Part shown: piece after piece, positions 1 through 64,000 of the stretch
Numbering within the stretch: the first letter of the stretch is position 1
How the letters are laid out: every line of letters begins with the position of its first letter
From: Hyphomicrobiaceae bacterium
Lineage (GTDB): Bacteria > Pseudomonadota > Alphaproteobacteria > Rhizobiales > Ancalomicrobiaceae
Reading direction: 5' to 3'
Assembly: GCA_016793065.1 (NCBI GenBank)
Contig: JAEULV010000139.1
Coordinates: forward strand, 1 to 64,000
Length of the DNA: 64,000 nt
Notes under the pieces: generated by a model
What the model was told of the DNA's origin: nothing
Databases searched by the model: none
Seen by the model: only the letters and a program-made list of their open reading frames with translations
Made by a program: the position numbers and the translations under genes

Positions 1-62
1 CCCCCTCGACGATGGCGATGGTTCCGCTATGTAGAGGCTTCATCGAAACATGGGGCGTCGAC

Positions 63-644
63 ATGGTCGTTTTGAATCGCATTTATACCCGCCAGGGCGA
101 CAACGGCACCACGGCGCTGGGGACCGGCGAGCGGCGGTTCAAGTTCGATCTGCGGATCGAGGCCTATGGCACCGTCGACGAGACCAATGCGACGGTCGGG
201 ATGGCGCGACTGGCGACTGAGACGGCGTTTCCGCTGGTCGATGCGATGTTGCTGCGGATCCAGAACGATTTGTTCGATCTCGGCGCCGACCTTTGCACGC
301 CGGACGACGGCAGCAAGCTGGACTGGGAGCCGCTGCGGATCGTCGCCAGCCAGGTGAAGCGGATCGAGGCGGAAATCGATCAGCTCAACGGCGAGCTGAA
401 GCCGTTGCGGTCGTTCGTGCTGCCGGGCGGCTCGCACGCCTCGGCGGCGCTGCACCTTGCCCGGACGGTGTCGCGGCGGGCGGAGCGGCTGATGGTGCAT
501 CTGGCGCAGGACCCGAACGAGAAGGTCTCGGAACCGGCGCTGCAATACATCAACCGGCTCTCGGACTTCTTCTTCGTCGCCAGCCGCTGGGTCAACGAGC
601 AGGGCGCCAGGGACGTGCTGTGGGTGCCGGGGCAGAACCGCTAG
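63..644 (+). CDS. Cob(I)alamin adenosyltransferase, PduO type
   Basis: This 193-residue protein transfers the adenosyl group of ATP to cob(I)alamin, making the coenzyme form of B12 in the cytoplasm. The N-terminal TRQGDNGTTALGTGER stretch is the ATP-binding signature of the PduO-type (not CobA-type) family, and the SRRAERLMVHL helix near residue 140 is the second conserved block with its paired arginines. I chose the ATG at 63 because family members begin just before the R-I-Y-T-R-x-G-D motif; an in-frame ATG at 12 would add 17 residues without family support. In many rhizobia this gene sits directly before etfB; here it lies about 16 kb from etfBA. It ends 22 bases from the convergent pyruvate kinase gene. 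Confidence 0.93.
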   Translation: MVVLNRIYTRQGDNGTTALGTGERRFKFDLRIEAYGTVDETNATVGMARLATETAFPLVDAMLLRIQNDLFDLGADLCTPDDGSKLDWEPLRIVASQVKRIEAEIDQLNGELKPLRSFVLPGGSHASAALHLARTVSRRAERLMVHLAQDPNEKVSEPALQYINRLSDFFFVASRWVNEQGARDVLWVPGQNR

Positions 645-666
645 ACGGCTCGCCCCTGGCCCGTCC

Positions 667-2106
667 TCACATCCCCGTCAGGCCGTCGGAACCGACGAAG
701 GCGATGCGCAGGAGGTTGGTGGCGCCGGGGGTGCCGAAGGGGACGCCGGCGGTGATGATGACGCGCTGGCCGGGGCGGGCGAAGCCGTCGCGGAAGGCGA
801 TGCGGCAGGCGCGGTCGACCATGTCTTCCTGATCGTGGGCGTCCTCGGAGACGACGCAGTGCAGGCCCCAGACGAGGGTCAGGCGGCGGGCGGTGTTGAC
901 GATCGGCGACAGGGCGATCACCGGCACGTTCGGGCGTTCGCGGGCGGCGCGCAGGCCGGTCGAGCCCGACGATGTGTAGGTGATGACGCAAGCGATGTTC
1001 AGCGTCTCGCCGATCTGGCGGGCGGCGGCGGAGATGGCGTCCGGGCTGGTCGGTTCCGGCGCGGCGCGCTGGCCCTCGATGATCTGGCGATAGGTCGGGT
1101 CGCGCTCGACCTGCTCGGCGATGCGGTTCATCATCGTCACCGCCTCGACCGGATAGCTGCCGGCAGCGGATTCGGCCGAGAGCATCACCGCGTCGGCGCC
1201 CTCATAGACGGCGGTGGCGACGTCGGAAACCTCGGCGCGGGTCGGCACCGGCGAGGAAATCATGCTTTCCAGCATCTGGGTGGCGACGATCACCGGCTTG
1301 CCGAGCTTGCGGCCGAGACGGGTCATGCGCTTCTGCAGGCCGGGGACCTGCTCGATCGGCATTTCGACGCCGAGATCGCCGCGGGCGACCATGAAGCCGT
1401 CGGAGAGCTCGACGATCTCGTCGAGGCGCTCGATGGCCTGCGGCTTCTCGATCTTCGACATGATGCCGGCGCGGCCGCGGGCGATCTTGCGCACCTCGGC
1501 GATGTCCTCGGGACGCTGGACAAAGGACAGCGCGACCCAGTCGACGCCCTCGGCGAGGGCGGCGTCGAGATCGGCGCGGTCCTTCTCGGTCAGGGCACCG
1601 ATCGGCAGCAGGGTGTCGGGCAGGCTGACGCCCTTGCGGTCGGAAACCTTGCCGGCAACCTCGACGGTGGCGATGATGGCGGTGCCGTCTTCCTTGGCGA
1701 CGCAGCGGATGGCGACCTTGCCGTCGTCGATCAGCAGCCGGTGGCCGGGCTGGACGGCGGCGAGGATTTCCGGATGGGGCAGGTGGACGCGGGTGGCGTC
1801 GCCGGGCTGGTTGACCGAATCGAGGCGGAAGGTCTGGCCGTTGACCAGTTGCTCCGATCCGTTGGCGAACTTGCCGAGGCGCAGTTTCGGGCCCTGCAGG
1901 TCGGCGAGGATGGCGATCGGCCGCTCGACCCTGTGCTCGACGGCGCGGATGCGCGCCACCATGTCCTTGAGGCGGGCATGGTCGGTGTGGCTCATGTTGA
2001 TGCGGAAGACGTCGGCGCCGGCGCGCGACAGCTTTTCGATCATCGCCTCGTCGCTGGAAGCCGGGCCAAGGGTCGCCACGATCTTGACCTTGCGATTGCG
2101 TCTCAT
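667..2106 (-). CDS. pyk: Pyruvate kinase
   Basis: Pyruvate kinase converts phosphoenolpyruvate and ADP to pyruvate and ATP, the last step of the Entner-Doudoroff and lower glycolytic routes. The 479-residue product has the start K-I-V-A-T-L-G-P-A-S, the N-M-S-H phosphate-binding turn, the catalytic-loop MSKIEKPQAIERLDEI with its essential lysine near residue 220, and MVARGDLGVEMP, the metal-binding signature. The C-terminal domain is present, so the length is normal. The ATG at 2106 is chosen because family members start MRRNRKVKIVATLGP; the frame stays open 59 codons further upstream but that part has no family character and overlaps a probable operator. The gene stands alone and convergent with the adenosyltransferase gene. 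Confidence 0.97.
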   Translation of the reverse strand: MRRNRKVKIVATLGPASSDEAMIEKLSRAGADVFRINMSHTDHARLKDMVARIRAVEHRVERPIAILADLQGPKLRLGKFANGSEQLVNGQTFRLDSVNQPGDATRVHLPHPEILAAVQPGHRLLIDDGKVAIRCVAKEDGTAIIATVEVAGKVSDRKGVSLPDTLLPIGALTEKDRADLDAALAEGVDWVALSFVQRPEDIAEVRKIARGRAGIMSKIEKPQAIERLDEIVELSDGFMVARGDLGVEMPIEQVPGLQKRMTRLGRKLGKPVIVATQMLESMISSPVPTRAEVSDVATAVYEGADAVMLSAESAAGSYPVEAVTMMNRIAEQVERDPTYRQIIEGQRAAPEPTSPDAISAAARQIGETLNIACVITYTSSGSTGLRAARERPNVPVIALSPIVNTARRLTLVWGLHCVVSEDAHDQEDMVDRACRIAFRDGFARPGQRVIITAGVPFGTPGATNLLRIAFVGSDGLTGM

Positions 2107-2489
2107 GACTGTCCCTCGACGGCGCGCGATGGCCAGATGTCTGACCGGAATTTCATACAAAAGTATGACAGGTTGAGTGCTGCCGAAAGGTCCAAATCGA
2201 CCGGGAGCCGCAGCGACTGCGGAGAACTCTGTAGCCAAGTTCAGTGATTTTGGCAAGATTTGCGTAAATGCATTTGATTTCACAAAATCGCCAGTGGCGA
2301 ATAAAGCAGCGAATTCGGTCCGACCGGGCTCTGCCAGGGGGGGAGCGGCGTCAGGTGGTCCGACGCGCCGCGAAGGGGCGATTCGCCAAGGCCGTCGAGC
2401 GGCGCTGGCGCGATCGATGCCATGTCATGCGGGTAGTTGAGGCGATTGCCGGGTTGCCGCTGTCGCGGCGGGTCGGTCGCCCCATGCGC
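2107..2489. other. Intergenic region, pyk leader and 3' end of coiled-coil gene
   Basis: No gene is visible in these 383 bases. The part nearest pyk is clearly richer in A and T (about 2145-2310) and should hold the pyk promoter. Besides the repeat at 2153-2168 it contains the palindromes AAATGCATTT (2266-2275) and TCGCCAGTGGCGA (2288-2300). The half nearer 2489 is GC-rich and I see neither a terminator with a T-run nor a reading frame with protein-like composition. Confidence 0.5.
2153..2168. promoter_or_regulatory. Inverted repeat upstream of pyk, candidate operator
   Basis: The sequence TCATACAAAAGTATGA is a perfect inverted repeat with 6-base arms and a 4-base centre, 47 bases before the pyk start codon, where a repressor or activator would act. 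It does not match the published HexR consensus that controls glycolytic genes in gammaproteobacteria. The binding protein is unknown; the role is inferred from symmetry and position only. Confidence 0.4.
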
Positions 2490-3953
2490 TCAGAAGCCGC
2501 CGCCGGTGGAAAAGCCGCCGCCGCCAGAGCCGCCGGAGCTCGATCCGCCGCCGCCACCGCCGCCGCCCCAGGAACCACCGCCGCCACCGCCCCAGGAGCC
2601 GCCACCGCCGCCCCACGAACTGCCGCCGCTCCAGGAACTGTCGTTGCGCCTGCGGTCGTTCCAGCTCGATGTCTGGCGGCGGCGGTAGCCGTCGCGCAGG
2701 GCGCCGTCGAGATCGAGGGCGCTGATGGCGCCGGAGACGAAGCCGCCGATGAGGCGCATGATCGCCGCATCGTTGACGAAGCTGCCGAAGACGTCGTCAT
2801 AGCCGGAGCGGCGGAACTGATCGCGCGAGCGCTCCAATTCGGCGCGCTTGGCCGCCGTCTGGGTGACGAGGGCGCGGGTGCGCGCCGCCTCTTCCTCCAG
2901 CGCCTTGATTTCCTTGCGGCTGTCGCCGATGTCGCGAACAGCGCGCTCGTCCTCCGGCGTCGGCGTCTTCAGCGCCTCGGCAAGCAGGGCCTGCAGGCTG
3001 CGGCGGGAAATCGTCTGTGACATCATGTCGACGGCCTCGACATAGGCCGGGTCGCCGCTGGCGGCCTCGGCCTCGCGGGCATCGAGTTCCACGAGCTTGG
3101 TCTCGACGAAGGCGAGATCGGCCTCGGCGTCCATGACCGCCTTGGCTGCGGCGGCGCGCGCCGTCTCGAGCGGCACGATGCCGGCGGCCTCGAGCGCCTG
3201 GCGTTCGATCTGGTCGATGGCCTGCTCGGCGGCCTTCACCGCCTCGATCTGGCGCTCGGCATGCTCGCGCAGGCGGGGCGGGATCTCGTTGAGCATGGCG
3301 AAATTCGGCCGGGCCTGATCGTAGCCGACGAGGCGGGCGACCTTGCGATCGAAGAACCGGGCGAGGAAGCCGGCTTCGTAGCCGGAGGTGCCGAACTTGT
3401 GGTTCCACAGATACATGAACAGCGCATCGGCCTCGTAGGGCTGGCGCTTTTCCAGCATGTCGGCCTCGGAGCGGTCGGCCTTGGTCTTGGCGCGCTCGGC
3501 GACGGCCTTGGCCTCGACGACGCGGGCCTGCGCCTCGCGCATTTCGGCGGCGTTGGCGAGCCGGGACTCGGTTTCGAGTTCGCGGGCGTCGACGGCGTGG
3601 CTGGCGGTTTCGAGTTCGCGGACGCGGGCGTCGCGGGCGGCCTGACAGCGGGCACGCTCGCCGATCAGCGTCTCGCGCTCGGCCCAGAGCCGTTCGAGCT
3701 TGGCCTTGTGGCGGTCGATAAGCGTCAGCGCCCGGCGCTCGGTGGCGTCGATCTCGCCGATTTCCGCGTCGCGGGCGATGGTGTCGAGGCGGACGCGGGC
3801 GAGCGTCTTGAAGCCCTCGGCCTCGCGGGTCCGCAGCCGGGAGATCTCGGCGGCGATGTTGCCGAGCACGGTCGACAGCTTGCTCTCGTCGCCGCGGACA
3901 TCGCCGATGGCGCTGTCGATGGCCGAAAGGACTTGGGAGGCAGGAATGCTCAC
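2490..3953 (-). CDS. Coiled-coil protein with glycine-rich tail, unknown function
   Basis: I do not recognise this 487-residue protein. Residues about 10-180 and 230-385 are charged and alanine-rich with heptad-like spacing, so two long coiled-coil regions are likely. Between them is a more globular, aromatic stretch containing LFMYLWNHKFGTSGYEAGF. A moderately hydrophobic segment lies near 390-415 (MRLIGGFVSGAISALDL). The last 50 residues are almost only Gly and Ser with spaced Trp, ending GGGGFSTGGGF, a type of tail also seen on TPM-domain and other envelope-associated proteins. The start is GTG, 5 bases after the DUF6384 stop codon. It is the last gene of a tight three-gene operon (6104 to 2490). 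No signal peptide is visible. Confidence 0.8.
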   Translation of the reverse strand: MSIPASQVLSAIDSAIGDVRGDESKLSTVLGNIAAEISRLRTREAEGFKTLARVRLDTIARDAEIGEIDATERRALTLIDRHKAKLERLWAERETLIGERARCQAARDARVRELETASHAVDARELETESRLANAAEMREAQARVVEAKAVAERAKTKADRSEADMLEKRQPYEADALFMYLWNHKFGTSGYEAGFLARFFDRKVARLVGYDQARPNFAMLNEIPPRLREHAERQIEAVKAAEQAIDQIERQALEAAGIVPLETARAAAAKAVMDAEADLAFVETKLVELDAREAEAASGDPAYVEAVDMMSQTISRRSLQALLAEALKTPTPEDERAVRDIGDSRKEIKALEEEAARTRALVTQTAAKRAELERSRDQFRRSGYDDVFGSFVNDAAIMRLIGGFVSGAISALDLDGALRDGYRRRQTSSWNDRRRNDSSWSGGSSWGGGGGSWGGGGGGSWGGGGGGGGSSSGGSGGGGFSTGGGF

Positions 3954-3958
3954 TTAGG

Positions 3959-4915
3959 TCACCATTTGGTGATGGCGCCGCCAAGGACGGCCATCAGATA
4001 GGTCGGATCCAGATCGCCACGACGCTTCTCGCCCAGCCTGTTGCGCTGAACGATGCCGTCGTCCTGCTTGTCGCGACCGACGGCATCATAGGTCGCTTGC
4101 GGTACGCGCACGCCCCAGATCCTGACGGTTTCGAGCTTGCTGTTCTCCTCGTTGAGGATCGGCAGGCTCAGCACCTCGCCGGACGGCGCGACCGCCTCGA
4201 CGATGATGTAGTAGTTGCGGGCGCCGGTATTGATGTCGGGCACGCGGAACACGCCGGTGCGCTCGCCCTGGCGGGCGACGATGCGCAGGGCATACTCACT
4301 GACGATCTGGGCACGCAGCTGGTCGAGCGCGGTGATCGCCTTGTTGGTGGCGGCGACGTCCTTGCGGGCGAGCGCCGCCTCGCCATCGGCGACCAGCGCC
4401 TCGACCCGCGCCTTGGCATTGGCGGCGCGAGCCTCGCGGCGGGCGACATCGGCGGCGGAGGCGAGCGTCTTCGGCAGGGTCTGGCTGATCTCGATGCGGG
4501 CGGCCTCGGCGGCACGCTCGGCGGCGCCCTGTTGCCAGCCCCACCAGCCGCCGCCAATGCCGAGCGCCAGCAGGACGCCGGCGACGGCCTTGCCGACGCT
4601 GCCGCGCTTCACCCACATCAGCGCCAGGGTCCGGCCGAGGCCGGGCTTGGGCGGTTCGTAGGCGAAGCGGCTTTCCTTCAGCGCGGCGATGCCCTGTTCG
4701 AGAATCCGGTCGGTGACCTCGAGACCCTGGCTCTTGTACAGGGTGCGAAGCCGTTCCTTCAGTTCCTCGTCGCGGGTTTCCTCACCCAGTTCGCGCTCGA
4801 CGATGGTCTCGCGATGACGCAACGTGTCGACCACGTCCATCGCGAGCATCAGTTCGTCGAGCTTGGGTGCGGGCCCCGGCGCGGGGGTCGCCACGGCGGC
4901 GGCGGCGTCGGACAT
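3959..4915 (-). CDS. DUF6384-like single-pass membrane protein
   Basis: The 318-residue product resembles proteins annotated as DUF6384, whose function is not known. An Ala/Pro-rich start is followed by a helical, charged domain (residues 20-85, with the LMLAMDVVDTLRHRE motif) that is likely cytoplasmic. One membrane segment at about 107-128 (VAGVLLALGIGGGWWGW) is followed by an Ala-rich coiled coil (130-210) and a C-terminal beta-rich domain containing TGVFRVPDINTGARNYYIIV, which would sit in the periplasm if the N terminus is inside. The gene starts 7 bases after the stop of the gene at 4923-6104 and is 5 bases from the next start, so the three are co-transcribed and probably translated in a coupled way. 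The family name is from memory and not verified. Confidence 0.75.
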   Translation of the reverse strand: MSDAAAAVATPAPGPAPKLDELMLAMDVVDTLRHRETIVERELGEETRDEELKERLRTLYKSQGLEVTDRILEQGIAALKESRFAYEPPKPGLGRTLALMWVKRGSVGKAVAGVLLALGIGGGWWGWQQGAAERAAEAARIEISQTLPKTLASAADVARREARAANAKARVEALVADGEAALARKDVAATNKAITALDQLRAQIVSEYALRIVARQGERTGVFRVPDINTGARNYYIIVEAVAPSGEVLSLPILNEENSKLETVRIWGVRVPQATYDAVGRDKQDDGIVQRNRLGEKRRGDLDPTYLMAVLGGAITKW

Positions 4916-4922
4916 GACGGCC

Positions 4923-6104
4923 TCAGCCCTCGATCACGAGGGCATTGCCTTCGGCGGCAAGCCGGGCGATGCGGCGCTTGCCATCCTCGACGGCGTCGCG
5001 GATCTCGGCGCTGTTCTTGGTCGAGAGGGTGCGCATCTCGGCGATGATCTCGGTGGAGCGGACCTGGAAGTTGACGACGGAGTCGACCAGCTTCTTGACC
5101 GCGTCGGCGCGGATGGTCGGGCCATAGCCGGCCTTCAGCGCCTCTTCCTGCACCTTGCCGCCGATCTCGGCGAGGACCTCGAGCGACTTCGACACGCCTT
5201 CCTTCATCTCGTTCAAGGTCTTGGTCGCCTCGTGCAGGCCGAACAGACCGGTGAACGACGCCTTCAGCGCGGTCAGGACCGAATCGTTGGTGGAGAAGAA
5301 CGACACGGCCTGCTGGTAGACGCGTTCCTTGGCGGAAGTGGTCTGCATCAGCCGGGCCATGATCACTTCCGACGTGTTGTAGCCGATGGTCAGGTTGTCG
5401 GAGAGATCCTTGGCGATCTGGTAGCGGCCTTCCTCGTTCTGCACCTTGCGCAGCACCTCGTCGCGCACCAGTTCCAGCTGGGCGCGTTCGGACGGCTCGG
5501 TGCCGGCGAAATTGGAAACGGCGGCGGCGGCCTCGGCGAGGTGGGCCTTGGCCTCCTCAAGCTTGGTGCCGGCGGTCTTCAGCACCTCGAGCGCCAGAAC
5601 CTCGGCCTGCTTCAGCGCGCCGCGGAAGTCGCGATAGGCCTCGAGGATCACCAGTTCCTTCTCGATGTTGGTCTTGGTGTCCTTGGTGACCTCGAGATAG
5701 ATCTTCTTGATCGAGTCGAAGCGGTCGGCGACGTCGCCGCGGGAGATCTTCATCCAGGCATTGGTGGCGCGCTCGAAAATGTCGATCTTGCCGTCGGAGA
5801 TCTGGTCGACCATGCCCTTGGCATCGTCGCGGATCGAATTGAACTGCTGGGTGATCTGCTCGTAGCGCTCGCCGATCGACATCTGCGAGATCTGCTCGCG
5901 GACGATTTCGTTGAACACCGACATCTGGCCGAGGGTGCGGGTGATGATGGTGATCTTTTCCGGCTCGAGGTCGGAGATCTTCTGCAGCAGCCCGACGATC
6001 GGCGCTTCCTCGATCTTGGCCGGCATCAGGCCGAGATCGCGCAACGCATCGGTCGCCTTGGTGAGGTACTGCATCGGGGTCTTGACGATGACGGCGTTGG
6101 ACAT
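4923..6104 (-). CDS. Helical TelA-like protein, unknown function
   Basis: This 393-residue soluble, mostly alpha-helical protein is first in the three-gene operon. Homologues in rhizobia carry the loose annotation 'cell surface protein', but I see no signal peptide or membrane segment, so that name is probably wrong. The layout of long helices and a terminal segment (EIIAEMRTLSTKNSAEIRDA) recalls TelA-type toxic-anion-resistance proteins, but I cannot confirm homology. The ATG at 6104 is preceded by a purine-rich GAGAGAG sequence; upstream in-frame codons look non-coding. With a membrane partner (3959-4915) and a coiled-coil partner (2490-3953) it may form an envelope-associated complex; that is inference. 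Confidence 0.75.
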   Translation of the reverse strand: MSNAVIVKTPMQYLTKATDALRDLGLMPAKIEEAPIVGLLQKISDLEPEKITIITRTLGQMSVFNEIVREQISQMSIGERYEQITQQFNSIRDDAKGMVDQISDGKIDIFERATNAWMKISRGDVADRFDSIKKIYLEVTKDTKTNIEKELVILEAYRDFRGALKQAEVLALEVLKTAGTKLEEAKAHLAEAAAAVSNFAGTEPSERAQLELVRDEVLRKVQNEEGRYQIAKDLSDNLTIGYNTSEVIMARLMQTTSAKERVYQQAVSFFSTNDSVLTALKASFTGLFGLHEATKTLNEMKEGVSKSLEVLAEIGGKVQEEALKAGYGPTIRADAVKKLVDSVVNFQVRSTEIIAEMRTLSTKNSAEIRDAVEDGKRRIARLAAEGNALVIEG

Positions 6105-6268
6105 GGATCTCTCTCTCAAGCGCGGCGACCTGGCGAGGTCGCACGAATTCTTGTTCGGGCGCGCGGCAGCGTCCGTTACGGGCGTTAATGTCGTGTGACG
6201 GCGCGTTGCTTGCAAGCCCGTTGCGGCGATGGCGCCGACTTTTTCCGATACGGCAGAGAGATGGCGAG

Positions 6269-7210
6269 CTATCCGGCCTCGGCGATCCGCTGCAGCGCGG
6301 CGGCGACCTTGTCGCGCTCGGCGTCGAGGCCCTTGTAGTCAAGCTGATCCTGGTTGAGCTCGAGCAGCTGCTGTCGCAGGCGGGCGGCGAGCTGGCGGCC
6401 GTCGGGATGCTCGAGCAGGGCGCCGAAGGGATCGACGAAGATGCGGATGGTGAAGAGGATATCGCCGGAGACGGGCAGGCGGCGCAGCGTCTGGCGCTCG
6501 ACGCGGATGAAGGCGGCGGCGGCGAGCTTGTCGTCGGCGCCCTCCCAGTGGCGGCCGCGTTCGTGCGGCTCGGAATGGTGCAGTTTCGGGTCGGCATAGA
6601 TCGACCAGTTGAGCCGCCAGACCGGTTGATCGACCTTCAGGTTGTCGAAGATGCGGCCGACGATCTCGGCCATGCGGCCGGGAAAGCCGGGCACGGTCTG
6701 GTGGATCGTCGCCATGTCGCGGCCGAACTTGTCGGCGAGCCGCCAGGACGAGGGGAAGGCAAGGGCGGCGGCGGCGATGCGCCAGCCGGTCTCGCCCCGG
6801 CGCATCAACACCAGATCCTCCTGCACCAGCTTGGCGGCGGTCCACAGCGGTGCCTCGGCGGGGTCGACCAGCACGACGCCGCGCACCGGCGGCTGGCGTC
6901 CGTCGGCGGCGCGCGGCGGGGTGACCAGCATCGCCCGCAGGCGATCCTCCTGGTCGATCACCGGGGTGTAGACATCGGGAAACCGCTCGGACAGGTGGCG
7001 AGCAACGAGGTCGAGCACCTCGGCCTGCGCCGCGACGGTATCGGCCTCGGCGCCGAAGACATTGGCGGCATCGGCTGAAAACAGCGCCGCCTTTTCTTCG
7101 AGATCGGAGGCAAGGCGGCCGTCGACCTCGATCCAGTCGGCAAGATCGAGCAGTTTCAGAGCGACGCTGAAGGGCTTCGACTGGCCATCATAGGGTGTGT
7201 GCGCGAGCAT
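6269..7210 (-). CDS. DUF3445 family haem protein, HODM-like
   Basis: The 313-residue protein belongs to the DUF3445 family, which includes the alpha subunit of haem-dependent oxidative N-demethylase (HODM). The family motifs are visible: a PSSWRLADKFGRDM block near residue 160 followed by the IHQTVPGFPGRM motif, and LNWSIYAD near 205, with the conserved HSEPHERG just after. In characterised HODM the alpha subunit works with reductase-type partners to remove methyl groups from dimethylamine; no such partner is next to it here, so the substrate is open. The ATG at 7210 gives a family-sized protein. It is 165 bases upstream of the three-gene operon on the same strand, close enough for shared transcription but with room for a separate promoter. 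Confidence 0.82.
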   Translation of the reverse strand: MLAHTPYDGQSKPFSVALKLLDLADWIEVDGRLASDLEEKAALFSADAANVFGAEADTVAAQAEVLDLVARHLSERFPDVYTPVIDQEDRLRAMLVTPPRAADGRQPPVRGVVLVDPAEAPLWTAAKLVQEDLVLMRRGETGWRIAAAALAFPSSWRLADKFGRDMATIHQTVPGFPGRMAEIVGRIFDNLKVDQPVWRLNWSIYADPKLHHSEPHERGRHWEGADDKLAAAAFIRVERQTLRRLPVSGDILFTIRIFVDPFGALLEHPDGRQLAARLRQQLLELNQDQLDYKGLDAERDKVAAALQRIAEAG

Positions 7211-7360
7211 GGGGCGTTCCGGCTGGGGGCAAAGCACCAGCCAGCCGCAAAATCGCTTCCGGATCAATGGGGCAAATCGCTGCAACAGCCCCGCGCGGCA
7301 AGCGGTGCTCGGCGTGACGCAGGCTGGCCGGACCAGCGGCGTTTGGCGGGAGGGCGGCAG

Positions 7361-7389
7361 CAAAAAGGGCCCGGATCGCTCCGGGCCCC
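7361..7389 (-). terminator. Rho-independent terminator of carD
   Basis: On the minus strand the RNA folds GGGCCCGGA / TCCGGGCCC with a 4-base loop (7368-7388), followed by five T residues. It lies 29 bases after the carD stop codon and separates carD from the DUF3445 gene. Confidence 0.88.
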
Positions 7390-7417
7390 TGAAGAGATGC
7401 GATGGGGAATGGGCGCC

Positions 7418-8041
7418 TCAGGCGGCCTCTTCCTGCTCGCCGAACTCGGTCTCGACCTCGGCTTCCGCCTCGGTTTCGGTCTCGAAGCCGTCGGCGTCGG
7501 TGGTCTTGGCGGCGCGGCGTGGACCCTTGGCGAGGTTCTGCTCGATCTGGCGAATGGCCTCGGTCTCGGAAATCTCGCTGACGGCGGCCACTTCGCGCGC
7601 CATCCGGTCGAGGGCGGCTTCGTAGAGCTGGCGTTCGGAATAGGACTGTTCCGGCTGGCTGTCGGCGCGGAACAGGTCGCGCACGACCTCGGCGATGGCG
7701 ACGAGATCGCCGGAATTGATCTTGGCTTCGTATTCCTGGGCGCGGCGCGACCACATGGTGCGCTTGATGCGGGCGCGGCCCTTGACGGTGTCGAGCGCCT
7801 TCTTGATCGCGGCGGCGTCGGACAGCTTGCGCATGCCGACCTGAGTGGTCTTGGCCACCGGCACGCGCAGCGTCATCTTGTCCTTCTCAAAGAACACGAC
7901 AAACAGTTCGAGCTTGTAGCCGGCGATTTCCTGTTCCTCGATCGCCTGGATGCGGCCGACGCCATGAGCGGGATACACAATCGCTTCGCCGGCCTTGAAG
8001 CCGTGCTTGGAAGTCGTCGTCTTCTTCGGGGTGGTCGCCAT
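7418..8041 (-). CDS. carD: CarD family transcriptional regulator
   Basis: CarD binds the RNA polymerase beta subunit and promoter DNA and helps open complexes form, notably at rRNA and stress promoters. The N-terminal Tudor-like RNAP-interaction domain is recognisable (GEAIVYPAHGVGRIQAIEEQ, then VFFEKDKMTLRVPVAK), followed by the helical DNA-binding domain with the MWSRRAQEYEAKINSG stretch around residue 100. The 207-residue product ends in an acidic tail of repeated Glu-Thr/Ala-Glu residues (about 185-207), longer than in many homologues. The ATG at 8041 has an AGGAG about 10 bases upstream. FdxA and an S4 protein lie upstream on the same strand as in many alphaproteobacteria, but 979 bases separate carD from fdxA. 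Confidence 0.95.
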   Translation of the reverse strand: MATTPKKTTTSKHGFKAGEAIVYPAHGVGRIQAIEEQEIAGYKLELFVVFFEKDKMTLRVPVAKTTQVGMRKLSDAAAIKKALDTVKGRARIKRTMWSRRAQEYEAKINSGDLVAIAEVVRDLFRADSQPEQSYSERQLYEAALDRMAREVAAVSEISETEAIRQIEQNLAKGPRRAAKTTDADGFETETEAEAEVETEFGEQEEAA

Positions 8042-9020
8042 ACGCCAATCACTCCTCACCTCACGCCCCCATCGGGCGTCGGGATCTGTCACCGTCAAGC
8101 CAATATCGGCCCGGGTCCGACGATCAATGAGGCTTGGCGCCCCGGATCGATCGAGCCACGCGAAAGCAGACACGCCGGCTCGCCCGGGCGAACCGAGCGC
8201 TGTCGAACGCGTCCATCAGGGATATTCAGTCGAAAAACACCGCCACGCCTTGGCCGAGGTACGAGCAAGGACTTGGCGAACGTCGGCACAAATGCTCTGA
8301 CGCCCGCGAAACGCTCGGACCGGTCATGGAAAGCTCCCTGTGGGGGAAAAGCGGTGATAGTCTTGCGACTGTCTTTGAACCATAGCATAAGAAGCGGACG
8401 AATCAAAGCCTTATGGCAAACCGCGCGGATTTTGCCCGCGCCGTGCCGCGATTTCTGAAAAAACCATTAATGTCGTCGAAATGGACAAAAACGGGCGAAA
8501 CCACCAAAATCCGTAGCGTCATCGGTGGATTTGGCTTTGGAATTTCTGTTTCAGGATCGGTCAATCATTGAGGCAAATCTCAATATTCGCACGCATCCGA
8601 TCGACTATGTGAAAAGCGCAATTCAGGTATGCATTTGACGCAATAGCCGGGCTTGGCGGCAGGCGCCGGGGTGGGCGACCACGGCAAAGGCTTGATCTGG
8701 AAGCGGGTTTCGCGCGCGGAAGGGGGCAAGCCCGGGGGATTGGCCGGGCTACCCGCGCCCGATGCGAATCGATTCGCGAGGCCGTAAGCGCCGCCGGCAT
8801 CGCGGCTGCGGGGAGCCGGCGACGGCGGCCGGCCAATCCGGCGGTCGGGCGCATCGTGGCCGAGGGTGACGGCGGGTGCCGCATGCGGGATTGACCAACA
8901 ACGCCAAGTGCCCGCCGCGAGCTGGCGGCGGGCTTGATCAGGTTCGGCAAGCCGGCGTGTCGGAGACGGCAGGCACGGCGGCGCGACGGTATGCGCCAAG
9001 TGGCCGCGCCAGGGGCGGGA
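8042..9020. other. Long intergenic region between carD and fdxA
   Basis: I find no convincing gene in these 979 bases; open frames here have Arg/Pro/Ala composition typical of GC-rich non-coding sequence. A strip at about 8380-8640 is much richer in A and T than its surroundings and may hold promoters or a small RNA. Notable sequences are the 14-base palindrome at 8764-8777 and a GC-rich hairpin (GCCCGCCG / CGGCGGGC, about 8909-8930) with no T-run on either strand. I cannot assign an RNA family to it. Confidence 0.5.
8764..8777. repeat. Perfect 14-base palindrome with adjoining GANTC sites
   Basis: GCGAATCGATTCGC is perfectly self-complementary and contains GAATC directly followed by GATTC, two possible CcrM adenine-methylation sites. 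A close relative, GCAAATCGATTCGC, occurs at 32711-32724 in front of the oxidase subunit gene. It could be a protein-binding site shared by the two loci. Confidence 0.35.
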
Positions 9021-9359
9021 TCAATCGCCCTCGCCCGGCTCCGGCGAGAAGTACTTGGCGAGCTTGCCGGTCATGCCGTCGAATTCCTTGGCATCGCCGG
9101 GGGCGTCGCGCTTGGTGGTGATGTTCGGCCAGGACGCGGCATATTTGGTGTTGAGCTCCAGCCAGGACTCAAGGCCCGGCTCGGTGTCCGGCTTGATCGC
9201 CTCGGCCGGGCATTCCGGCTCGCAGACGCCGCAGTCGATGCATTCGTCCGGGTTGATCACCAGCATGTTCTCACCCTCGTAGAAGCAATCCACGGGGCAG
9301 ACTTCGACGCAATCGGTGTACTTGCACTTGATGCAGTTGTCGGTGACCACATAGGTCAT
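9021..9359 (-). CDS. fdxA: Seven-iron ferredoxin FdxA
   Basis: A 112-residue ferredoxin that carries one 3Fe-4S and one 4Fe-4S cluster and passes electrons in the cytoplasm. The first cluster region reads [14 protein letters not shown] and the second [16 protein letters not shown]. The C-terminal extension of about 50 residues is normal for alphaproteobacterial FdxA. The ATG at 9359 gives the standard [18 protein letters not shown] start. It follows the S4 protein gene on the same strand after 241 bases, so it may have its own promoter in 9360-9600. Confidence 0.96.
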
Positions 9360-9600
9360 GATCATCTTCTCCCGGTGAGGCCGCCTTGGCGCACGCGGCG
9401 CGTCGACGACGTCTGTCACTTGTTCAGCCAGCTTGAGACGGGAACCCCGAGCTGTCCCTCGATGATCCCTGTCCGCCTGCCGCCGCGCGCTAAAGCGACC
9501 TGCGTCTATCCCAAGCCGTTAGCCTAAGCACTGTCCGTCATCAAGCCGGATAAACCCGCAACTCGATTTTCGTCGGAGGGGACGGGGTGTCGCAGGGCGG

Positions 9601-9936
9601 TCAATCGGTGTCTGCGTCGTCGTTGTCGCCGGCGGCGGGCCAGGCGGCGTCGGATGGGCGCGGCGGCGCCGGCGGCGACAGGTCGTCATAGAGGAGCCGC
9701 GCCTCGCTCGCCGGGCCGCGCCGGGTGCCGAGCCCCAGCACCTGCAACACGAGGACACGATGGGGCAGGGTGATGGTCAGGGTGTCGCCGATGCGGACCG
9801 GCTTGTGCGAGGCATCGGTCTTCTGGCGGTTGACGCGGACGCGACCGCGCTCGATCAGCGCCTGCGCATCCGGGCGGGTCTTCACCACGCGGGCGTGCCA
9901 GAGCCATTTGTCCAGGCGCAGCTTGTCCTCGGCCAT
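9601..9936 (-). CDS. S4-domain RNA-binding protein, Hsp15-like
   Basis: This 111-residue protein has an S4 RNA-binding fold at residues 5-65 (LRLDKWLWHARVVKTR, then IERGRVRVN) and an acidic, Pro-rich tail. Relatives such as Hsp15 bind 50S subunits carrying stalled nascent chains and assist ribosome rescue. In most Hyphomicrobiales the gene directly follows a large DEAD/DEAH helicase gene and precedes fdxA and carD; here the upstream helicase is absent and an orphan gene diverges from it instead. The ATG at 9936 gives the normal family start. Confidence 0.9.
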   Translation of the reverse strand: MAEDKLRLDKWLWHARVVKTRPDAQALIERGRVRVNRQKTDASHKPVRIGDTLTITLPHRVLVLQVLGLGTRRGPASEARLLYDDLSPPAPPRPSDAAWPAAGDNDDADTD

Positions 9937-10137
9937 TTCACCGTCTTCGATGAACCAATCGAGGCGTCATGGTGACTACAAATCGCGGGCAGGTCCAGTG
10001 GCGCGGCAGTGGTTGCGCGACAAGGTCGCGGTTGACGCCGTGAGCAAGCATCGATTGCTTTCGCTTGCCGGCGCGACCTGTCAGCCTGACGGGCGTTTCT
10101 GGTCCGGCGGTTTTCAACAAAGCATTTGGAGATGACG

Positions 10138-11289
10138 ATGGCGCGGATTGCCACGACGATTTCGGACGCGGTCGGCATTCGCCACGGCGTCACCATGATG
10201 GCCAACACCGCGAGCGATCTGGAGCGCATCTGCGATCTGTTCGATCGGATCGCGGTGCGCGACGGTGGCACGCGCGAGGTCGGCGGGCTGTGGCCGAGTG
10301 AGCGGACGGCGCTGATCGTCGATCTGACCGGGCTGATCACGGCGTTTCAGACCCTGCACAAGCGGCCGAGCATCGACGGCGTCATCGATCGCGGCGGCGG
10401 GACGTTGCGGCTGATGAACCAGCTGGCCGCCGATCCGCTGCCCGGTCCGCCGGTGGGGCTGTCGGCGGAAGTGGTGCCGCCACCCGGCAACAAGGTGGAC
10501 GAGATCGACGGCGGCTATTGGGTGGCCGAGCCGAGTTCGATGCCGGGGACCGGCATGATGCGCGCCATCAACGTGCCGGTGAAGTTCAAGCGCCTGCTGG
10601 TGAAGGCGGAAGGATCGGCGATCAAGTGGTTCGGCGTGGTGATTCCGGCGTCGATGCTGGGCAGCCAGGGCGCCAGTCCGCATATCGCCTTCACGCCGAC
10701 GCCGGCGCAGGGGAACTATTACGACAGTAGTTACGACCAGTTCACGGCGTGGGCGCAGCTGTGGGACGACTATACCTCGGTCTATGGCTGCCAGCTGGCC
10801 GGCGCCGGGGTCAACCAGATGCTGATCATCCCGTTCTACAAGAACGCGCAGGCCGGCGATCTCGGCGATTTTCTCAGCAACTGGCAAGAGGTGATCTCGG
10901 CGGTGGGGACGGCGGCGATCAACCGGGTCGATCCGCTCTATCTGCGCGATACGTTCACCTTCAACCGGATCTATTCGACCAGCTTCAGCAACGGCTACGT
11001 CACCCATCAGAACTTCTTCAACAAGGCGGTGGGCGCCGCCGACATGACCAGCGTGCTGTTCGATCTCGACGGCGTTGCCGGCGGGTCGATGTGGCGACCG
11101 GCGAAGGGCGTGATCTATCTGAACCGGCAGGCGCCGCAAGGCACCAATCCGGTGGCCGGTCGGCATTGGTATGTCGGCAGCCGCTGGGCCGACTTCAACA
11201 AGGTCTATGGCGGCGCGCAGGTGACGACCCACGCGATGTCGCGCAATCACCTGCTCTATCCGGGACTGCGCCAGTTCTGCCCGGCTTGA
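10138..11289 (+). CDS. Orphan protein of unknown function
   Basis: I do not recognise this 383-residue protein. It has no signal peptide and no membrane segment. Residues 1-75 look helical (SDLERICDLFDRIAV); 75-135 are rich in Pro and Gly like a linker; 135-383 form a Tyr/Trp/Phe-rich globular part with the striking stretches SPHIAFTPTPAQGNYYDSSY and NQMLIIPFYKNAQAG, and end with LLYPGLRQFCPA. The ATG at 10138 is chosen because GGAG stands 6 bases before it; ATG 10132 and TTG 10126 are less well placed. Codon use is like that of its neighbours. It sits alone, divergent from the S4 gene and convergent with recQ. Confidence 0.72.
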   Translation: MARIATTISDAVGIRHGVTMMANTASDLERICDLFDRIAVRDGGTREVGGLWPSERTALIVDLTGLITAFQTLHKRPSIDGVIDRGGGTLRLMNQLAADPLPGPPVGLSAEVVPPPGNKVDEIDGGYWVAEPSSMPGTGMMRAINVPVKFKRLLVKAEGSAIKWFGVVIPASMLGSQGASPHIAFTPTPAQGNYYDSSYDQFTAWAQLWDDYTSVYGCQLAGAGVNQMLIIPFYKNAQAGDLGDFLSNWQEVISAVGTAAINRVDPLYLRDTFTFNRIYSTSFSNGYVTHQNFFNKAVGAADMTSVLFDLDGVAGGSMWRPAKGVIYLNRQAPQGTNPVAGRHWYVGSRWADFNKVYGGAQVTTHAMSRNHLLYPGLRQFCPA

Positions 11290-11315
11290 GCCCTTCCGGC
11301 AGCGCCTGGCGGTCG

Positions 11316-13148
<1,833 letters not shown>

Positions 13149-13594
13149 CAATGGATCAACCTCGTCTCAAGCCGAATGGGACCCAAGGGTCCGGTTGCCG
13201 CGCCACTTGCCCGGCAGGCCGGTGTCCGGGAGAACCGGTGTCAGGGCGGGATGGGCGCAGGGTTAACATGGATCGAGGCGGTTCGGAACGCGGCCGGGCG
13301 ATCGGCGGCGCATTCGGCCCGGGTCATGGGGGCGAATGCGGCCGGCGTGTGGGCTGGGAGCGGCAGGGTGCCGGCGCGATGACCTCACCGCCGTCGAAGG
13401 CCCGCTCGCAAGCCGCGTTATTTCAATGGGTTGGACGGAGAGCGTCGAAGCGGGGGCGCGGTGATGTCGCGACGGCCGAGCGGTGTGGAGCCGCGTCGGG
13501 GTGACGAACGGACACGACGCGACCGGCCGTCGAGGCAGGCGGTCGTGGCCGGCGCCGCTGCCGGAAGGGCGGCACGCGGCGGCGATCCGGCGGG
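13149..13594. other. Intergenic region upstream of recQ
   Basis: These 446 GC-rich bases carry no gene I can support. A small AT-richer patch (GCGTTATTTCAAT, near 13416) is the only local composition change and could belong to a promoter. No terminator with a T-run follows the small gene at 13595-13864. Confidence 0.45.
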
Positions 13595-13864
13595 TCAGCC
13601 GTGATGTGATTCGGCCGGGATGCCGTCGCGGCGGTTCCTGACGCGGCGGGCGGCGGCGATGGCGTTGTGCAGGCCGCGAACGGCAAAGGCGTCGATGCGG
13701 ACATCCTCGCAGGTGGAGGCGATCTTGACCCGCAATTGATAGGCATCGGCATCGGCCAGTTCGGCGAGCGAACGCACGCCGATGCGATCGAAGCAGTCGG
13801 CGAGCATGGTCCCGCACAGGGGCAGGGCCTCGATCTGCTGGCGATCCTCGAGCGACAACGTCAT
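13595..13864 (-). CDS. Small helix-hairpin-helix protein, Cdd1-like
   Basis: The 89-residue protein resembles the 'pathogenicity locus' Cdd1 / helix-hairpin-helix group: a short helix and turn (IEALPLCGTMLADCFDRIGV), then RSLAELADADAYQLRVKIA and a third helix. Such domains usually contact DNA or act as small protein adaptors, but the function is not known. Family members usually carry a glycine-rich G-V-G-P turn; here it reads L-P-L-C-G, so DNA contact is uncertain. The reading frame is well supported by GGAAGGAG 7 bases before the ATG at 13864. Three cysteines are present. It lies 245 bases from the hbd stop codon, beyond a terminator, so it is transcribed separately. Confidence 0.72.
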   Translation of the reverse strand: MTLSLEDRQQIEALPLCGTMLADCFDRIGVRSLAELADADAYQLRVKIASTCEDVRIDAFAVRGLHNAIAAARRVRNRRDGIPAESHHG

Positions 13865-14035
13865 CGCGTCACTCCTTCCTGCGCATGAGCATCCAGCCAG
13901 GGGCAATGCCTTGCCCTCGGCTGGGAAATCGATGCCCTGACGCGGATCGCACAGGCACCGGCAACATGGGCGGACCATGGGGGCTCCGGCGCCTCCGCAC
14001 AAAGACCTAGATCAAATCTCGGCAAAATCCGGCGC

Positions 14036-14076
14036 GAAAAAAGCAAAGGCCGGATCGTTGCCGATCCGGCCTTGCT
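14036..14076 (-). terminator. Rho-independent terminator of hbd
   Basis: On the minus strand a strong stem, AAGGCCGGATCG paired across a short loop with CGATCCGGCCTT, is followed closely by six T residues (complement of 14037-14042). It lies just after the 3-hydroxybutyryl-CoA dehydrogenase stop codon. Confidence 0.88.
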
Positions 14077-14109
14077 CAACAAGCGGGCAGATGTCGGGTG
14101 CTTCCGCGC

Positions 14110-14991
14110 TCAGCGGGTCGGAACCGGCTTCTCGCCGCGATAGTCGTAGAAACCGCGCTGGGTCTTGCGGCCGAGCCAACCGGCCTCGACATACTTCACC
14201 AGCAGCGGGCAGGGGCGATACTTGCTGTCGGCGAGACCATCATGCAGCACCTGCATGATCGACAGGCAGGTGTCGAGGCCGATGAAGTCGGCCAGCTGCA
14301 GCGGACCCATCGGGTGATTGGCGCCGAGACGCATGGCGGTGTCGATCGATTCGACCGAGCCGACACCCTCGTAAAGGGTGTAGATCGCCTCGTTGATCAT
14401 CGGCAGCAAGATGCGGTTGACGATGAAGGCCGGGAAGTCCTCGGCCACCGTCGCGCTCTTGCCGAGGCGGGCGACGAACTGCTTGGAGGCGTCGAAAGTG
14501 ACGTCCTCGGTGGCGATGCCGCGGACGAGCTCGACGAGCTTCATCACCGGCACCGGGTTCATGAAGTGGATGCCGACGAAGCGCTCCGGCCGATCGGTCG
14601 AGGCGGCAAGCCGCGTGATCGAGATCGACGAGGTGTTGGTGGCGAGGATCGCCTCCGGCTTCAGGATCGGGCAGACCTGCGAGAAGATCTTGCGCTTGAT
14701 CTGCTCGTTCTCGGTCGCGGCCTCGATGACGATGTCGCAATCGGCGAGCTGGTCGATGTTCTCGGCGGGCTTGATGCGGGCCAGAACCTCGGCGCGCTGC
14801 TCCTCGGCCAGCGTCCCCTTGGCGACCTGGCGTGCCAGATTGCCGTTGATCGTGGCGATCCCGGACTGGATCCGCTCCAAGGACATGTCGTGGAGGGCCA
14901 CATCATAGCCGGCCACCGAACTGACATGCGCGATGCCGTTACCCATCTGGCCAGCACCGATGATGCCGACCTTCTTGATCTCGATTCCCAT
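14110..14991 (-). CDS. 3-hydroxybutyryl-CoA dehydrogenase
   Basis: This NAD(P)-dependent enzyme interconverts acetoacetyl-CoA and 3-hydroxybutyryl-CoA in fatty-acid or short-chain acyl-CoA metabolism. The 293-residue product starts with the Rossmann motif VGIIGAGQMGNGIAH, followed by the catalytic region RFVGIHFMNPVPVMKLVE (the His is in GIHFMNP near residue 138), and the C-terminal helical domain with NHPMGPLQLADFIGLD. The ATG at 14991 gives the usual short N terminus. It is downstream of etfB-etfA on the same strand as in many rhizobia, but the terminator at 15354-15388 and a 438-base gap mean separate transcription is likely. Confidence 0.95.
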   Translation of the reverse strand: MGIEIKKVGIIGAGQMGNGIAHVSSVAGYDVALHDMSLERIQSGIATINGNLARQVAKGTLAEEQRAEVLARIKPAENIDQLADCDIVIEAATENEQIKRKIFSQVCPILKPEAILATNTSSISITRLAASTDRPERFVGIHFMNPVPVMKLVELVRGIATEDVTFDASKQFVARLGKSATVAEDFPAFIVNRILLPMINEAIYTLYEGVGSVESIDTAMRLGANHPMGPLQLADFIGLDTCLSIMQVLHDGLADSKYRPCPLLVKYVEAGWLGRKTQRGFYDYRGEKPVPTR

Positions 14992-15353
14992 GAAAAGCGT
15001 TCCGTCCTTGTGAGGATAGGCACCAGACCTCGCCACCCGCCATCAACGTGCGGCACGGGCTCTCCGGTACGGGGCCGCATATTCGCCCCGCCGATCCGAT
15101 CCGACAAGGGGGCAACCGTAATTCCATCGTCCAACTTGAATTAATCGGCGAGGGCGAGAAGCGTTGGAGAAATTCAAATAACAGGCTGTTTTAAATAATG
15201 AAATCTGTTCATGACGAATTGCTGTCAGCTTGTCTTTCGGGAACTTTCACGCATTTTCGCAACACATGCGGCCTTCTTGCCGCACCTCGGCCGGACCTGC
15301 GAACCGGTTGAAACCGATCTGCGGAGCAGACCCGACACAGACGCGGGCGCTAC
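14992..15353. other. hbd promoter region
   Basis: No gene is seen here. Bases about 15115-15270 are markedly AT-rich compared with the surroundings and should contain the promoter of the dehydrogenase gene. TTGAATT (15136-15142) and its inverted copy AATTCAA (15171-15177) are separated by 28 bases and could be paired half-sites of a regulator. I could not place a convincing -35/-10 pair. Confidence 0.45.
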
Positions 15354-15388
15354 AAAAACGCCGCCCGGCGTGGCGGCCGGGCGGCGGG
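15354..15388 (-). terminator. Rho-independent terminator of etfBA
   Basis: Read on the minus strand, CCGCCCGGCCGCC and its partner GGCGGGCGG-type arm form a long GC hairpin followed by five T residues (complement of 15354-15358). It ends the etfB-etfA transcript about 40 bases after the etfA stop codon. Confidence 0.85.
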
Positions 15389-15429
15389 GTGGTCGTTTCC
15401 CGGGCAGCCCGATCACCGGGCCACGGGGC

Positions 15430-16374
15430 TCACTTGCCGATCTTCTCGAGTTCGGTCTTGAGCTCCGGCAGGGCGGTGAACAGGTCGGCGACGAGGCCGT
15501 AGTCGGCGACCTGGAAGATCGGCGCCTCCTCGTCCTTGTTGATGGCGACGATCACCTTGGAGTCCTTCATGCCGGCGAGGTGCTGGATCGCGCCGGAAAT
15601 GCCGACGGCGATGTAGAGCTCCGGAGCGACGACCTTGCCGGTCTGGCCGACCTGCCAGTCGTTGGGGGCGTAGCCGGCGTCGACCGCGGCGCGCGAGGCG
15701 CCCATCGCCGCGCCGAGCTTGTCGGCGACCGGTTCGATGTAGGTCTTGAAGTTCTCGGAATTGGCCATGGCGCGGCCGCCGGAGATGATGATCTTGGCCG
15801 AGGTCAGTTCCGGACGATCCGACTTCGACAGCTCCTCGCCGACGAAGCTCGACAGGCCGGAAGCGGCGCCGACGGCGATCGATTCGACCGCGGCGGAGCC
15901 GCCGGTGCCGGCGGCGGCGAACGAGGCGGTGCGGACGGTGATCACCTTCTTGGCGTCGGTCGCCTGCACGGTCTGGATGGCGTTGCCGGCATAGATCGGC
16001 TGGTCGAACGTGTCGCCGGAGTGGACCTTGATGATGTCCGACACCTGCATGACGTCGAGCAGCGCGGCGACGCGCGGCAGGACATTCTTGGCCGACGAGG
16101 TCGACGGGCCGACGATGGCGTCATAGCCGCCGGCGAGGCCGACGATCAGATCGGCCAGCGGCTCGGCCAGCCGGGCGGCGAGGCTCGGGTCATCGGCGAC
16201 CAGCACCTTGGAGACGCCGGCGATGCCGGCGGCGGCGGCGCCGGCGGCGGCGCAACCGGAGCCGGCGACCAGCACGTGGATGTCGCCGCCCATTTCGGTG
16301 GCGGCGGTCACGGCCTTGTTGGTCGCGTCCTTGACGGTGACGTTGTCGTGTTCGGCGAGAATGAGGATAGCCAT
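15430..16374 (-). CDS. etfA: Electron transfer flavoprotein alpha subunit
   Basis: EtfA binds FAD and, with EtfB, carries electrons from acyl-CoA and other flavin dehydrogenases to ETF:ubiquinone oxidoreductase. The 314-residue protein has the N-terminal ETF domain ([10 protein letters not shown]) and the C-terminal FAD-binding domain with [15 protein letters not shown] near 190, [20 protein letters not shown] near 250 and [20 protein letters not shown]. It is complete. The start at 16374 lies 20 bases downstream of the etfB stop codon; the two form an operon ending at the terminator at 15354-15388. Confidence 0.97.
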
Positions 16375-16394
16375 GTTGTTGTTCTCCCGACCGA

Positions 16395-17144
16395 TCAGAA
16401 CGCGCCGACTTCGGACTTCAGCTTGGACACCAGCTCGGCGACCGAGCCGACCTTGACGCCAGCCTTGCGGCCGGCCGGTTCGGAGGTCTTGAGCACCTTG
16501 AGGCGGCTCGCGACCGTGACGCCGTAATCGGCGGCGGCGGTCTCGGCGAGCGGCTTCTTCTTCGCCTTCATGATGTTGGGCAGCGAGGCGTAGCGCGGCT
16601 CGTTGAGGCGCAGGTCGGTGGTGACGATCGCCGGCAGCTTGAGGGCGACGGTCTGCAGGCCGCCGTCAACCTCGCGGGTGACCGAGGCGGTGCCGTCGGC
16701 GATGACGACCTTGGAGGCGAAGGTCGCCTGACCCCAGCCGAGCAGCGCGGCGAGCATCTGGCCGGTCTGGTTGCTGTCGTCGTCGATCGCCTGCTTGCCG
16801 AGGACCACGAGGCCGGGCGCCTCGGCGGCGACGACGCCCTTGAGGATCTTGGCGACGGTGAGCGGCTCAGCCGCTTCGTCGGTCTTGACCAGGATGGCGC
16901 GATCGGCGCCCATGGCGAGCGCCGTGCGCAGGGTTTCGGCGGCCTGGGCCGGGCCGATCGAGACCACGACGATTTCGGTGGCGACGCCCTTTTCCTTGAG
17001 CCGGATCGCTTCCTCGACCGCGATTTCGTCGAAGGGATTCATCGACATCTTCACATTGGCCAGATCGACACCGGAACCATCCGCCTTGACGCGGATCTTC
17101 ACGTTGTAGTCGACCACCCGCTTGACCGGGACCAGGATCTTCAT
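16395..17144 (-). CDS. etfB: Electron transfer flavoprotein beta subunit
   Basis: EtfB is the AMP-binding partner of EtfA. The 249-residue product begins [19 protein letters not shown], carries the [20 protein letters not shown] motif and the family signature region around [19 protein letters not shown] (about 125-143), and ends with the conserved IMKAKKKPL segment that contains the recognition loop used to contact partner dehydrogenases. The length is normal. It is first in the etfBA operon; the 272 bases upstream (17145-17416) hold its promoter but I cannot mark it precisely. Confidence 0.97.
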
Positions 17145-17416
17145 CAGTCAACCTCATTTACCGTCCGCCACGGCCGGCATCCCCCGCCGGCATGGCCGAA
17201 AAAACGCGATCGGTGCCCTATTCCCCCGGATGCGGCTTGGAGCCGGCCGCCCCGTCCCTGGCTTAAGAGGACGGCAGGCTGAAGCTCCGGGATACCCGGG
17301 AAAACCGCCCGGACCCTAGCCACGGGGCGCGCGCCAAGTCAATTCCGATGTCGTCATTTGGCAATGCCGAAACCGCCTGCGACCTGGGCGTGGGGCGCGG
17401 AGCCGGCGAGCAACCG

Positions 17417-18154
17417 TCAGGTCGGGGCCGTGCCCCGGTCGAACAACGGCACGCCCGGCCGCTTCAGAATAACCACCAGCACCGCGCCGGCTATCAAGCC
17501 GCCGACATGCGCCCACCAGGAAACGCCGTCGTCGATGTTGAACACGATGTTGAAGACCTGAAAGCCGATCCAGGCGCCGAGCATGTAGATCGCCTTGATC
17601 GGCCACGGGATGCGGCCGAGCCACAGGGCCCAGACATAGACATGCGGATGCAGCATCAGGTAGGCGGCGACGCAGCCGGCGACGGCGCCGGATGCGCCGA
17701 TCAGCGGTGCATCTGAGGTTGGAAACATCAGGATATGCATGAGCGCGCCGGCGGCGGCGCAGGCGAAATAGAACAGGACGAAGCGGACATGGCCCATGGC
17801 GTCCTCGACATTGTCGCCGAAGACCCAGAGGAACAGCATGTTGCCGGCCAGGTGCATCCAGTCGCCATGGATGAAGGCATAGGTGACGAGCTTGGCCGTG
17901 GGCGGCAGCAGGTCGAGCCGCGCCGGCAGCCGCGAGATGCCCTCGTGGACGCTGGGGATGGCGCCGAAGGAGACGGCGGCGGCCTGTTGCGATCCGAGCA
18001 CCAGATCGCCCCAGACCATGAGATGGGCAAGGCTCGTCAACGCGATCAGGGCCCAGGTGACATAGGGCAACTGGACGTGGCGAATCGGATTGTGATCGTG
18101 GAGCGGCAGGAACACGGTGGATGCCTCGCGCGGGGGTGCAAAACCATCATGCAT
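17417..18154 (-). CDS. Rhomboid family intramembrane serine protease
   Basis: A 245-residue polytopic inner-membrane protease. The oxyanion/gating region HGDWMHLAGNMLFLWVFGDN (H96, H101, N105), the catalytic serine in LIGASGAVAG (S155) and the catalytic histidine in SWWAHVGGLIAG (H216) are all present, so it should be active. Six hydrophobic segments follow a short cytoplasmic head that starts MHDGFAPPREA. I chose ATG 18154. The gene is divergent from the Crp-family regulator gene, whose start lies 120 bases away. The natural substrate is not known. Confidence 0.93.
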   Translation of the reverse strand: MHDGFAPPREASTVFLPLHDHNPIRHVQLPYVTWALIALTSLAHLMVWGDLVLGSQQAAAVSFGAIPSVHEGISRLPARLDLLPPTAKLVTYAFIHGDWMHLAGNMLFLWVFGDNVEDAMGHVRFVLFYFACAAAGALMHILMFPTSDAPLIGASGAVAGCVAAYLMLHPHVYVWALWLGRIPWPIKAIYMLGAWIGFQVFNIVFNIDDGVSWWAHVGGLIAGAVLVVILKRPGVPLFDRGTAPT

Positions 18155-18273
18155 TCGAGCGGGTCCGCGTCCACCCCCTTCGACTTGACCACGGGTCGGT
18201 TCCGCGCGCACATCCTCGGCGAACCCCAATCGTCCGCAGGGCCGCGCGGGCGCCATCGAGAGGCGAATTCGCC

Positions 18274-18966
18274 GTGATCACCGCCGAGCATCTGCGCGCC
18301 GTCGCCGGCTGGGCGCGGGACCTGCCGGAGGCCGATATCGAATATGCCCGGCGCGGCATCGTCGAGAAGACCTTCGGCAAGGGCGCCTATATCTGCCATC
18401 GCGGCGACCGGTTCGACTACTGGACCGGCGTGGTGTCGGGGCTGGTGCGGCTCGGCTCGGTGTCGAAGTCGGGCAAGGAAGTGACCTTCGCCGGGTTGCC
18501 GCCGGGCGGATGGTTCGGCGAGGGCTCGCTGATCAAGGGCGAGGCGCGGCGCTACGACCTGCTCACCCTGCGCGAAACCCGGCTGGCGATGATGAACCGG
18601 GCGACCTTCCTCGGGCTGTTCGAGAACTCGGTGGCGTTCAACCGCTATTTGGTGCGGCAGTTCAACGAGCGGCTGGGCCAGTTCATCGCGCTGGTCGAGC
18701 ATGACCGGATGCACTCGACCGCCGGCAAGTTGGCGCGCAATCTCGCCTGGCTGCTCAATCCGGTGCTGAACCCGACCGTCGGCCTCAGGATCGAGATCAC
18801 CCAGGAAGAGCTTGGCCTCCTCTCCGGGTTGTCGCGGCAGATGGCGAACCAGGGGCTGAAGGCGCTGGAGCAGGCGGGCCTGGTGCGGCTTGAACATGGC
18901 GGGTTGACGGTGCTCGATCTCGACCGGCTGCGCGGCTATGGCGACGGCTCCGACATGGACGACTGA
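18274..18966 (+). CDS. Crp/Fnr family transcriptional regulator
   Basis: A 230-residue regulator with a cyclic-nucleotide-binding-like beta barrel (about 30-120; GAYICHRGDRFDYWTGVVSG, FAGLPPGGWFGEGSLI) and a C-terminal winged helix (160-225) whose recognition helix reads SGLSRQMANQGLKALEQAG. It has no N-terminal cysteine cluster, so it is not an oxygen-sensing Fnr, and the recognition helix lacks the E-x-x-S-R pattern of Fnr/FixK. I prefer the GTG at 18274 because of AGAGG about 10 bases upstream; an ATG at 18121 would overlap the divergent rhomboid start. It lies just upstream of the indolepyruvate oxidoreductase gene, a common pairing, and may control it. Confidence 0.88.
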   Translation: MITAEHLRAVAGWARDLPEADIEYARRGIVEKTFGKGAYICHRGDRFDYWTGVVSGLVRLGSVSKSGKEVTFAGLPPGGWFGEGSLIKGEARRYDLLTLRETRLAMMNRATFLGLFENSVAFNRYLVRQFNERLGQFIALVEHDRMHSTAGKLARNLAWLLNPVLNPTVGLRIEITQEELGLLSGLSRQMANQGLKALEQAGLVRLEHGGLTVLDLDRLRGYGDGSDMDD

Positions 18967-19009
18967 GCGAGGCGCCGCCGTCGGCGGTGGCGGCATGGCG
19001 GCTCCGCCG

Positions 19010-19053
19010 TTGACCGATCGGTCCGCGGACCCTAGCTTCAGTGGCAAACTGAA
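19010..19053 (+). promoter_or_regulatory. Candidate promoter and operator of the IOR gene
   Basis: TTGACC (19010-19015) and TAGCTT (19033-19038) are spaced exactly 17 bases. Overlapping the end of the -10 is the inverted repeat TTCAGT-N5-ACTGAA (19037-19053), well placed for a repressor. The start codon follows at 19084 behind GGAGGAG. Confidence 0.4.
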
Positions 19054-19083
19054 CCGGTTTGAACTGGTCGGAGGAGATGGCCC

Positions 19084-22000
19084 ATGGCCCGGTCGGACGG
19101 CGCAACGCGCGAGGTCGCGGCAGGTGGCGGCACTCGCGTCAGTCTCGGCGACAAATACGATCTCGATACGGATCGGGTGTTCCTGTCGGGGACGCAGGCG
19201 ATCATCCGGCTGATGCTGATGCGTCAGGCCCGCGACCGGGCGGCCGGGCTCGATACGGCCGGCTATATCTCCGGCTATCGCGGCTCGCCGCTCGGCGGCC
19301 TCGACCAGCAGTTCGACCGCGCCCGCTCCATTCTCGAACCGCGCAACATCAAGTTCGCCCCCGGCATCAACGAGGACATCGCCGCCACGGCGCTGTGGGG
19401 GACGCAGCAGGCGCAGATGCGCGGCGACGGCCGCTTCGACGGGGTGTTCGGCATCTGGTACGGCAAGGGGCCGGGCGTCGATCGCTCCGGCGACGCGTTC
19501 AAGCATGCCAATCTCGCCGGGACGGCGCCGACGGGCGGCGTCATCGCGCTGATGGGCGACGACCATACCTGCGAGAGCTCGACGACGGCGCATCAGTCGG
19601 AATTCGCCTTTGTCGACGCGATGATGCCGGTACTGTCGCCGGCGGGCGTGCAGGAAATCCTCGATTACGGACTGATCGGCTGGGAGCTGTCGCGCTTCGC
19701 CGGCGTCTGGGTCGGGCTGAAATGCGTCAAGGATACGGTGGAATCGACCGCCTCGGTCGACGGGCGCCCCGACCGGGTGGCGACCGTGGTTCCCGCCGAC
19801 TTTTCGCTGCCGCCGGGCGGGCTGGCGATCCGGCCCTCGGATACGCCGCTGGCGATGGAGGAGCGGCTGCACCGCCACAAGCTGCCGGCGGTGCTGGCGT
19901 TCCTCGCCGCCAACGGGCTCGACCGGATCGTGGTGCATGGCGGGGCGGCGGCGAGGGTCGGGGTGGTCTCGGTCGGCAAGTCGTGGCTCGACGTGTTGCA
20001 GGCGCTCGACGAACTGGGGCTCGACGAGGCCGGCGCGGCGGCGCTCGGGCTGCGGCTGATGAAGGTCGCCTGCCCGTGGCCGCTGGAGCCGGCCGGCATC
20101 CGGCGCTTTGCCGAGGGGCTCGAGCTGATCATCGTCGTGGAGGAAAAGCGCGGGCTGATCGAGCCGCAGCTGAAAGACATCCTTTATGGCACGGCGAGCC
20201 CGCCGCAAGTGATCGGCAAGCGCGACGAGGGCGGGGCGGAGCTGTTTGCCTCGCACGGGGCGCTCGATGCCAACGACATCGCCATCGCCATCGGCCGGCG
20301 GCTGATGGCCCGGCAGGCCAGCGAGCGGGTGGGCGCGGCGATCGGCCGGCTGGAGGCGGCGCAGGCGCGGCTGCGCAACAGCGAGGCGATCGCGGCGCGC
20401 ATCCCGTACTTCTGCCCCGGCTGCCCGCACAACAGCTCGACCAAGGTTCCCGCCGGCCACAAGGCCTATGCCGGCATCGGCTGCCACTACATGGTCCAGT
20501 GGATGGACCGGGCGACCGAGGGCTATACCCAGATGGGCGGCGAGGGCGGCAACTGGATCGGCGAGGCGGAGTTCTCCAATCGCCGGCATGTGTTCCAGAA
20601 TATCGGCGACGGTACCTACAATCACTCGGGCTATCTCGCCATCCGGGCGGCGCGGGCGGCGGGCGTCAACATCACCTACAAGATCCTGTTCAACGATGCG
20701 GTGGCGATGACCGGCGGCCAGCGGCACGACGGCAACCTGAGCGTTCCCGACATCGCCCGGCAGGTGGCGGCGGAGGGCGCGGCGCGGGTGGCGATCGTCT
20801 CCGACGAGCCGGACAAGTATCCGCCGGGCATTGCCTGGCCGCCGTTCACGACGTTCCGTCACCGCTCCGAACTGGACGCGGTGCAGCGCGAACTGGCCGA
20901 GGTCGCCGGCCTCAGCGTGCTGATCTACGACCAGACCTGCGCGGCGGAAAAGCGCCGGCGGCGCAAGCGCGGCGCCTTCCCCGACCCAGACAGGCGGGTG
21001 GTGATCAACGAGCTGGTGTGCGAGGGCTGCGGCGATTGCGGCGTGCAGTCGAACTGCGTCGGCATCGTGCCGGTGGAGACCGAGTTCGGCCGCAAGCGGC
21101 AGATCGACCAGGGCAATTGCAACAAGGACTTCTCCTGCGTCGAGGGCTTCTGCCCGTCCTTCGTGACGGTGCACGGCGCCCGGCCGAAGCGCGGCGTCGG
21201 GGTGGCGGCCGAGGCGGTGGCGTTGCTGGAACCGGCCGTGCCGGCGCTCGACCGGGTGTTCGGCGTCATCGTCACCGGCATCGGCGGCACGGGTGTTGTC
21301 ACCATCGGCCAGATCCTCGGCATGGCGGCGCATGTCGACGGCGTCGGCGCCGGGGTGATCGACATGGCCGGGCTGGCGCAGAAGGGCGGGGCGGTGACGA
21401 GCCACATCCGGCTGGCGCCACGGCCGGAGGATATCCGCACCATCCGCGTCGCCGCCGGCGGGGCGGATGTGGTGATCGGCTGCGACCTGGTAGTGACCGG
21501 CGGGCCGAAGACGCTGGGGCTGATCGAGCCGGGCAAGACCATGGCCTTCGTCAACAGTCACGAGACGATGACCGGCAACTTCACCCGCGAGGCCGACTAC
21601 GTGCTGCCGGCGGAGCGGCTGAAGCGGGCGATCCGCGAGCGGGCCGGGGTCGACCGCGTCCGTTTCGTCGAGGCCAGCCGGGTGGCGTCGGCGCTGACCG
21701 GCGAGGCGATCGCCGCCAACATGTTCATGCTGGGGCTCGCCTGGCAGGCCGGCACGATCCCGCTTTCGGGCGCGGCGATCCGCGAGGCGATCCGTCTCAA
21801 CGGCGCGCAGGTGGAGCTGAACCTTTCGGCATTCGAGTGGGGCCGGCGTTACGGGCTCGACCCCGAGGCGGTGGCGCGGTTGGCGGAGCGGCCGGGGGGC
21901 GGGCTCGAACACCGGCGGTTGTCGGCGGATCTCGATGAGATGGTCGAGCGGCGGGCGCGACATCTCGCCGCCTATCAGAACGCGGCCTATGCCGAGCGCT

Positions 22001-22593
22001 ATCGCCGCGCGGTGGCGACGGCGCGGGCGGCGGAAGCGGGGCTGGCGACGGGAACGACGCGGCTCGGCGAGACGGTGGCGCGGTATCTGTTCAAGCTGAT
22101 GGCGATCAAGGACGAGTACGAGGTGGCGCGGCTTTACAGCGACGGCAGCTTCGCGGCCCAGCTCGACAGCCAGTTTTCCGGCTACGACCGGCTTGAGTAC
22201 CATCTGGCGCCGCCATTGCTGGCGCGTCGGGACGCGACGACGGGCGAGGTGCGCAAACAGCGGTTTGGGGCGTGGATCGGCCCGGTATTCCGAGTGCTCG
22301 CCCGGCTGAAAGGGCTGCGCGGCACGGCGCTCGATCCGTTCGGGGCGACGGCGGAGCGGCGGATGGAGCGGGGCCTGCGCGACGACTATCAGGCGCTGGT
22401 CGAGCGGATCGCCGGACGGTTGACCCGCGCCAATCTCGAGGCGGCGGCGCGGTTGCTCGCCTTTCCGGAAGGGATTCGCGGCTACGGCCACGTCAAGGAG
22501 CGGCATGTGGCGGCGGCGCTTGCCGAGCGCGAGCGGTTGCTGGCGGCATTCGAGGCGGCGGGCGACGGCGAATTGGCGGCGGCGGCGGAGTAG
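19084..22593 (+). CDS. Fused indolepyruvate ferredoxin oxidoreductase
   Basis: This 1169-residue enzyme oxidatively decarboxylates aryl-pyruvates made from Trp, Phe and Tyr to aryl-acetyl-CoA in the cytoplasm. The N-terminal half holds the thiamine-diphosphate parts (GYISGYRGSPLGGLDQ near 60; FCPGCPHNSSTKV near 443; IGCHYMVQWMDRA). A cysteine-rich stretch at about 645-695 (VCEGCGDCG ... GNCNKDFSC) could bind an iron-sulfur cluster. The gamma domain follows at about 725 (TGIGGTGVVTIGQILG, then AGLAQKGGAVTSHIRLA), and the C-terminal 200 residues match DUF6537. The single-chain fusion is normal for proteobacteria. GGAGGAG lies before the ATG. Confidence 0.95.
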   Translation: MARSDGATREVAAGGGTRVSLGDKYDLDTDRVFLSGTQAIIRLMLMRQARDRAAGLDTAGYISGYRGSPLGGLDQQFDRARSILEPRNIKFAPGINEDIAATALWGTQQAQMRGDGRFDGVFGIWYGKGPGVDRSGDAFKHANLAGTAPTGGVIALMGDDHTCESSTTAHQSEFAFVDAMMPVLSPAGVQEILDYGLIGWELSRFAGVWVGLKCVKDTVESTASVDGRPDRVATVVPADFSLPPGGLAIRPSDTPLAMEERLHRHKLPAVLAFLAANGLDRIVVHGGAAARVGVVSVGKSWLDVLQALDELGLDEAGAAALGLRLMKVACPWPLEPAGIRRFAEGLELIIVVEEKRGLIEPQLKDILYGTASPPQVIGKRDEGGAELFASHGALDANDIAIAIGRRLMARQASERVGAAIGRLEAAQARLRNSEAIAARIPYFCPGCPHNSSTKVPAGHKAYAGIGCHYMVQWMDRATEGYTQMGGEGGNWIGEAEFSNRRHVFQNIGDGTYNHSGYLAIRAARAAGVNITYKILFNDAVAMTGGQRHDGNLSVPDIARQVAAEGAARVAIVSDEPDKYPPGIAWPPFTTFRHRSELDAVQRELAEVAGLSVLIYDQTCAAEKRRRRKRGAFPDPDRRVVINELVCEGCGDCGVQSNCVGIVPVETEFGRKRQIDQGNCNKDFSCVEGFCPSFVTVHGARPKRGVGVAAEAVALLEPAVPALDRVFGVIVTGIGGTGVVTIGQILGMAAHVDGVGAGVIDMAGLAQKGGAVTSHIRLAPRPEDIRTIRVAAGGADVVIGCDLVVTGGPKTLGLIEPGKTMAFVNSHETMTGNFTREADYVLPAERLKRAIRERAGVDRVRFVEASRVASALTGEAIAANMFMLGLAWQAGTIPLSGAAIREAIRLNGAQVELNLSAFEWGRRYGLDPEAVARLAERPGGGLEHRRLSADLDEMVERRARHLAAYQNAAYAERYRRAVATARAAEAGLATGTTRLGETVARYLFKLMAIKDEYEVARLYSDGSFAAQLDSQFSGYDRLEYHLAPPLLARRDATTGEVRKQRFGAWIGPVFRVLARLKGLRGTALDPFGATAERRMERGLRDDYQALVERIAGRLTRANLEAAARLLAFPEGIRGYGHVKERHVAAALAERERLLAAFEAAGDGELAAAAE

Positions 22594-22745
22594 AAGCGCC
22601 GGGCGGGTGCCGGGCCTCGGGCTGTTGCGGCCTGGGTCTTTTGCCGCCCGGGGCGTCGAAACGCAACGGATCTTGCCGCCGGCGCTTGCATTCGGCGGCG
22701 GCGTCGATCACGGTCGCGGGCAGTTTCGCCACTGGATGCTGTTCC

Positions 22746-23939
22746 TTGCTCAAGCCCGACACCCTGGCGCTTTCGGCGCTGCTTGCCTCGATGACGGCGC
22801 TCGGACCGCTGGCGACCGACATGTATCTGCCGTCGCTGCCGAACATCGCCGGGGCGATGACGACGGGGGCGGCGCAGGTGCAATGGACGCTGTCGGCGTT
22901 CCTCGTCGGCTTTGCCGTCGGGCAGATCTTTCACGGGCCGCTGGCCGATCGGCATGGCCGCAAGCCGGTGCTGCTCGGCGGGCTCGGCCTGTTCGTCGTC
23001 GCCACCATTGCCTGCGGCCTGGCGAATTCGATCGAGGCGCTGGTGGTCGGCCGGTTCTTCCAGGCGCTCGGCGCCTCGGGGCCGATCGTGCTGGCGCGGG
23101 CGGTGGTGCGCGATCTCTATCAAGGCGCCCGCGCCGGGCAGGAAATGGCGCGGATGGGCATGTTGATGGGGCTGGTTCCGGCGATCGCGCCATTCTTCGG
23201 CGGGTTGCTGGAGGTGCAGTTCGGCTGGAGGGCGAGCTTCTTCTTCTGCGCCGCGTATGGCCTGATCGGCGCCGGGGTGGTGTTGCAGGGCCTGCCGGAG
23301 ACGGTGCCGGTGCGACTGACGTCGCCGTTTTCGCTCAGGGCGATTGCCGGCGGCTTCGCATCGATCCTGAAGGTGCCGTCCTATCAGGCGCATATCGCCA
23401 TCGTCTGCACCGCCTTCGGCGGGTTGTTCGCCTTCATTTCCGGGTCGTCCTTCGTGCTGCAGAGCCTCTACGGCATGAGCGAGGTCGGTTATGGCATCGG
23501 CTTCGGGCTGTGCGCGCTCGCCTTTGTCGGCGGCAGCATGCTGGCGCGGCGGCTGGTGCCGCGCGTCGGCGTCCAGCGCTCGATCGCGCTCGGCACGCTG
23601 GCGATGGCGGGCGGCGGACTTGCGATGCTGGCGGCGACGGCGCTGCTCGACAGCGGCTCGCCGGTCGAGGTGATCGCGCCGATGATGCTGTACATGGTCG
23701 GCATCGGCCTGGCGCTGGCCCAGGCGCAGACGGCGGCGCTGATGCCGTTTCCAGACCGGGCGGGTACGGCATCGTCGCTGACGGGGGTGATGCAGATGTC
23801 GGTGGCGGCGGCGATCGGGCTGGTGGTCGGCGCCCATTACGGCGCCTCGGGCGTGCCGCTGGCGCTGATCATCGCCGCGCTCGGCGTCGGCGCGCTGTTG
23901 ATCGAGCGGGCGAGCCGGGCGATCCGGGGAGCGGGCTGA
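22746..23939 (+). CDS. Bcr/CflA family drug-efflux MFS transporter
   Basis: A proton-driven exporter of the inner membrane with 12 predicted membrane segments over 397 residues. The first segment carries TALGPLATDMYLPSLPNIA, the family hallmark with the acidic residue in TM1, and the loop after TM2 is GPLADRHGRKPVLLGG, the MFS A motif. The second half repeats the fold. No ATG is available before TM1, and the TTG at 22746 gives M-L-K-P-D-T-L-A-L, like known family N termini; an ATG further in would cut TM1. The gene follows IOR by 152 bases on the same strand. Substrates cannot be read from the sequence. Confidence 0.9.
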   Translation: MLKPDTLALSALLASMTALGPLATDMYLPSLPNIAGAMTTGAAQVQWTLSAFLVGFAVGQIFHGPLADRHGRKPVLLGGLGLFVVATIACGLANSIEALVVGRFFQALGASGPIVLARAVVRDLYQGARAGQEMARMGMLMGLVPAIAPFFGGLLEVQFGWRASFFFCAAYGLIGAGVVLQGLPETVPVRLTSPFSLRAIAGGFASILKVPSYQAHIAIVCTAFGGLFAFISGSSFVLQSLYGMSEVGYGIGFGLCALAFVGGSMLARRLVPRVGVQRSIALGTLAMAGGGLAMLAATALLDSGSPVEVIAPMMLYMVGIGLALAQAQTAALMPFPDRAGTASSLTGVMQMSVAAAIGLVVGAHYGASGVPLALIIAALGVGALLIERASRAIRGAG

Positions 23940-23964
23940 GCGGTGAGGTGGCCGGGCGGCGGGT

Positions 23965-26346
23965 TCAGCCGCCGCCGCCGAACAGGCGCTTGATCAGGCC
24001 GTCCATTTCGCTCGGCTTGCGCGGGTTGTCGTTGGCGGAGCGGCCATTGGCGGGCGGGGCGACCATAGCCGGGGGAGCCGGCGTGGCGCCGGGGGCGCGG
24101 ATGGTGGCGACCGAGAGGGCATCCGGCAGGACCTTGCCGCCGGGGATGGCGACGACCGGCTGGTTGCGATGGGCGTCGATCATGTAGCGCTGCCAGACGC
24201 CGGCGGCCATGGAGCCGCCGGTCGCCTTGTTGGTCGGCGAGCCGTCGTCATTGCCGAACCAGACGGCGGTGGTGAGGCGGCCGGTATAGCCGATGAACCA
24301 GGCGTCGCGGAATTCCTGGCTGGTGCCGGTCTTGCCGCCGGCCATCCAGCCGGGGATCCGCGCCTTCGCGGCGGTGCCGGTGATCAGGGTTTCCTGCAGC
24401 ATGTCGTTCATCATCGCCAGATGCTGCGGCTGGATCACCAGCGGCTGCTTCGGCTGCGGCGCCTGATACAGCACCTTGCCCTTGGCGGTGGTGATGCGGT
24501 TGATGACGCGGGGCGGCGCCAGATAGCCTCCGTTGGAGAACGGCACATAGGCGGAGGCGATCTCCAGCATGGTGACTTCGGAGGTGCCGAGCGCGATCGA
24601 GGCGTTGGGTTCCAGCTTCGAGGCGACGCCGAGGCGGTGGGCGGTGCGGACGACGCGGCTGGGGCCGGTCTCCATGGCCAGCTGCACGGCGACGGTGTTG
24701 AGCGACAGGGCAAGGGCATCGCGCAGCGTCACCTGACCGCGGAACTCCTTGGAATAGTTCTGCGGTTTCCAGCCCTTGATCGAGATCGGCTGGTCGATGC
24801 GCAAGCTGTCCGGGGTCAGGCCGTTCTCGAGGGCGGTGAGGTAGACGAAGGGCTTGAACGAGGAGCCCGGCTGGCGCTTGGCGGTGGTGGCGCGATTGTA
24901 CTGGCTCTTGGAATAGTCCACCCCGCCCACCAGCGCCTTGACGGCGCCGGTCGGATCGAGCGAGACGAGCGCGCCCTGGCTGACGTCCTTCTTGTCGGCG
25001 TTTTCAAGCAGGCCGCCCTGGATGACGGCCTCGCCGAGGATCTGCAATTGCGGGTCGATGGTGGTTTCGACGACGATGTCGGTGTCGATGGAGGAGAGGT
25101 GATTGGGCACCTGGTCCATCACCCAGTCGGCGACATAGTTCTCGCTGGCGGTGTTGGTGCGGTGGACGACGAGGTGCGGGTCGGCAAGGGCGGCCTTGCG
25201 GTCGGCGGCGCTGATATAGCCCTCCTCGACCATGGCGGCGAGGACGACCGAGGCGCGCTGGAGGGCGGCATCGGGGTCGCGCGACGGCGACAGCCGCGAC
25301 GGCGCCTTGAGCAGGCCGGCGAGGGTCGCGGCCTCGAGCAGGGACAGCTGACGGGCGGACTTGTCGAAGTAGCGGCGGGCGGCGGCGTCGACGCCATAGG
25401 TGCCGGCGCCGAAATAGACGCGGTTGAGATAGAGTTCGAGGATCTGGTCCTTGGTGAAGGTATGCTCGAGCCAGAGGGCGAGAACCACTTCCTGGATCTT
25501 GCGCCCCATGGTGCGGTCGGGGGTGAGGAACAGGTTCTTGGCCAATTGCTGCGTCAGGGTCGAGCCGCCCTGCGAGACGCTGCCGCTGGTGAGGTTGACG
25601 AACACGGCGCGGGCAAGGCCGATGGGGTCGATGCCGAAATGCTGCTTGAAGCGGCGATCCTCGATCGCCATCAGCGCCTTGGGCAGGTAGCCCGGCATCT
25701 GCTCGAAGCGGACGGCCTCGCCGCCGGTCTCGCCGCGATTGCCGAGCACGGTGCCCTCGGCCGAGACGATCTGGACATTGGGCGGGCGCCTGGGCACCGA
25801 CCATTCGGAGGTCGGCGGCAGGTGGGCGGCATACCAGGCGACGATGCCGGCAAAGGCGACGCCGCCCCAGACGCCGGCGACAAGTCCCCAGTAGACGAGC
25901 TTGCGCAGCGCCCAGCTAACAAGGCCGTGGCGACGGCCACCACCGCCGCCGCCACGCGGGCCGCCGCGACCCCGAGGCGGGCCGCCGCCATCGCCATGGG
26001 CGCGGCGGCGCGGCGGCGGGGCGTCGTCGTGGTCGCGATCGTCGTCGGCGCGGGCGCGGCGCGGCTCGTCCTCGGCGGCGCGACGGCGGCCGGCCTGGGG
26101 CTGGTCGGCGAAGCGCTCGCCGCGCGGCGCGATCGGGCGCGGGTCCGGATCGGCGACCAGGTCGGCGTCGGGCTCGCCGAAGCGCGGCTCGCGGCGATCG
26201 GACTTGCCCCTTGAGGGCTTGCGTGGACGGCCGACGGTCACCGGGCGATCGTCGTCGGAAAGGCGCAGGTGCAGGGCATCGGGAGCGGAGGGTTCCTCCG
26301 GCTCGAATCGGGGTTCGGCGCGTTCGGTCTTGCGTGCCTGCCGCAT
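23965..26346 (-). CDS. Class A penicillin-binding protein, PBP1A type
   Basis: A bifunctional cell-wall synthase in the inner membrane. In the 793-residue version, residues 1-140 are a cytoplasmic tail very rich in Arg, Asp and Gly; the single membrane anchor is at about 148-172. The GT51 transglycosylase domain has its catalytic glutamate at E229 (AIEDRRF) and GGSTLTQQLAKNLFL near 260. The transpeptidase domain has S495 in GSSFKP, the S-L-N triad near 548-550 and KTG at 672-674. The C terminus is short and charged. I use the ATG at 26346; a TTG at 26388 is equally without a clear ribosome site. The gene is convergent with the MFS gene, with 25 bases between. Confidence 0.95.
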   Translation of the reverse strand: MRQARKTERAEPRFEPEEPSAPDALHLRLSDDDRPVTVGRPRKPSRGKSDRREPRFGEPDADLVADPDPRPIAPRGERFADQPQAGRRRAAEDEPRRARADDDRDHDDAPPPRRRAHGDGGGPPRGRGGPRGGGGGGRRHGLVSWALRKLVYWGLVAGVWGGVAFAGIVAWYAAHLPPTSEWSVPRRPPNVQIVSAEGTVLGNRGETGGEAVRFEQMPGYLPKALMAIEDRRFKQHFGIDPIGLARAVFVNLTSGSVSQGGSTLTQQLAKNLFLTPDRTMGRKIQEVVLALWLEHTFTKDQILELYLNRVYFGAGTYGVDAAARRYFDKSARQLSLLEAATLAGLLKAPSRLSPSRDPDAALQRASVVLAAMVEEGYISAADRKAALADPHLVVHRTNTASENYVADWVMDQVPNHLSSIDTDIVVETTIDPQLQILGEAVIQGGLLENADKKDVSQGALVSLDPTGAVKALVGGVDYSKSQYNRATTAKRQPGSSFKPFVYLTALENGLTPDSLRIDQPISIKGWKPQNYSKEFRGQVTLRDALALSLNTVAVQLAMETGPSRVVRTAHRLGVASKLEPNASIALGTSEVTMLEIASAYVPFSNGGYLAPPRVINRITTAKGKVLYQAPQPKQPLVIQPQHLAMMNDMLQETLITGTAAKARIPGWMAGGKTGTSQEFRDAWFIGYTGRLTTAVWFGNDDGSPTNKATGGSMAAGVWQRYMIDAHRNQPVVAIPGGKVLPDALSVATIRAPGATPAPPAMVAPPANGRSANDNPRKPSEMDGLIKRLFGGGG

Positions 26347-26787
26347 GGTGTGAGGTCCGGTCCCCTTGTCGAGCGCCGCCGTCGACAAGCGGTCGCGGCG
26401 GGTGTGGAATGTTGCCGTCGCGAGGCGCGCCTTGCGGCCGGGGGCCGGTCGTCGCGCTGGTCGCGGTGTCGCGGCACTGGTTCCAGGTCGCCGCCAAATC
26501 CTAGTGAGTTAAAGTGAATGGATCGTTCCCGCCGGGCGGGCACGGCCTATTGATGCCCGCCCGGCTTGGCGGCAGCACGACGGGAAAGCGGCGGGAACGG
26601 GGCATTCGTGGGCAGGCCGGGGGCATTCGGGGGCAAACGGGCGGTGATGGCGCGGTCGATGTCGGATCCGGTCGAGAAAAGCGGGTCGGCAAATGTGAAA
26701 GGGCAAGGCTGGCATGCCTTCCGTTTCAGCAGGCGCCGGCGTATATGTGATCACAAAATCATCCAAGCGGAGTGGGAGTTACCGAAC
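26347..26787. other. Divergent promoter region, PBP1A and gabD
   Basis: These 441 bases separate the PBP1A and succinate-semialdehyde dehydrogenase starts. I see no gene. The most informative element is the palindrome at 26746-26755. The rest is GC-rich with little structure that I can assign. Confidence 0.5.
26746..26755. promoter_or_regulatory. TGTGATCACA palindrome before gabD
   Basis: The 10-base perfect palindrome TGTGATCACA lies within a locally AT-rich stretch, 32 bases before the gabD start codon. This form is typical of GntR/FadR-type operators, and such repressors often control carboxylic-acid catabolic genes. It is too compact for a Crp site, which has six bases between the half-sites. 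Which regulator binds is unknown. Confidence 0.45.
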
Positions 26788-28239
26788 ATGCTCAACAAGT
26801 CGAACCCGTTCATGCGCGAGGCCAACCTGATCGGCGGCGCCTGGGTGGCGGCGGACAGCGGCGAGACGATCACCGTCACCAACCCGGCAACGGGCGCGGT
26901 GGTCGGCACGATCCCGAATGTCGGCCGGGCCGAGACGAAGCGGGCGGTCGAGGCGGCGCAGGCGGCGTTCGGCCCGTGGGCGGCCAAGACGGCGCAGGAG
27001 CGCGGCGCGGCGCTGCACCGGCTCGCCAACCTGATCCGCGACAATGCCGACGCGCTGGGCGAACTCCTGACCATCGAGCAGGGCAAGCCGCTGGCCGAGG
27101 GCAAGGGCGAAGTGCTGGGCGGGGCGGCCTATGTGCAGTGGTTCGCCGAGGAGGCGCGGCGCATCTATGGCGACACGATCCCGTCGCCGTGGCCGTCGCG
27201 GCGCATCCTGGTGACGAAGGAGCCGGTCGGCGTCGCCGCCTGCATCACGCCGTGGAACTTCCCGTCGTCGATGATCTCGCGCAAGGTCGGCGCGGCGCTG
27301 GCCGCCGGCTGCACCGTGGTGGTCAAGCCGTCGGAACTGACGCCGTTCTCGGGGCTTGCCTGGGGCGTGCTCGCCAAGGAGGCCGGCATTCCCGACGGCG
27401 TCGTCAACATCGTCACCGGCCATCCGCAGGCGATCGGCGATGAGATGATCGACAATCCGCTGGTGCGCAAGCTGACCTTCACCGGCTCGACCGGCGTCGG
27501 CAAGATGCTGGCCTCGCGCGCCATCGCCAACATGAAGCGGGTGTCGATGGAACTGGGCGGCAACGCGCCGTTCATCGTGTTCGACGATGCCGACCTCGAC
27601 CTCGCCGTTTCGCAGGCGATTGCCTCGAAGTACCGCAATGCCGGCCAGACCTGCGTCTGCGCCAACCGCATCTATGTGCAGGCCGGGGTCTACGACGCCT
27701 TCGCCGAGAAGTTCGCCGCCGCGGTGGCGGCGATGAAGGTCGGCAACGGGCTCGAGGGCGGCGTGGTGATCGGGCCGCTGATCGACGACCGGGCGGTCGC
27801 CAAGGTCGAGCGGCATCTGGCGGACGCGCTGTCGAAGGGTGGCGTGGTGCTGACCGGCGGCAAGCGTCACGGGCTCGGCCATGGCTTCTTCGAGCCGACG
27901 GTGGTGCGCAACGCGACGCCGGAGATGATCGTGTCGCGGGAAGAGACGTTCGGCCCGCTGGCGCCGCTGTTCAAGTTCGACACCGAGCAGCAGGCGATCG
28001 ACCTGGCCAATGCCACCGAATACGGCCTTGCCTGCTACTTCTTCTCAAAGGATCTCGGCCGGGCGTTCCGGGTGGCCGAAAAGCTGAAATACGGTCAGGT
28101 CGGCGTCAATGCCGGGGTGATCACCACCGAGGTGGCGCCGTTCGGCGGCGTCAAGGATTCGGGGTTCGGCCGCGAGGGCTCCAAGTACGGTGTCGAGGAC
28201 TATCTCGACATGAAGTACATCTGCATCGACGGGATCTGA
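26788..28239 (+). CDS. gabD: NAD(P)-dependent succinate-semialdehyde dehydrogenase
   Basis: The 483-residue aldehyde dehydrogenase oxidises succinate semialdehyde to succinate, the last step of GABA breakdown into the citric acid cycle. Visible are the cofactor loop ITPWNFPSSMISRK near 150, FTGSTGVGKML near 230, the general-base glutamate in SMELGGNAPFIVFDDADLD near 254, and the catalytic cysteine in NAGQTCVCANRIYVQ near 288, including the neighbouring second cysteine characteristic of GabD. The ATG at 26788 has GGGAG about 10 bases upstream. No gabT is adjacent, so the exact substrate might be a related semialdehyde such as glutarate semialdehyde. It stands alone and convergent with secA. 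Confidence 0.93.
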   Translation: MLNKSNPFMREANLIGGAWVAADSGETITVTNPATGAVVGTIPNVGRAETKRAVEAAQAAFGPWAAKTAQERGAALHRLANLIRDNADALGELLTIEQGKPLAEGKGEVLGGAAYVQWFAEEARRIYGDTIPSPWPSRRILVTKEPVGVAACITPWNFPSSMISRKVGAALAAGCTVVVKPSELTPFSGLAWGVLAKEAGIPDGVVNIVTGHPQAIGDEMIDNPLVRKLTFTGSTGVGKMLASRAIANMKRVSMELGGNAPFIVFDDADLDLAVSQAIASKYRNAGQTCVCANRIYVQAGVYDAFAEKFAAAVAAMKVGNGLEGGVVIGPLIDDRAVAKVERHLADALSKGGVVLTGGKRHGLGHGFFEPTVVRNATPEMIVSREETFGPLAPLFKFDTEQQAIDLANATEYGLACYFFSKDLGRAFRVAEKLKYGQVGVNAGVITTEVAPFGGVKDSGFGREGSKYGVEDYLDMKYICIDGI

Positions 28240-28297
28240 TTAAGGGCAGGCGGGGGCGGGCGCATTGGCGCCCGCATCGGCGCCTTCGAGCCGCGAC

Positions 28298-28330
28298 GAA
28301 AAAAGGGCCGCCCGGATGGGGCGGCCCTTC
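28298..28330 (-). terminator. Terminator of secA, possibly two-way
   Basis: The stem GGGCCGCC / GGCGGCCC (28305-28327) is followed by six T residues on the minus strand, giving a strong secA terminator. On the plus strand only a weak CTTCTT follows, so it may also slow transcription leaving gabD. Confidence 0.85.
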
Positions 28331-28373
28331 TTGCATTCAAACGGTCGCCTTACCGGCGGCCAGCGGCCGGCGG

Positions 28374-31193
<2,820 letters not shown>

Positions 31194-31357
31194 GGAGGCC
31201 AATCCTTCAACGCGTTCCGAGGTGTGGCGCTACCCCGACTGGGTTAGCCGCTGATATGAGACCGGGGCGTGACGAAAACAAGACGGACGCCGCCCGTTCC
31301 ATAAGTCCTCTTGAGGGTGCCGTCTATCCGGGGATTATCCGCGCCCGCGAACGAACT

Positions 31358-31372
31358 TTGCCACATTGGCAA
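31358..31372. repeat. Inverted repeat in the secA leader
   Basis: TTGCCA-CAT-TGGCAA is a perfect 6-base inverted repeat. If the promoter at 31415-31443 is right it lies inside the transcribed secA leader, about 165 bases before the start codon; on the other strand it is 218 bases before the parvulin gene. It could be an operator for either gene. Confidence 0.35.
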
Positions 31373-31414
31373 GGCAAGTGGGCCGAACCATCCCGTGCCG
31401 AACGGGGTCGGCGA

Positions 31415-31443
31415 CACATAAGAAGCGTAAGGACAGTTGTCAA
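31415..31443 (-). promoter_or_regulatory. Candidate secA promoter
   Basis: On the minus strand a perfect -35 box TTGACA (31443-31438) is followed after exactly 17 bases by TATGTG (31420-31415). Transcription would start near 31408 and leave a leader of about 215 bases before the secA ATG. The 396-base region 31194-31589 holds no gene. Confidence 0.5.
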
Positions 31444-31589
31444 TTCGGCCGGAATGGCGCAAACCTCCCGGCCAAATCCCTGCTTCGCCCCGGGCGCCGG
31501 CTTTCCGGTGGGTCCGGCCGGCAGGCAAGCCCCCGAATGCGAGGCCTCCCCGGAGGGAGAGGCCGGAGAACCGAAGGATTGCTTTCGCG

Positions 31590-32453
31590 ATGACCACCCT
31601 CAACCGTTCCGCCTTCGCCTCGGTCCGCGCCGGCCTCGTCGCCGCGCTCGCCGCCACGGCGCTCACCGCGTTTTCGCTGTCTGCGCTTGCCGATGCCGGC
31701 AAGGTCGTCGCCAAGATCGACGGTCAGGACATCACCGAGGGCGACGTCGCCACCGCCATGGTCGATCTCGGCCGGGCGCTGCAGAACGTGCCGGAGGACA
31801 AGCGCAAGGGCGTGGCGCTGCAGCGGCTGATCGAAATGAAGGTGCTGTCGGCCCAGGCGGTGAAGGACGGGCTCGACAAGTCGGCCGACTTCAAGGCGCG
31901 GCTGGCCAACATCACCAGCCAGCTGCTGACCAGCGAGTATGTCAAGGTCAAGGTCGAGGGCGCGGTCACCGATGCCGAGCTCGAGGAGCGCTACAAGAAG
32001 GAAATCGCCGGTTTCGACCCGCCGGAAGAGATCAAGGCCAGCCACATCCTGGTGAAGACCGAGGAAGAGGCGAAGGCCGTGCTCGAGGCGCTGGCCAAGG
32101 GCGGCGACTTCGCCAAGCTCGCCGGCGAGAAGTCGCAGGACCCGGGCTCGAAGGACCAGGGCGGCGATCTCGGCTTCTTCGGCAAGGGCCAGATGGTGCC
32201 GGAATTCGAGGCGGCGGCGTTCGAGCTGAAGCCGGGCGAGACGACCAAGACGGCGATCAAGACCCAGTTCGGCTATCATGTGATCAGGCTCGTCGAGAAG
32301 CGCAAGCAGCCGGTGCCGGCGTTCGCCGACGTCAAGGATCAGGTGCGCGAACTGGTGGCGGGCGAGAAGTTCCGCGCCACGCTCGACGCGCTGAAGAAGG
32401 CGGCGAAGGTCGAGATCCTCGACAAGACGCTGGAAGTGCCGAAGGCGCCGTGA
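31590..32453 (+). CDS. Periplasmic parvulin-type peptidyl-prolyl isomerase
   Basis: A 287-residue exported foldase that isomerises X-Pro bonds and assists outer-membrane protein folding. Residues 1-35 form a Sec signal peptide (hydrophobic stretch AALAATALTAFSLSALADA). A SurA-N-like helical domain spans about 36-145, and the parvulin domain lies at about 148-240 (IKASHILVKTEEEAKAVLE, GGDLGFFGKGQMVPEFEAAA, FGYHVIRLVEKR). GAAGGA stands 11 bases before the ATG at 31590. A GC-rich hairpin (31543-31564) sits directly ahead of this ribosome site and may influence translation. It has its own terminator at 32484-32509. Confidence 0.94.
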   Translation: MTTLNRSAFASVRAGLVAALAATALTAFSLSALADAGKVVAKIDGQDITEGDVATAMVDLGRALQNVPEDKRKGVALQRLIEMKVLSAQAVKDGLDKSADFKARLANITSQLLTSEYVKVKVEGAVTDAELEERYKKEIAGFDPPEEIKASHILVKTEEEAKAVLEALAKGGDFAKLAGEKSQDPGSKDQGGDLGFFGKGQMVPEFEAAAFELKPGETTKTAIKTQFGYHVIRLVEKRKQPVPAFADVKDQVRELVAGEKFRATLDALKKAAKVEILDKTLEVPKAP

Positions 32454-32483
32454 TCGGCCCGAGGGCGTGACGGACATGATGAG

Positions 32484-32509
32484 CAAGCCCCCGGCGACGG
32501 GGGCTTTTT
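32484..32509 (+). terminator. Terminator of the parvulin gene
   Basis: AAGCCCCCG / CGGGGGCTT with a short loop and a run of five T residues (32505-32509) forms a classic rho-independent terminator 30 bases after the stop codon. Confidence 0.92.
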
Positions 32510-32642
32510 CATGCCCGGACCACCGCCGCGACCTGCCGGCCGCTGGCTCGACGCGGCACGTTCGCCCTTTTGCCGATGCCAATTCGCCACAGTGGACTTT
32601 TTGCCGGTTTTGCGGAATGTCGGTTTCTGGCATGGGCATTCG

Positions 32643-32670
32643 TTGCCGCGTTCACCGGCTCTGCTATAAG
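32643..32670 (+). promoter_or_regulatory. Candidate promoter of the oxidase subunit IV gene
   Basis: TTGCCG (32643-32648) and TATAAG (32665-32670) are spaced 16 bases and resemble alphaproteobacterial housekeeping promoters. The transcript would begin near 32677 with a leader of about 107 bases that includes the palindrome at 32708-32727. The rest of 32454-32783 contains only the upstream terminator. Confidence 0.5.
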
Positions 32671-32707
32671 GGTGGCTGAATGCGTTGAAGAGGCGGGTTA
32701 CACGCTT

Positions 32708-32727
32708 CACGCAAATCGATTCGCGTG
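32708..32727. repeat. Near-perfect 20-base palindrome in the cox IV leader
   Basis: CACGCAAATCGATTCGCGTG is self-complementary except for one base pair. Its core GCAAATCGATTCGC differs by one base from the perfect palindrome at 8764-8777. It starts about 30 bases after the likely transcription start, a good place for a repressor. Confidence 0.4.
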
Positions 32728-32783
32728 CCAGCCTCGACGGGATCCGCAGGCACGCGGGGAAACCGAAGAGGAGAGGAATGGTC

Positions 32784-33062
32784 ATGGCTCACGGAGAAAT
32801 GTCGACGGCGATGGACTATGCCGAACACGAGAGAAGCTATGCGGCATTCGTCAAGCTGACGGCGCTTGGCACTGTCGCGTGCGTCAATATCGCGTTGGTA
32901 TTGTTGATCACCGGGCTCTATAGCGGAGCCTGGGGTGGCGCGTTCCTGGCCTTGACGCTGATTGCGGCCGCGATCGGGCTCCTCGCCAATTTCTCGTGGG
33001 TTCCGTCCGGCATCGCGCTGGCGATCACGGGGCTGTTCGCACTGCTGGCTTTCGCCGGCTGA
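32784..33062 (+). CDS. aa3-type cytochrome c oxidase subunit IV
   Basis: A small (92 residues) subunit of the alphaproteobacterial aa3 oxidase, the terminal enzyme of the aerobic respiratory chain. The diagnostic MDYAEHERSYAAFVKL motif lies at about residues 9-24, just before the first of what look like three hydrophobic segments; many homologues are shorter with a single helix, so the C-terminal extension (LLANFSWVPSGIALAITGLF) is a variation. ATG 32784 is chosen with AGAGGA 6 bases before it; ATG 32778 is two codons upstream. No other oxidase subunit gene is nearby, which is usual. It precedes the pnt operon, another respiratory-membrane unit. Confidence 0.88.
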   Translation: MAHGEMSTAMDYAEHERSYAAFVKLTALGTVACVNIALVLLITGLYSGAWGGAFLALTLIAAAIGLLANFSWVPSGIALAITGLFALLAFAG

Positions 33063-33298
33063 ACGATCCGGTCCGCGGGAGGTTCGCCTTCCGGCGGGTC
33101 GGCCATGGAAGCGGCCCGGCGTCGATCTTGGGATCGTGCCGGGCACGACAAGCGTTGGCGGGACGCGCGGGTTTGGCGTCGTCCCGTCTGTTGTTTCCTC
33201 GATCCGGGGTGGTAGGGGGTCGCCACGGGTCATTCGATGAGGGAACCAAACCGGGACCGACGTGACCGAGGACGGTACGTCGAGTGGGGGAATAAGGC

Positions 33299-34432
33299 AT
33301 GAAGGTTGCCGTTCCGCTCGAGCGGGATGCGGTGGAAAGCCGCGTCGCTGCTTCGCCCGAGACCGTGAAGAAGCTGAAGGGTCTCGGCTTGGATGTGGTG
33401 ATTGAAACCGGCGCCGGGGTGAAATCCCGCATGCCGGATCAGGAATATGTGGCCGCCGGCGCCACGATCGCGGCGACGACGGCGGAAGCCGTGGGCGATG
33501 CCGACATCGTGCTGAAGGTGCGCCGTCCCACCCCCGACGAGGCCAAGGGCTACAAGTCCGGCGCCATCGTCATCGCCATCATGGATCCGTGGGGCCAGAA
33601 GGAAGCGCTCGACGCGATGGCCGCGGCCGGGGTTTCGGCCTTCGCCATGGAATTCATGCCGCGCATCACGCGCGCGCAGGTCATGGACGTGCTGTCGAGC
33701 CAGGCGAACCTCGCCGGCTATCAGGCCGTCATCGACGCGGCCGGCACGTATGATCGCGCCATGCCGATGATGATGACCGCCGCCGGCACGGTTCCGGCGG
33801 CGCGGGTGTTCGTCATGGGCGCCGGCGTTGCCGGCCTGCAGGCGATCGCCACCGCCCGGCGCCTCGGCGCCGTCGTCACCGCCACCGACGTGCGGCCCGC
33901 CGCCAAGGAGCAGGTGGAGAGCCTCGGCGCCAAGTTCGTCGCGGTCGAGGACGAGGAGTTCAAGCAGGCGGAAACCGCCGCCGGCTATGCCAAGCCGATG
34001 TCGGCCGAATACCAGGCGAAGCAGGCGGCGCTGGTCGCCGAGCACGTCAAGAAGCAGGACATCGTCATCACCACCGCGCTGATCCCGGGACGTCCGGCGC
34101 CGCGGCTGATATCGGCGTCGATGGTTGCCTCGATGAAGCCGGGCTCGGTGCTGATCGACCTGGCGGTCGAGCGTGGCGGCAATGTCGAGGGCGCGGTCGC
34201 CGGCGAGACGGTGACCACGGACAACGGCGTGCGGATTGTCGGCAATCTCAACGTCGCCGGCCGCATCGCGGCTTCGGCATCGGCGCTCTACGCCAAGAAC
34301 CTCGTCGCCTTCCTGGAGATCTTCTTCGACAAGAAGGACAAGTCGTTCAAGCCCAACTGGGACGACGAACTGATCAAGGCGACCTTGATCACCAAGGACG
34401 GCGCGATCGTCCATCCGTCACTCCAGAGCTGA
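33299..34432 (+). CDS. pntAA: NAD(P) transhydrogenase subunit alpha part 1
   Basis: PntAA is the soluble NAD(H)-binding domain (dI) of the proton-translocating transhydrogenase, which uses the proton gradient to make NADPH from NADH. The 377-residue product begins MKVAVPLERDAVESRVAASP, has the Rossmann glycine motif VMGAGVAGLQAIATARRLGA near 178 and, after it, TDVRPAAKEQVESLGAKFV; the mobile loop follows around SAEYQAKQAALVAEH. It is full length. It is first of the pntAA-pntAB-pntB operon; 12 bases separate it from pntAB. The split alpha subunit is typical of alphaproteobacteria. Confidence 0.97.
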   Translation: MKVAVPLERDAVESRVAASPETVKKLKGLGLDVVIETGAGVKSRMPDQEYVAAGATIAATTAEAVGDADIVLKVRRPTPDEAKGYKSGAIVIAIMDPWGQKEALDAMAAAGVSAFAMEFMPRITRAQVMDVLSSQANLAGYQAVIDAAGTYDRAMPMMMTAAGTVPAARVFVMGAGVAGLQAIATARRLGAVVTATDVRPAAKEQVESLGAKFVAVEDEEFKQAETAAGYAKPMSAEYQAKQAALVAEHVKKQDIVITTALIPGRPAPRLISASMVASMKPGSVLIDLAVERGGNVEGAVAGETVTTDNGVRIVGNLNVAGRIAASASALYAKNLVAFLEIFFDKKDKSFKPNWDDELIKATLITKDGAIVHPSLQS

Positions 34433-34444
34433 TCGGGGGCACAC

Positions 34445-34915
34445 ATGGCCAATCTCACTCCGGACCAGGCGCTCGAACGCGCCCAGGCCGCGGCCGAAGC
34501 CGCGCGCGAGGCGGCGCAGACCGCCAATTCCGCCGCGGCCGCGGCGCAAAGCTATGCCGACCAGCTCGCGACCGCCGCCAGCGCCGCCGTACATGGCGTC
34601 ACCGGCGGGGCGATCGATCCGTTCGTCTTCCTGTTCTCCGTCTTCGTCATGGCGATCTTCGTCGGCTATTACGTGGTGTGGTCGGTGACCCCGGCGCTGC
34701 ACACGCCGCTGATGTCGGTGACCAACGCCATTTCCTCGGTCATCGTCGTCGGCGCGCTGCTGGCGGTGGCGGTGCCGATGGTGACCAATGACGCCGGCCC
34801 GATCTGGGCGCGGGCGTTCGGCTTCATCGCCCTCATCCTGGCATCGGTGAACATTTTCGGTGGCTTCCTCGTCACCGAGCGAATGCTCGCCATGTACAAG
34901 AAGAAGTCGAAGTAA
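34445..34915 (+). CDS. pntAB: NAD(P) transhydrogenase subunit alpha part 2
   Basis: PntAB is the small membrane part (dIIa) of the transhydrogenase. The 156-residue protein has an unusually long Ala/Gln-rich helical head (residues 1-50, [20 protein letters not shown]) before the membrane region. The four membrane segments include [20 protein letters not shown] and [20 protein letters not shown], the latter being the conserved part that lines the proton path. It sits between pntAA and pntB with gaps of 12 bases on each side. Confidence 0.95.
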
Positions 34916-34927
34916 GGAGAACGGACC

Positions 34928-36331
34928 ATGAGCGCGAATATCTCGGCCGTTCTATACCTGGTTTCGGCTGTCCTCTTCATCCTGGCCCTTCGCGGCCTGT
35001 CACATCCGACCACGTCGCGGCAGGGCAACCTGTTCGGCATGATCGGCATGGCGATCGCCATCGTCACCACGCTGGCCAAGGGCAACCCCTCGGCCAGCAG
35101 CTGGGGCCTGATCCTGCTCGGGCTCGCCATCGGCGGCGGCATCGGCGCGGTGCTGGCGCGGCGGGTGCCGATGACGGCAATGCCGCAGCTGGTCGCGGCG
35201 TTCCATTCGCTGGTCGGCCTGTCGGCGGTGTTCGTCGCGGCGGCGGCGCTTTACGCGCCGCAGTCGATCGGCATCGGCTCGGTCGGCGCCATTCACGGCC
35301 AGTCGCTGGTCGAAATGTCGCTGGGCGTGGCGATCGGCGCGATCACCTTCACCGGCTCGATCATCGCCTTCGCCAAGCTGGACGGGCGCATGTCGGGCAA
35401 GCCGATCATGCTGCCGTTCCGCCATGCCATCAATCTCGGCCTCGCAGTCCTGCTGGTGCTGCTGATCGCGGTGTTCATCAAGACCGAGAGCCATCTGGTG
35501 TTCTGGCTGATCACGCTGGTGTCGCTGGTGCTCGGCGTGCTGATCATCGTGCCGATCGGCGGCGCCGACATGCCGGTGGTGGTGTCGATGCTCAACTCCT
35601 ATTCGGGTTGGGCGGCGGCCGGCATCGGCTTCACGCTGGGCAACATGGCGCTGATCGTCACCGGCGCGCTGGTCGGCTCGTCCGGCGCGATCCTCAGCTA
35701 CATCATGTGCAAGGGCATGAACCGCTCGTTCATCTCGGTCATTCTCGGCGGCTTCGGCGGCGAGACGGCCGGGCCGGCCGGCGGCGGCGCGGTGGAAAGC
35801 CGCCCGGTGAAGCAGGGCTCGGCCGACGACGCGGCGTTCATCATGAAGAACGCCGAGAAGGTGATCATCGTGCCGGGCTACGGCATGGCGGTGGCCCAGG
35901 CCCAGCATGCGGTGCGCGAAATGGCCGACCTTCTCAAGAAGGAAGGCGTGCAGGTCAAATACGCGATCCATCCGGTCGCCGGCCGCATGCCCGGTCACAT
36001 GAACGTGCTGCTGGCGGAAGCCAACGTGCCCTATGACGAAGTGTTCGAGCTCGAGGACATCAACAGCGAGTTCGCGCAAGCCGACGTCGCCTATGTCATC
36101 GGCGCCAACGACGTCACCAACCCGGCGGCGAAGACCGACCCGACCTCGGCGATCTACGGCATGCCGATCCTCGACGTCGAGAAGGCCAAGACGGTGCTGT
36201 TCATCAAGCGCGGCATGGGCTCCGGCTATGCCGGCGTCGAGAACGAGCTGTTCTTCCGCGACAACACGATGATGCTGTTCGGCGACGCGAAGAAGATGAC
36301 GGAAGAAATCGTCAAGGGCCTTGGGCACTGA
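34928..36331 (+). CDS. pntB: NAD(P) transhydrogenase subunit beta
   Basis: PntB combines the second membrane domain (dIIb, about residues 1-265, nine hydrophobic segments) and the NADP(H)-binding domain dIII (about 290-467). The membrane part contains AFHSLVGLSAVFVAAAAL with the conserved proton-path histidine. The dIII motif IIVPGYGMAVAQAQHAVREM is near 312-331, followed by HPVAGRMPGHMNVLLAEANV and YVIGANDVTNPAAKTDPTSA. The 467-residue length is normal. The operon ends at the terminator at 36368-36391. Confidence 0.97.
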   Translation: MSANISAVLYLVSAVLFILALRGLSHPTTSRQGNLFGMIGMAIAIVTTLAKGNPSASSWGLILLGLAIGGGIGAVLARRVPMTAMPQLVAAFHSLVGLSAVFVAAAALYAPQSIGIGSVGAIHGQSLVEMSLGVAIGAITFTGSIIAFAKLDGRMSGKPIMLPFRHAINLGLAVLLVLLIAVFIKTESHLVFWLITLVSLVLGVLIIVPIGGADMPVVVSMLNSYSGWAAAGIGFTLGNMALIVTGALVGSSGAILSYIMCKGMNRSFISVILGGFGGETAGPAGGGAVESRPVKQGSADDAAFIMKNAEKVIIVPGYGMAVAQAQHAVREMADLLKKEGVQVKYAIHPVAGRMPGHMNVLLAEANVPYDEVFELEDINSEFAQADVAYVIGANDVTNPAAKTDPTSAIYGMPILDVEKAKTVLFIKRGMGSGYAGVENELFFRDNTMMLFGDAKKMTEEIVKGLGH

Positions 36332-36367
36332 GCCCGTGGCCGTCCTCGTCATCGCTGCTTTTCCCCA

Positions 36368-36391
36368 GGGGCGCCTCCGGCGCCCCTTTTT
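36368..36391 (+). terminator. Terminator of the pnt operon
   Basis: GGGGCGCC / GGCGCCCC with a three-base loop is followed by five T residues (36387-36391), 37 bases after the pntB stop codon. Confidence 0.92.
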
Positions 36392-36436
36392 CGCGCCGCA
36401 TCGGCGGAGGTGCAGCGCGGACGCTGATTGGCGGAC

Positions 36437-37720
36437 TCATTCCTCGACGGCAATCGTGCCGGGCAGGTGATCGAGGAGGTCGAAGAGATCGAACAGGTCG
36501 TGGCCGAGCCAGGAGGGCAGAAGCAGGAGAGCCAGCAGCATTCCGGCGGAGACGGCATAGGCCACGGTTCCGGCGACCAGTCCGGTGAGACCGATGCGGG
36601 ACTTTGCGGCTTCGGCGGGGGTGGTTTTCCAGGCGACCCACAAGGCAAGGGCGAGGAGCGCGAAGATCAATGCCAGATAGGGGCCGATCGTGACGAACTG
36701 GAGCGCGAGCACCAGGAGTCCGCCGACGAGGACGACCGACCCGGCCAGCGCCGCCCGGTGGGCACCGGGGCCGAAGTGGTCGGCGAGGAGGACGACGCAG
36801 CGGCCGCCGTCGAGGGGATAGATCGGCAGCAGGTTGAAAAGGTTGAAGAAGGCGACATCGGCGGCGACGGCCAGGTACCAGGGATTGGCGCTGGCGAGCC
36901 AAAGGCCGAGCGCGATGAGCGCGGGCGCGGCGCCGATCACCGGGCCGGCGAGCAGGATAGCGATGCGATTGAGGCCGGATGCCGGATGAACGGTGTCCGA
37001 CAGCGCAACGCCGCCGACCAGCGGCACGAACTGGAAATGCGCGCCGCGATCGCCCAAGGCGCGAGCCGCCAGCACATGGCCGAGTTCGTGGACGGCGATG
37101 TAGATCATCAAGAGCGCGGCGCGAACCGGGCCGACCAGCACGGCGAAGCCGGCGGCGGCGAGGGCGGCGAGGGTCAGCGAGACGGGGGTGCGGGGGAAGA
37201 TCGTCGTCGATGCCGGAGCGACGGCGATCTGGCGCTGCGCGGCGATCTTGGCCAGCATGTGCCGGGTGGCGGCCTTGGGGATCAGCTTGGCCACCAGCCC
37301 CTGCCACGGCCGGGCGTAATGGATGTCGTACTCGGCTTCCAGCCGGGTCTTGCCGGTTGCCTGTGGTGTCAGGGAAATCCGGACCCAGTATTCCTTGCAG
37401 GTTTCGGCGGCGCCATCATCGGGGCGGCAGTAGCTCAGGCTGGTCTGGCCATGGGCGCGCTCGAGGTATTGGCAACGAATGCGATGGTCGGGCTTTTGTC
37501 GATAGCGAACGACGAATGTGTCGGCGTCGATTTCGCGGTCGAGTTCGAAGCCGACGACGGTCAGGACGTCGGCGTCGAGCGAGTGGTAGGTGTCCCAGAC
37601 CACGTCCGCCGGGGCATCGAGCAGCAGCGACACCCGCGTCACCGCGCGCCGACGCAGACCGCGAAACAGAACGAAGGCCGCCAGCAGGCCAACCAGCAAC
37701 CACTCACCGACACCACCCAT
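36437..37720 (-). CDS. SRPBCC-M50 fusion: site-2-type membrane zinc protease
   Basis: The 427-residue protein joins two parts. After a first membrane helix (residues 5-20, EWLLVGLLAAFVLF), residues about 27-165 look like an SRPBCC/START-type lipid- or ligand-binding fold (VTRVSLLLDAPADVVWDTYH). The C-terminal part is an M50 intramembrane metalloprotease: zinc motif HELGH in IAVHELGHVLAARALG and the second motif FNLLPIYPLDGGRCV, then further membrane helices. Both zinc-binding motifs are intact. Start candidates are ATG 37720, 37723 and 37732; GAGG is best spaced for 37720. The gene is convergent with the pnt operon and follows the DMT transporter on the same strand. Substrate unknown. Confidence 0.83.
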   Translation of the reverse strand: MGGVGEWLLVGLLAAFVLFRGLRRRAVTRVSLLLDAPADVVWDTYHSLDADVLTVVGFELDREIDADTFVVRYRQKPDHRIRCQYLERAHGQTSLSYCRPDDGAAETCKEYWVRISLTPQATGKTRLEAEYDIHYARPWQGLVAKLIPKAATRHMLAKIAAQRQIAVAPASTTIFPRTPVSLTLAALAAAGFAVLVGPVRAALLMIYIAVHELGHVLAARALGDRGAHFQFVPLVGGVALSDTVHPASGLNRIAILLAGPVIGAAPALIALGLWLASANPWYLAVAADVAFFNLFNLLPIYPLDGGRCVVLLADHFGPGAHRAALAGSVVLVGGLLVLALQFVTIGPYLALIFALLALALWVAWKTTPAEAAKSRIGLTGLVAGTVAYAVSAGMLLALLLLPSWLGHDLFDLFDLLDHLPGTIAVEE

Positions 37721-37817
37721 CATGCACCTCATTCCGCGAGTGGCGCAGATCGTATCGGCGGTCGATGAAAGCCGGCTTAAGCCAGCGGCCGCGACCGGGG
37801 CGGTGCAGCCTCGGACA

Positions 37818-38690
37818 TCAGCGCGCCCGTTCGCGGCGCAGGTCGCCGATGAGGTGCCAGAGGATGGCGCCGACGATGACGATGCCGCCGAGGAGGCCGG
37901 CGGGGGTGGGGATCTCGTTGAACAGGAGATAGACAAGGAGCGGCGACAGGCCGATCTCGAGGGTGGAGATGAGGCCGGCCTCGGCGGCGGGCAGGCGGCG
38001 GGCGCCGGCGACATAGAAGAAGAAGCCGAGGACGACCGAGGCGAGGGCGAAGCCGGCAAGCAGTAGCAACTCGCGCGGCGATGGCGGCGCGAGGCTGGCG
38101 AAGGGGGCGGACAGCAGCGCCGTCAGGATCGAACTGGCGATGGTGGTGACCAGCATGTCGACGGCGCCCCAGCGCTTCATGGCGACGATGGAGAAGCCGA
38201 AGGTGGCGGTCATCACCAGCGCCAGCGTGTCGCCAAGGAGGCTCGCCGAACCGAGCGAGCCGCCGAGCATGATGGCGACGCCGGTCAGCGTCACGGCGCT
38301 GGCGAGGATGGTGCGGGGGGCGGCGCGCTCGCCGATCCAGAACCAGGCGAGGCCGGCGGCGATGAACGGGCCGGTGGCGTAAAGGATGGTGATGTTGGCG
38401 ATGGTGGTGAAGGCGATGGCGCCGATATAGGCCAGCATGGCGGCGGCGCCGGAGACGGCGATCACGAAGTGGCGCCAGTCGAAGGCGGCGAGCCGGCGCA
38501 GGGTGTCGCCGCGATTGAGGGCGATGAAGCCGGCCGAGAGCATCAGCGTGGCGAAGATCGCCCGCCACAGGCTCATGGTCGCCATGTCCATGGCCAGGAT
38601 GCGGGCAAAGACCCCGCCGAGGCTCCAGGCGAGCGACGCGGCCACGATGAAGACGATGCCGAGACGGCGCTCGGGATGGGCCGGGTGCAT
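37818..38690 (-). CDS. EamA/DMT family transporter
   Basis: A 290-residue inner-membrane protein with ten predicted helices in two EamA repeats (about 10-140 and 150-285). The first repeat has IVFIVAASLAWSLGGVFARI and the second TATFGFSIVAMKRWGAVDML, the usual Pro/Gly-poor family pattern. Members export amino acids, metabolites or drugs; nothing in the sequence fixes the substrate. The ATG at 38690 is the first plausible start. The next gene on the strand (the SRPBCC-M50 protein) begins 97 bases later, so co-transcription is possible. Confidence 0.88.
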   Translation of the reverse strand: MHPAHPERRLGIVFIVAASLAWSLGGVFARILAMDMATMSLWRAIFATLMLSAGFIALNRGDTLRRLAAFDWRHFVIAVSGAAAMLAYIGAIAFTTIANITILYATGPFIAAGLAWFWIGERAAPRTILASAVTLTGVAIMLGGSLGSASLLGDTLALVMTATFGFSIVAMKRWGAVDMLVTTIASSILTALLSAPFASLAPPSPRELLLLAGFALASVVLGFFFYVAGARRLPAAEAGLISTLEIGLSPLLVYLLFNEIPTPAGLLGGIVIVGAILWHLIGDLRRERAR

Positions 38691-38896
38691 GACGGATTGT
38701 TCCTGAGGCGCGGGGTCGGGCGGGACGAGCCGGTGGCGATCGAAGCCAGGTTTGCCCGCCCGCCGATCGCACGCTTGCGGAAATCCGAACCGTGCTGTTG
38801 CCGCCGTGCTCCAGCCCTAAGGCAGCGGCGACGCCGGTTCAAGCGCCGGCGCCGCGTGGCTTCAATGCATCCGGGTGCGGGCGGCCGACCGGGCAG

Positions 38897-38931
38897 CAAA
38901 AAGCCGCCGGGCTGAGTTGCCCGGCGGCTTG
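38897..38931 (-). terminator. Terminator of galU
   Basis: On the minus strand AAGCCGCCGGGC pairs with GCCCGGCGGCTT over a short loop and runs into five T residues (complement of 38898-38902). It separates galU from the DMT transporter gene. Confidence 0.9.
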
Positions 38932-38963
38932 ATTGTGGTCGCGGTCCGGCCTGCGGCGGCGGC

Positions 38964-39842
38964 TCAGCGCTTCAGCAGCTTTTCCAGCTCGACGCGGAAG
39001 CCGGGGGCGATGTCGTCGCGGGCGAGGGCATAGGCGACATTGGCGGTGAGGAAGCCGATCTTCGAGCCGGTGTCGTAGATCTTGCCGTCGAACACCACGC
39101 CGTAGAACGGCTGGGCCTCGGCGAGCTTCAGCATCGAGTCGGTCAGCTGGATCTCGCCGCCGGCGCCCTTGCCCTGCTTGGCGAGAAGGTCGAAGATTTC
39201 CGGCTGCAGGATGTAGCGGCCGGAAATGGCGAGGTTGGACGGGGCGGTGCCGCGCGGCGGCTTCTCGACCATCTCGGTGATCTCGAAGGCGCCCTTGCCG
39301 GTGTCCTTGCCGCGGCCGACGATGCCGTACTGGTTGGTCTGGCTGTCGGGAACCTCGAACACGGCGACGTGATTGCCGCCGACTTCGTTGTAGGCCTCGA
39401 TCATCTTGGCCAGGCAGCCGCGATTGCCGTGATGCAGCATGTCGGGCAGCACCAGGGCGAAGGGTTCGTCGCCGACGATGTCGCGGGCGCACCACACGGC
39501 GTGGCCGAGGCCGAGCGGCAATTGCTGGCGGGTAAAGCTGGTGGCGCCGGCGCCGGGCTGGTCGTGGGCGAGCATTTCGAGTTCGTGACGCTTGCCGCGC
39601 TCGGTCAAGGTCCGCTCGAGTTCGAACTGGACGTCGAAATGGTCCTCGATCACATGCTTGTTACGGCCGGTGACGAAGATCAGGTGCTCGATGCCGGCTT
39701 CGCGGGCCTCGTCGACCACGTGCTGGATCACCGGACGGTCGACGACCGTCAGCATCTCCTTCGGCATGGCCTTGGTGGCGGGCAGGAAGCGCGTGCCGAG
39801 ACCGGCAACGGGGAAAATGGCTTTGCGGATGGGCTTGTGCAT
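38964..39842 (-). CDS. galU: UTP-glucose-1-phosphate uridylyltransferase
   Basis: GalU makes UDP-glucose for exopolysaccharide, lipopolysaccharide and osmoregulated glucan synthesis. The 292-residue product begins [20 protein letters not shown] with the nucleotide-binding G-x-G-T-R-F motif, followed by [20 protein letters not shown], and has the metal/sugar-binding VLPDMLHHG (the usual LPD with variation after it), [20 protein letters not shown] and [22 protein letters not shown] 39842 is the family start. It is divergent from the lytic transglycosylase gene across 250 bases, an arrangement I have seen in other Hyphomicrobiales. Confidence 0.96.
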
Positions 39843-40092
39843 GAGCGCGGGACCAGTCGGTCTGAAAGGGACCATCAAGGCGATGGCGAGGGCGATGCAC
39901 CACGCTATCGTGGCGTGATTTAGGCTAACGCGCGGCTTCTTAACATTCGCCGCATTTTACCGAAATCATGCGCATGGAGTGGCGGCATCGTCGTTAACAG
40001 GACCTTAAGAGCGCCTGGGTCAGTGTCGTCGTTCAAGCCGCCTCGGGCGGGAATCGGCGCAACGGCCCCGGTGCGCCGAACGGAGAGCCAGC

Positions 40093-41370
40093 ATGGACGA
40101 TCGCAACAGCCCCCTTTCGGCCTTGATGCCGGACCGGCGCAGCCTCATCCTCGGCGCGGGCGCGCTTGCCGGATCGGCGCTGATCGCGGCGCCGGCCGTG
40201 GCGGCCGAATATCCGCCGCAGAACGATTTTCCCTATGACGAGTGGGTGGCGCGGATGCGCGGCCGGGCCACGGGCATGGGGATTCGCGGCGAGACCTACG
40301 ACCGGGTGATGGCCAAGGCCAGGCCCGACACCGAGATCTACAAGTTCGACCGGGCGCAGCCGGAATTCAACGAGCCGATCTGGCGCTACATCAACCGGCG
40401 CGTCAACGAATGGCGCATCAATACCGGACGCGACCGCATCAAGCAGGAAGCGGCGCTGTTCGATCGGATCGAGGCGAAATACGGCGTCGACCGCTACATG
40501 CTGTGCGCGCTGTGGGGGATGGAATCGGCGTTCGGCGACGTCATCGTCAACACCAAGTTCATGCGGCCGATCATCAATTGCCTGACGGCGCTTGCCTGGG
40601 GCGACCGGCGGCGGCGGCCCTACTGGGAGCAGGAATTCTTCAACGCGCTGAAGATCGTCGACAAGGGTTGGGCGCAGCCCGAACAGATGATCGGCTCGTG
40701 GGCCGGCGCGATGGGGCATACGCAGTGGATGCCCGAGGTGTGGCTCAACATGGGCGTCGACTTCGACGGCGACGGCAAGATCTTTCCATTCGGCCGGCCG
40801 GACGACGCGCTGGGCGGTACGGCGCGCTACATGCTGGAACGCGGGCGCTTCCGGCGCGGCGAGGCGTGGGGCTACGAGGTCAAGGTGCCGGCCGGGTTCA
40901 ATGCGGCGCTGGCAGATCGGCGGACGCAGCGGCCGGTGTCGGAATGGGCGGCGATGGGGGTGACGCGGGCCAACGGGCAGGCGTTCCCGCGCGGCGGCGA
41001 CATCGCGCGGATGGCGCTGCCGGCGGGGATGAAGGGGCCGGGGTTCATGCTGCTGCAGAACTTTTTCGCCATCCGGTCCTACAACCCGAGCTTTGCCTAT
41101 GCGCTGGCGATCGGGCATCTGGCCGACCGGATTCGCGGCGGCGGGCCGTTCATCCAGAGCTGGCCGGTGGACGAGCGGCCGCTGACGCTGGAGGAGACCC
41201 AGGAGATCCAGCAGAAGCTGACGGCGATGGGCTTCGACACCGGCGGCGCTGACGGTCGTGTCGGCGAGATGACGCAGCGCGCCATTCAGGCCTGGCAGGC
41301 GCAGGTGGGGATGAAGCCGGCGGACGGCTATCCGACCGACAAGGTGCTGGCGCGGCTGCGGCAGAACTGA
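40093..41370 (+). CDS. Lytic murein transglycosylase, MltB family
   Basis: This periplasmic enzyme cleaves the glycan strand of peptidoglycan to make 1,6-anhydromuramic acid ends. The 425-residue protein has a twin-arginine-like signal (DRRSLILGAGALAGSALIA) cut near residue 38, the SLT_2 catalytic domain (about 45-335) with the catalytic glutamate E144 in LCALWGMESAFG and the supporting GAMGHTQWMPEVW, and a C-terminal peptidoglycan-binding domain 1 (about 365-425, GADGRVGEMTQRAIQAWQ). No lipobox is seen, so it is soluble rather than lipid-anchored. It is likely co-transcribed with the SGNH hydrolase gene 73 bases downstream. Confidence 0.94.
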   Translation: MDDRNSPLSALMPDRRSLILGAGALAGSALIAAPAVAAEYPPQNDFPYDEWVARMRGRATGMGIRGETYDRVMAKARPDTEIYKFDRAQPEFNEPIWRYINRRVNEWRINTGRDRIKQEAALFDRIEAKYGVDRYMLCALWGMESAFGDVIVNTKFMRPIINCLTALAWGDRRRRPYWEQEFFNALKIVDKGWAQPEQMIGSWAGAMGHTQWMPEVWLNMGVDFDGDGKIFPFGRPDDALGGTARYMLERGRFRRGEAWGYEVKVPAGFNAALADRRTQRPVSEWAAMGVTRANGQAFPRGGDIARMALPAGMKGPGFMLLQNFFAIRSYNPSFAYALAIGHLADRIRGGGPFIQSWPVDERPLTLEETQEIQQKLTAMGFDTGGADGRVGEMTQRAIQAWQAQVGMKPADGYPTDKVLARLRQN

Positions 41371-41443
41371 CGGGAGCCGGGCTGTTTCGTCTTGTTTCGG
41401 CCACGACCGGCGATTAGCCTTCGATCCACCAAGAGGCTGGGCG

Positions 41444-42793
41444 ATGGCGATGCGGATCGGAAGGCGGATGCGGACCTGGTGCATGGCGGTGCTGATCGCG
41501 GCCGTCGGCTTCGGCAAGGCCGCGCCGGCGGGGGCGGGGATGATGCCCGGCGCGATCGAGCCGCAGCGGCCACAGGCGCCGCTGGTCGAGGTGCAGGACC
41601 GGATCCAGACCGAGCCCGGCAAGGGGCTGTTCGACTTCCTGTTCGGCGGAAGCAAGCCGAAGGAGCCTGAGGCGACCGGCGCGCCGGTGCCGCTGGCGCC
41701 GCCGCCGCGACCGAAGCGGACCGAGCCACCCGAACCGAAGATCGTCGAGCTGCCGAAGGCGGCGGACGCGCGCACCGTGGTGGTGATCGGCGACAGTCAG
41801 GCCGCCGGATTGGCGACGGGCCTGCAGATGGCATTCGCCGATGCGCCGGGGATCCTCGTATCCAACCGTACCAAGCCGGCCTCCAGCCTGATTCGCGAAG
41901 AGTTCTATGACTGGAACGCGCAATTGCCGGCGGTACTGGCGGCCGGGCCGACAGATGTGATCGTGGTGATGCTCGGCGTCAACGAGCGCCAGCCGCTGAT
42001 CGGGGCCAATGGCAAGGTGACGGACGAGCCGCGCTCGGACAACTGGACGGGCGTCTACCGCGCCCGGCTTGAGAAGCTGATGGGGCAGTTGAAGGCGAGT
42101 GGCAAGCCGGTGTTCTGGATCGGCATGCCGCCGACGGGGCGCTCGGAGTTTTCCGGCTTCATGGCGTTCATCAACGAGCAGGCACTCGCCGTGAGCGAGG
42201 CGCAGGATCTGACTTTCATCGATATCTGGCCCGGCTTCACCGACGAGAACGGGCGCTACACCTCGAGCGGTCCGGATGTGGAGGGCGTGGCGCGGCGGCT
42301 GCGGGCGGCGGACGCCATCCACTTCACCCGCGCCGGCCAGCGCAAGCTCGCCTATTTCGTCGAAACCGAGATTCGCGGATTGCTGTCGGGGGGCGAGGGG
42401 GCGACGCCGGTGCCGGCCGAGACCGGTCCGGAAGCGCAGCAGACGCCGATCGGACCGGCGGACCCGTGGGCGTTGCCGCCGGCGCCGTGGGACAAGGTCG
42501 GGGCGTTGATGCCGCTGAACGAGCCGATGAGCGGCACGGGCGACGAACTGGCTGGTGGCGCCAGCGCGCCGCGACCGGGCAGCACGCCTGCGGCCGACAT
42601 GCGGATCGTGGCGAGGGCGGCGCTGCCGGCGGCGGCGCTTCCGGCGAATGTCTACGGCCCGCCGCCGCCTGTCGCGGCGTCGAGCGTCGCGGGTTATCCC
42701 TTCGCCGAGACGCCGACCTACAAGCGGCTGGTGCGCGGCGAGGCGATCGAGGCGGCGCGCGGGCGGATCGACGACTTCTCGGCGACGCGCTAG
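41444..42793 (+). CDS. DUF459 SGNH/GDSL-type hydrolase, exported
   Basis: A 449-residue protein with a signal peptide (residues 1-32, ending near AAPAGAG). The middle domain (about 100-315) is an SGNH hydrolase: VVVIGDSQAAGLATGL carries the nucleophile block, VIVVMLGVNERQPL the N-containing block, and DAIHFTRAGQRKLAYF the D-x-x-H block. A Pro-rich stretch (65-95) precedes it and a long Ala/Pro-rich, low-complexity tail (about 320-449) follows. The family is common in rhizobia and thought to deacylate cell-surface polymers; the neighbouring lytic transglycosylase and galU support an envelope role, but the substrate is inferred. It has no clear terminator before the convergent sigma factor gene. 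Confidence 0.87.
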   Translation: MAMRIGRRMRTWCMAVLIAAVGFGKAAPAGAGMMPGAIEPQRPQAPLVEVQDRIQTEPGKGLFDFLFGGSKPKEPEATGAPVPLAPPPRPKRTEPPEPKIVELPKAADARTVVVIGDSQAAGLATGLQMAFADAPGILVSNRTKPASSLIREEFYDWNAQLPAVLAAGPTDVIVVMLGVNERQPLIGANGKVTDEPRSDNWTGVYRARLEKLMGQLKASGKPVFWIGMPPTGRSEFSGFMAFINEQALAVSEAQDLTFIDIWPGFTDENGRYTSSGPDVEGVARRLRAADAIHFTRAGQRKLAYFVETEIRGLLSGGEGATPVPAETGPEAQQTPIGPADPWALPPAPWDKVGALMPLNEPMSGTGDELAGGASAPRPGSTPAADMRIVARAALPAAALPANVYGPPPPVAASSVAGYPFAETPTYKRLVRGEAIEAARGRIDDFSATR

Positions 42794-42839
42794 CCGCGAC
42801 CGGGGAGCGGTCGCGGTCACGGGCGCGGATGCCGCCGGA

Positions 42840-43706
42840 TCAGATCATCGCGGCGATGCCGGGATGGCGGCTGATCAGGGCCTGTTTCAGCTTTTCCAGC
42901 GCGCGGGTTTCGATCTGGCGCACTCGCTCCTTGGAGATGCCGAGGCGTTCGCCAAGGGATTCGAGCGTGGCGCTGTCGTCACGCAGGCGACGTTCGCGCA
43001 GGATGCGGGCCTCGCGGTCGGAGAGCACCGCCATCGCCTCGTTAAGCCAGCGCAGCCGCCGCTCGCCGTCGATTTCGTCCTCGACGATTTCGTCCTGCAG
43101 TGGCCGGTCGCAGACGAGGAAATCCTGGCGATCGGCGGAACTGCCCTCGGTGTCGGAGAGGGGCGCGTTGAGGCTCTGGTCGTTGCCGGAGAGCCGGGCG
43201 TTCATGGTCTCGACATCGGCGAGCGACACGCCGACGGCTTCGGCGATCTCGGTGAACATCGCCGTCGTCGGCATGGGCGAATGGCCCTGGCTCAACTTGG
43301 CGCGCAGGCGGCGCAGGTTGAAGAACAGCGCCTTCTGCGTCGACGAGGTACCGCCGCGAACGATCGACCAGTTGCGCAGCACATAATCCTGCAGTGCGGC
43401 GCGGATCCACCACATGGCGTAGGTCGAGAACCGCACCTGGCGGTCGGGCTCGAAGCGCTGGGCGGCCTCGAGCAGGCCGATATGGGCCTCCTGGATCAGG
43501 TCGGCCATGGGCAGGCCGAAGTGCTTGAAGCGGGCGGCAACGGCAATGGCCAGACGCATGTGCGAGTGCGTCAGTTTCTCCAGCGCGGCCTTGTCGCCGG
43601 TCTGGCGGAACAGAACCGCGAGATCGTGTTCCTCGTCGCGTTCCAAGTAGGGTGCCGCGATTGCCGCGCGCACGAATTGACGCTGGGTGCTGACTGCCCG
43701 AGCCAT
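42840..43706 (-). CDS. RpoH-family alternative sigma factor
   Basis: A sigma-32-type factor of 288 residues that directs RNA polymerase to heat-shock or oxidative-stress promoters. Region 2 is strong (THSHMRLAIAVAARF, LPMADLIQEAHIGLLEAAQR, FSTYAMWWIRAALQDYVLRN), and the RpoH box appears as TQKALFFNLRRLRAKL near 120-135. Region 4 with its helix-turn-helix (LESLGERLGISKERVRQIE) is at the C terminus. Many alphaproteobacteria have two RpoH proteins; which one this is cannot be decided here, although divergence in the box suggests RpoH2. AGAGG lies 6 bases before ATG 43706. Two abutting palindromes, one a perfect FNR/FixK box, lie 44-77 bases upstream. Confidence 0.92.
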   Translation of the reverse strand: MARAVSTQRQFVRAAIAAPYLERDEEHDLAVLFRQTGDKAALEKLTHSHMRLAIAVAARFKHFGLPMADLIQEAHIGLLEAAQRFEPDRQVRFSTYAMWWIRAALQDYVLRNWSIVRGGTSSTQKALFFNLRRLRAKLSQGHSPMPTTAMFTEIAEAVGVSLADVETMNARLSGNDQSLNAPLSDTEGSSADRQDFLVCDRPLQDEIVEDEIDGERRLRWLNEAMAVLSDREARILRERRLRDDSATLESLGERLGISKERVRQIETRALEKLKQALISRHPGIAAMI

Positions 43707-43749
43707 GGCCAACCTCTTGTTCCCTGTTTGCCGGTTCCTCACCGACCGA

Positions 43750-43767
43750 TTCGGATACGCATCCGAA
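43750..43767. promoter_or_regulatory. Inverted repeat abutting the FNR/FixK box
   Basis: TTCGGATACGCATCCGAA has perfect 7-base arms and a 4-base centre. It ends exactly where the palindrome at 43768-43783 begins and lies 44 bases before the sigma factor start codon, so it probably overlaps the promoter. The binding protein is unknown. Confidence 0.5.
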
Positions 43768-43768
43768 T

Positions 43769-43782
43769 TTGATCTAGATCAA
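43769..43782. promoter_or_regulatory. Perfect FNR/FixK-type binding site
   Basis: TTGATCTAGATCAA matches the FNR/Anr/FixK consensus TTGAT-N4-ATCAA with no mismatch, and the symmetry extends one more base on each side (43768-43783). It is centred about 70 bases before the RpoH-family start codon and some 305 bases before rpmJ, so the sigma factor gene is the likely target. It implies control by low oxygen or by a FixK-like regulator. Confidence 0.72.
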
Positions 43783-43944
43783 AATTACTTTAGGGGGAAC
43801 ACCGCCGGGTTGGCAAATGAACTCTTGCTCGCCGAAGCGTGATCGTGGCAAACGGGGGGCGGATATGTCGCGGGCGCGGGTGGGGCACGGTTGGGGCGCT
43901 GGCGGCTTTCGCGGGATTTTCACCGGTTGATGCGTGGTCACGGA

Positions 43945-43973
43945 TTGACAGGTGTACGGGCTGCGCATAGAAA
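43945..43973 (+). promoter_or_regulatory. Candidate rpmJ promoter
   Basis: A perfect TTGACA (43945-43950) is followed at 17 bases by TAGAAA (43968-43973, four of six consensus bases). Transcription would start near 43980 with a leader of about 100 bases. The remaining part of 43707-44081 shows no gene. Confidence 0.5.
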
Positions 43974-44081
43974 CGCGCACGAATTCGCTGAGCGCGGTCA
44001 CTCCGCGCTCGTTTCTTTTGTCCGGAACGGTTGGTCCTCGATCAATTCTCCGGGCGGTCATTCAAGCCCCCGGGGCCGGTC

Positions 44082-44207
44082 ATGAAGATCAAGAACTCGC
44101 TCAAGTCGCTGCGCACCCGCCATCGCGACAACCGTCTGGTCCGCCGCAAGGGCCGCGTCTACGTCATCAACAAGACCAACCCGCGCTTCAAGGCGCGCCA
44201 GGGCTGA
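44082..44207 (+). CDS. rpmJ: 50S ribosomal protein L36
   Basis: A 41-residue basic ribosomal protein of the large subunit, starting [17 protein letters not shown] and ending [13 protein letters not shown]. It is the C-minus variant: the four zinc-binding cysteine/histidine residues of the other L36 type are missing and the chain is the alphaproteobacterial 41-residue form. Stand-alone location away from the ribosomal protein operons is usual. The reading frame is short and easily missed. It is transcribed from the promoter at 43945-43973, and a 9-base inverted repeat (44273-44292) lies 66 bases after its stop codon. Confidence 0.95.
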
Positions 44208-44272
44208 GGCTTGTCGACCGGGTGAGCCGCGCTGGCTGTCTCCAGCGGCGCTGCCCGGGCAAGACGCGCGAT

Positions 44273-44292
44273 TCCGGACAGAGCTGTCCGGA
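44273..44292. repeat. Inverted repeat downstream of rpmJ
   Basis: TCCGGACAG-AG-CTGTCCGGA has perfect 9-base arms. It is not followed by a T-run on either strand, so it is not a standard intrinsic terminator. It may stabilise the rpmJ mRNA or be a regulator site for the TPR gene that starts 60 bases further on. Confidence 0.4.
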
Positions 44293-44351
44293 GTGGCCAT
44301 CGATCGAATTGGTGCTTGACGAGCCCATGAGCGGATCCGCATGATCCGTTC

Positions 44352-45119
44352 ATGAGGCTCGTTTTTCGTTTCAGGCGGCTGATGCCGCGCATTGCCGCCG
44401 CCGTCCTGCTGACGGGTGTCGCCGCGCCCTTGGCGCTGGCGCAGGGCATGGACCTGCAGCCGATACCGGCGCCGCTGCCGGACAAGCCGCTGGAGGCGGT
44501 GCCGACGCCGCCACCCGTGCCGCCGGCCCTGCCGCCGAAGGACCAGGAAGCGGCGCCGAAGACCACGCCGGATACCCCGCCGCCATCGCCGGCGCCGCCG
44601 ACGAATCCGGCCATCGCCAAGCGGCTGGCGCAGTGGCGCGGCTTGCCGACCGAGCAGCTGTTCGTGGCGCTGAAGGCCGCGACGAGCGAGGAGGAAGGCG
44701 TTGCGCTGGAAAACGAGATCAAGGCGCGCTGGCTGAATTCCGGCTCGGATACGGTCGATCTGCTGATGTCGCGGGCGCTGAAGGCGATCGCCGCCAACCA
44801 GCATCCGCTGGCGCTCGACCTTCTGGACATGATCGTGATGTTGCGGCCGGACTATGCCGAGGCCTGGACCCGGCGCGCCGGCGTCCATCTCGCCCGCAAC
44901 GACTTCGCCAAGGGGCTTGCCGACATCAAGCGGGCGGTGATGCTGGAGCCACGGCACTTCACGGCGATGACCGGGCTCGCCAACATGATGGAAATGCTCG
45001 ACGACAAAGCCGGGGCGCTGGCGATCCACCGGCGCATCCTCGAGTTCCATCCGACCAATGCCAATTCGAAGCGCGAGGTCGAGCAACTGGGACTCGCCCT
45101 TGACGGGCGGCCGAGCTGA
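44352..45119 (+). CDS. Exported TPR-repeat protein
   Basis: The 255-residue protein has a signal peptide (about 1-31, IAAAVLLTGVAAPLALAQG), a Pro-rich linker with many P-P-P and Ala/Lys residues (35-85), and a tetratricopeptide domain (about 90-245; TRRAGVHLARNDFAKGLADI, FTAMTGLANMMEMLDDKAG, ALAIHRRILEFHP). TPR proteins act as scaffolds for other proteins; partners are unknown. The Pro-rich linker suggests it crosses or spans part of the periplasm. It lies between rpmJ and an alpha/beta hydrolase gene on the same strand, with no visible functional link. Confidence 0.85.
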   Translation: MRLVFRFRRLMPRIAAAVLLTGVAAPLALAQGMDLQPIPAPLPDKPLEAVPTPPPVPPALPPKDQEAAPKTTPDTPPPSPAPPTNPAIAKRLAQWRGLPTEQLFVALKAATSEEEGVALENEIKARWLNSGSDTVDLLMSRALKAIAANQHPLALDLLDMIVMLRPDYAEAWTRRAGVHLARNDFAKGLADIKRAVMLEPRHFTAMTGLANMMEMLDDKAGALAIHRRILEFHPTNANSKREVEQLGLALDGRPS

Positions 45120-45281
45120 GCCGGGCTTCGCCGTTTGCTCCGTGAAACCTTGCGCGTCGGGCGGGGTAACCTGCCGGCCGGGATCCGACGGCTCGCCACC
45201 GGACAGAATCGAACCAGCGGCGAAACCGATTGCCACGGCCGGCGGTATAGAGGGAAGGTGCCTCACTCGAACCGCTCGGTC

Positions 45282-46256
45282 ATGTTGAAACAGGTGCGAA
45301 TGTTCAGTCTTGCGATTGCCGCCGTTGCCGGCCTGCTGGGGTTCGGGGCGGTTCTCACCCATGTGGCGGCGCGGCGGATCAGCCAGCAATATCCACCCAT
45401 CGGCGAGTTCGTCGATGTCGGTGGGGTGCGGCTGCATCTGGTCGACGAGGCCGGGCCGGAGGGCGACGACCGCCCGCCGCTGGTAGTGATCCACGGCGCC
45501 AGCGCCAACCTGCGCGAACCGATGCTGGCATTCGCCGGCCATCTCCGTCAGCGGCAACGCACGCTGTTCATCGACCGTCCCGGCCATGGCTGGAGCGAGC
45601 GCCGGGGCCGCGCCGATGCCTCGCCCTCGGCACAAGCGGCGTTGATCGCGGCGGCGCTGAAGGCCAAGGGGATCGAGCGGGCGGTGATCCTCGGCATTTC
45701 CTGGGGCGGGGCGCTGGCGGCGGCGTTCGCGGTCAATCATCCGCAGCAGACGGCGGGGCTCGTCTTCATCGGGCCGGCGACGCACCCGTGGCCCGGCGGG
45801 GTCGACTGGCACTACGGCATCACGGTGACGCCGGTGCTGGGGACGCTGTTCAGCCATTGCCTGATGCTGCCGATCGCCTGGAACCGGGTGCCGCGGGCGG
45901 TGGAAGGGGTATTCGCGCCGGAGGCGGCGCCGGCGGGGTATTCCGAGGCGATCGGGGCGCGGCTGTTGCTGCGGCCGGCGGAGTTCATCGCCAATGGCGA
46001 GGATGTGCACGACCTGAAGGCCAATGTGACGGCCCTGGCGCCGCGCTATCGCGAAATCGTCGCGCCCACCGAGATCGTCACCGGCGATGCCGACGCAGTG
46101 GTATGGCCGAGCATCCATTCGGTCGGCCTGGAACGCGACATCGCCGGCGCCAACGTCACCTGGCTACCGGGCGCCGGCCACATGCCCCACCACACCCGCC
46201 GCGCCGATGTGCTGGCGGCGATCGAACGGGTCTATGGGCGGATGGGGCGCGGATAG
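45282..46256 (+). CDS. Alpha/beta hydrolase, membrane-anchored or exported
   Basis: A 324-residue hydrolase of the alpha/beta fold. A hydrophobic N-terminal segment (about 7-28, FSLAIAAVAGLLGFGAVLTH) is a signal anchor or signal peptide. The oxyanion block VVIHGASANLREP, the nucleophile elbow LGISWGGALAAAFA (serine in G-x-S-x-G), an acid near TGDADAVV, and the histidine in PGAGHMPHHTR form a full catalytic set. The lid region between is normal. The start is either ATG 45282 or ATG 45300; neither has a strong ribosome site. Substrate cannot be inferred. It is convergent with the small I9-like gene. Confidence 0.87.
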   Translation: MLKQVRMFSLAIAAVAGLLGFGAVLTHVAARRISQQYPPIGEFVDVGGVRLHLVDEAGPEGDDRPPLVVIHGASANLREPMLAFAGHLRQRQRTLFIDRPGHGWSERRGRADASPSAQAALIAAALKAKGIERAVILGISWGGALAAAFAVNHPQQTAGLVFIGPATHPWPGGVDWHYGITVTPVLGTLFSHCLMLPIAWNRVPRAVEGVFAPEAAPAGYSEAIGARLLLRPAEFIANGEDVHDLKANVTALAPRYREIVAPTEIVTGDADAVVWPSIHSVGLERDIAGANVTWLPGAGHMPHHTRRADVLAAIERVYGRMGRG

Positions 46257-46327
46257 GCGGACCTGCGGCCGTTTCGCCCTGTGGTGTGGCCAGATGCCGA
46301 ATGCCGAGGTTGACGATGTTGATTGTG

Positions 46328-46636
46328 TCAACGAGCCCGGATCACCTTGACCACACCGTCCATCGCGCCCAAACGGCGGGCGCCTTCGACGGTTGCAATG
46401 ACACCGACGGCACCGATCGTCGTTCCATTCGCGATCGATGCGATCTGGTCGCCGAGATCGTTCTGGTGGATATATCCACGCAGCCGCTCGACATTATGCT
46501 CAACCAGATCGATCTGGGATCGCGTTCGCTCATATCGAGACGTACCGGCTCCGCGCCAGTCCTCGAAGAGCACAAGATAGGCGTCCATGCCGTTCGGCAA
46601 TGCACGCAAGCTTGGGTTCGATAACATGCTGGCCAA
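46328..46636 (-). CDS. Stand-alone I9-like small protein, likely protease partner
   Basis: A 102-residue protein without signal peptide. Its pattern, beta (MDAYLVLFEDW), helix (QIDLVEHNVERLRGYI), beta, then helix and final beta (VEGARRLGAMDGVVKVIRA), matches the inhibitor I9 / subtilisin propeptide layout, in which the end strand docks in the protease active site. AAGGAG lies 8 bases before the TTG at 46636, the best-supported start; ATG 46627 is three codons in. It follows the subtilisin gene on the same strand after 152 bases. It may fold, inhibit or guard that protease; that is inference. Base composition is lower in GC than the flanking genes. Confidence 0.7.
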   Translation of the reverse strand: MASMLSNPSLRALPNGMDAYLVLFEDWRGAGTSRYERTRSQIDLVEHNVERLRGYIHQNDLGDQIASIANGTTIGAVGVIATVEGARRLGAMDGVVKVIRAR

Positions 46637-46788
46637 GGTGGAAGCTCCTTGTCGCGACGCAGAACTGTCACCTAAATGGGTTAAATTCAGCTGAATTCCA
46701 CAGTAGCTGGTCGTTTGAACCTTGCCAATTCACATCTTTCGGCAAGACACAGATGCCTGTGTGCCGCAAGACGAACCAGCGGGCCACG

Positions 46789-48123
46789 CTAAACCTTCGG
46801 CCAGTGGCTGAAGCGAGCGATGCGAATGCCCTCTCCGGCATCGATCGCGTTGTCGAGCAGATGACGGCGGACATCGTTCGCCGTTGTGCGCGGATTCGTC
46901 GAACGGAGCATCGCGGCGATGCCAGTCACGTAGGGAGCCGCCATGCTGGTGCCGTTGGAGAGGCGATAGTAGGACTTGCCCCCGCAGTCGCGCTCGATCG
47001 ATGAACTGATGTCGACACCAAAGCCGTAGATGTCACGGCGAGCGGTGCGGGTCGGTTCGCCGGAGAACCCGGCGACGTTGCCGGTCCAGTCAACGGCGCC
47101 GACGGCAAGGACATTGTCGAAGCCTGCGGGATAGCCGATGAATCCGGCACCCCGATTGCCAGCGGCGGCAATGACCAGCGTGTCCTTCGAGTGCATGTCC
47201 TCGATGGCGCGGCCCAGGACAATTCGCCAGTCCTCGATTTCCTCACGCTGCATCAGGTCTTCGTAGAAGCAGAGAGACAGGTTCACGATCGAGGGAACAA
47301 GACGATTACGCGGCTCGACGAAACGCCGAAACAACCAGTCGAGGCCGTAAACTGTGCGCCAGAGGCTGGCGCGCAAGGTCTCGCTCTCAATGACCGAAGC
47401 GACATGCAGATCGACGTCCGGTGCGATACCGACGCTGCGGCCGGCGATGATGCCGCAGACATGTGTGCCGTGACCATCGGTGTCAAAGCCGCGAACCGGC
47501 CGCATGGAGGTCCCGGTTTCGAGCGCCGCGGGCGGGATGTAGCGAAACTCCACCTGTCGCCGCTTGAACTCGCCATGATCGGCATCGATCCCCGTATCAA
47601 GGACGCCGACCAGAACGCCGCGTCCCTTAACGCCCTGGTTCCATGCATCGGGAATTCCGGTTCGTTGCGGCCATTGGGCCCGGCGCCGACGCGGTGAGAT
47701 CGTATCCGAGGCGCTCAGTCCGGCGTCATTGTCTGCCCTGACATCAAGGACGACATCGAACTGATCGTTGGCTGCATCGAGTACACGGTCCACATCACTG
47801 TCACGGGTCAAACGAACCGTGACTGCCCGAACCAGGGACAAAGACTCAAAGAAACCCTGCTTCACCCGCTGTTCGATCTTGTCGGACGAAACGCCAGGTG
47901 CCCGCACCTGTTGCAAGCCGATTGCATTGAGCCTGGTCAAAATCGGCTTGATGCCTTGCTCAAACCGCTGGCTGGCCGCAGCCGCAGCGTTGTCGCCGAA
48001 GGTGGCGACCGCCTTTGCGGAAATTGGCGCCTCGCCGATTCGCATCAAAACGTCGCGCTTTGGCATCAGGATGATTCGCACCCCAGGCGCGCCCTGATTG
48101 ATCCGCTTCTTGATCGTGTCCAT
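46789..48123 (-). CDS. S8 family subtilisin-like serine protease
   Basis: The 444-residue protein has a catalytic subtilisin domain at about 155-435 with D176 (VGVLDTGID), H218 (DTDGHGTHVCG), oxyanion N323 (AAAGN) and S393 (NGTSMAAP), so it should be active. The first 145 residues form a non-catalytic head; part of it (VTVRLTRDSDVDRVLDAAND) could be a built-in propeptide. No signal peptide is seen, suggesting a cytoplasmic protease or non-classical export. Codons and composition are visibly less GC-rich than in neighbours, a sign of horizontal transfer. It pairs with the small I9-like gene downstream and has a GAAC-N4-GTTC palindrome about 70 bases upstream of the start. Confidence 0.9.
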   Translation of the reverse strand: MDTIKKRINQGAPGVRIILMPKRDVLMRIGEAPISAKAVATFGDNAAAAASQRFEQGIKPILTRLNAIGLQQVRAPGVSSDKIEQRVKQGFFESLSLVRAVTVRLTRDSDVDRVLDAANDQFDVVLDVRADNDAGLSASDTISPRRRRAQWPQRTGIPDAWNQGVKGRGVLVGVLDTGIDADHGEFKRRQVEFRYIPPAALETGTSMRPVRGFDTDGHGTHVCGIIAGRSVGIAPDVDLHVASVIESETLRASLWRTVYGLDWLFRRFVEPRNRLVPSIVNLSLCFYEDLMQREEIEDWRIVLGRAIEDMHSKDTLVIAAAGNRGAGFIGYPAGFDNVLAVGAVDWTGNVAGFSGEPTRTARRDIYGFGVDISSSIERDCGGKSYYRLSNGTSMAAPYVTGIAAMLRSTNPRTTANDVRRHLLDNAIDAGEGIRIARFSHWPKV

Positions 48124-48186
48124 GGTGGCGATGAGTATCCGGTTGTGTTTACCGAAAACTATCCTTTAGATATGTCATATTCAATT

Positions 48187-48200
48187 AGAACGTTTGTTCT
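48187..48200. promoter_or_regulatory. GAAC-N4-GTTC palindrome upstream of the protease gene
   Basis: AGAACGTTTGTTCT is symmetrical in its 5-base arms and fits the GAAC-N4-GTTC form bound by LexA in Gram-positive bacteria; alphaproteobacterial LexA normally binds GTTC-N7-GTTC. It lies in an AT-rich stretch 64-77 bases before the subtilisin start codon. The site could serve LexA or an unrelated repressor carried with the module. Confidence 0.45.
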
Positions 48201-48280
48201 TATTTCGCAATCTGTCCGCGACTTGAGATTGATCGGCTTGGGCCGAAACGTTTCAGGTCGATTTCAAGCAACGCCGACCT

Positions 48281-49159
48281 TCACCCGGCAAAACGGGGGG
48301 CGGGGATGCCGCGGATCGGCGATGGGGCGCTGAAGAGGCCGCCGGAGTGGGGGTAGCGGGCGAGGTCGGGCGCGGCGCGGCCCTGGCGCAGGCTGGTGAG
48401 GTAAAGTGTGCCGAGGTGGTCGCCGCCGAAGCAGGGCATGGTCGGCCACAGGGTTGGCGCGACGGGGACGCTGGCGACGAGGCGGCCGTCGGGGGCGAAG
48501 CGGTGGAGGAGGCCGGCGGAGATGCCGGCGACCCAATAGTGATCCTCGGCATCGACGGTGGCGCCGTCGGGGCGGCCGAGATCGCCGCCGAGACGGGCGA
48601 ATTCGTGCCGGTCGGTGAGGGTGCCGGTGGCGGGATCGAGCCGCCAGCGCCAGACGGTCGAGGTGGGGGTATCGGCGTGATAGAGGCTCGTGCCGTCGAG
48701 CCCGAAGCCGAGGCCGTTGGAGATGGTGAGGCCGGTGACGACGCGGTGCACCGACAGGTCGGCGTCGACGCGATAGAGCACGGCATCGGCGCTGGTGCGG
48801 GGTTCGAACATGGTGCCGAACCAGAAGCGACCCTGGCGGTCGCAGCCGCCGTCATTGGCGCGGGTGGTGGCGGGGTCCCAGTCGGCGGCGAAGACCGGCG
48901 TCAGTTGGCGGGTCGAGGGATCATAGAACGAGACGCCGGAGCGCAGGGCGACGATCAGGCCGCCGCCGGCGCGCAGGCCGAGGCAGCCGACATCGCAGGG
49001 CATGGGGTGGCGGGTGAAGCCGCCGTCGGCGGGGCGATGGGCGACGAGCGCCGGGGCGGTGATGTCGACGAACCACAGGGTGGCGGTCGCGGCGTCCCAG
49101 GTCGGGCCCTCCAGCACTGCGCCCTCGACGTCGCCGACGCGTTCGAATGCGAGGTTCAT
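48281..49159 (-). CDS. SMP-30/gluconolactonase family protein
   Basis: A 292-residue six-bladed beta-propeller lactonase that would open sugar lactones in the cytoplasm. The metal-binding glutamate is in LEGPTWDAATATLWFVD near residue 17, TRANDGGCDRQGRFWFGTM holds the conserved asparagine/aspartate, and TISNGLGFGLDGTSLYHADT supplies the second metal ligands. GRPDGATVDAEDHYWVAG continues the propeller. CAGGAG lies 6 bases before ATG 49159. Neighbours give no sugar pathway, so the substrate is open. It ends 157 bases from the subtilisin start region. Confidence 0.93.
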   Translation of the reverse strand: MNLAFERVGDVEGAVLEGPTWDAATATLWFVDITAPALVAHRPADGGFTRHPMPCDVGCLGLRAGGGLIVALRSGVSFYDPSTRQLTPVFAADWDPATTRANDGGCDRQGRFWFGTMFEPRTSADAVLYRVDADLSVHRVVTGLTISNGLGFGLDGTSLYHADTPTSTVWRWRLDPATGTLTDRHEFARLGGDLGRPDGATVDAEDHYWVAGISAGLLHRFAPDGRLVASVPVAPTLWPTMPCFGGDHLGTLYLTSLRQGRAAPDLARYPHSGGLFSAPSPIRGIPAPRFAG

Positions 49160-49235
49160 GCGGGCTCCTGACGATCGATGCGGTCGAACCGGTTAGAGCT
49201 GTTGCGGCCGGCGGCGTCAACGGTGTCAGGGCGGT

Positions 49236-49640
49236 TCAGCCGGTGCCGGCGCCGCCATAGTCCTTGTAGGACTTTTCCTCGATGAAGGCCGAGCCGGTGG
49301 CGAGGTTGATGTCCTTCTTCACCCGGGCGCGCTCGTCATTGGTGACGTAGACGGCGCGGGCGAGATCGATGAAGCGCGGGCCGAAGTCGGCGGCGATCTC
49401 GCAGTCGCGGATGTCGTCCTCGATCACCCAGAGGCGCTCGTTGATCGCCTGCAGCCGGTCGGTCAGGGCGGCGATGTCGGGACGGTCGAGCCCGTGCTGG
49501 CGGGCGACGGCGTCAAGGGCGGCAAGTTCCTTGTCGACATTGGCGCGCTTGCCGGCATCCTGCATCCGCTCGGACTTGATGCGCAGGATGGTGATTTTAT
49601 CAAGCAGCTCGCCGACGGAAACGGGTACAAGGACATCCAT
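49236..49640 (-). CDS. DUF6165 family protein
   Basis: A 134-residue cytoplasmic, helical protein. The head VPVSVGELLDKITILRIKSE matches the DUF6165 family, whose members often lie near glycosyltransferase or surface-polysaccharide genes; the biochemical role is not known. The remainder has ANVDKELAALDAVARQHGLD and VIEDDIRDCEIAADFGPRFI, and ends in a Gly-rich tail. ATG 49640 gives the family start; the frame continues upstream for 52 codons with no family character. It is divergent from the ABC1 kinase gene (139 bases). Confidence 0.8.
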   Translation of the reverse strand: MDVLVPVSVGELLDKITILRIKSERMQDAGKRANVDKELAALDAVARQHGLDRPDIAALTDRLQAINERLWVIEDDIRDCEIAADFGPRFIDLARAVYVTNDERARVKKDINLATGSAFIEEKSYKDYGGAGTG

Positions 49641-49779
49641 GAAACGGGTCTCGCGATTGGCGGGCGGCACGGGCCGCAAGGCCGGATTGCGGAGGGCCGG
49701 GCGAGGCGGGGTCCAAATCGCCGGCATGATCGTATAGAAGCGTAAATCAGGCGCTTGCGCCACCTCTGGACGGGATCCG

Positions 49780-51153
49780 ATGAGCGACAGTTCCAACGAT
49801 GGCGAGAAGAACCGGCTTTCGAGCCGGGTCCAGCGCTACGCCAAGGTCGGCGCCGGCGTCGGCGCGACGGCGGCGCGGATGGCGGGGGCGCGGCTGTTCG
49901 GCGAGGCCGATGCCAGGCGCGAGGGCGAGCTGATCGCGGCGACGCTGGGGTCGCTGAAGGGGCCGCTGATGAAGGTGGCGCAGCTGCTGGCGACCATTCC
50001 CGACGCGGTGCCGCCGGAGTGGTCGGCGGAGCTGATGAAGCTGCAATCGGAGGCGCCGCCGATGGGCTATGCCTTCGTCAAGCGGCGGATGATGTCGGAG
50101 TTGGGCGCGGGCTGGGAGAAGAAGTTCGCCAAGTTCGAGCCGCAGCCGGCGGCGGCGGCCTCGCTCGGCCAGGTGCACCGGGCGGTGGCGCTCGACGGCG
50201 CGGCGATCGCGGTGAAGCTGCAATATCCCGATATGGAATCGGCGGTGGAGGCGGATCTCAGGCAACTCGATCTGCTGTTCGGCGTGCACCGGCGGATGAA
50301 GCCGGCGGTTGATACCACGGACGTGGCCAAGGAGATCGGCGCGCGGGTGCGCGAGGAGCTGGACTACACCCGCGAGGCGCGGCACACGGCGCTTTATGGC
50401 GGGATCTTTCAAGGCGACGGCGATGTGCGGGTGCCGGTGATCCGGCCGGAGCTATCGACTCGGCGGCTCTTGGCGATGAACTGGCTCGAAGGCGAGAAGC
50501 TTCTCGATTTCAAGGACGCGCCGCTCGATCTGCGCAACCGGTTGGCGACGGCGATGTTCAAGGCGTGGTGGTATCCGTTTTCCCATTACGGCGTCATTCA
50601 CGGCGATCCGCACCTGGGCAATTACACGGTGTTTCGCCAAGACGGCGAACCGCATGGCATCAACCTGCTCGACTATGGCTGCATCCGCATCTTCCCGCCG
50701 AGCTTCGTCCAGGGGGTGATCGACCTCTATCTCGGCCTGCGCGACAACGATGCCGAACGGGTGGTGCATGCCTATGACGTCTGGGGCTTCAAGGGGCTGA
50801 CCAAGGACCTGATCGAAATCCTCAATATCTGGGCGCGGTTCATCTATGGGCCGCTGTTGGAGGATCGCGTCCGGCCGATCGCCGAGGGGGTGAGCCCGGG
50901 CGAATATGGCCGCAAGGAAGCCTTCCGGGTGGCGCAGGCGTTGAAGGAGAAGGGGCCGGTGAAGGTGCCGCGCGAGTTCGTGTTCATGGACCGCGCAGCG
51001 ATCGGGCTCGGCGGGGTGTTCCTGCATCTGCGGGCGGAGCTGAACTTCTACCGGCTGTTCAACGAGCAGATCGCCGATTTCGATCTGGCGGCGATGCGGA
51101 TGCGGCAGGCGGCGGCGCTGGCCGGCGCCGGGCTTTCGCCAGCGGTGGCGTGA
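49780..51153 (+). CDS. ABC1/UbiB family atypical kinase
   Basis: A 457-residue member of the ABC1/ADCK/UbiB family, which supports ubiquinone synthesis or lipid handling. The Ala-rich loop reads [13 protein letters not shown] near 125, the nucleotide lysine is in AIAVKLQYP, the catalytic-loop motif is [11 protein letters not shown] near 284, and LLDYGCIRI replaces the usual D-F-G. The N-terminal K-x-G-Q motif appears as K-V-A-Q ([13 protein letters not shown]), a Gly-to-Ala change at a position that shapes the autoinhibited pocket. I see no membrane helices at the C terminus, unlike E. coli UbiB. The stop overlaps the next start (TGATG). Confidence 0.93.
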
Positions 51154-51518
51154 TGCGGGCGTTGACGCGATCGGGCTGGACGGCGGCGGGCCTCGCCGCG
51201 CTCGCCCTCGGCATTGCCGGCATTCCGCTGCCGCTGCTGCCGACAACGCCGTTCCTGCTGTTGGCCGCCTATTGCTTCGCCCGCGGCTCGACCCGGCTGC
51301 ATCGCTGGCTGACCGAACACCCTCACCTCGGCGTGCCGATCCGCGCCTGGGAAGAAAACGGCGCCATTCCGCGCAGGGTGAAGGCGATTGCGGTGGCGAC
51401 GCTGGCGGCGCTGCCGCTGGTGACGGTGGCGCTCGGGCTCGCGTGGTGGATCGTCGCCACGCAGGTGGCGGTGGGGATCGGCGTCAGCCTGTTCGTGCTG
51501 ACGCGGCCGGATGGGTGA
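51153..51518 (+). CDS. DUF454 (YbaN) family membrane protein
   Basis: A small 121-residue inner-membrane protein with about three hydrophobic segments. The family motif is clear: [20 protein letters not shown] near 20-40, followed by [20 protein letters not shown], which holds the conserved Ser/Arg-H-x-W part. The function is unknown. Its ATG overlaps the stop codon of the ABC1 kinase (TGATG), so translation is coupled and the two proteins may act together. No terminator is visible after it. Confidence 0.9.
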
Positions 51519-51793
51519 AGGGTGGATTTCGGGCGAGGGCAGAGCAATCCGGGCGACATCGGCAGAGCGCGTCGGACGAATATGGCGGCAATGGCTCTCT
51601 TGATTTAGAAATTGCTAATGTTATGATGGTCGCCGAGACATGCGGAATTCGGCGAGATTGACGCGGGCGGCATCGTGCGATGGCGTGGGTCTTTTGCCGC
51701 AGGCCGGAGTCGATCTCGTCAATTCGACAAGCGACGTCGATCGTCAGTGGGCTCGGGGCCTTCGCGACCGCATCGGCCCATCCGGGAGCCAGC

Positions 51794-52921
51794 ATGACCA
51801 AGATCGCGATACTGGGTTCGGGCTTTGCCGCCCTCACGACCATCCGTGAATTGCGCCGCGCCGGGGTCGACGCGGAGATCACGGTGATTTCGCCGCGGGA
51901 CGAACTGCACTATCTGCCGAGCGTGATCTGGCTTCCGGCGGGCATCCGCACGGGCGCCGGGCTGAAGATCCCGCTGACGGACTTCTTCGCCAAGACCAAG
52001 GTTCGGCATCTGAAGGCATCGGTGACCAAGGTCGTCGGCGGCGGGCGGACGATCGAAACCGATCAGGGCACGGTGGAAGCCGATCATGTGGTGATCGCCG
52101 CCGGTGCCCGGTTCATCCGCAAGCTGCCGGGCATCGAGCATGCGCTGATCCCCTGCGAGGGCATCGCGGTCGGCGAGGAGATCAAGCGGCGGCTGGACGG
52201 GCTCGAGGGGGGAACCATCGCTGTCGGCTTTGCCACCAATCCGGCCGAGCAAAGCGCCATGCGCGGCGGGCCGATGTTCGAGTTCCTGTTCATCATCGAC
52301 ACGCTGCTGCGTCAGCAGGGCCGGCGCGACCGGTTCAAGCTGGTGTTCTTCAATCCGGCGGAGCGGCCGGGGGCGCGGCTCGGACCGAAGGCGGTCGACG
52401 GCCTGCTTGGCGAAATGCGCCGTCGCGGCATCGAAACCCATCTCGGACACAAGATGGTCCGGCTCGACGCCAATGCGGTGCACACCGAGGGCGGGGTGAT
52501 CGCCGCAGACCTGATCCTGTTCATGCCGGGGCTGACCGGGCCGGCCTGGCTCGGCGAGAGCGATCTGCCGCTGTCGCCGGGCGGGATGATCAGCGCCGAC
52601 GCGCTTTGCCGGGTCAAGGACCGGCCGAATGTCTGGGTGGTTGGCGATGCCGGCAGCTTTCCGGGGCCGGACTGGCTGCCGAAGCAGGCGCATCAGGCGG
52701 ATCTGCAGGCCAAGGCGGCGGCGCGCAACATCGCGGCGGTGCTGGCCGGCCGGGAACCGGCGACGGAGTTCAAGCCGGAGCTGATCTGCATTGTCGATAC
52801 GCTCGACAGCGGCATCCTGGTCTATCGCAGCCTGCGCTTCAACATCGTCGCGCCGGGGATTAAGCTGTTCCACTGGATGAAGCGGGCGTTTGAGGGCTAC
52901 TACATGCGCTCGTATCGCTGA
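51794..52921 (+). CDS. SQR-like FAD-dependent oxidoreductase lacking a redox cysteine
   Basis: A 375-residue flavoprotein of the sulfide:quinone reductase / NDH-2 group, which feeds electrons to quinone at the inner membrane face. The dinucleotide motif ILGSGFAALTTIREL is at 6-20, a second half follows from about 140, and VWVVGDAGSFPGPDWLPKQAHQ (split here) near 280-301 is the flavin-binding end. True SQRs have a cysteine in a C-A-G-A-P motif near residue 155; here the region reads NPAEQSAMRGGPMFEF, with no Cys, while C121, C272 and C332 are elsewhere. Sulfide oxidation is therefore doubtful. The C-terminal amphipathic helix (FHWMKRAFEGYYMRS) fits membrane attachment. GGGAG precedes ATG 51794. 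Confidence 0.85.
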   Translation: MTKIAILGSGFAALTTIRELRRAGVDAEITVISPRDELHYLPSVIWLPAGIRTGAGLKIPLTDFFAKTKVRHLKASVTKVVGGGRTIETDQGTVEADHVVIAAGARFIRKLPGIEHALIPCEGIAVGEEIKRRLDGLEGGTIAVGFATNPAEQSAMRGGPMFEFLFIIDTLLRQQGRRDRFKLVFFNPAERPGARLGPKAVDGLLGEMRRRGIETHLGHKMVRLDANAVHTEGGVIAADLILFMPGLTGPAWLGESDLPLSPGGMISADALCRVKDRPNVWVVGDAGSFPGPDWLPKQAHQADLQAKAAARNIAAVLAGREPATEFKPELICIVDTLDSGILVYRSLRFNIVAPGIKLFHWMKRAFEGYYMRSYR

Positions 52922-52972
52922 ACACGGCCGGCGCTCGGCGGTTCCGGCGCGGCCCGATTCAAGACGAGACCT

Positions 52973-53022
52973 CAAAAAACAACGTCCGCGCGTCGCCCCC
53001 TGGCGGGGGGAACACGCGGACG
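52973..53022 (-). terminator. Terminator of the acyl-CoA synthetase gene
   Basis: On the minus strand GTCCGCG / CGCGGAC arms enclose a smaller GC stem (CGCC...GGCG) and lead to six T residues (complement of 52974-52979). It also marks the end of the convergent SQR-like gene. Confidence 0.8.
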
Positions 53023-53054
53023 CGATTGATGCGGCGCGGGAGGCGGCGCGGCGA

Positions 53055-54689
53055 TCAGATCGCCTTGGCCATCTCGCGCAGCTTGAACTTCTGGATCTTG
53101 CCGGTCGAGGTCTTCGGCAGTTCGGTGAAGACGATGTGGCGCGGGCACTTGTAGCCGGCGAGCAGGCTCTTGCACCAGGCCATGATGTCCTCGACCGTGG
53201 CGTTCGCGCCCGGCTTCAGCTCGACGAAGGCGCAGGGGGTTTCGCCCCACTTCTCATCCGGCTTGGCGACGACGGCGGCGGCCTGGACGTCGGCATGCTT
53301 GAACAGCACGTCCTCGACCTCGATCGAGGAAATGTTCTCGCCGCCGGAGATGATGATGTCCTTGGAGCGGTCCTTCAGCTGGATGTAGCCGTCGGGATGC
53401 AGAACGCCGAGGTCGCCGGAATGGAACCAGCCGCCGGCGAAGGCTTCGTCCGAGGCCTTCTTGTTCTTGAGGTAGCCCTTCATGACGATATTGCCGCGGA
53501 ACATCACCTCGCCCATTTCCATGGCGTCGGCGGCGACGGCCTGCATGGTTTCCGGGTTGCGGATCGACAGCGCCTCGAGCGCCGAATAGCGCACGCCCTG
53601 GCGGGCCTTCTTGGTGGCGCGCTCGCCGGGCTCGAGATCGTTCCACTCGGCCTTCCAGTCGTTGACGACGGCGGGGCCGTAGCTCTCGGTCAGGCCGTAG
53701 AGGTGGGTGACGTTGAAGCCGGCGGCGGTCATGTCGGCCAGCACCTTTTCCGGCGGCGGCGCGGCGGCGGTGAAGAACTCGACCTTGTGGGAGAACGAGC
53801 GCTTGTCGGCGGCCGGGGCGTTAAGGATCGTCGACATGACGATCGGGGCGCCGCACAGGTGGGTGACCTTCTCGTCGGCCATGGCGTCCCAGATCGCCTT
53901 GGGGCGGACCCAGCGCAGGCAGACATTGGTGCCGGCGACGACGGCCATGGTCCAGGGGAAGCACCAGCCGTTGCAGTGGAACATCGGCAGGGTCCAGAGA
54001 TAGACCGGATGACGCTGCATCGAGGCGGTCAGGGCGTTGCCCTGGGCGAGGAGGTAGGCGCCGCGATGGTGATAGACGACGCCCTTGGGGTTGCCGGTGG
54101 TGCCGGAGGTGTAGTTGAGCGAAATGGCGTTCCACTCGTCGTCGGGCATGTGCCAGGCGTAGTCCGGGTCGCCGGTGGCGAGGAAGGCCTCGTATTCCAT
54201 CTCGCCGAGGAATTCGCCGGTCTGCGGGAATTCCGGATCGTCATAGTCGATGACGATCGGCTTCACCGTGCACAGGGTCAGCGCTTCCTTGACGATCCGG
54301 GAGAACTCGCGATCGACGATCAGCACCTTGGCGTCGGCGTGATCGAGCGAGAAGGCGATGATCGCGGCATCGAGGCGGGTGTTGAGGGTGTTGAGCACGC
54401 CCTTGGTCATCGGCACGCCGAAATGGCATTCGAGCATGGCCGGGGTGTTGGAGAGCATCACCGAAACGGTGTCGCCCTTGCCGATGCCGCGCTTGGCCAG
54501 CGCCGAGGCGAGCTGGCGCGAGCGGCGGTAGTACTCGGCCCAGGTGACCCGCATCCGGCCATGGACGATGGCGACGTGATCCGGGAACACCGAGGCCGAG
54601 CGCTCGATGAAGTTCAGCGGCGTCAATTGCTGGAAATTCGCCGGGTTCTTGTCGAGATCGATTTCGTAGAAATTCGGGTTGGCGGGCAT
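53055..54689 (-). CDS. Acyl-CoA synthetase, DmdB-like
   Basis: A 544-residue AMP-forming enzyme that activates a carboxylic acid to its CoA thioester. The AMP/ATP motif is ISLNYTSGTTGNPKGVVYHH (about 176-195), followed by YGLTESYGP, the hinge region GWFHSGDLGVLHPDGYIQLKD, and the C-terminal lysine in ELPKTSTGKIQKFKLR. The head region (MPANPNFYEIDLDKNPANF) is like acyl-CoA synthetases related to methylmercaptopropionyl-CoA ligase and medium-chain ligases, but the substrate cannot be read off. ATG 54689 is chosen; the upstream TTG at 54707 is less likely. It is divergent from prpE over 371 bases, so two acyl-activating enzymes share a control region. Confidence 0.9.
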   Translation of the reverse strand: MPANPNFYEIDLDKNPANFQQLTPLNFIERSASVFPDHVAIVHGRMRVTWAEYYRRSRQLASALAKRGIGKGDTVSVMLSNTPAMLECHFGVPMTKGVLNTLNTRLDAAIIAFSLDHADAKVLIVDREFSRIVKEALTLCTVKPIVIDYDDPEFPQTGEFLGEMEYEAFLATGDPDYAWHMPDDEWNAISLNYTSGTTGNPKGVVYHHRGAYLLAQGNALTASMQRHPVYLWTLPMFHCNGWCFPWTMAVVAGTNVCLRWVRPKAIWDAMADEKVTHLCGAPIVMSTILNAPAADKRSFSHKVEFFTAAAPPPEKVLADMTAAGFNVTHLYGLTESYGPAVVNDWKAEWNDLEPGERATKKARQGVRYSALEALSIRNPETMQAVAADAMEMGEVMFRGNIVMKGYLKNKKASDEAFAGGWFHSGDLGVLHPDGYIQLKDRSKDIIISGGENISSIEVEDVLFKHADVQAAAVVAKPDEKWGETPCAFVELKPGANATVEDIMAWCKSLLAGYKCPRHIVFTELPKTSTGKIQKFKLREMAKAI

Positions 54690-55060
54690 CGCGCGTCTTG
54701 TCCTCAATGATGAGTTCAGGCGGCATCATTAATCCCGAATGTCGGGCAACGGCAAGCCGTGAGATCAGCGGGAGCGAGCCGGCGGGTGACGAAAGTCAGG
54801 GCAGGGCGGCAATTCGGCTCGCGGCGATGATCTTTCGCAATTTCGGTGTTCGCCAAAGTGACTAAGGCTTGGCGCCTTGAAGAAAGACGTCGCCGCAACG
54901 AAACTCCGGCGCGTTTTCGTGTGCCGTTCCGGGGAGGGAAGGGCATTGCGACGGCGATGGTGGCTGGACGCCTGGGGCGTGGGCCGTCGTCGCGAGGGGA
55001 AACTGGCTGGATGCGGGCTGGCATCGGGCATCGATCAAAAAAACCGGGAGGATTTCGACC
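54690..55060. other. Divergent control region between two acyl-CoA synthetases
   Basis: No gene seen. Bases about 54825-54870 are less GC-rich and contain TTTCGCAATTTCGG, which loosely recalls the TTTGC-type repeats of short-chain acyl-CoA regulators, but the match is too poor to annotate. No convincing -35/-10 pair was found for either gene. Confidence 0.35.
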
Positions 55061-56962
55061 ATGGCGAGCCGTTACAAGGAAGTCTATGCGGGCTGGAAGG
55101 CCAATCCGGAGGGCTTCTGGGCCGACGCCGCCAAGGCGATCGACTGGTTCAAGCCGGCCGACAAGGTATTCGACGGGGCGCAGGGGCCGTATGGCCGCTG
55201 GTTCGCCGGCGCCGAGACCAACACCTGCTACAATGCCGTCGACCGGCATGTGAAGAACGGTCGCGCCGACCAGACTGCGATCATCTATGACAGCCCGATC
55301 ACCGGCACCAAGGGCAAGCTGTCCTACCAGGAGTTGCTCGACCGGGTGAACGCCATGTCGGCGGTGCTGGCCGACAACGGCATCGCCAAGGGCGACCGCG
55401 TCATCGTCTACATGCCGATGATTCCGGACGCGCTGGTTTCCATGCTCGCCTGCGCCCGTCTCGGCGCCATCCACTCGGTGGTGTTCGGCGGCTTTGCCTC
55501 GCGCGAGCTGGCGACCCGCATCGACGACGCGCAGCCGAAGGCGATCATCGCCGCGTCCTGCGGCATCGAGCCGAACCGGGTCATCGCCTACAAGCCGCTG
55601 ATCGACGAGGCGATCGAGTTCTCGGCGCACAAGCCGGCGAATGTGTTCGTCATCCAGCGGGCGCAGAAGCCCGCCGAGCTGAAGGCGCCGCGCGACATCG
55701 ACCTGCTGGCGGCAATGGACGCGGCCAAGGGCCGCGAGGTGGCCTGCGTGCCGGTGGCGGCGACGGACCCGCTCTACATCCTCTACACCTCCGGCACCAC
55801 CGGCCAGCCGAAGGGCGTGGTGCGCGACAATGGCGGCCACATGGTGGCGCTCGCCTGGTCGATGGAGAACCTCTACGGCATCAAGCCGGGCGAGGTGTTC
55901 TGGGCGGCGTCGGACGTGGGTTGGGTCGTCGGCCATTCCTACATCTGCTACGGCCCGCTGGTGTTCGGCGGCACGACCATCGTGTTCGAGGGCAAGCCGG
56001 TCGGCACGCCGGATCCGGGCACGTTCTGGCGGATCATCTCGGAATACGGTGTCTCGGCGTTCTTCACCGCGCCGACGGCGCTGCGGGCGATCAAGAAGGA
56101 CGATCCGAACGGCGACTTCATCAAGAAGTACGACATTTCCTGCCTGCGCACCCTGTTCCTCGCCGGCGAGCGCGCCGATCCGGATACGGTGCAGTGGGCC
56201 GAGACCAAGGTCGGCGTGCCGGTGGTGGACCACTGGTGGCAGACCGAAACCGGCTGGGCCATCGCCGGCAATCCGGTTGGCCTCGGCATCCTGCCGGTCA
56301 AGCACGGGTCGCCGACGGTGGCGATGCCTGGCTATGACGTGCAGGTGGTCGACGATGCCGGCCATCCGGTCGGCGCCGGCACGCTCGGCAATGTGGTGGT
56401 CAAGCTGCCGCTGCCGCCGTCCTGCCTGCCGACCTTGTGGAACGCCGACAAGCGATTCCACAGCTCGTATCTCGACGAGTTCCCGGGCTACTACAAGACC
56501 GCCGATGCCGGCCTGATCGACGATGACGGCTATCTGTTCATCATGGCGCGCACCGACGACATCATCAACGTCGCCGGTCACCGCCTGTCGACCGGCGGCA
56601 TGGAAGAGGTGCTTGCCTCGCATCCCGACGTCGCCGAGTGCGCCGTCATCGGCATCCATGACGAGATGAAGGGCCAGTCGCCCTGCGGCTTCGTCGTGCT
56701 GAAGGCGGGCGTCACCAAGAGCCACGAACAGATCGAAAAGGAACTGATCGGGCTGGTGCGCGAGAAGATCGGCCCGGTGGCGGCGTTCAAGCTGGCGGTT
56801 ACGGTCGACCGGCTGCCGAAGACCCGCTCGGGCAAGATCCTGCGCGGCACGATGCAGAAGATCGCCGACAATCAGCCGTGGAACATGCCGGCGACCATCG
56901 ACGATCCGGGCATTCTCGACGAGATCGAGCAGGCGATCCGCGCCAAGGGCATCGGCGTCTGA
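55061..56962 (+). CDS. prpE: Propionyl-CoA synthetase
   Basis: PrpE activates propionate to propionyl-CoA for the methylmalonyl-CoA route or 2-methylcitrate cycle. The 633-residue protein has the head YAGWKANPEGFWADAAKAID, the PrpE-typical GGFASRELATRIDDAQPKAI region, the AMP motif ILYTSGTTGQPKGVVRDNGG near 245, VDHWWQTETGWAIAGNPVG near 390, and the catalytic lysine region LPKTRSGKILRGTMQKIADN at about 588-607. GGGAGG lies before ATG 55061. It is complete, alone, and bounded by a strong two-way terminator. With the adenosyltransferase at 63-644, a B12-dependent methylmalonyl-CoA route is plausible. Confidence 0.96.
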   Translation: MASRYKEVYAGWKANPEGFWADAAKAIDWFKPADKVFDGAQGPYGRWFAGAETNTCYNAVDRHVKNGRADQTAIIYDSPITGTKGKLSYQELLDRVNAMSAVLADNGIAKGDRVIVYMPMIPDALVSMLACARLGAIHSVVFGGFASRELATRIDDAQPKAIIAASCGIEPNRVIAYKPLIDEAIEFSAHKPANVFVIQRAQKPAELKAPRDIDLLAAMDAAKGREVACVPVAATDPLYILYTSGTTGQPKGVVRDNGGHMVALAWSMENLYGIKPGEVFWAASDVGWVVGHSYICYGPLVFGGTTIVFEGKPVGTPDPGTFWRIISEYGVSAFFTAPTALRAIKKDDPNGDFIKKYDISCLRTLFLAGERADPDTVQWAETKVGVPVVDHWWQTETGWAIAGNPVGLGILPVKHGSPTVAMPGYDVQVVDDAGHPVGAGTLGNVVVKLPLPPSCLPTLWNADKRFHSSYLDEFPGYYKTADAGLIDDDGYLFIMARTDDIINVAGHRLSTGGMEEVLASHPDVAECAVIGIHDEMKGQSPCGFVVLKAGVTKSHEQIEKELIGLVREKIGPVAAFKLAVTVDRLPKTRSGKILRGTMQKIADNQPWNMPATIDDPGILDEIEQAIRAKGIGV

Positions 56963-56984
56963 TATCAACGCCGCGCCAACGATG

Positions 56985-57020
56985 AAAAAGGCCGCGTCCG
57001 GTTGGGCGCGGCCTTTTTGC
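56985..57020. terminator. Two-way terminator between prpE and the chemoreceptor gene
   Basis: AAAAAGGCCGCG (56985-56996) pairs with CGCGGCCTTTTT (57006-57017). T-runs exist on both strands, so it can end both convergent transcripts. Confidence 0.92.
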
Positions 57021-57086
57021 TTTTCGCATCGGTGGTGCTTGGCGTGGCGCGAGACGGCATGCCGGCGGGCGGGCCGCTGACGACGG

Positions 57087-59228
57087 TCAGGCGGCGGCGA
57101 CCTCGGCGAGGAAGTTGTCGACGGTATTGCGCAGTTCCATCGCCTTGCTGGCGGCGTCGGACGACGAGGTCGCGACCTGGCTGGCAGCCTGGGTGGTCTC
57201 CTCGACGCTGGCCGAGACGCCGGCGACGTTGGAGGCGACGCCACGGGTGCCCTGGGCGGCCTGGATGACGTTGCGGCTGATCTCCTGGGTGGCCGAGCCC
57301 TGCTGCTCGACGGCGGCGGCGATGGCGGCGGCGTAGGAGTTGACCTCCTCCATCACCTGGGCGATCGCCTGGATGGCGCCGACGGCGGCTTCGGTCTCCG
57401 ACTGGATGGCGACGATCTGGCCGGAGATCTCGCTGGTGGCGCGGCCGGTCTGGTTGGCCAGCGCCTTGACTTCCTGGGCGACGACGGCGAAGCCGCGACC
57501 GGCCTCGCCAGCGCGGGCGGCCTCGATGGTGGCGTTGAGGGCCAGCAGGTTGGTCTGGTCGGCGATGCCGCTGATCAGCTCGACCACGTCGCCGATGCGG
57601 CGGGCGGCGTCGGCGAGGCTGACGACGCGGCGGTTGGTCTGGCGGGCGTCCTCGGTGGCGCGGCCGACGATGTCGGTGGTGCGGGCGAGCTGGCGGCTGA
57701 TCTCGTGGATCGACGACGACAGTTCCTCGGCGGCGGTGGCGACGGTCTGGACGTTGCTGGAGGCTTCCTCGGAGGCGGCGGCGCAGGCGTCGGCCCGCGA
57801 CGAGGTGGAGTCAGCGACGCCGGCCAGCGCCCGCGAGGTCAGCTGCATCGTATCCATGTTGGTGTCGACGGCGCCGAGCAGCACCGAGACGTCGCCGCGG
57901 AAATTGGCGATCAGGGTTTCGATGGTGCGCTGGCGAATGCGCTGGCGCTCGACGTCGCGCTCCTGCTCGCGGCGCAGCCGTTCACGCTCGATGGCGTTGT
58001 CGCGGAAGACGGCGACGGCGCGGGTCATGTCGCCGATCTCGTCGAGGCGAACGGCGTCCTCGAGGTGGATGTCGGTGTTGCCCTTGGCGAGCGTGTTCAT
58101 CTCGGTGACGACGCGGCTGATCGGACGGGCGATCGAGCGGGCGACGAAGAAGCCGGTGAGGCCGGCCAGCGCGATGAAGCCGAAGAGGCTGATGAGCATG
58201 ACATTGCGCATTGCCGCCAGCGGGGCGAAGGCCTCGTCGACGGTCTGCACGGCGGCGACCGCCCACTTGACGCCGTGGAACTCGATCGGCGTCGCGGCGG
58301 CGAGCATTGGCTGGCCGCGATAGGAGTCGATACGATCGCTGGCGGTGTTGCCGGCAAGGGCGGTGGCGACGACCGGCGCCTTGAACGAGGCCTTGAGGAT
58401 GTCGTCCTCGGCGCTGAAGCTCGAATTGTTGCGCAACAGGCTGTCGGCGCCGACGATGATGGTTTCGCCGGTGGCGCCGAGGCCGGTCTTGCCGGCCATG
58501 ATGGCGTTGATCTTGTCGATCGGCATCTGGAAGGCGAGGACGCCGATGCGCTTGCCGTTCTCGAACATCGGCATGGCGATGAAGCTCGCTGGCACGTTGT
58601 TACTGGGGGCATAGGCGCGGAAGTCGGAGAAGCTGACCTTGCCTTCGGTCGCGGCGGCAGCGGAGCGGTAGACCTGGCCGAGATCGGTGTTGGCCCACGG
58701 GCCGCCCGGATTCAGATTGGTCGAGAAGTCCTCTTCCTTGAAAACGGTGTAGACGCAGTTGCCGTCATTGTCGAAAAGGAAGATGTCGTAGTAGCCGCGC
58801 GTTTCCAGCAGCTTGCGGAAATACGGATGATGCGCGGCGTGGACCGCGTCGTATCCCGACTTCGACGGACCGGCGTCGAGCTTGTGCTTCTGGCCGGCCG
58901 GATTGGGATTGTCGTTGATGTAAACCTTCTTCAGCGCCGCGGAGGCGTCGCCGGGGATGGCCTTGTAGGCGGCGGAGAACTGCAGCAGGGCTTCGTGGAC
59001 ATGATCGTCGGATGCGACGACCGTCAGATCCTCGTCGATCGACCCGAGATAGTCCTTGAGCTGGGCGGCGCGACCCTCGGCGATGACGTTGAGGGTGTGG
59101 ATGGTGTCGGCCTCGACTGTGGAGGCGGCGCTCCAGTAGCTGACGGCGCCAATGCCAATGCCGGTTGCCAGCGCGACGCCGAGAATGGCGACCGGAAGCT
59201 TCGACGAAATCCGCAGCCTATTCCACAT
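57087..59228 (-). CDS. Methyl-accepting chemotaxis protein with Cache-type sensor
   Basis: A 713-residue chemoreceptor. Membrane segment 1 is at about 11-32, and a large periplasmic sensor (35-340) with dCache-like features ([36 protein letters not shown]) follows; membrane segment 2 is at about 343-364. HAMP spans about 365-417, and the cytoplasmic coiled coil has its hairpin tip in [20 protein letters not shown] (about 545-565), flanked by [12 protein letters not shown]- and QEISRNVIQ-type methylation helices. No C-terminal CheR-binding pentapeptide is seen (ends FLAEVAAA). No flagellar or che genes are near; the signal it senses is unknown. It is convergent with prpE. Confidence 0.95.
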
Positions 59229-59655
59229 ATCAACCCCCGCGCGTCTGTTCCTGCCCCGTATCGGCAGCCTGGTGCGCCCTGGCGGACGTCGTATAAGTCC
59301 GGAGCCAAGCGAAGGCCGCCAGGGAGATCACCCTTTTCGCCTTCAATTCCGCACCTTCTGGTGACACAGCGGCCGGCGGAGCTGGATCCGCGATTGTATA
59401 CAGCCACTGCATTTGGACCACTTTCGACGCGGGAGCCCAATAAACCGTTAAAAACGGACGGAAATTCCGCCCCTATCGATGCGTCATGAAACTTTCATAC
59501 GAGTGTCGCGTGGCGATATTCCGCACCTTTGACAGGTTAAGTGCCGCGGAACCGAAACTTAACGAACTCTTGGTAGGACTCCAGCCGACGAAGTGTGTTC
59601 TCGCCGGTCGAATTCGACAGGCCATCGAGACAATCGGAGCGTTGTTGCTTTCGGG
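59229..59655. other. Divergent region between chemoreceptor and flippase genes
   Basis: No gene is evident in these 427 bases. The middle (about 59390-59580) is AT-rich and holds two inverted repeats, CCGTT-AAA-AACGG (59445-59457) and the GTTAAGT/ACTTAAC pair (59536-59563). A perfect TTGACA lies at 59529-59534, but no good -10 follows at 16-18 bases. Confidence 0.45.
59536..59563. repeat. 7-base inverted repeat upstream of the flippase gene
   Basis: GTTAAGT (59536-59542) and ACTTAAC (59557-59563) are perfect inverted copies 14 bases apart, 93 bases before the GTG used as flippase start and just after a TTGACA. The spacing of 21 bases between centres equals two helical turns, as expected for a dimeric regulator. 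Confidence 0.4.
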
Positions 59656-61101
59656 GTGCTGAATTTGGCGTTGTCTTTGGTCCGTCTGCTCTCACGTGTC
59701 GTGCCGACGGGCCTGATGGCCCGGGTGGAGCCATTTGCCGCACGCGTCGACCTGGCGATTTCCGGCGAGGGTGAAATGGCGCGGGCGAGCCGGATGGCGT
59801 TCGCCGCCTTCGTCATCCGTGTCGTCTCCGCCGGCATCCTGTATTTCTCGCAGGTTCTGTTCGCCCGCTGGCTTGGCACGCATGAGTACGGCGTGTTCGT
59901 CGTCGTCTGGACCTGGGTGACGATCCTGGCGGTCGTCGCCGGCCTTGGGATGAACATGGCGGTGCTGCGGCTGCTGCCGGAGTATTCGGCGCAGGGGCAC
60001 ATGGACCTGGTGCGTGGGCTGTTCATCGGCGGACGGGTCTCGGCGGCGGTGACGGCGACCGGATTTGCGCTGGTCGGCTGCGCCGGCATCCACTTCTATG
60101 GCGACATCGCCTCCAGCCCCTATGTGATGCCGGCCTATCTGGCGGCGATCTGCCTGCCGATCGGCGCGGTGACCGATGTGCAGGACGGCTATGCCCGCGC
60201 CTATAGCTGGACCGACCTTGCTTTCGCGCCGACCTATCTCTGGCGGCCGTTGATCCTGCTCAGCCTGCTCGGGCTTTGTCTGATCTTCGGGCTGGAGATG
60301 ACGGCGGTCAACGCGATGTATGCCTCGATCCTGTCGCTGCTCGTCACCTGCCTCGGGCAGATGGCGTTGATGCGGCAGCGGATCCGGGAGGAAATTCCGG
60401 CCGGGCCGCGCCGGTTCGACTATCCGGCCTGGCTGAAGCTCGCCCTGCCGATCGTCTTCGTCGAGGGGACGTTCTCGCTGATCACCGGCACCGACATCCT
60501 GGTGCTGAGCCAGTTCACGCCGCCCCAGGAAATCGCGGTCTATTACGCGGCGCTGAAGACGCTGGCGCTGGTGCATTTCGTCTACTTCGCCATCAAGGCG
60601 GCGTTCTCCAACCGCTTTTCCTACACGTTCCACTCGGGCGACCGGGCGGGGCTGGAGGCGACGGTGCGGATGGCGACCCGCTACACGTTCTGGCCGTCGC
60701 TGGCGATGGCGGCGGTGCTGGCGCTGGCGAGCCCGTTCCTCCTGCGGCTGTTCGGGCCGGAGTTCAGCGCCGGATTCCCGATCCTGCTGATCCTGATGGC
60801 GGGCGTGGTGACGCGGGCGGCGATCGGACCGGTCGATGCGTTGCTGGTGATGGCCGGACAGCAAAAAGTCTGCGCGATCATCTATTCGGCGGTGCTGCTG
60901 ATCAATCTCGGCCTCAACTTCGCGCTGGTGCCCGGCTATGGGCTCTACGGCGCGGCGACGGCGACGTCGCTGGCGATCCTGGTCGAGGTGCTGATGCTGA
61001 TCGTCGCCACGCGGCGGACGCTCGACATCAATGTCTTCGTGTTCTCGCGACCGGTCGTGCGCGACATCGCGCCGACAGCGACGCCGGCGGCGGCGGAGTG
61101 A
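59656..61101 (+). CDS. Polysaccharide flippase, MOP/Wzx type
   Basis: A 481-residue inner-membrane flippase with 12-14 predicted helices, which moves lipid-linked sugar units to the periplasmic face. Family features are the first helix region AFVIRVVSAGILYFSQVLFA followed by RWLGTHEYGVFVVVWTW, and the internal LALPIVFVEGTFSLITGTDI with LGLFGPEF-like FLLRLFGPEFSAGFPILLIL. The N terminus is uncertain: GTG 59656 is used, but TTG 59665 and ATG 59716 are possible, and none has a strong ribosome site. The acyltransferase gene follows 3 bases after the stop. No glycosyltransferases are nearby, so it serves a cluster elsewhere. Confidence 0.85.
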   Translation: MLNLALSLVRLLSRVVPTGLMARVEPFAARVDLAISGEGEMARASRMAFAAFVIRVVSAGILYFSQVLFARWLGTHEYGVFVVVWTWVTILAVVAGLGMNMAVLRLLPEYSAQGHMDLVRGLFIGGRVSAAVTATGFALVGCAGIHFYGDIASSPYVMPAYLAAICLPIGAVTDVQDGYARAYSWTDLAFAPTYLWRPLILLSLLGLCLIFGLEMTAVNAMYASILSLLVTCLGQMALMRQRIREEIPAGPRRFDYPAWLKLALPIVFVEGTFSLITGTDILVLSQFTPPQEIAVYYAALKTLALVHFVYFAIKAAFSNRFSYTFHSGDRAGLEATVRMATRYTFWPSLAMAAVLALASPFLLRLFGPEFSAGFPILLILMAGVVTRAAIGPVDALLVMAGQQKVCAIIYSAVLLINLGLNFALVPGYGLYGAATATSLAILVEVLMLIVATRRTLDINVFVFSRPVVRDIAPTATPAAAE

Positions 61102-61104
61102 GCG

Positions 61105-62244
61105 ATGGCGCGCATCGGCGGCGATGATGCGCGGCAAACACGCTCCGGGGCCGGAACCGGAACCGGCGACGGCATGAGCTGGGTCGACCTGGCGCCATGG
61201 CCGGTGCAGCCGATGCCCTGGTGCGGGCTGATCGGGGCGTCGAGCGAACGCAACGTCTTTCACGAGCCGGAATTCCTGACCCAGGCGGTGCCGTTCCTCG
61301 CGCCGGACGCGCGGCTGCTGGTCGGCGTCACCGCGAGCGGCGACTGGGCCGGCGCCTTGCCGCTGCGGGCGGGGCGGGCCGGCTTCGTCGTGCCGGCCAT
61401 TTGCAGTTTCAGCCACCAGTATGGGCCGCTTGGAACGCCGCACATGGCCGGCGATGTGGCCGAGGCCTGGCGGCGGGTGCTTGACCGGCTGCAGGCGGAG
61501 GGGGCTTCCGTCCTGATGCTGCCGCACATGCGGGCCGAGGGCGCGGTCTTCGAGGGATTGATGGCGGCGACGGCGGCGAGCGGTCGGCCTGTCGACGTGC
61601 TGACGGCATGGCGGCGGCCGGTGCTGCTTGCCGGCGGCGCGGTGCCGGTGTGCAAGGTGTCGATGAAGCGCTGGCGGCGGCTCAATCGCGAACATGACGT
61701 CCGCCATGAGGTGATCGTCGACCCGGCATTGCTGATGGTGGCGCTGGAGCAGTTCCTGGCGCTGGAGCTGGCCGGCTGGAAGGGCCGGGCAGGGACGGCG
61801 CTCGCCTGCCATGCCGACAGCCTGGCGTTCGTGCGCGGGGTCGTCGGGCTCTATGGCGCGCGCGGCGGCATCTTCATCGACCGGCTGAGCGTCGACGGCC
61901 GGGCGGTGGCGATGCATATCGGCCTCGCCAGCGGCGGCGAGGCGTCGATGTGGAAGATCGCCTATGATGAAGCGCTGGCGGCCTTTTCGGTCGGGCGGCA
62001 GCTTCTGTGGCTGATCAGCCGGCGCCTGCATGGGGCGGGGCAGTATTCCCGGGTCGATTCGCTGGCGATGGAGGAAGGCGGCGCGCTGGCCGACATGTGG
62101 CCGGACCGACTCGCCATGGCCGACCTGCTGGTCGGCTGCCGTCCGGGCGGCGGCGTCGGATTCCGCCTCGCCGGGCTCGACGCGCGGCTCTATCGCGGCG
62201 CGCGGGCGCTGGCGAAGCGGGTGCGCGACCGGATCAAGGGCTGA
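61105..62244 (+). CDS. CelD/BioF2-like GNAT acyltransferase
   Basis: A 379-residue cytoplasmic GNAT-fold acyltransferase of the type found in cellulose/exopolysaccharide loci (CelD, BcsL) and FemAB-like enzymes. Visible parts are VFHEPEFLTQAVPFLAPDAR in the first GNAT half, KVSMKRWRRLNREHDVRHEV in the linker, and in the second half GGIFIDRLSVDGRAVAMHIG with MWKIAYDEALAAFSVGRQLL, the acyl-CoA-binding strand and helix. It starts 3 bases after the flippase stop codon, so both are one operon and probably modify and move the same glycan. The acyl group and glycan are unknown. Confidence 0.82.
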   Translation: MARIGGDDARQTRSGAGTGTGDGMSWVDLAPWPVQPMPWCGLIGASSERNVFHEPEFLTQAVPFLAPDARLLVGVTASGDWAGALPLRAGRAGFVVPAICSFSHQYGPLGTPHMAGDVAEAWRRVLDRLQAEGASVLMLPHMRAEGAVFEGLMAATAASGRPVDVLTAWRRPVLLAGGAVPVCKVSMKRWRRLNREHDVRHEVIVDPALLMVALEQFLALELAGWKGRAGTALACHADSLAFVRGVVGLYGARGGIFIDRLSVDGRAVAMHIGLASGGEASMWKIAYDEALAAFSVGRQLLWLISRRLHGAGQYSRVDSLAMEEGGALADMWPDRLAMADLLVGCRPGGGVGFRLAGLDARLYRGARALAKRVRDRIKG

Positions 62245-62283
62245 GATCCAGTCTCAAAGGCTCGGACGGGCCGCGCCCGCGCC

Positions 62284-63132
62284 TCAGGCCAGCCAGCGCT
62301 TGCGGCGCTTGTAGTGCTTGACTTCCTTGAAGCTCTTGCGTTCACCCGAGGACATGCCGAGGTAGAATTCCTTGACGTCCTCATTGTCGCGCAATGCGGC
62401 GGCGTCGCCGTCGAGGACGATGCGGCCCGACTCCATGATATAGCCGTAGGTGGCGTATTTCAGCGCCATGTTGGTGTTCTGCTCGGCGAGCAGGAACGAC
62501 ACGCCTTCATTGGTATTGAGGGTCTTCACGATCTCGAAGATCTCCTCGACGATCTGCGGCGCCAGTCCCATCGACGGTTCGTCGAGCAGGATCATTTCCG
62601 GCTTCGACATCAGGGCACGGCCGATCGCCACCATCTGCTGTTCGCCGCCCGAGGTGTAGCCGGCCTGGCTGAGGCGGCGTTCGCGCAGGCGGGGGAAGAA
62701 GCTGTAGACCTTCTCGAGATCGGCCTTGATGGCGGCGCGACCGTCGCGGCGGGTATAGGCGCCGGTCAGCAGGTTTTCCTCGACGGTGAGATGGCCGAAG
62801 CAGTGGCGGCCCTCCATCACCTGGATGCAGCCGCGCCGCACCAGTTCGTTGGGCGAGCGGGCATGCACGGCCTCGTTCTTGAACTCGATGCCGCCCTTGG
62901 TGACCTCGCCGCGCTCGGCCGAGAGCAGATTGGAAATCGCCTTCAGCGTCGTGGTCTTGCCGGCGCCGTTGGCGCCAAGCAGCGCGACGATGCCGCCCTT
63001 GGGCACGCTCAGCGACACGCCCTTCAGCACCAGGATGACGTGATCGTAGATCACCTCGATATTGTTGACGAGGAGGATCGGCGCGGCGGCTGCGTCCTCG
63101 AGCGTCGCGCGGGCGGCTGTCGGTGCGTTCAT
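62284..63132 (-). CDS. ABC transporter ATP-binding protein, LivF type
   Basis: This 282-residue ATPase powers a branched-chain-amino-acid-type importer. It has Walker A GANGAGKTTTLKAIS near 58-72, the signature TSGGEQQMVAIGRAL, and Walker B MILLDEPSMGLAP, with AEQN where other ABC proteins have the switch His, as in LivF. The HCFGHLTVEENLLTGAYTRR loop and the C-terminal KEFYLGMS ending with a basic tail are like LivF paralogues that work in aromatic-acid or phenylacetate-type uptake systems. AAGGA lies 9 bases before ATG 63132. The substrate-binding protein gene is upstream on the same strand; the permease and LivG genes must be outside the window. Confidence 0.93.
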   Translation of the reverse strand: MNAPTAARATLEDAAAAPILLVNNIEVIYDHVILVLKGVSLSVPKGGIVALLGANGAGKTTTLKAISNLLSAERGEVTKGGIEFKNEAVHARSPNELVRRGCIQVMEGRHCFGHLTVEENLLTGAYTRRDGRAAIKADLEKVYSFFPRLRERRLSQAGYTSGGEQQMVAIGRALMSKPEMILLDEPSMGLAPQIVEEIFEIVKTLNTNEGVSFLLAEQNTNMALKYATYGYIMESGRIVLDGDAAALRDNEDVKEFYLGMSSGERKSFKEVKHYKRRKRWLA

Positions 63133-63200
63133 CGTCGGGATCCTTCCGGGGTCGATTTCTGCTGGTTCGCAAGAGGCTGCCATCGCGGATCCGTCGCGTT

Positions 63201-63391
63201 CCCTTCTCCCCGCGAACGGGGAGAAGGGGTTGACGCAACCGCCGCGCGGCGGTCGGGGGGCAGTCTGATATCAGAGGCGGCGGGCGCTTGCGCGCCCGGC
63301 CTCTGGTGAACGCGAATTCCTCATTTGCACCAGAGGCATGAGAAACTCGCGTCAGGAAGACCATCGGTCATTTTCAATGCCGGATGGTCTT
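63201..63391. repeat. Cluster of five inverted repeats, REP-like
   Basis: Five hairpin-forming repeats lie end to end: CCCTTCTCCCCG/CGGGGAGAAGGG (63201-63228, loop CGAA), CCGCCGCGCGGCGG (63239-63252), CGGGCGC/GCGCCCG (63281-63298), GCCTCTGGTG/CACCAGAGGC (63299-63337) and AAGACCATC/GATGGTCTT (63357-63391, overlapping the stop codon). The first resembles interspersed palindromic repeats common in rhizobial intergenic regions. None has a good T-run. On the minus strand they follow the substrate-binding protein gene and precede livF. Confidence 0.7.
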
Positions 63392-64000
63392 ACTTGCACG
63401 CCTCGGTACGGGCCGGGACGTTGTTCTTGGTGGCGTAGTCGGCGGCGGCGGCGGTCAGCATCGGCCGGACGACGTCCTTCATCGGTGCGTACCACTTGCC
63501 GTCCATCACCCAGGTCTTGCCGTCCCACTTCTGCATGTAGACCTCGTGGCCACCGGAGTGATCGTCGCAGCTCAGCTTGATCGGGTTGGTGAAGCCGTCG
63601 AGGCCGAGGGCCTTGATGCGGGCGGCGTCGAGGTTGATGTTCTCGAAGCCGAGACGGACGTCCTCGGCGTTGACCACCTTCTTGCCGGTCAGCTTCTGGG
63701 CGGTGGCGATCGCCTCGGCGATCAGCACCGAGTTGAGAACGCCGCGATTGTAGAGGTTCTCGCCGACGGTTTCCGGCTTGGTCTGGGTCAGCGACTTGGC
63801 GATGACGTGCTTCTTGATGTCGGCGATCACCGGGAAGCTGGCGCCGACGCCGTTGAAGTTGAGGGTGCGGTAGCCGATCGCGTCCTCGCCGGCCGGACGG
63901 GCATCATCCTCGCCACCCGACCACCAGATGCCGATGAACTTGTCCATCGGATAGCGGACCTTGGCGGCTTCCTTGACGGCGGTCGGGTTCATGGCGCCCC
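63390..64000 (-). CDS. ABC transporter substrate-binding protein, partial
   Basis: The C-terminal 202 residues of a periplasmic binding protein of the branched-chain amino acid / HAAT family are visible; the gene runs past 64000, so the signal peptide and first lobe are missing. Recognisable segments are FIGIWWSGGEDDARPAGEDA, IAKSLTQTKPETVGENLYNR and, near the end, LSCDDHSGGHEVYMQKWDGK, the latter typical of binding proteins in this transporter group. It ends in C-K. It would deliver ligand to the permease driven by the LivF-type ATPase; the ligand is not known. It is upstream of livF on the same strand. Confidence 0.88.
   Translation of the reverse strand, partial: GAMNPTAVKEAAKVRYPMDKFIGIWWSGGEDDARPAGEDAIGYRTLNFNGVGASFPVIADIKKHVIAKSLTQTKPETVGENLYNRGVLNSVLIAEAIATAQKLTGKKVVNAEDVRLGFENINLDAARIKALGLDGFTNPIKLSCDDHSGGHEVYMQKWDGKTWVMDGKWYAPMKDVVRPMLTAAAADYATKNNVPARTEACK

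Follow-up and report, generated by a model that had tools for sequence, protein, structure and literature searches.

A probable PopC/PopD-family protease and stand-alone I9-fold partner in a lower-GC block of an alphaproteobacterial contig

The closest described system to the locus presented here is the PopC/PopD pair of Myxococcus xanthus, which has been described as part of fruiting-body formation (PMC6434023, PMC4320627). PopC is a 50.8 kDa protease that has no signal peptide, possesses an N-terminal part without a recognisable domain and is secreted in its full-length form (PMC6434023). The popD gene (MXAN_0207) is located within the popCD operon (PMC4320627), and its product forms a complex with PopC, blocking PopC secretion until PopD is degraded (PMC6434023). 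Upon starvation, PopD is degraded through FtsHD, and PopC then cuts p25 to the C-signal (PMC6434023, PMC4320627).

Other systems share single features with this pair. Stand-alone I9 inhibitors are found in eukaryotes, with Pleurotus POIA1, yeast Pbi2 and the malaria SUB1 propeptide-like inhibitor as examples. The IetAS system consists of an AAA ATPase and an S8 subtilase. Moreover, nuclease–protease pairs are present in AVAST, Lamassu and Hachiman, and the activation of metallo-beta-lactamase (MBL) pro-nucleases by a partner protease has recently been reported for AVAST, Hachiman and canu (PMC12799240).

The pair analysed here lies in a window of 64,000 nucleotides, which is the whole stretch of DNA under study, from a Hyphomicrobiaceae bacterium. 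The most probable reading, with a probability of roughly 0.7, is that it belongs to the PopC/PopD family, having probably arrived by horizontal transfer, and comprises a protease held by a removable inhibitor acting in trans. The window protease belongs to the same S8 clade as its Myxococcus counterpart and likewise combines an N-terminal part with a C-terminal catalytic domain, with no signal peptide evident by eye; its partner is encoded directly downstream on the same strand and belongs to the same profile family. The differences are also clear. The window partner has 102 residues instead of about 138 and is devoid of the long N- and C-terminal extensions, the two genes are separated by 152 bp, and the protease is only about 38% identical over its length. 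In addition, a link to csgA or Oar is not known for the window pair, and neither an Oar-type transporter nor a CsgA-type substrate is among the flanking genes identified at the window locus.

The gene pair and its predicted folds

The features of the locus are as follows.

46789..48123, minus strand: S8 (subtilisin-type) protease of the PopC-like clade, 444 aa, catalytic triad Asp176/His218/Ser393
47746..48084, minus strand: N-terminal domain of the protease (residues ~14-126), predicted from the model to be an I9-like prodomain in cis
46328..46636, minus strand: PopD-like stand-alone I9-fold protein, 102 aa, TTG start
46645..46650, minus strand: Shine–Dalgarno-like AAGGAG, 8 bases before the TTG start, read from the sequence
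48124..48280, no strand assigned: AT-rich region upstream of the protease gene, holding the palindrome AGAAC-AAAC-GTTCT at 48187-48200

On the minus strand, the protease gene (48123-46789) comes first and the small gene (46636-46328) follows, with an intergenic gap that is narrower in most relatives. The sequence-only reading had described a catalytically complete S8 protease followed by a separate 102-residue protein on the same strand, and both open reading frames are present at these positions. Residues 167-429 of the protease match Pfam Peptidase_S8 (5e-35), while Asp176 (DTG), His218 (GHGTH), Asn323 (GN) and Ser393 (GTSMA) are invariant across the protease clade. No signal peptide is visible in MDTIKKRINQGAPGVRIILMPKRD when the sequence is read by eye, which is the basis for calling the protease cytoplasmic-looking.

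The small protein matches none of the Pfam, NCBIfam and PADLOC models. Judged by its sequence features, the small open reading frame is nevertheless a real gene and not a chance one, because its TTG start is preceded by AAGGAG, its product is 38% identical to that of a relative's gene, and a family profile recovers it at E=8e-11. Upstream of the protease, no sigma-70 consensus promoter was found in 48124..48280. The palindrome in this region, ~64 bp upstream of the protease start, resembles a Gram-positive-type LexA box. SOS-type control through this GAAC-N4-GTTC palindrome was considered and rejected, as the motif is absent upstream of the homologues checked and at this organism's recA.

The predicted structure of the partner (pLDDT 86) has the order beta-alpha-beta-beta-alpha-beta and aligns with subtilisin prosegments at Z 6.7-6.8 and rmsd 2.1-2.3. 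The I9-like fold pattern ascribed to the small protein from its sequence is thus backed by this model and hinted at by one sequence match, described below. NusG domains reach a Z of 8, above the prosegments, and since such unrelated proteins share the fold, it does not by itself show an inhibitor. Real prodomains push a product-like tail into the active site of the enzyme. The window partner has only two residues after its last strand, suggesting that such a tail may be missing.

A second domain of this kind is predicted within the protease itself. Its N-terminal domain is modelled with strands (E) and helices (H) at E15-21, H45-67, E90-95, E100-105, H108-118 and E122-126, and when the whole protease model is superposed on unprocessed pro-subtilisin E, the match extends from residue 13 to residue 442 (Z 39.2, 340 residues aligned). 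The domain has no sequence match to Pfam I9. The protease N-terminus is therein predicted to form an I9-like prodomain arrangement, which is an addition to the PopC paper, and by these models the pair apparently has two I9-like domains, the first in cis and the second in trans. Profile comparison detected no homology between the cis domain and the partner (probability 0.3%). A search of the partner and N-domain profiles against the sequences of solved structures found nothing. As PopC leaves the cell at full length, it apparently keeps its cis domain, and by analogy an unremoved cis domain would fit the need for a separate, removable inhibitor.

In its predicted prodomain fold, in being a separate small protein and in its presumed action on a subtilase in trans, the window partner resembles the eukaryotic stand-alone I9 inhibitors. 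It differs from them in being bacterial and co-encoded with its own target protease, and from the solved I9 proteins in having no detectable sequence similarity to them.

Distribution and linkage of the two genes

Among 60 related genomes, the sole full-length relative of the protease is found in a member of the same family (G001), where a 109-aa open reading frame begins 18 bp after the protease gene. The scan of the genome collection used an alignment of these two proteases as the query; the window protease alone gave no match. With the two-protein query, 33 loci scored below E=1e-57, and the match after them came only at 1e-31. In the phylogenetic tree, the clade that includes the M. xanthus member has a support of 97/98. 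Its alphaproteobacterial members include a Rhizobium metagenome-assembled genome (MAG), Methylobacterium indicum and two other alphaproteobacterial MAGs, and elsewhere it includes many Myxococcota, one member of Gemmatimonadota and one of Caldilineaceae (Chloroflexota). The closest relative is the protease of the Rhizobium MAG (67% identity over the catalytic domain). The gene of this relative (L026:6001-7334) is broken across reading frames, which may be an assembly error or real decay.

The M. xanthus genome contains only one member of this S8 clade (L051), with a computed mass of 50,766 Da. This locus is taken to be popC-popD because of the agreement of this mass with the published value, its position as the sole clade member and the popCD gene order.

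A similar small open reading frame lies directly downstream of the protease in all 32 readable clade loci; in the 33rd (L032), the start of the partner is seen before a masked run, and the profile recovers the fragment at 9e-5. In effect, the linkage spans four phyla. By comparison, none of 47 other S8 loci from the same scan has a partner-like neighbour. The expectation that the gene pair would recur in other genomes is therefore borne out. Moreover, at least 3 relatives have overlapping genes, with ATGA or TGATG at the junction, which points to coupled translation.

The window small protein is clearly similar to the partner encoded in the Rhizobium MAG (38% identity over 88 aa, E=9e-21). Its pairwise similarity to distant members and to the Myxococcus PopD set is weak, and the link runs through intermediates; for this reason, the assignment to the partner family rests on a chain of profiles together with gene position. 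A PopD-family profile built without the window protein, with Myxococcus members included, found the window small protein at E=8.4e-11 among 11,555 open reading frames. The next match of the same profile outside the family is the Pfam Inhibitor_I9 region of a classical secreted subtilase (L120), at E 0.001-0.002. The Pfam Inhibitor I9 model itself (PF05922) matches no member of the partner family.

Composition and genomic neighbourhood

The block containing the gene pair had been described as clearly less GC-rich than its surroundings, and measurement agrees with this: its GC content is 60.3%, compared with 67.1% for the whole window, which places it close to the lowest of 622 equally long tiles. 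Likewise, third-position GC is reduced, with 0.73 and 0.67 in the two genes and 0.85-0.92 in neighbouring genes. The pair is rare: within the order, 2 of 397 genomes have it, and the partner profile matched 3 of 398 genomes in a sample of the phylum, the window's own genome included. In the tree, the window protease is joined with that of the Rhizobium MAG (100/100), while G001, from the same family as the window, goes with Aestuariivirgaceae. The sparse distribution, foreign composition and conflicting tree groupings suggest that the window pair was probably acquired horizontally. Comparison with an empty site through the two flanking genes was abandoned, as those genes are not adjacent in relatives within the family. 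Repeats flanking the pair are weak and chance-like.

At the window locus, the flanking genes encode an SMP-30-like lactonase, an alpha/beta hydrolase, a TPR protein, a sigma factor and an ABC1 kinase. Pfam and PADLOC models were applied to four genes flanking the window pair and to two for each of 8 relatives. Among these, PADLOC recognised no defence gene beside the window pair or beside 6 of the 8 other loci, and the scanned neighbours of most other clade members are housekeeping genes. Proximity to defence islands, which the sequence-only reading had suggested checking, did not emerge as a recurrent feature, with one clear defence-like neighbour (L032) and one weak match (L045, where the neighbour is a histidine kinase). 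Viral contigs yielded distant S8 matches and no close relative; plasmid records likewise yielded distant S8 proteases only, with no partner recognised.

The defence-like neighbour is found in a Gemmatimonadota MAG (L032:4498-5646), where the genes for a PopC-like protease and its partner are preceded, at a distance of 40 bp, by an MBL gene resembling LmuA/Avs1a/RTasMBL. From its gene arrangement, this locus is a possible three-gene nuclease–protease–inhibitor operon. The MBL gene immediately upstream of a protease recalls the nuclease–protease pairs of AVAST, Lamassu and Hachiman, and canu. It differs from them in that the protease is of the S8 type and not trypsin-like or a caspase, in the presence of a stand-alone I9-like partner and in that no sensor NTPase is recognised next to the L032 genes; the MBL gene is also absent at the window locus. 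Through this single case, a defence role may stay open for some members. The resemblance of the window pair to IetAS lies in the S8 protease, which gives a weak PADLOC match to IetS (2e-4), while no AAA ATPase gene adjoins the window pair among the flanking genes identified.

A proposed protease-release switch and its alternatives

By analogy, we infer that the window pair works like Myxococcus PopC/PopD. The protease would be made without a signal peptide, and the I9-fold protein encoded downstream would bind it soon after synthesis, as a separable prodomain. By docking on the catalytic domain, the small protein would render the enzyme inactive and keep it from its site of action. A particular condition, which in Myxococcus is starvation together with the stringent response, would act as the trigger: a cellular protease would degrade the small protein, and the freed enzyme could cut a specific substrate, perhaps outside the cell. 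Complex formation, inhibition, regulated PopD degradation and secretion were shown by others, in Myxococcus only. What the present analysis adds is the gene pair itself, its linkage across the four phyla, its homology to popC-popD and its predicted fold; the homology supports inhibition by the window small protein. Several points weigh against this reading: the predicted cis prodomain already on the protease, which makes the added role of a second one obscure, the 152-bp gap, the weak pairwise link to Myxococcus PopD, the non-specific fold and the possible lack of a product-like tail.

An alternative role for the small protein is that of a folding helper in trans, of the intramolecular-chaperone type, and not of a holding inhibitor. 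I9 prodomains commonly do both, assisting folding and inhibiting the enzyme, and the constant position of the partner gene directly after the protease gene, together with the overlapping ends in several relatives, would suit such a role. The predicted cis prodomain would normally perform the folding, however, and PopC secretion is slightly higher in a Myxococcus popD mutant than in the wild type (PMC6434023), which indicates that PopC is made and exported without need of PopD. A role as folding helper is therefore unlikely. More remote still is the notion that the small protein is an unrelated neighbour of an ordinary S8 protease, with a chance ferredoxin-like fold. In its favour, the partner lacks a match in the family libraries and has a widespread fold, but linkage in every readable clade member, its absence from the control loci and the recovery of the small protein by a profile from which it was withheld leave this notion close to refuted.

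The sequence-only reading had proposed that a protease with a removable inhibitor forms a toxin–antitoxin-like or defence switch. In such a module, loss of a labile inhibitor would let the protease harm the cell or activate an effector. The removable I9-like inhibitor is supported by the linkage and by the homology to PopC/PopD, whereas the toxin–antitoxin or defence part finds little backing. A protease with a separate inhibitor is a suitable layout for such a module, the pair is sparse and seemingly mobile, and the MBL gene 40 bp before the L032 protease parallels the AVAST, Lamassu and Hachiman pairs (PMC12799240). On the other hand, the neighbours are mostly metabolic, defence genes are missing beside the window pair and most loci scanned, close viral or plasmid relatives were not recognised, and the best-known relative is a developmental secreted protease. 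An anti-phage or toxin–antitoxin module is thus rather improbable for the window pair, and a PopC/PopD-like release switch remains the preferred reading.

As the window pair is distantly related to PopC/PopD, a controlled-protease switch appears to exist well outside the bacteria in which it was described. Judging from relatives in several phyla beyond Myxococcota, the switch either predates its developmental role or is more mobile than that role. A mechanism also follows from the comparison as a suggestion: PopD would serve as an unattached I9-type prodomain for a protease that already has one in its own chain. A broader and quite tentative idea, which we regard as doubtful, places PopC/PopD as a single branch within a general protease-release switch that is sparsely distributed and spreads horizontally. 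It would have two I9-like modules, of which the fused one is retained and the free one can be degraded. Such a switch would have been reused in myxobacterial developmental signalling and, in at least one Gemmatimonadota operon, to gate an LmuA/Avs1a-like nuclease.

Two minor observations concern partner proteins at other loci. One further record among the 33 clade loci, labelled Comamonas sp. KCTC 72670 (L044), encodes a partner nearly identical to that of Myxococcus loci, and its label may be wrong. In a genome of the same class as the window (G174), a partner-like open reading frame of 119 aa, with no protease beside it in the 3.2-kb locus, is recognised by the profile at E=4.5e-7 (L123:1429-1788).
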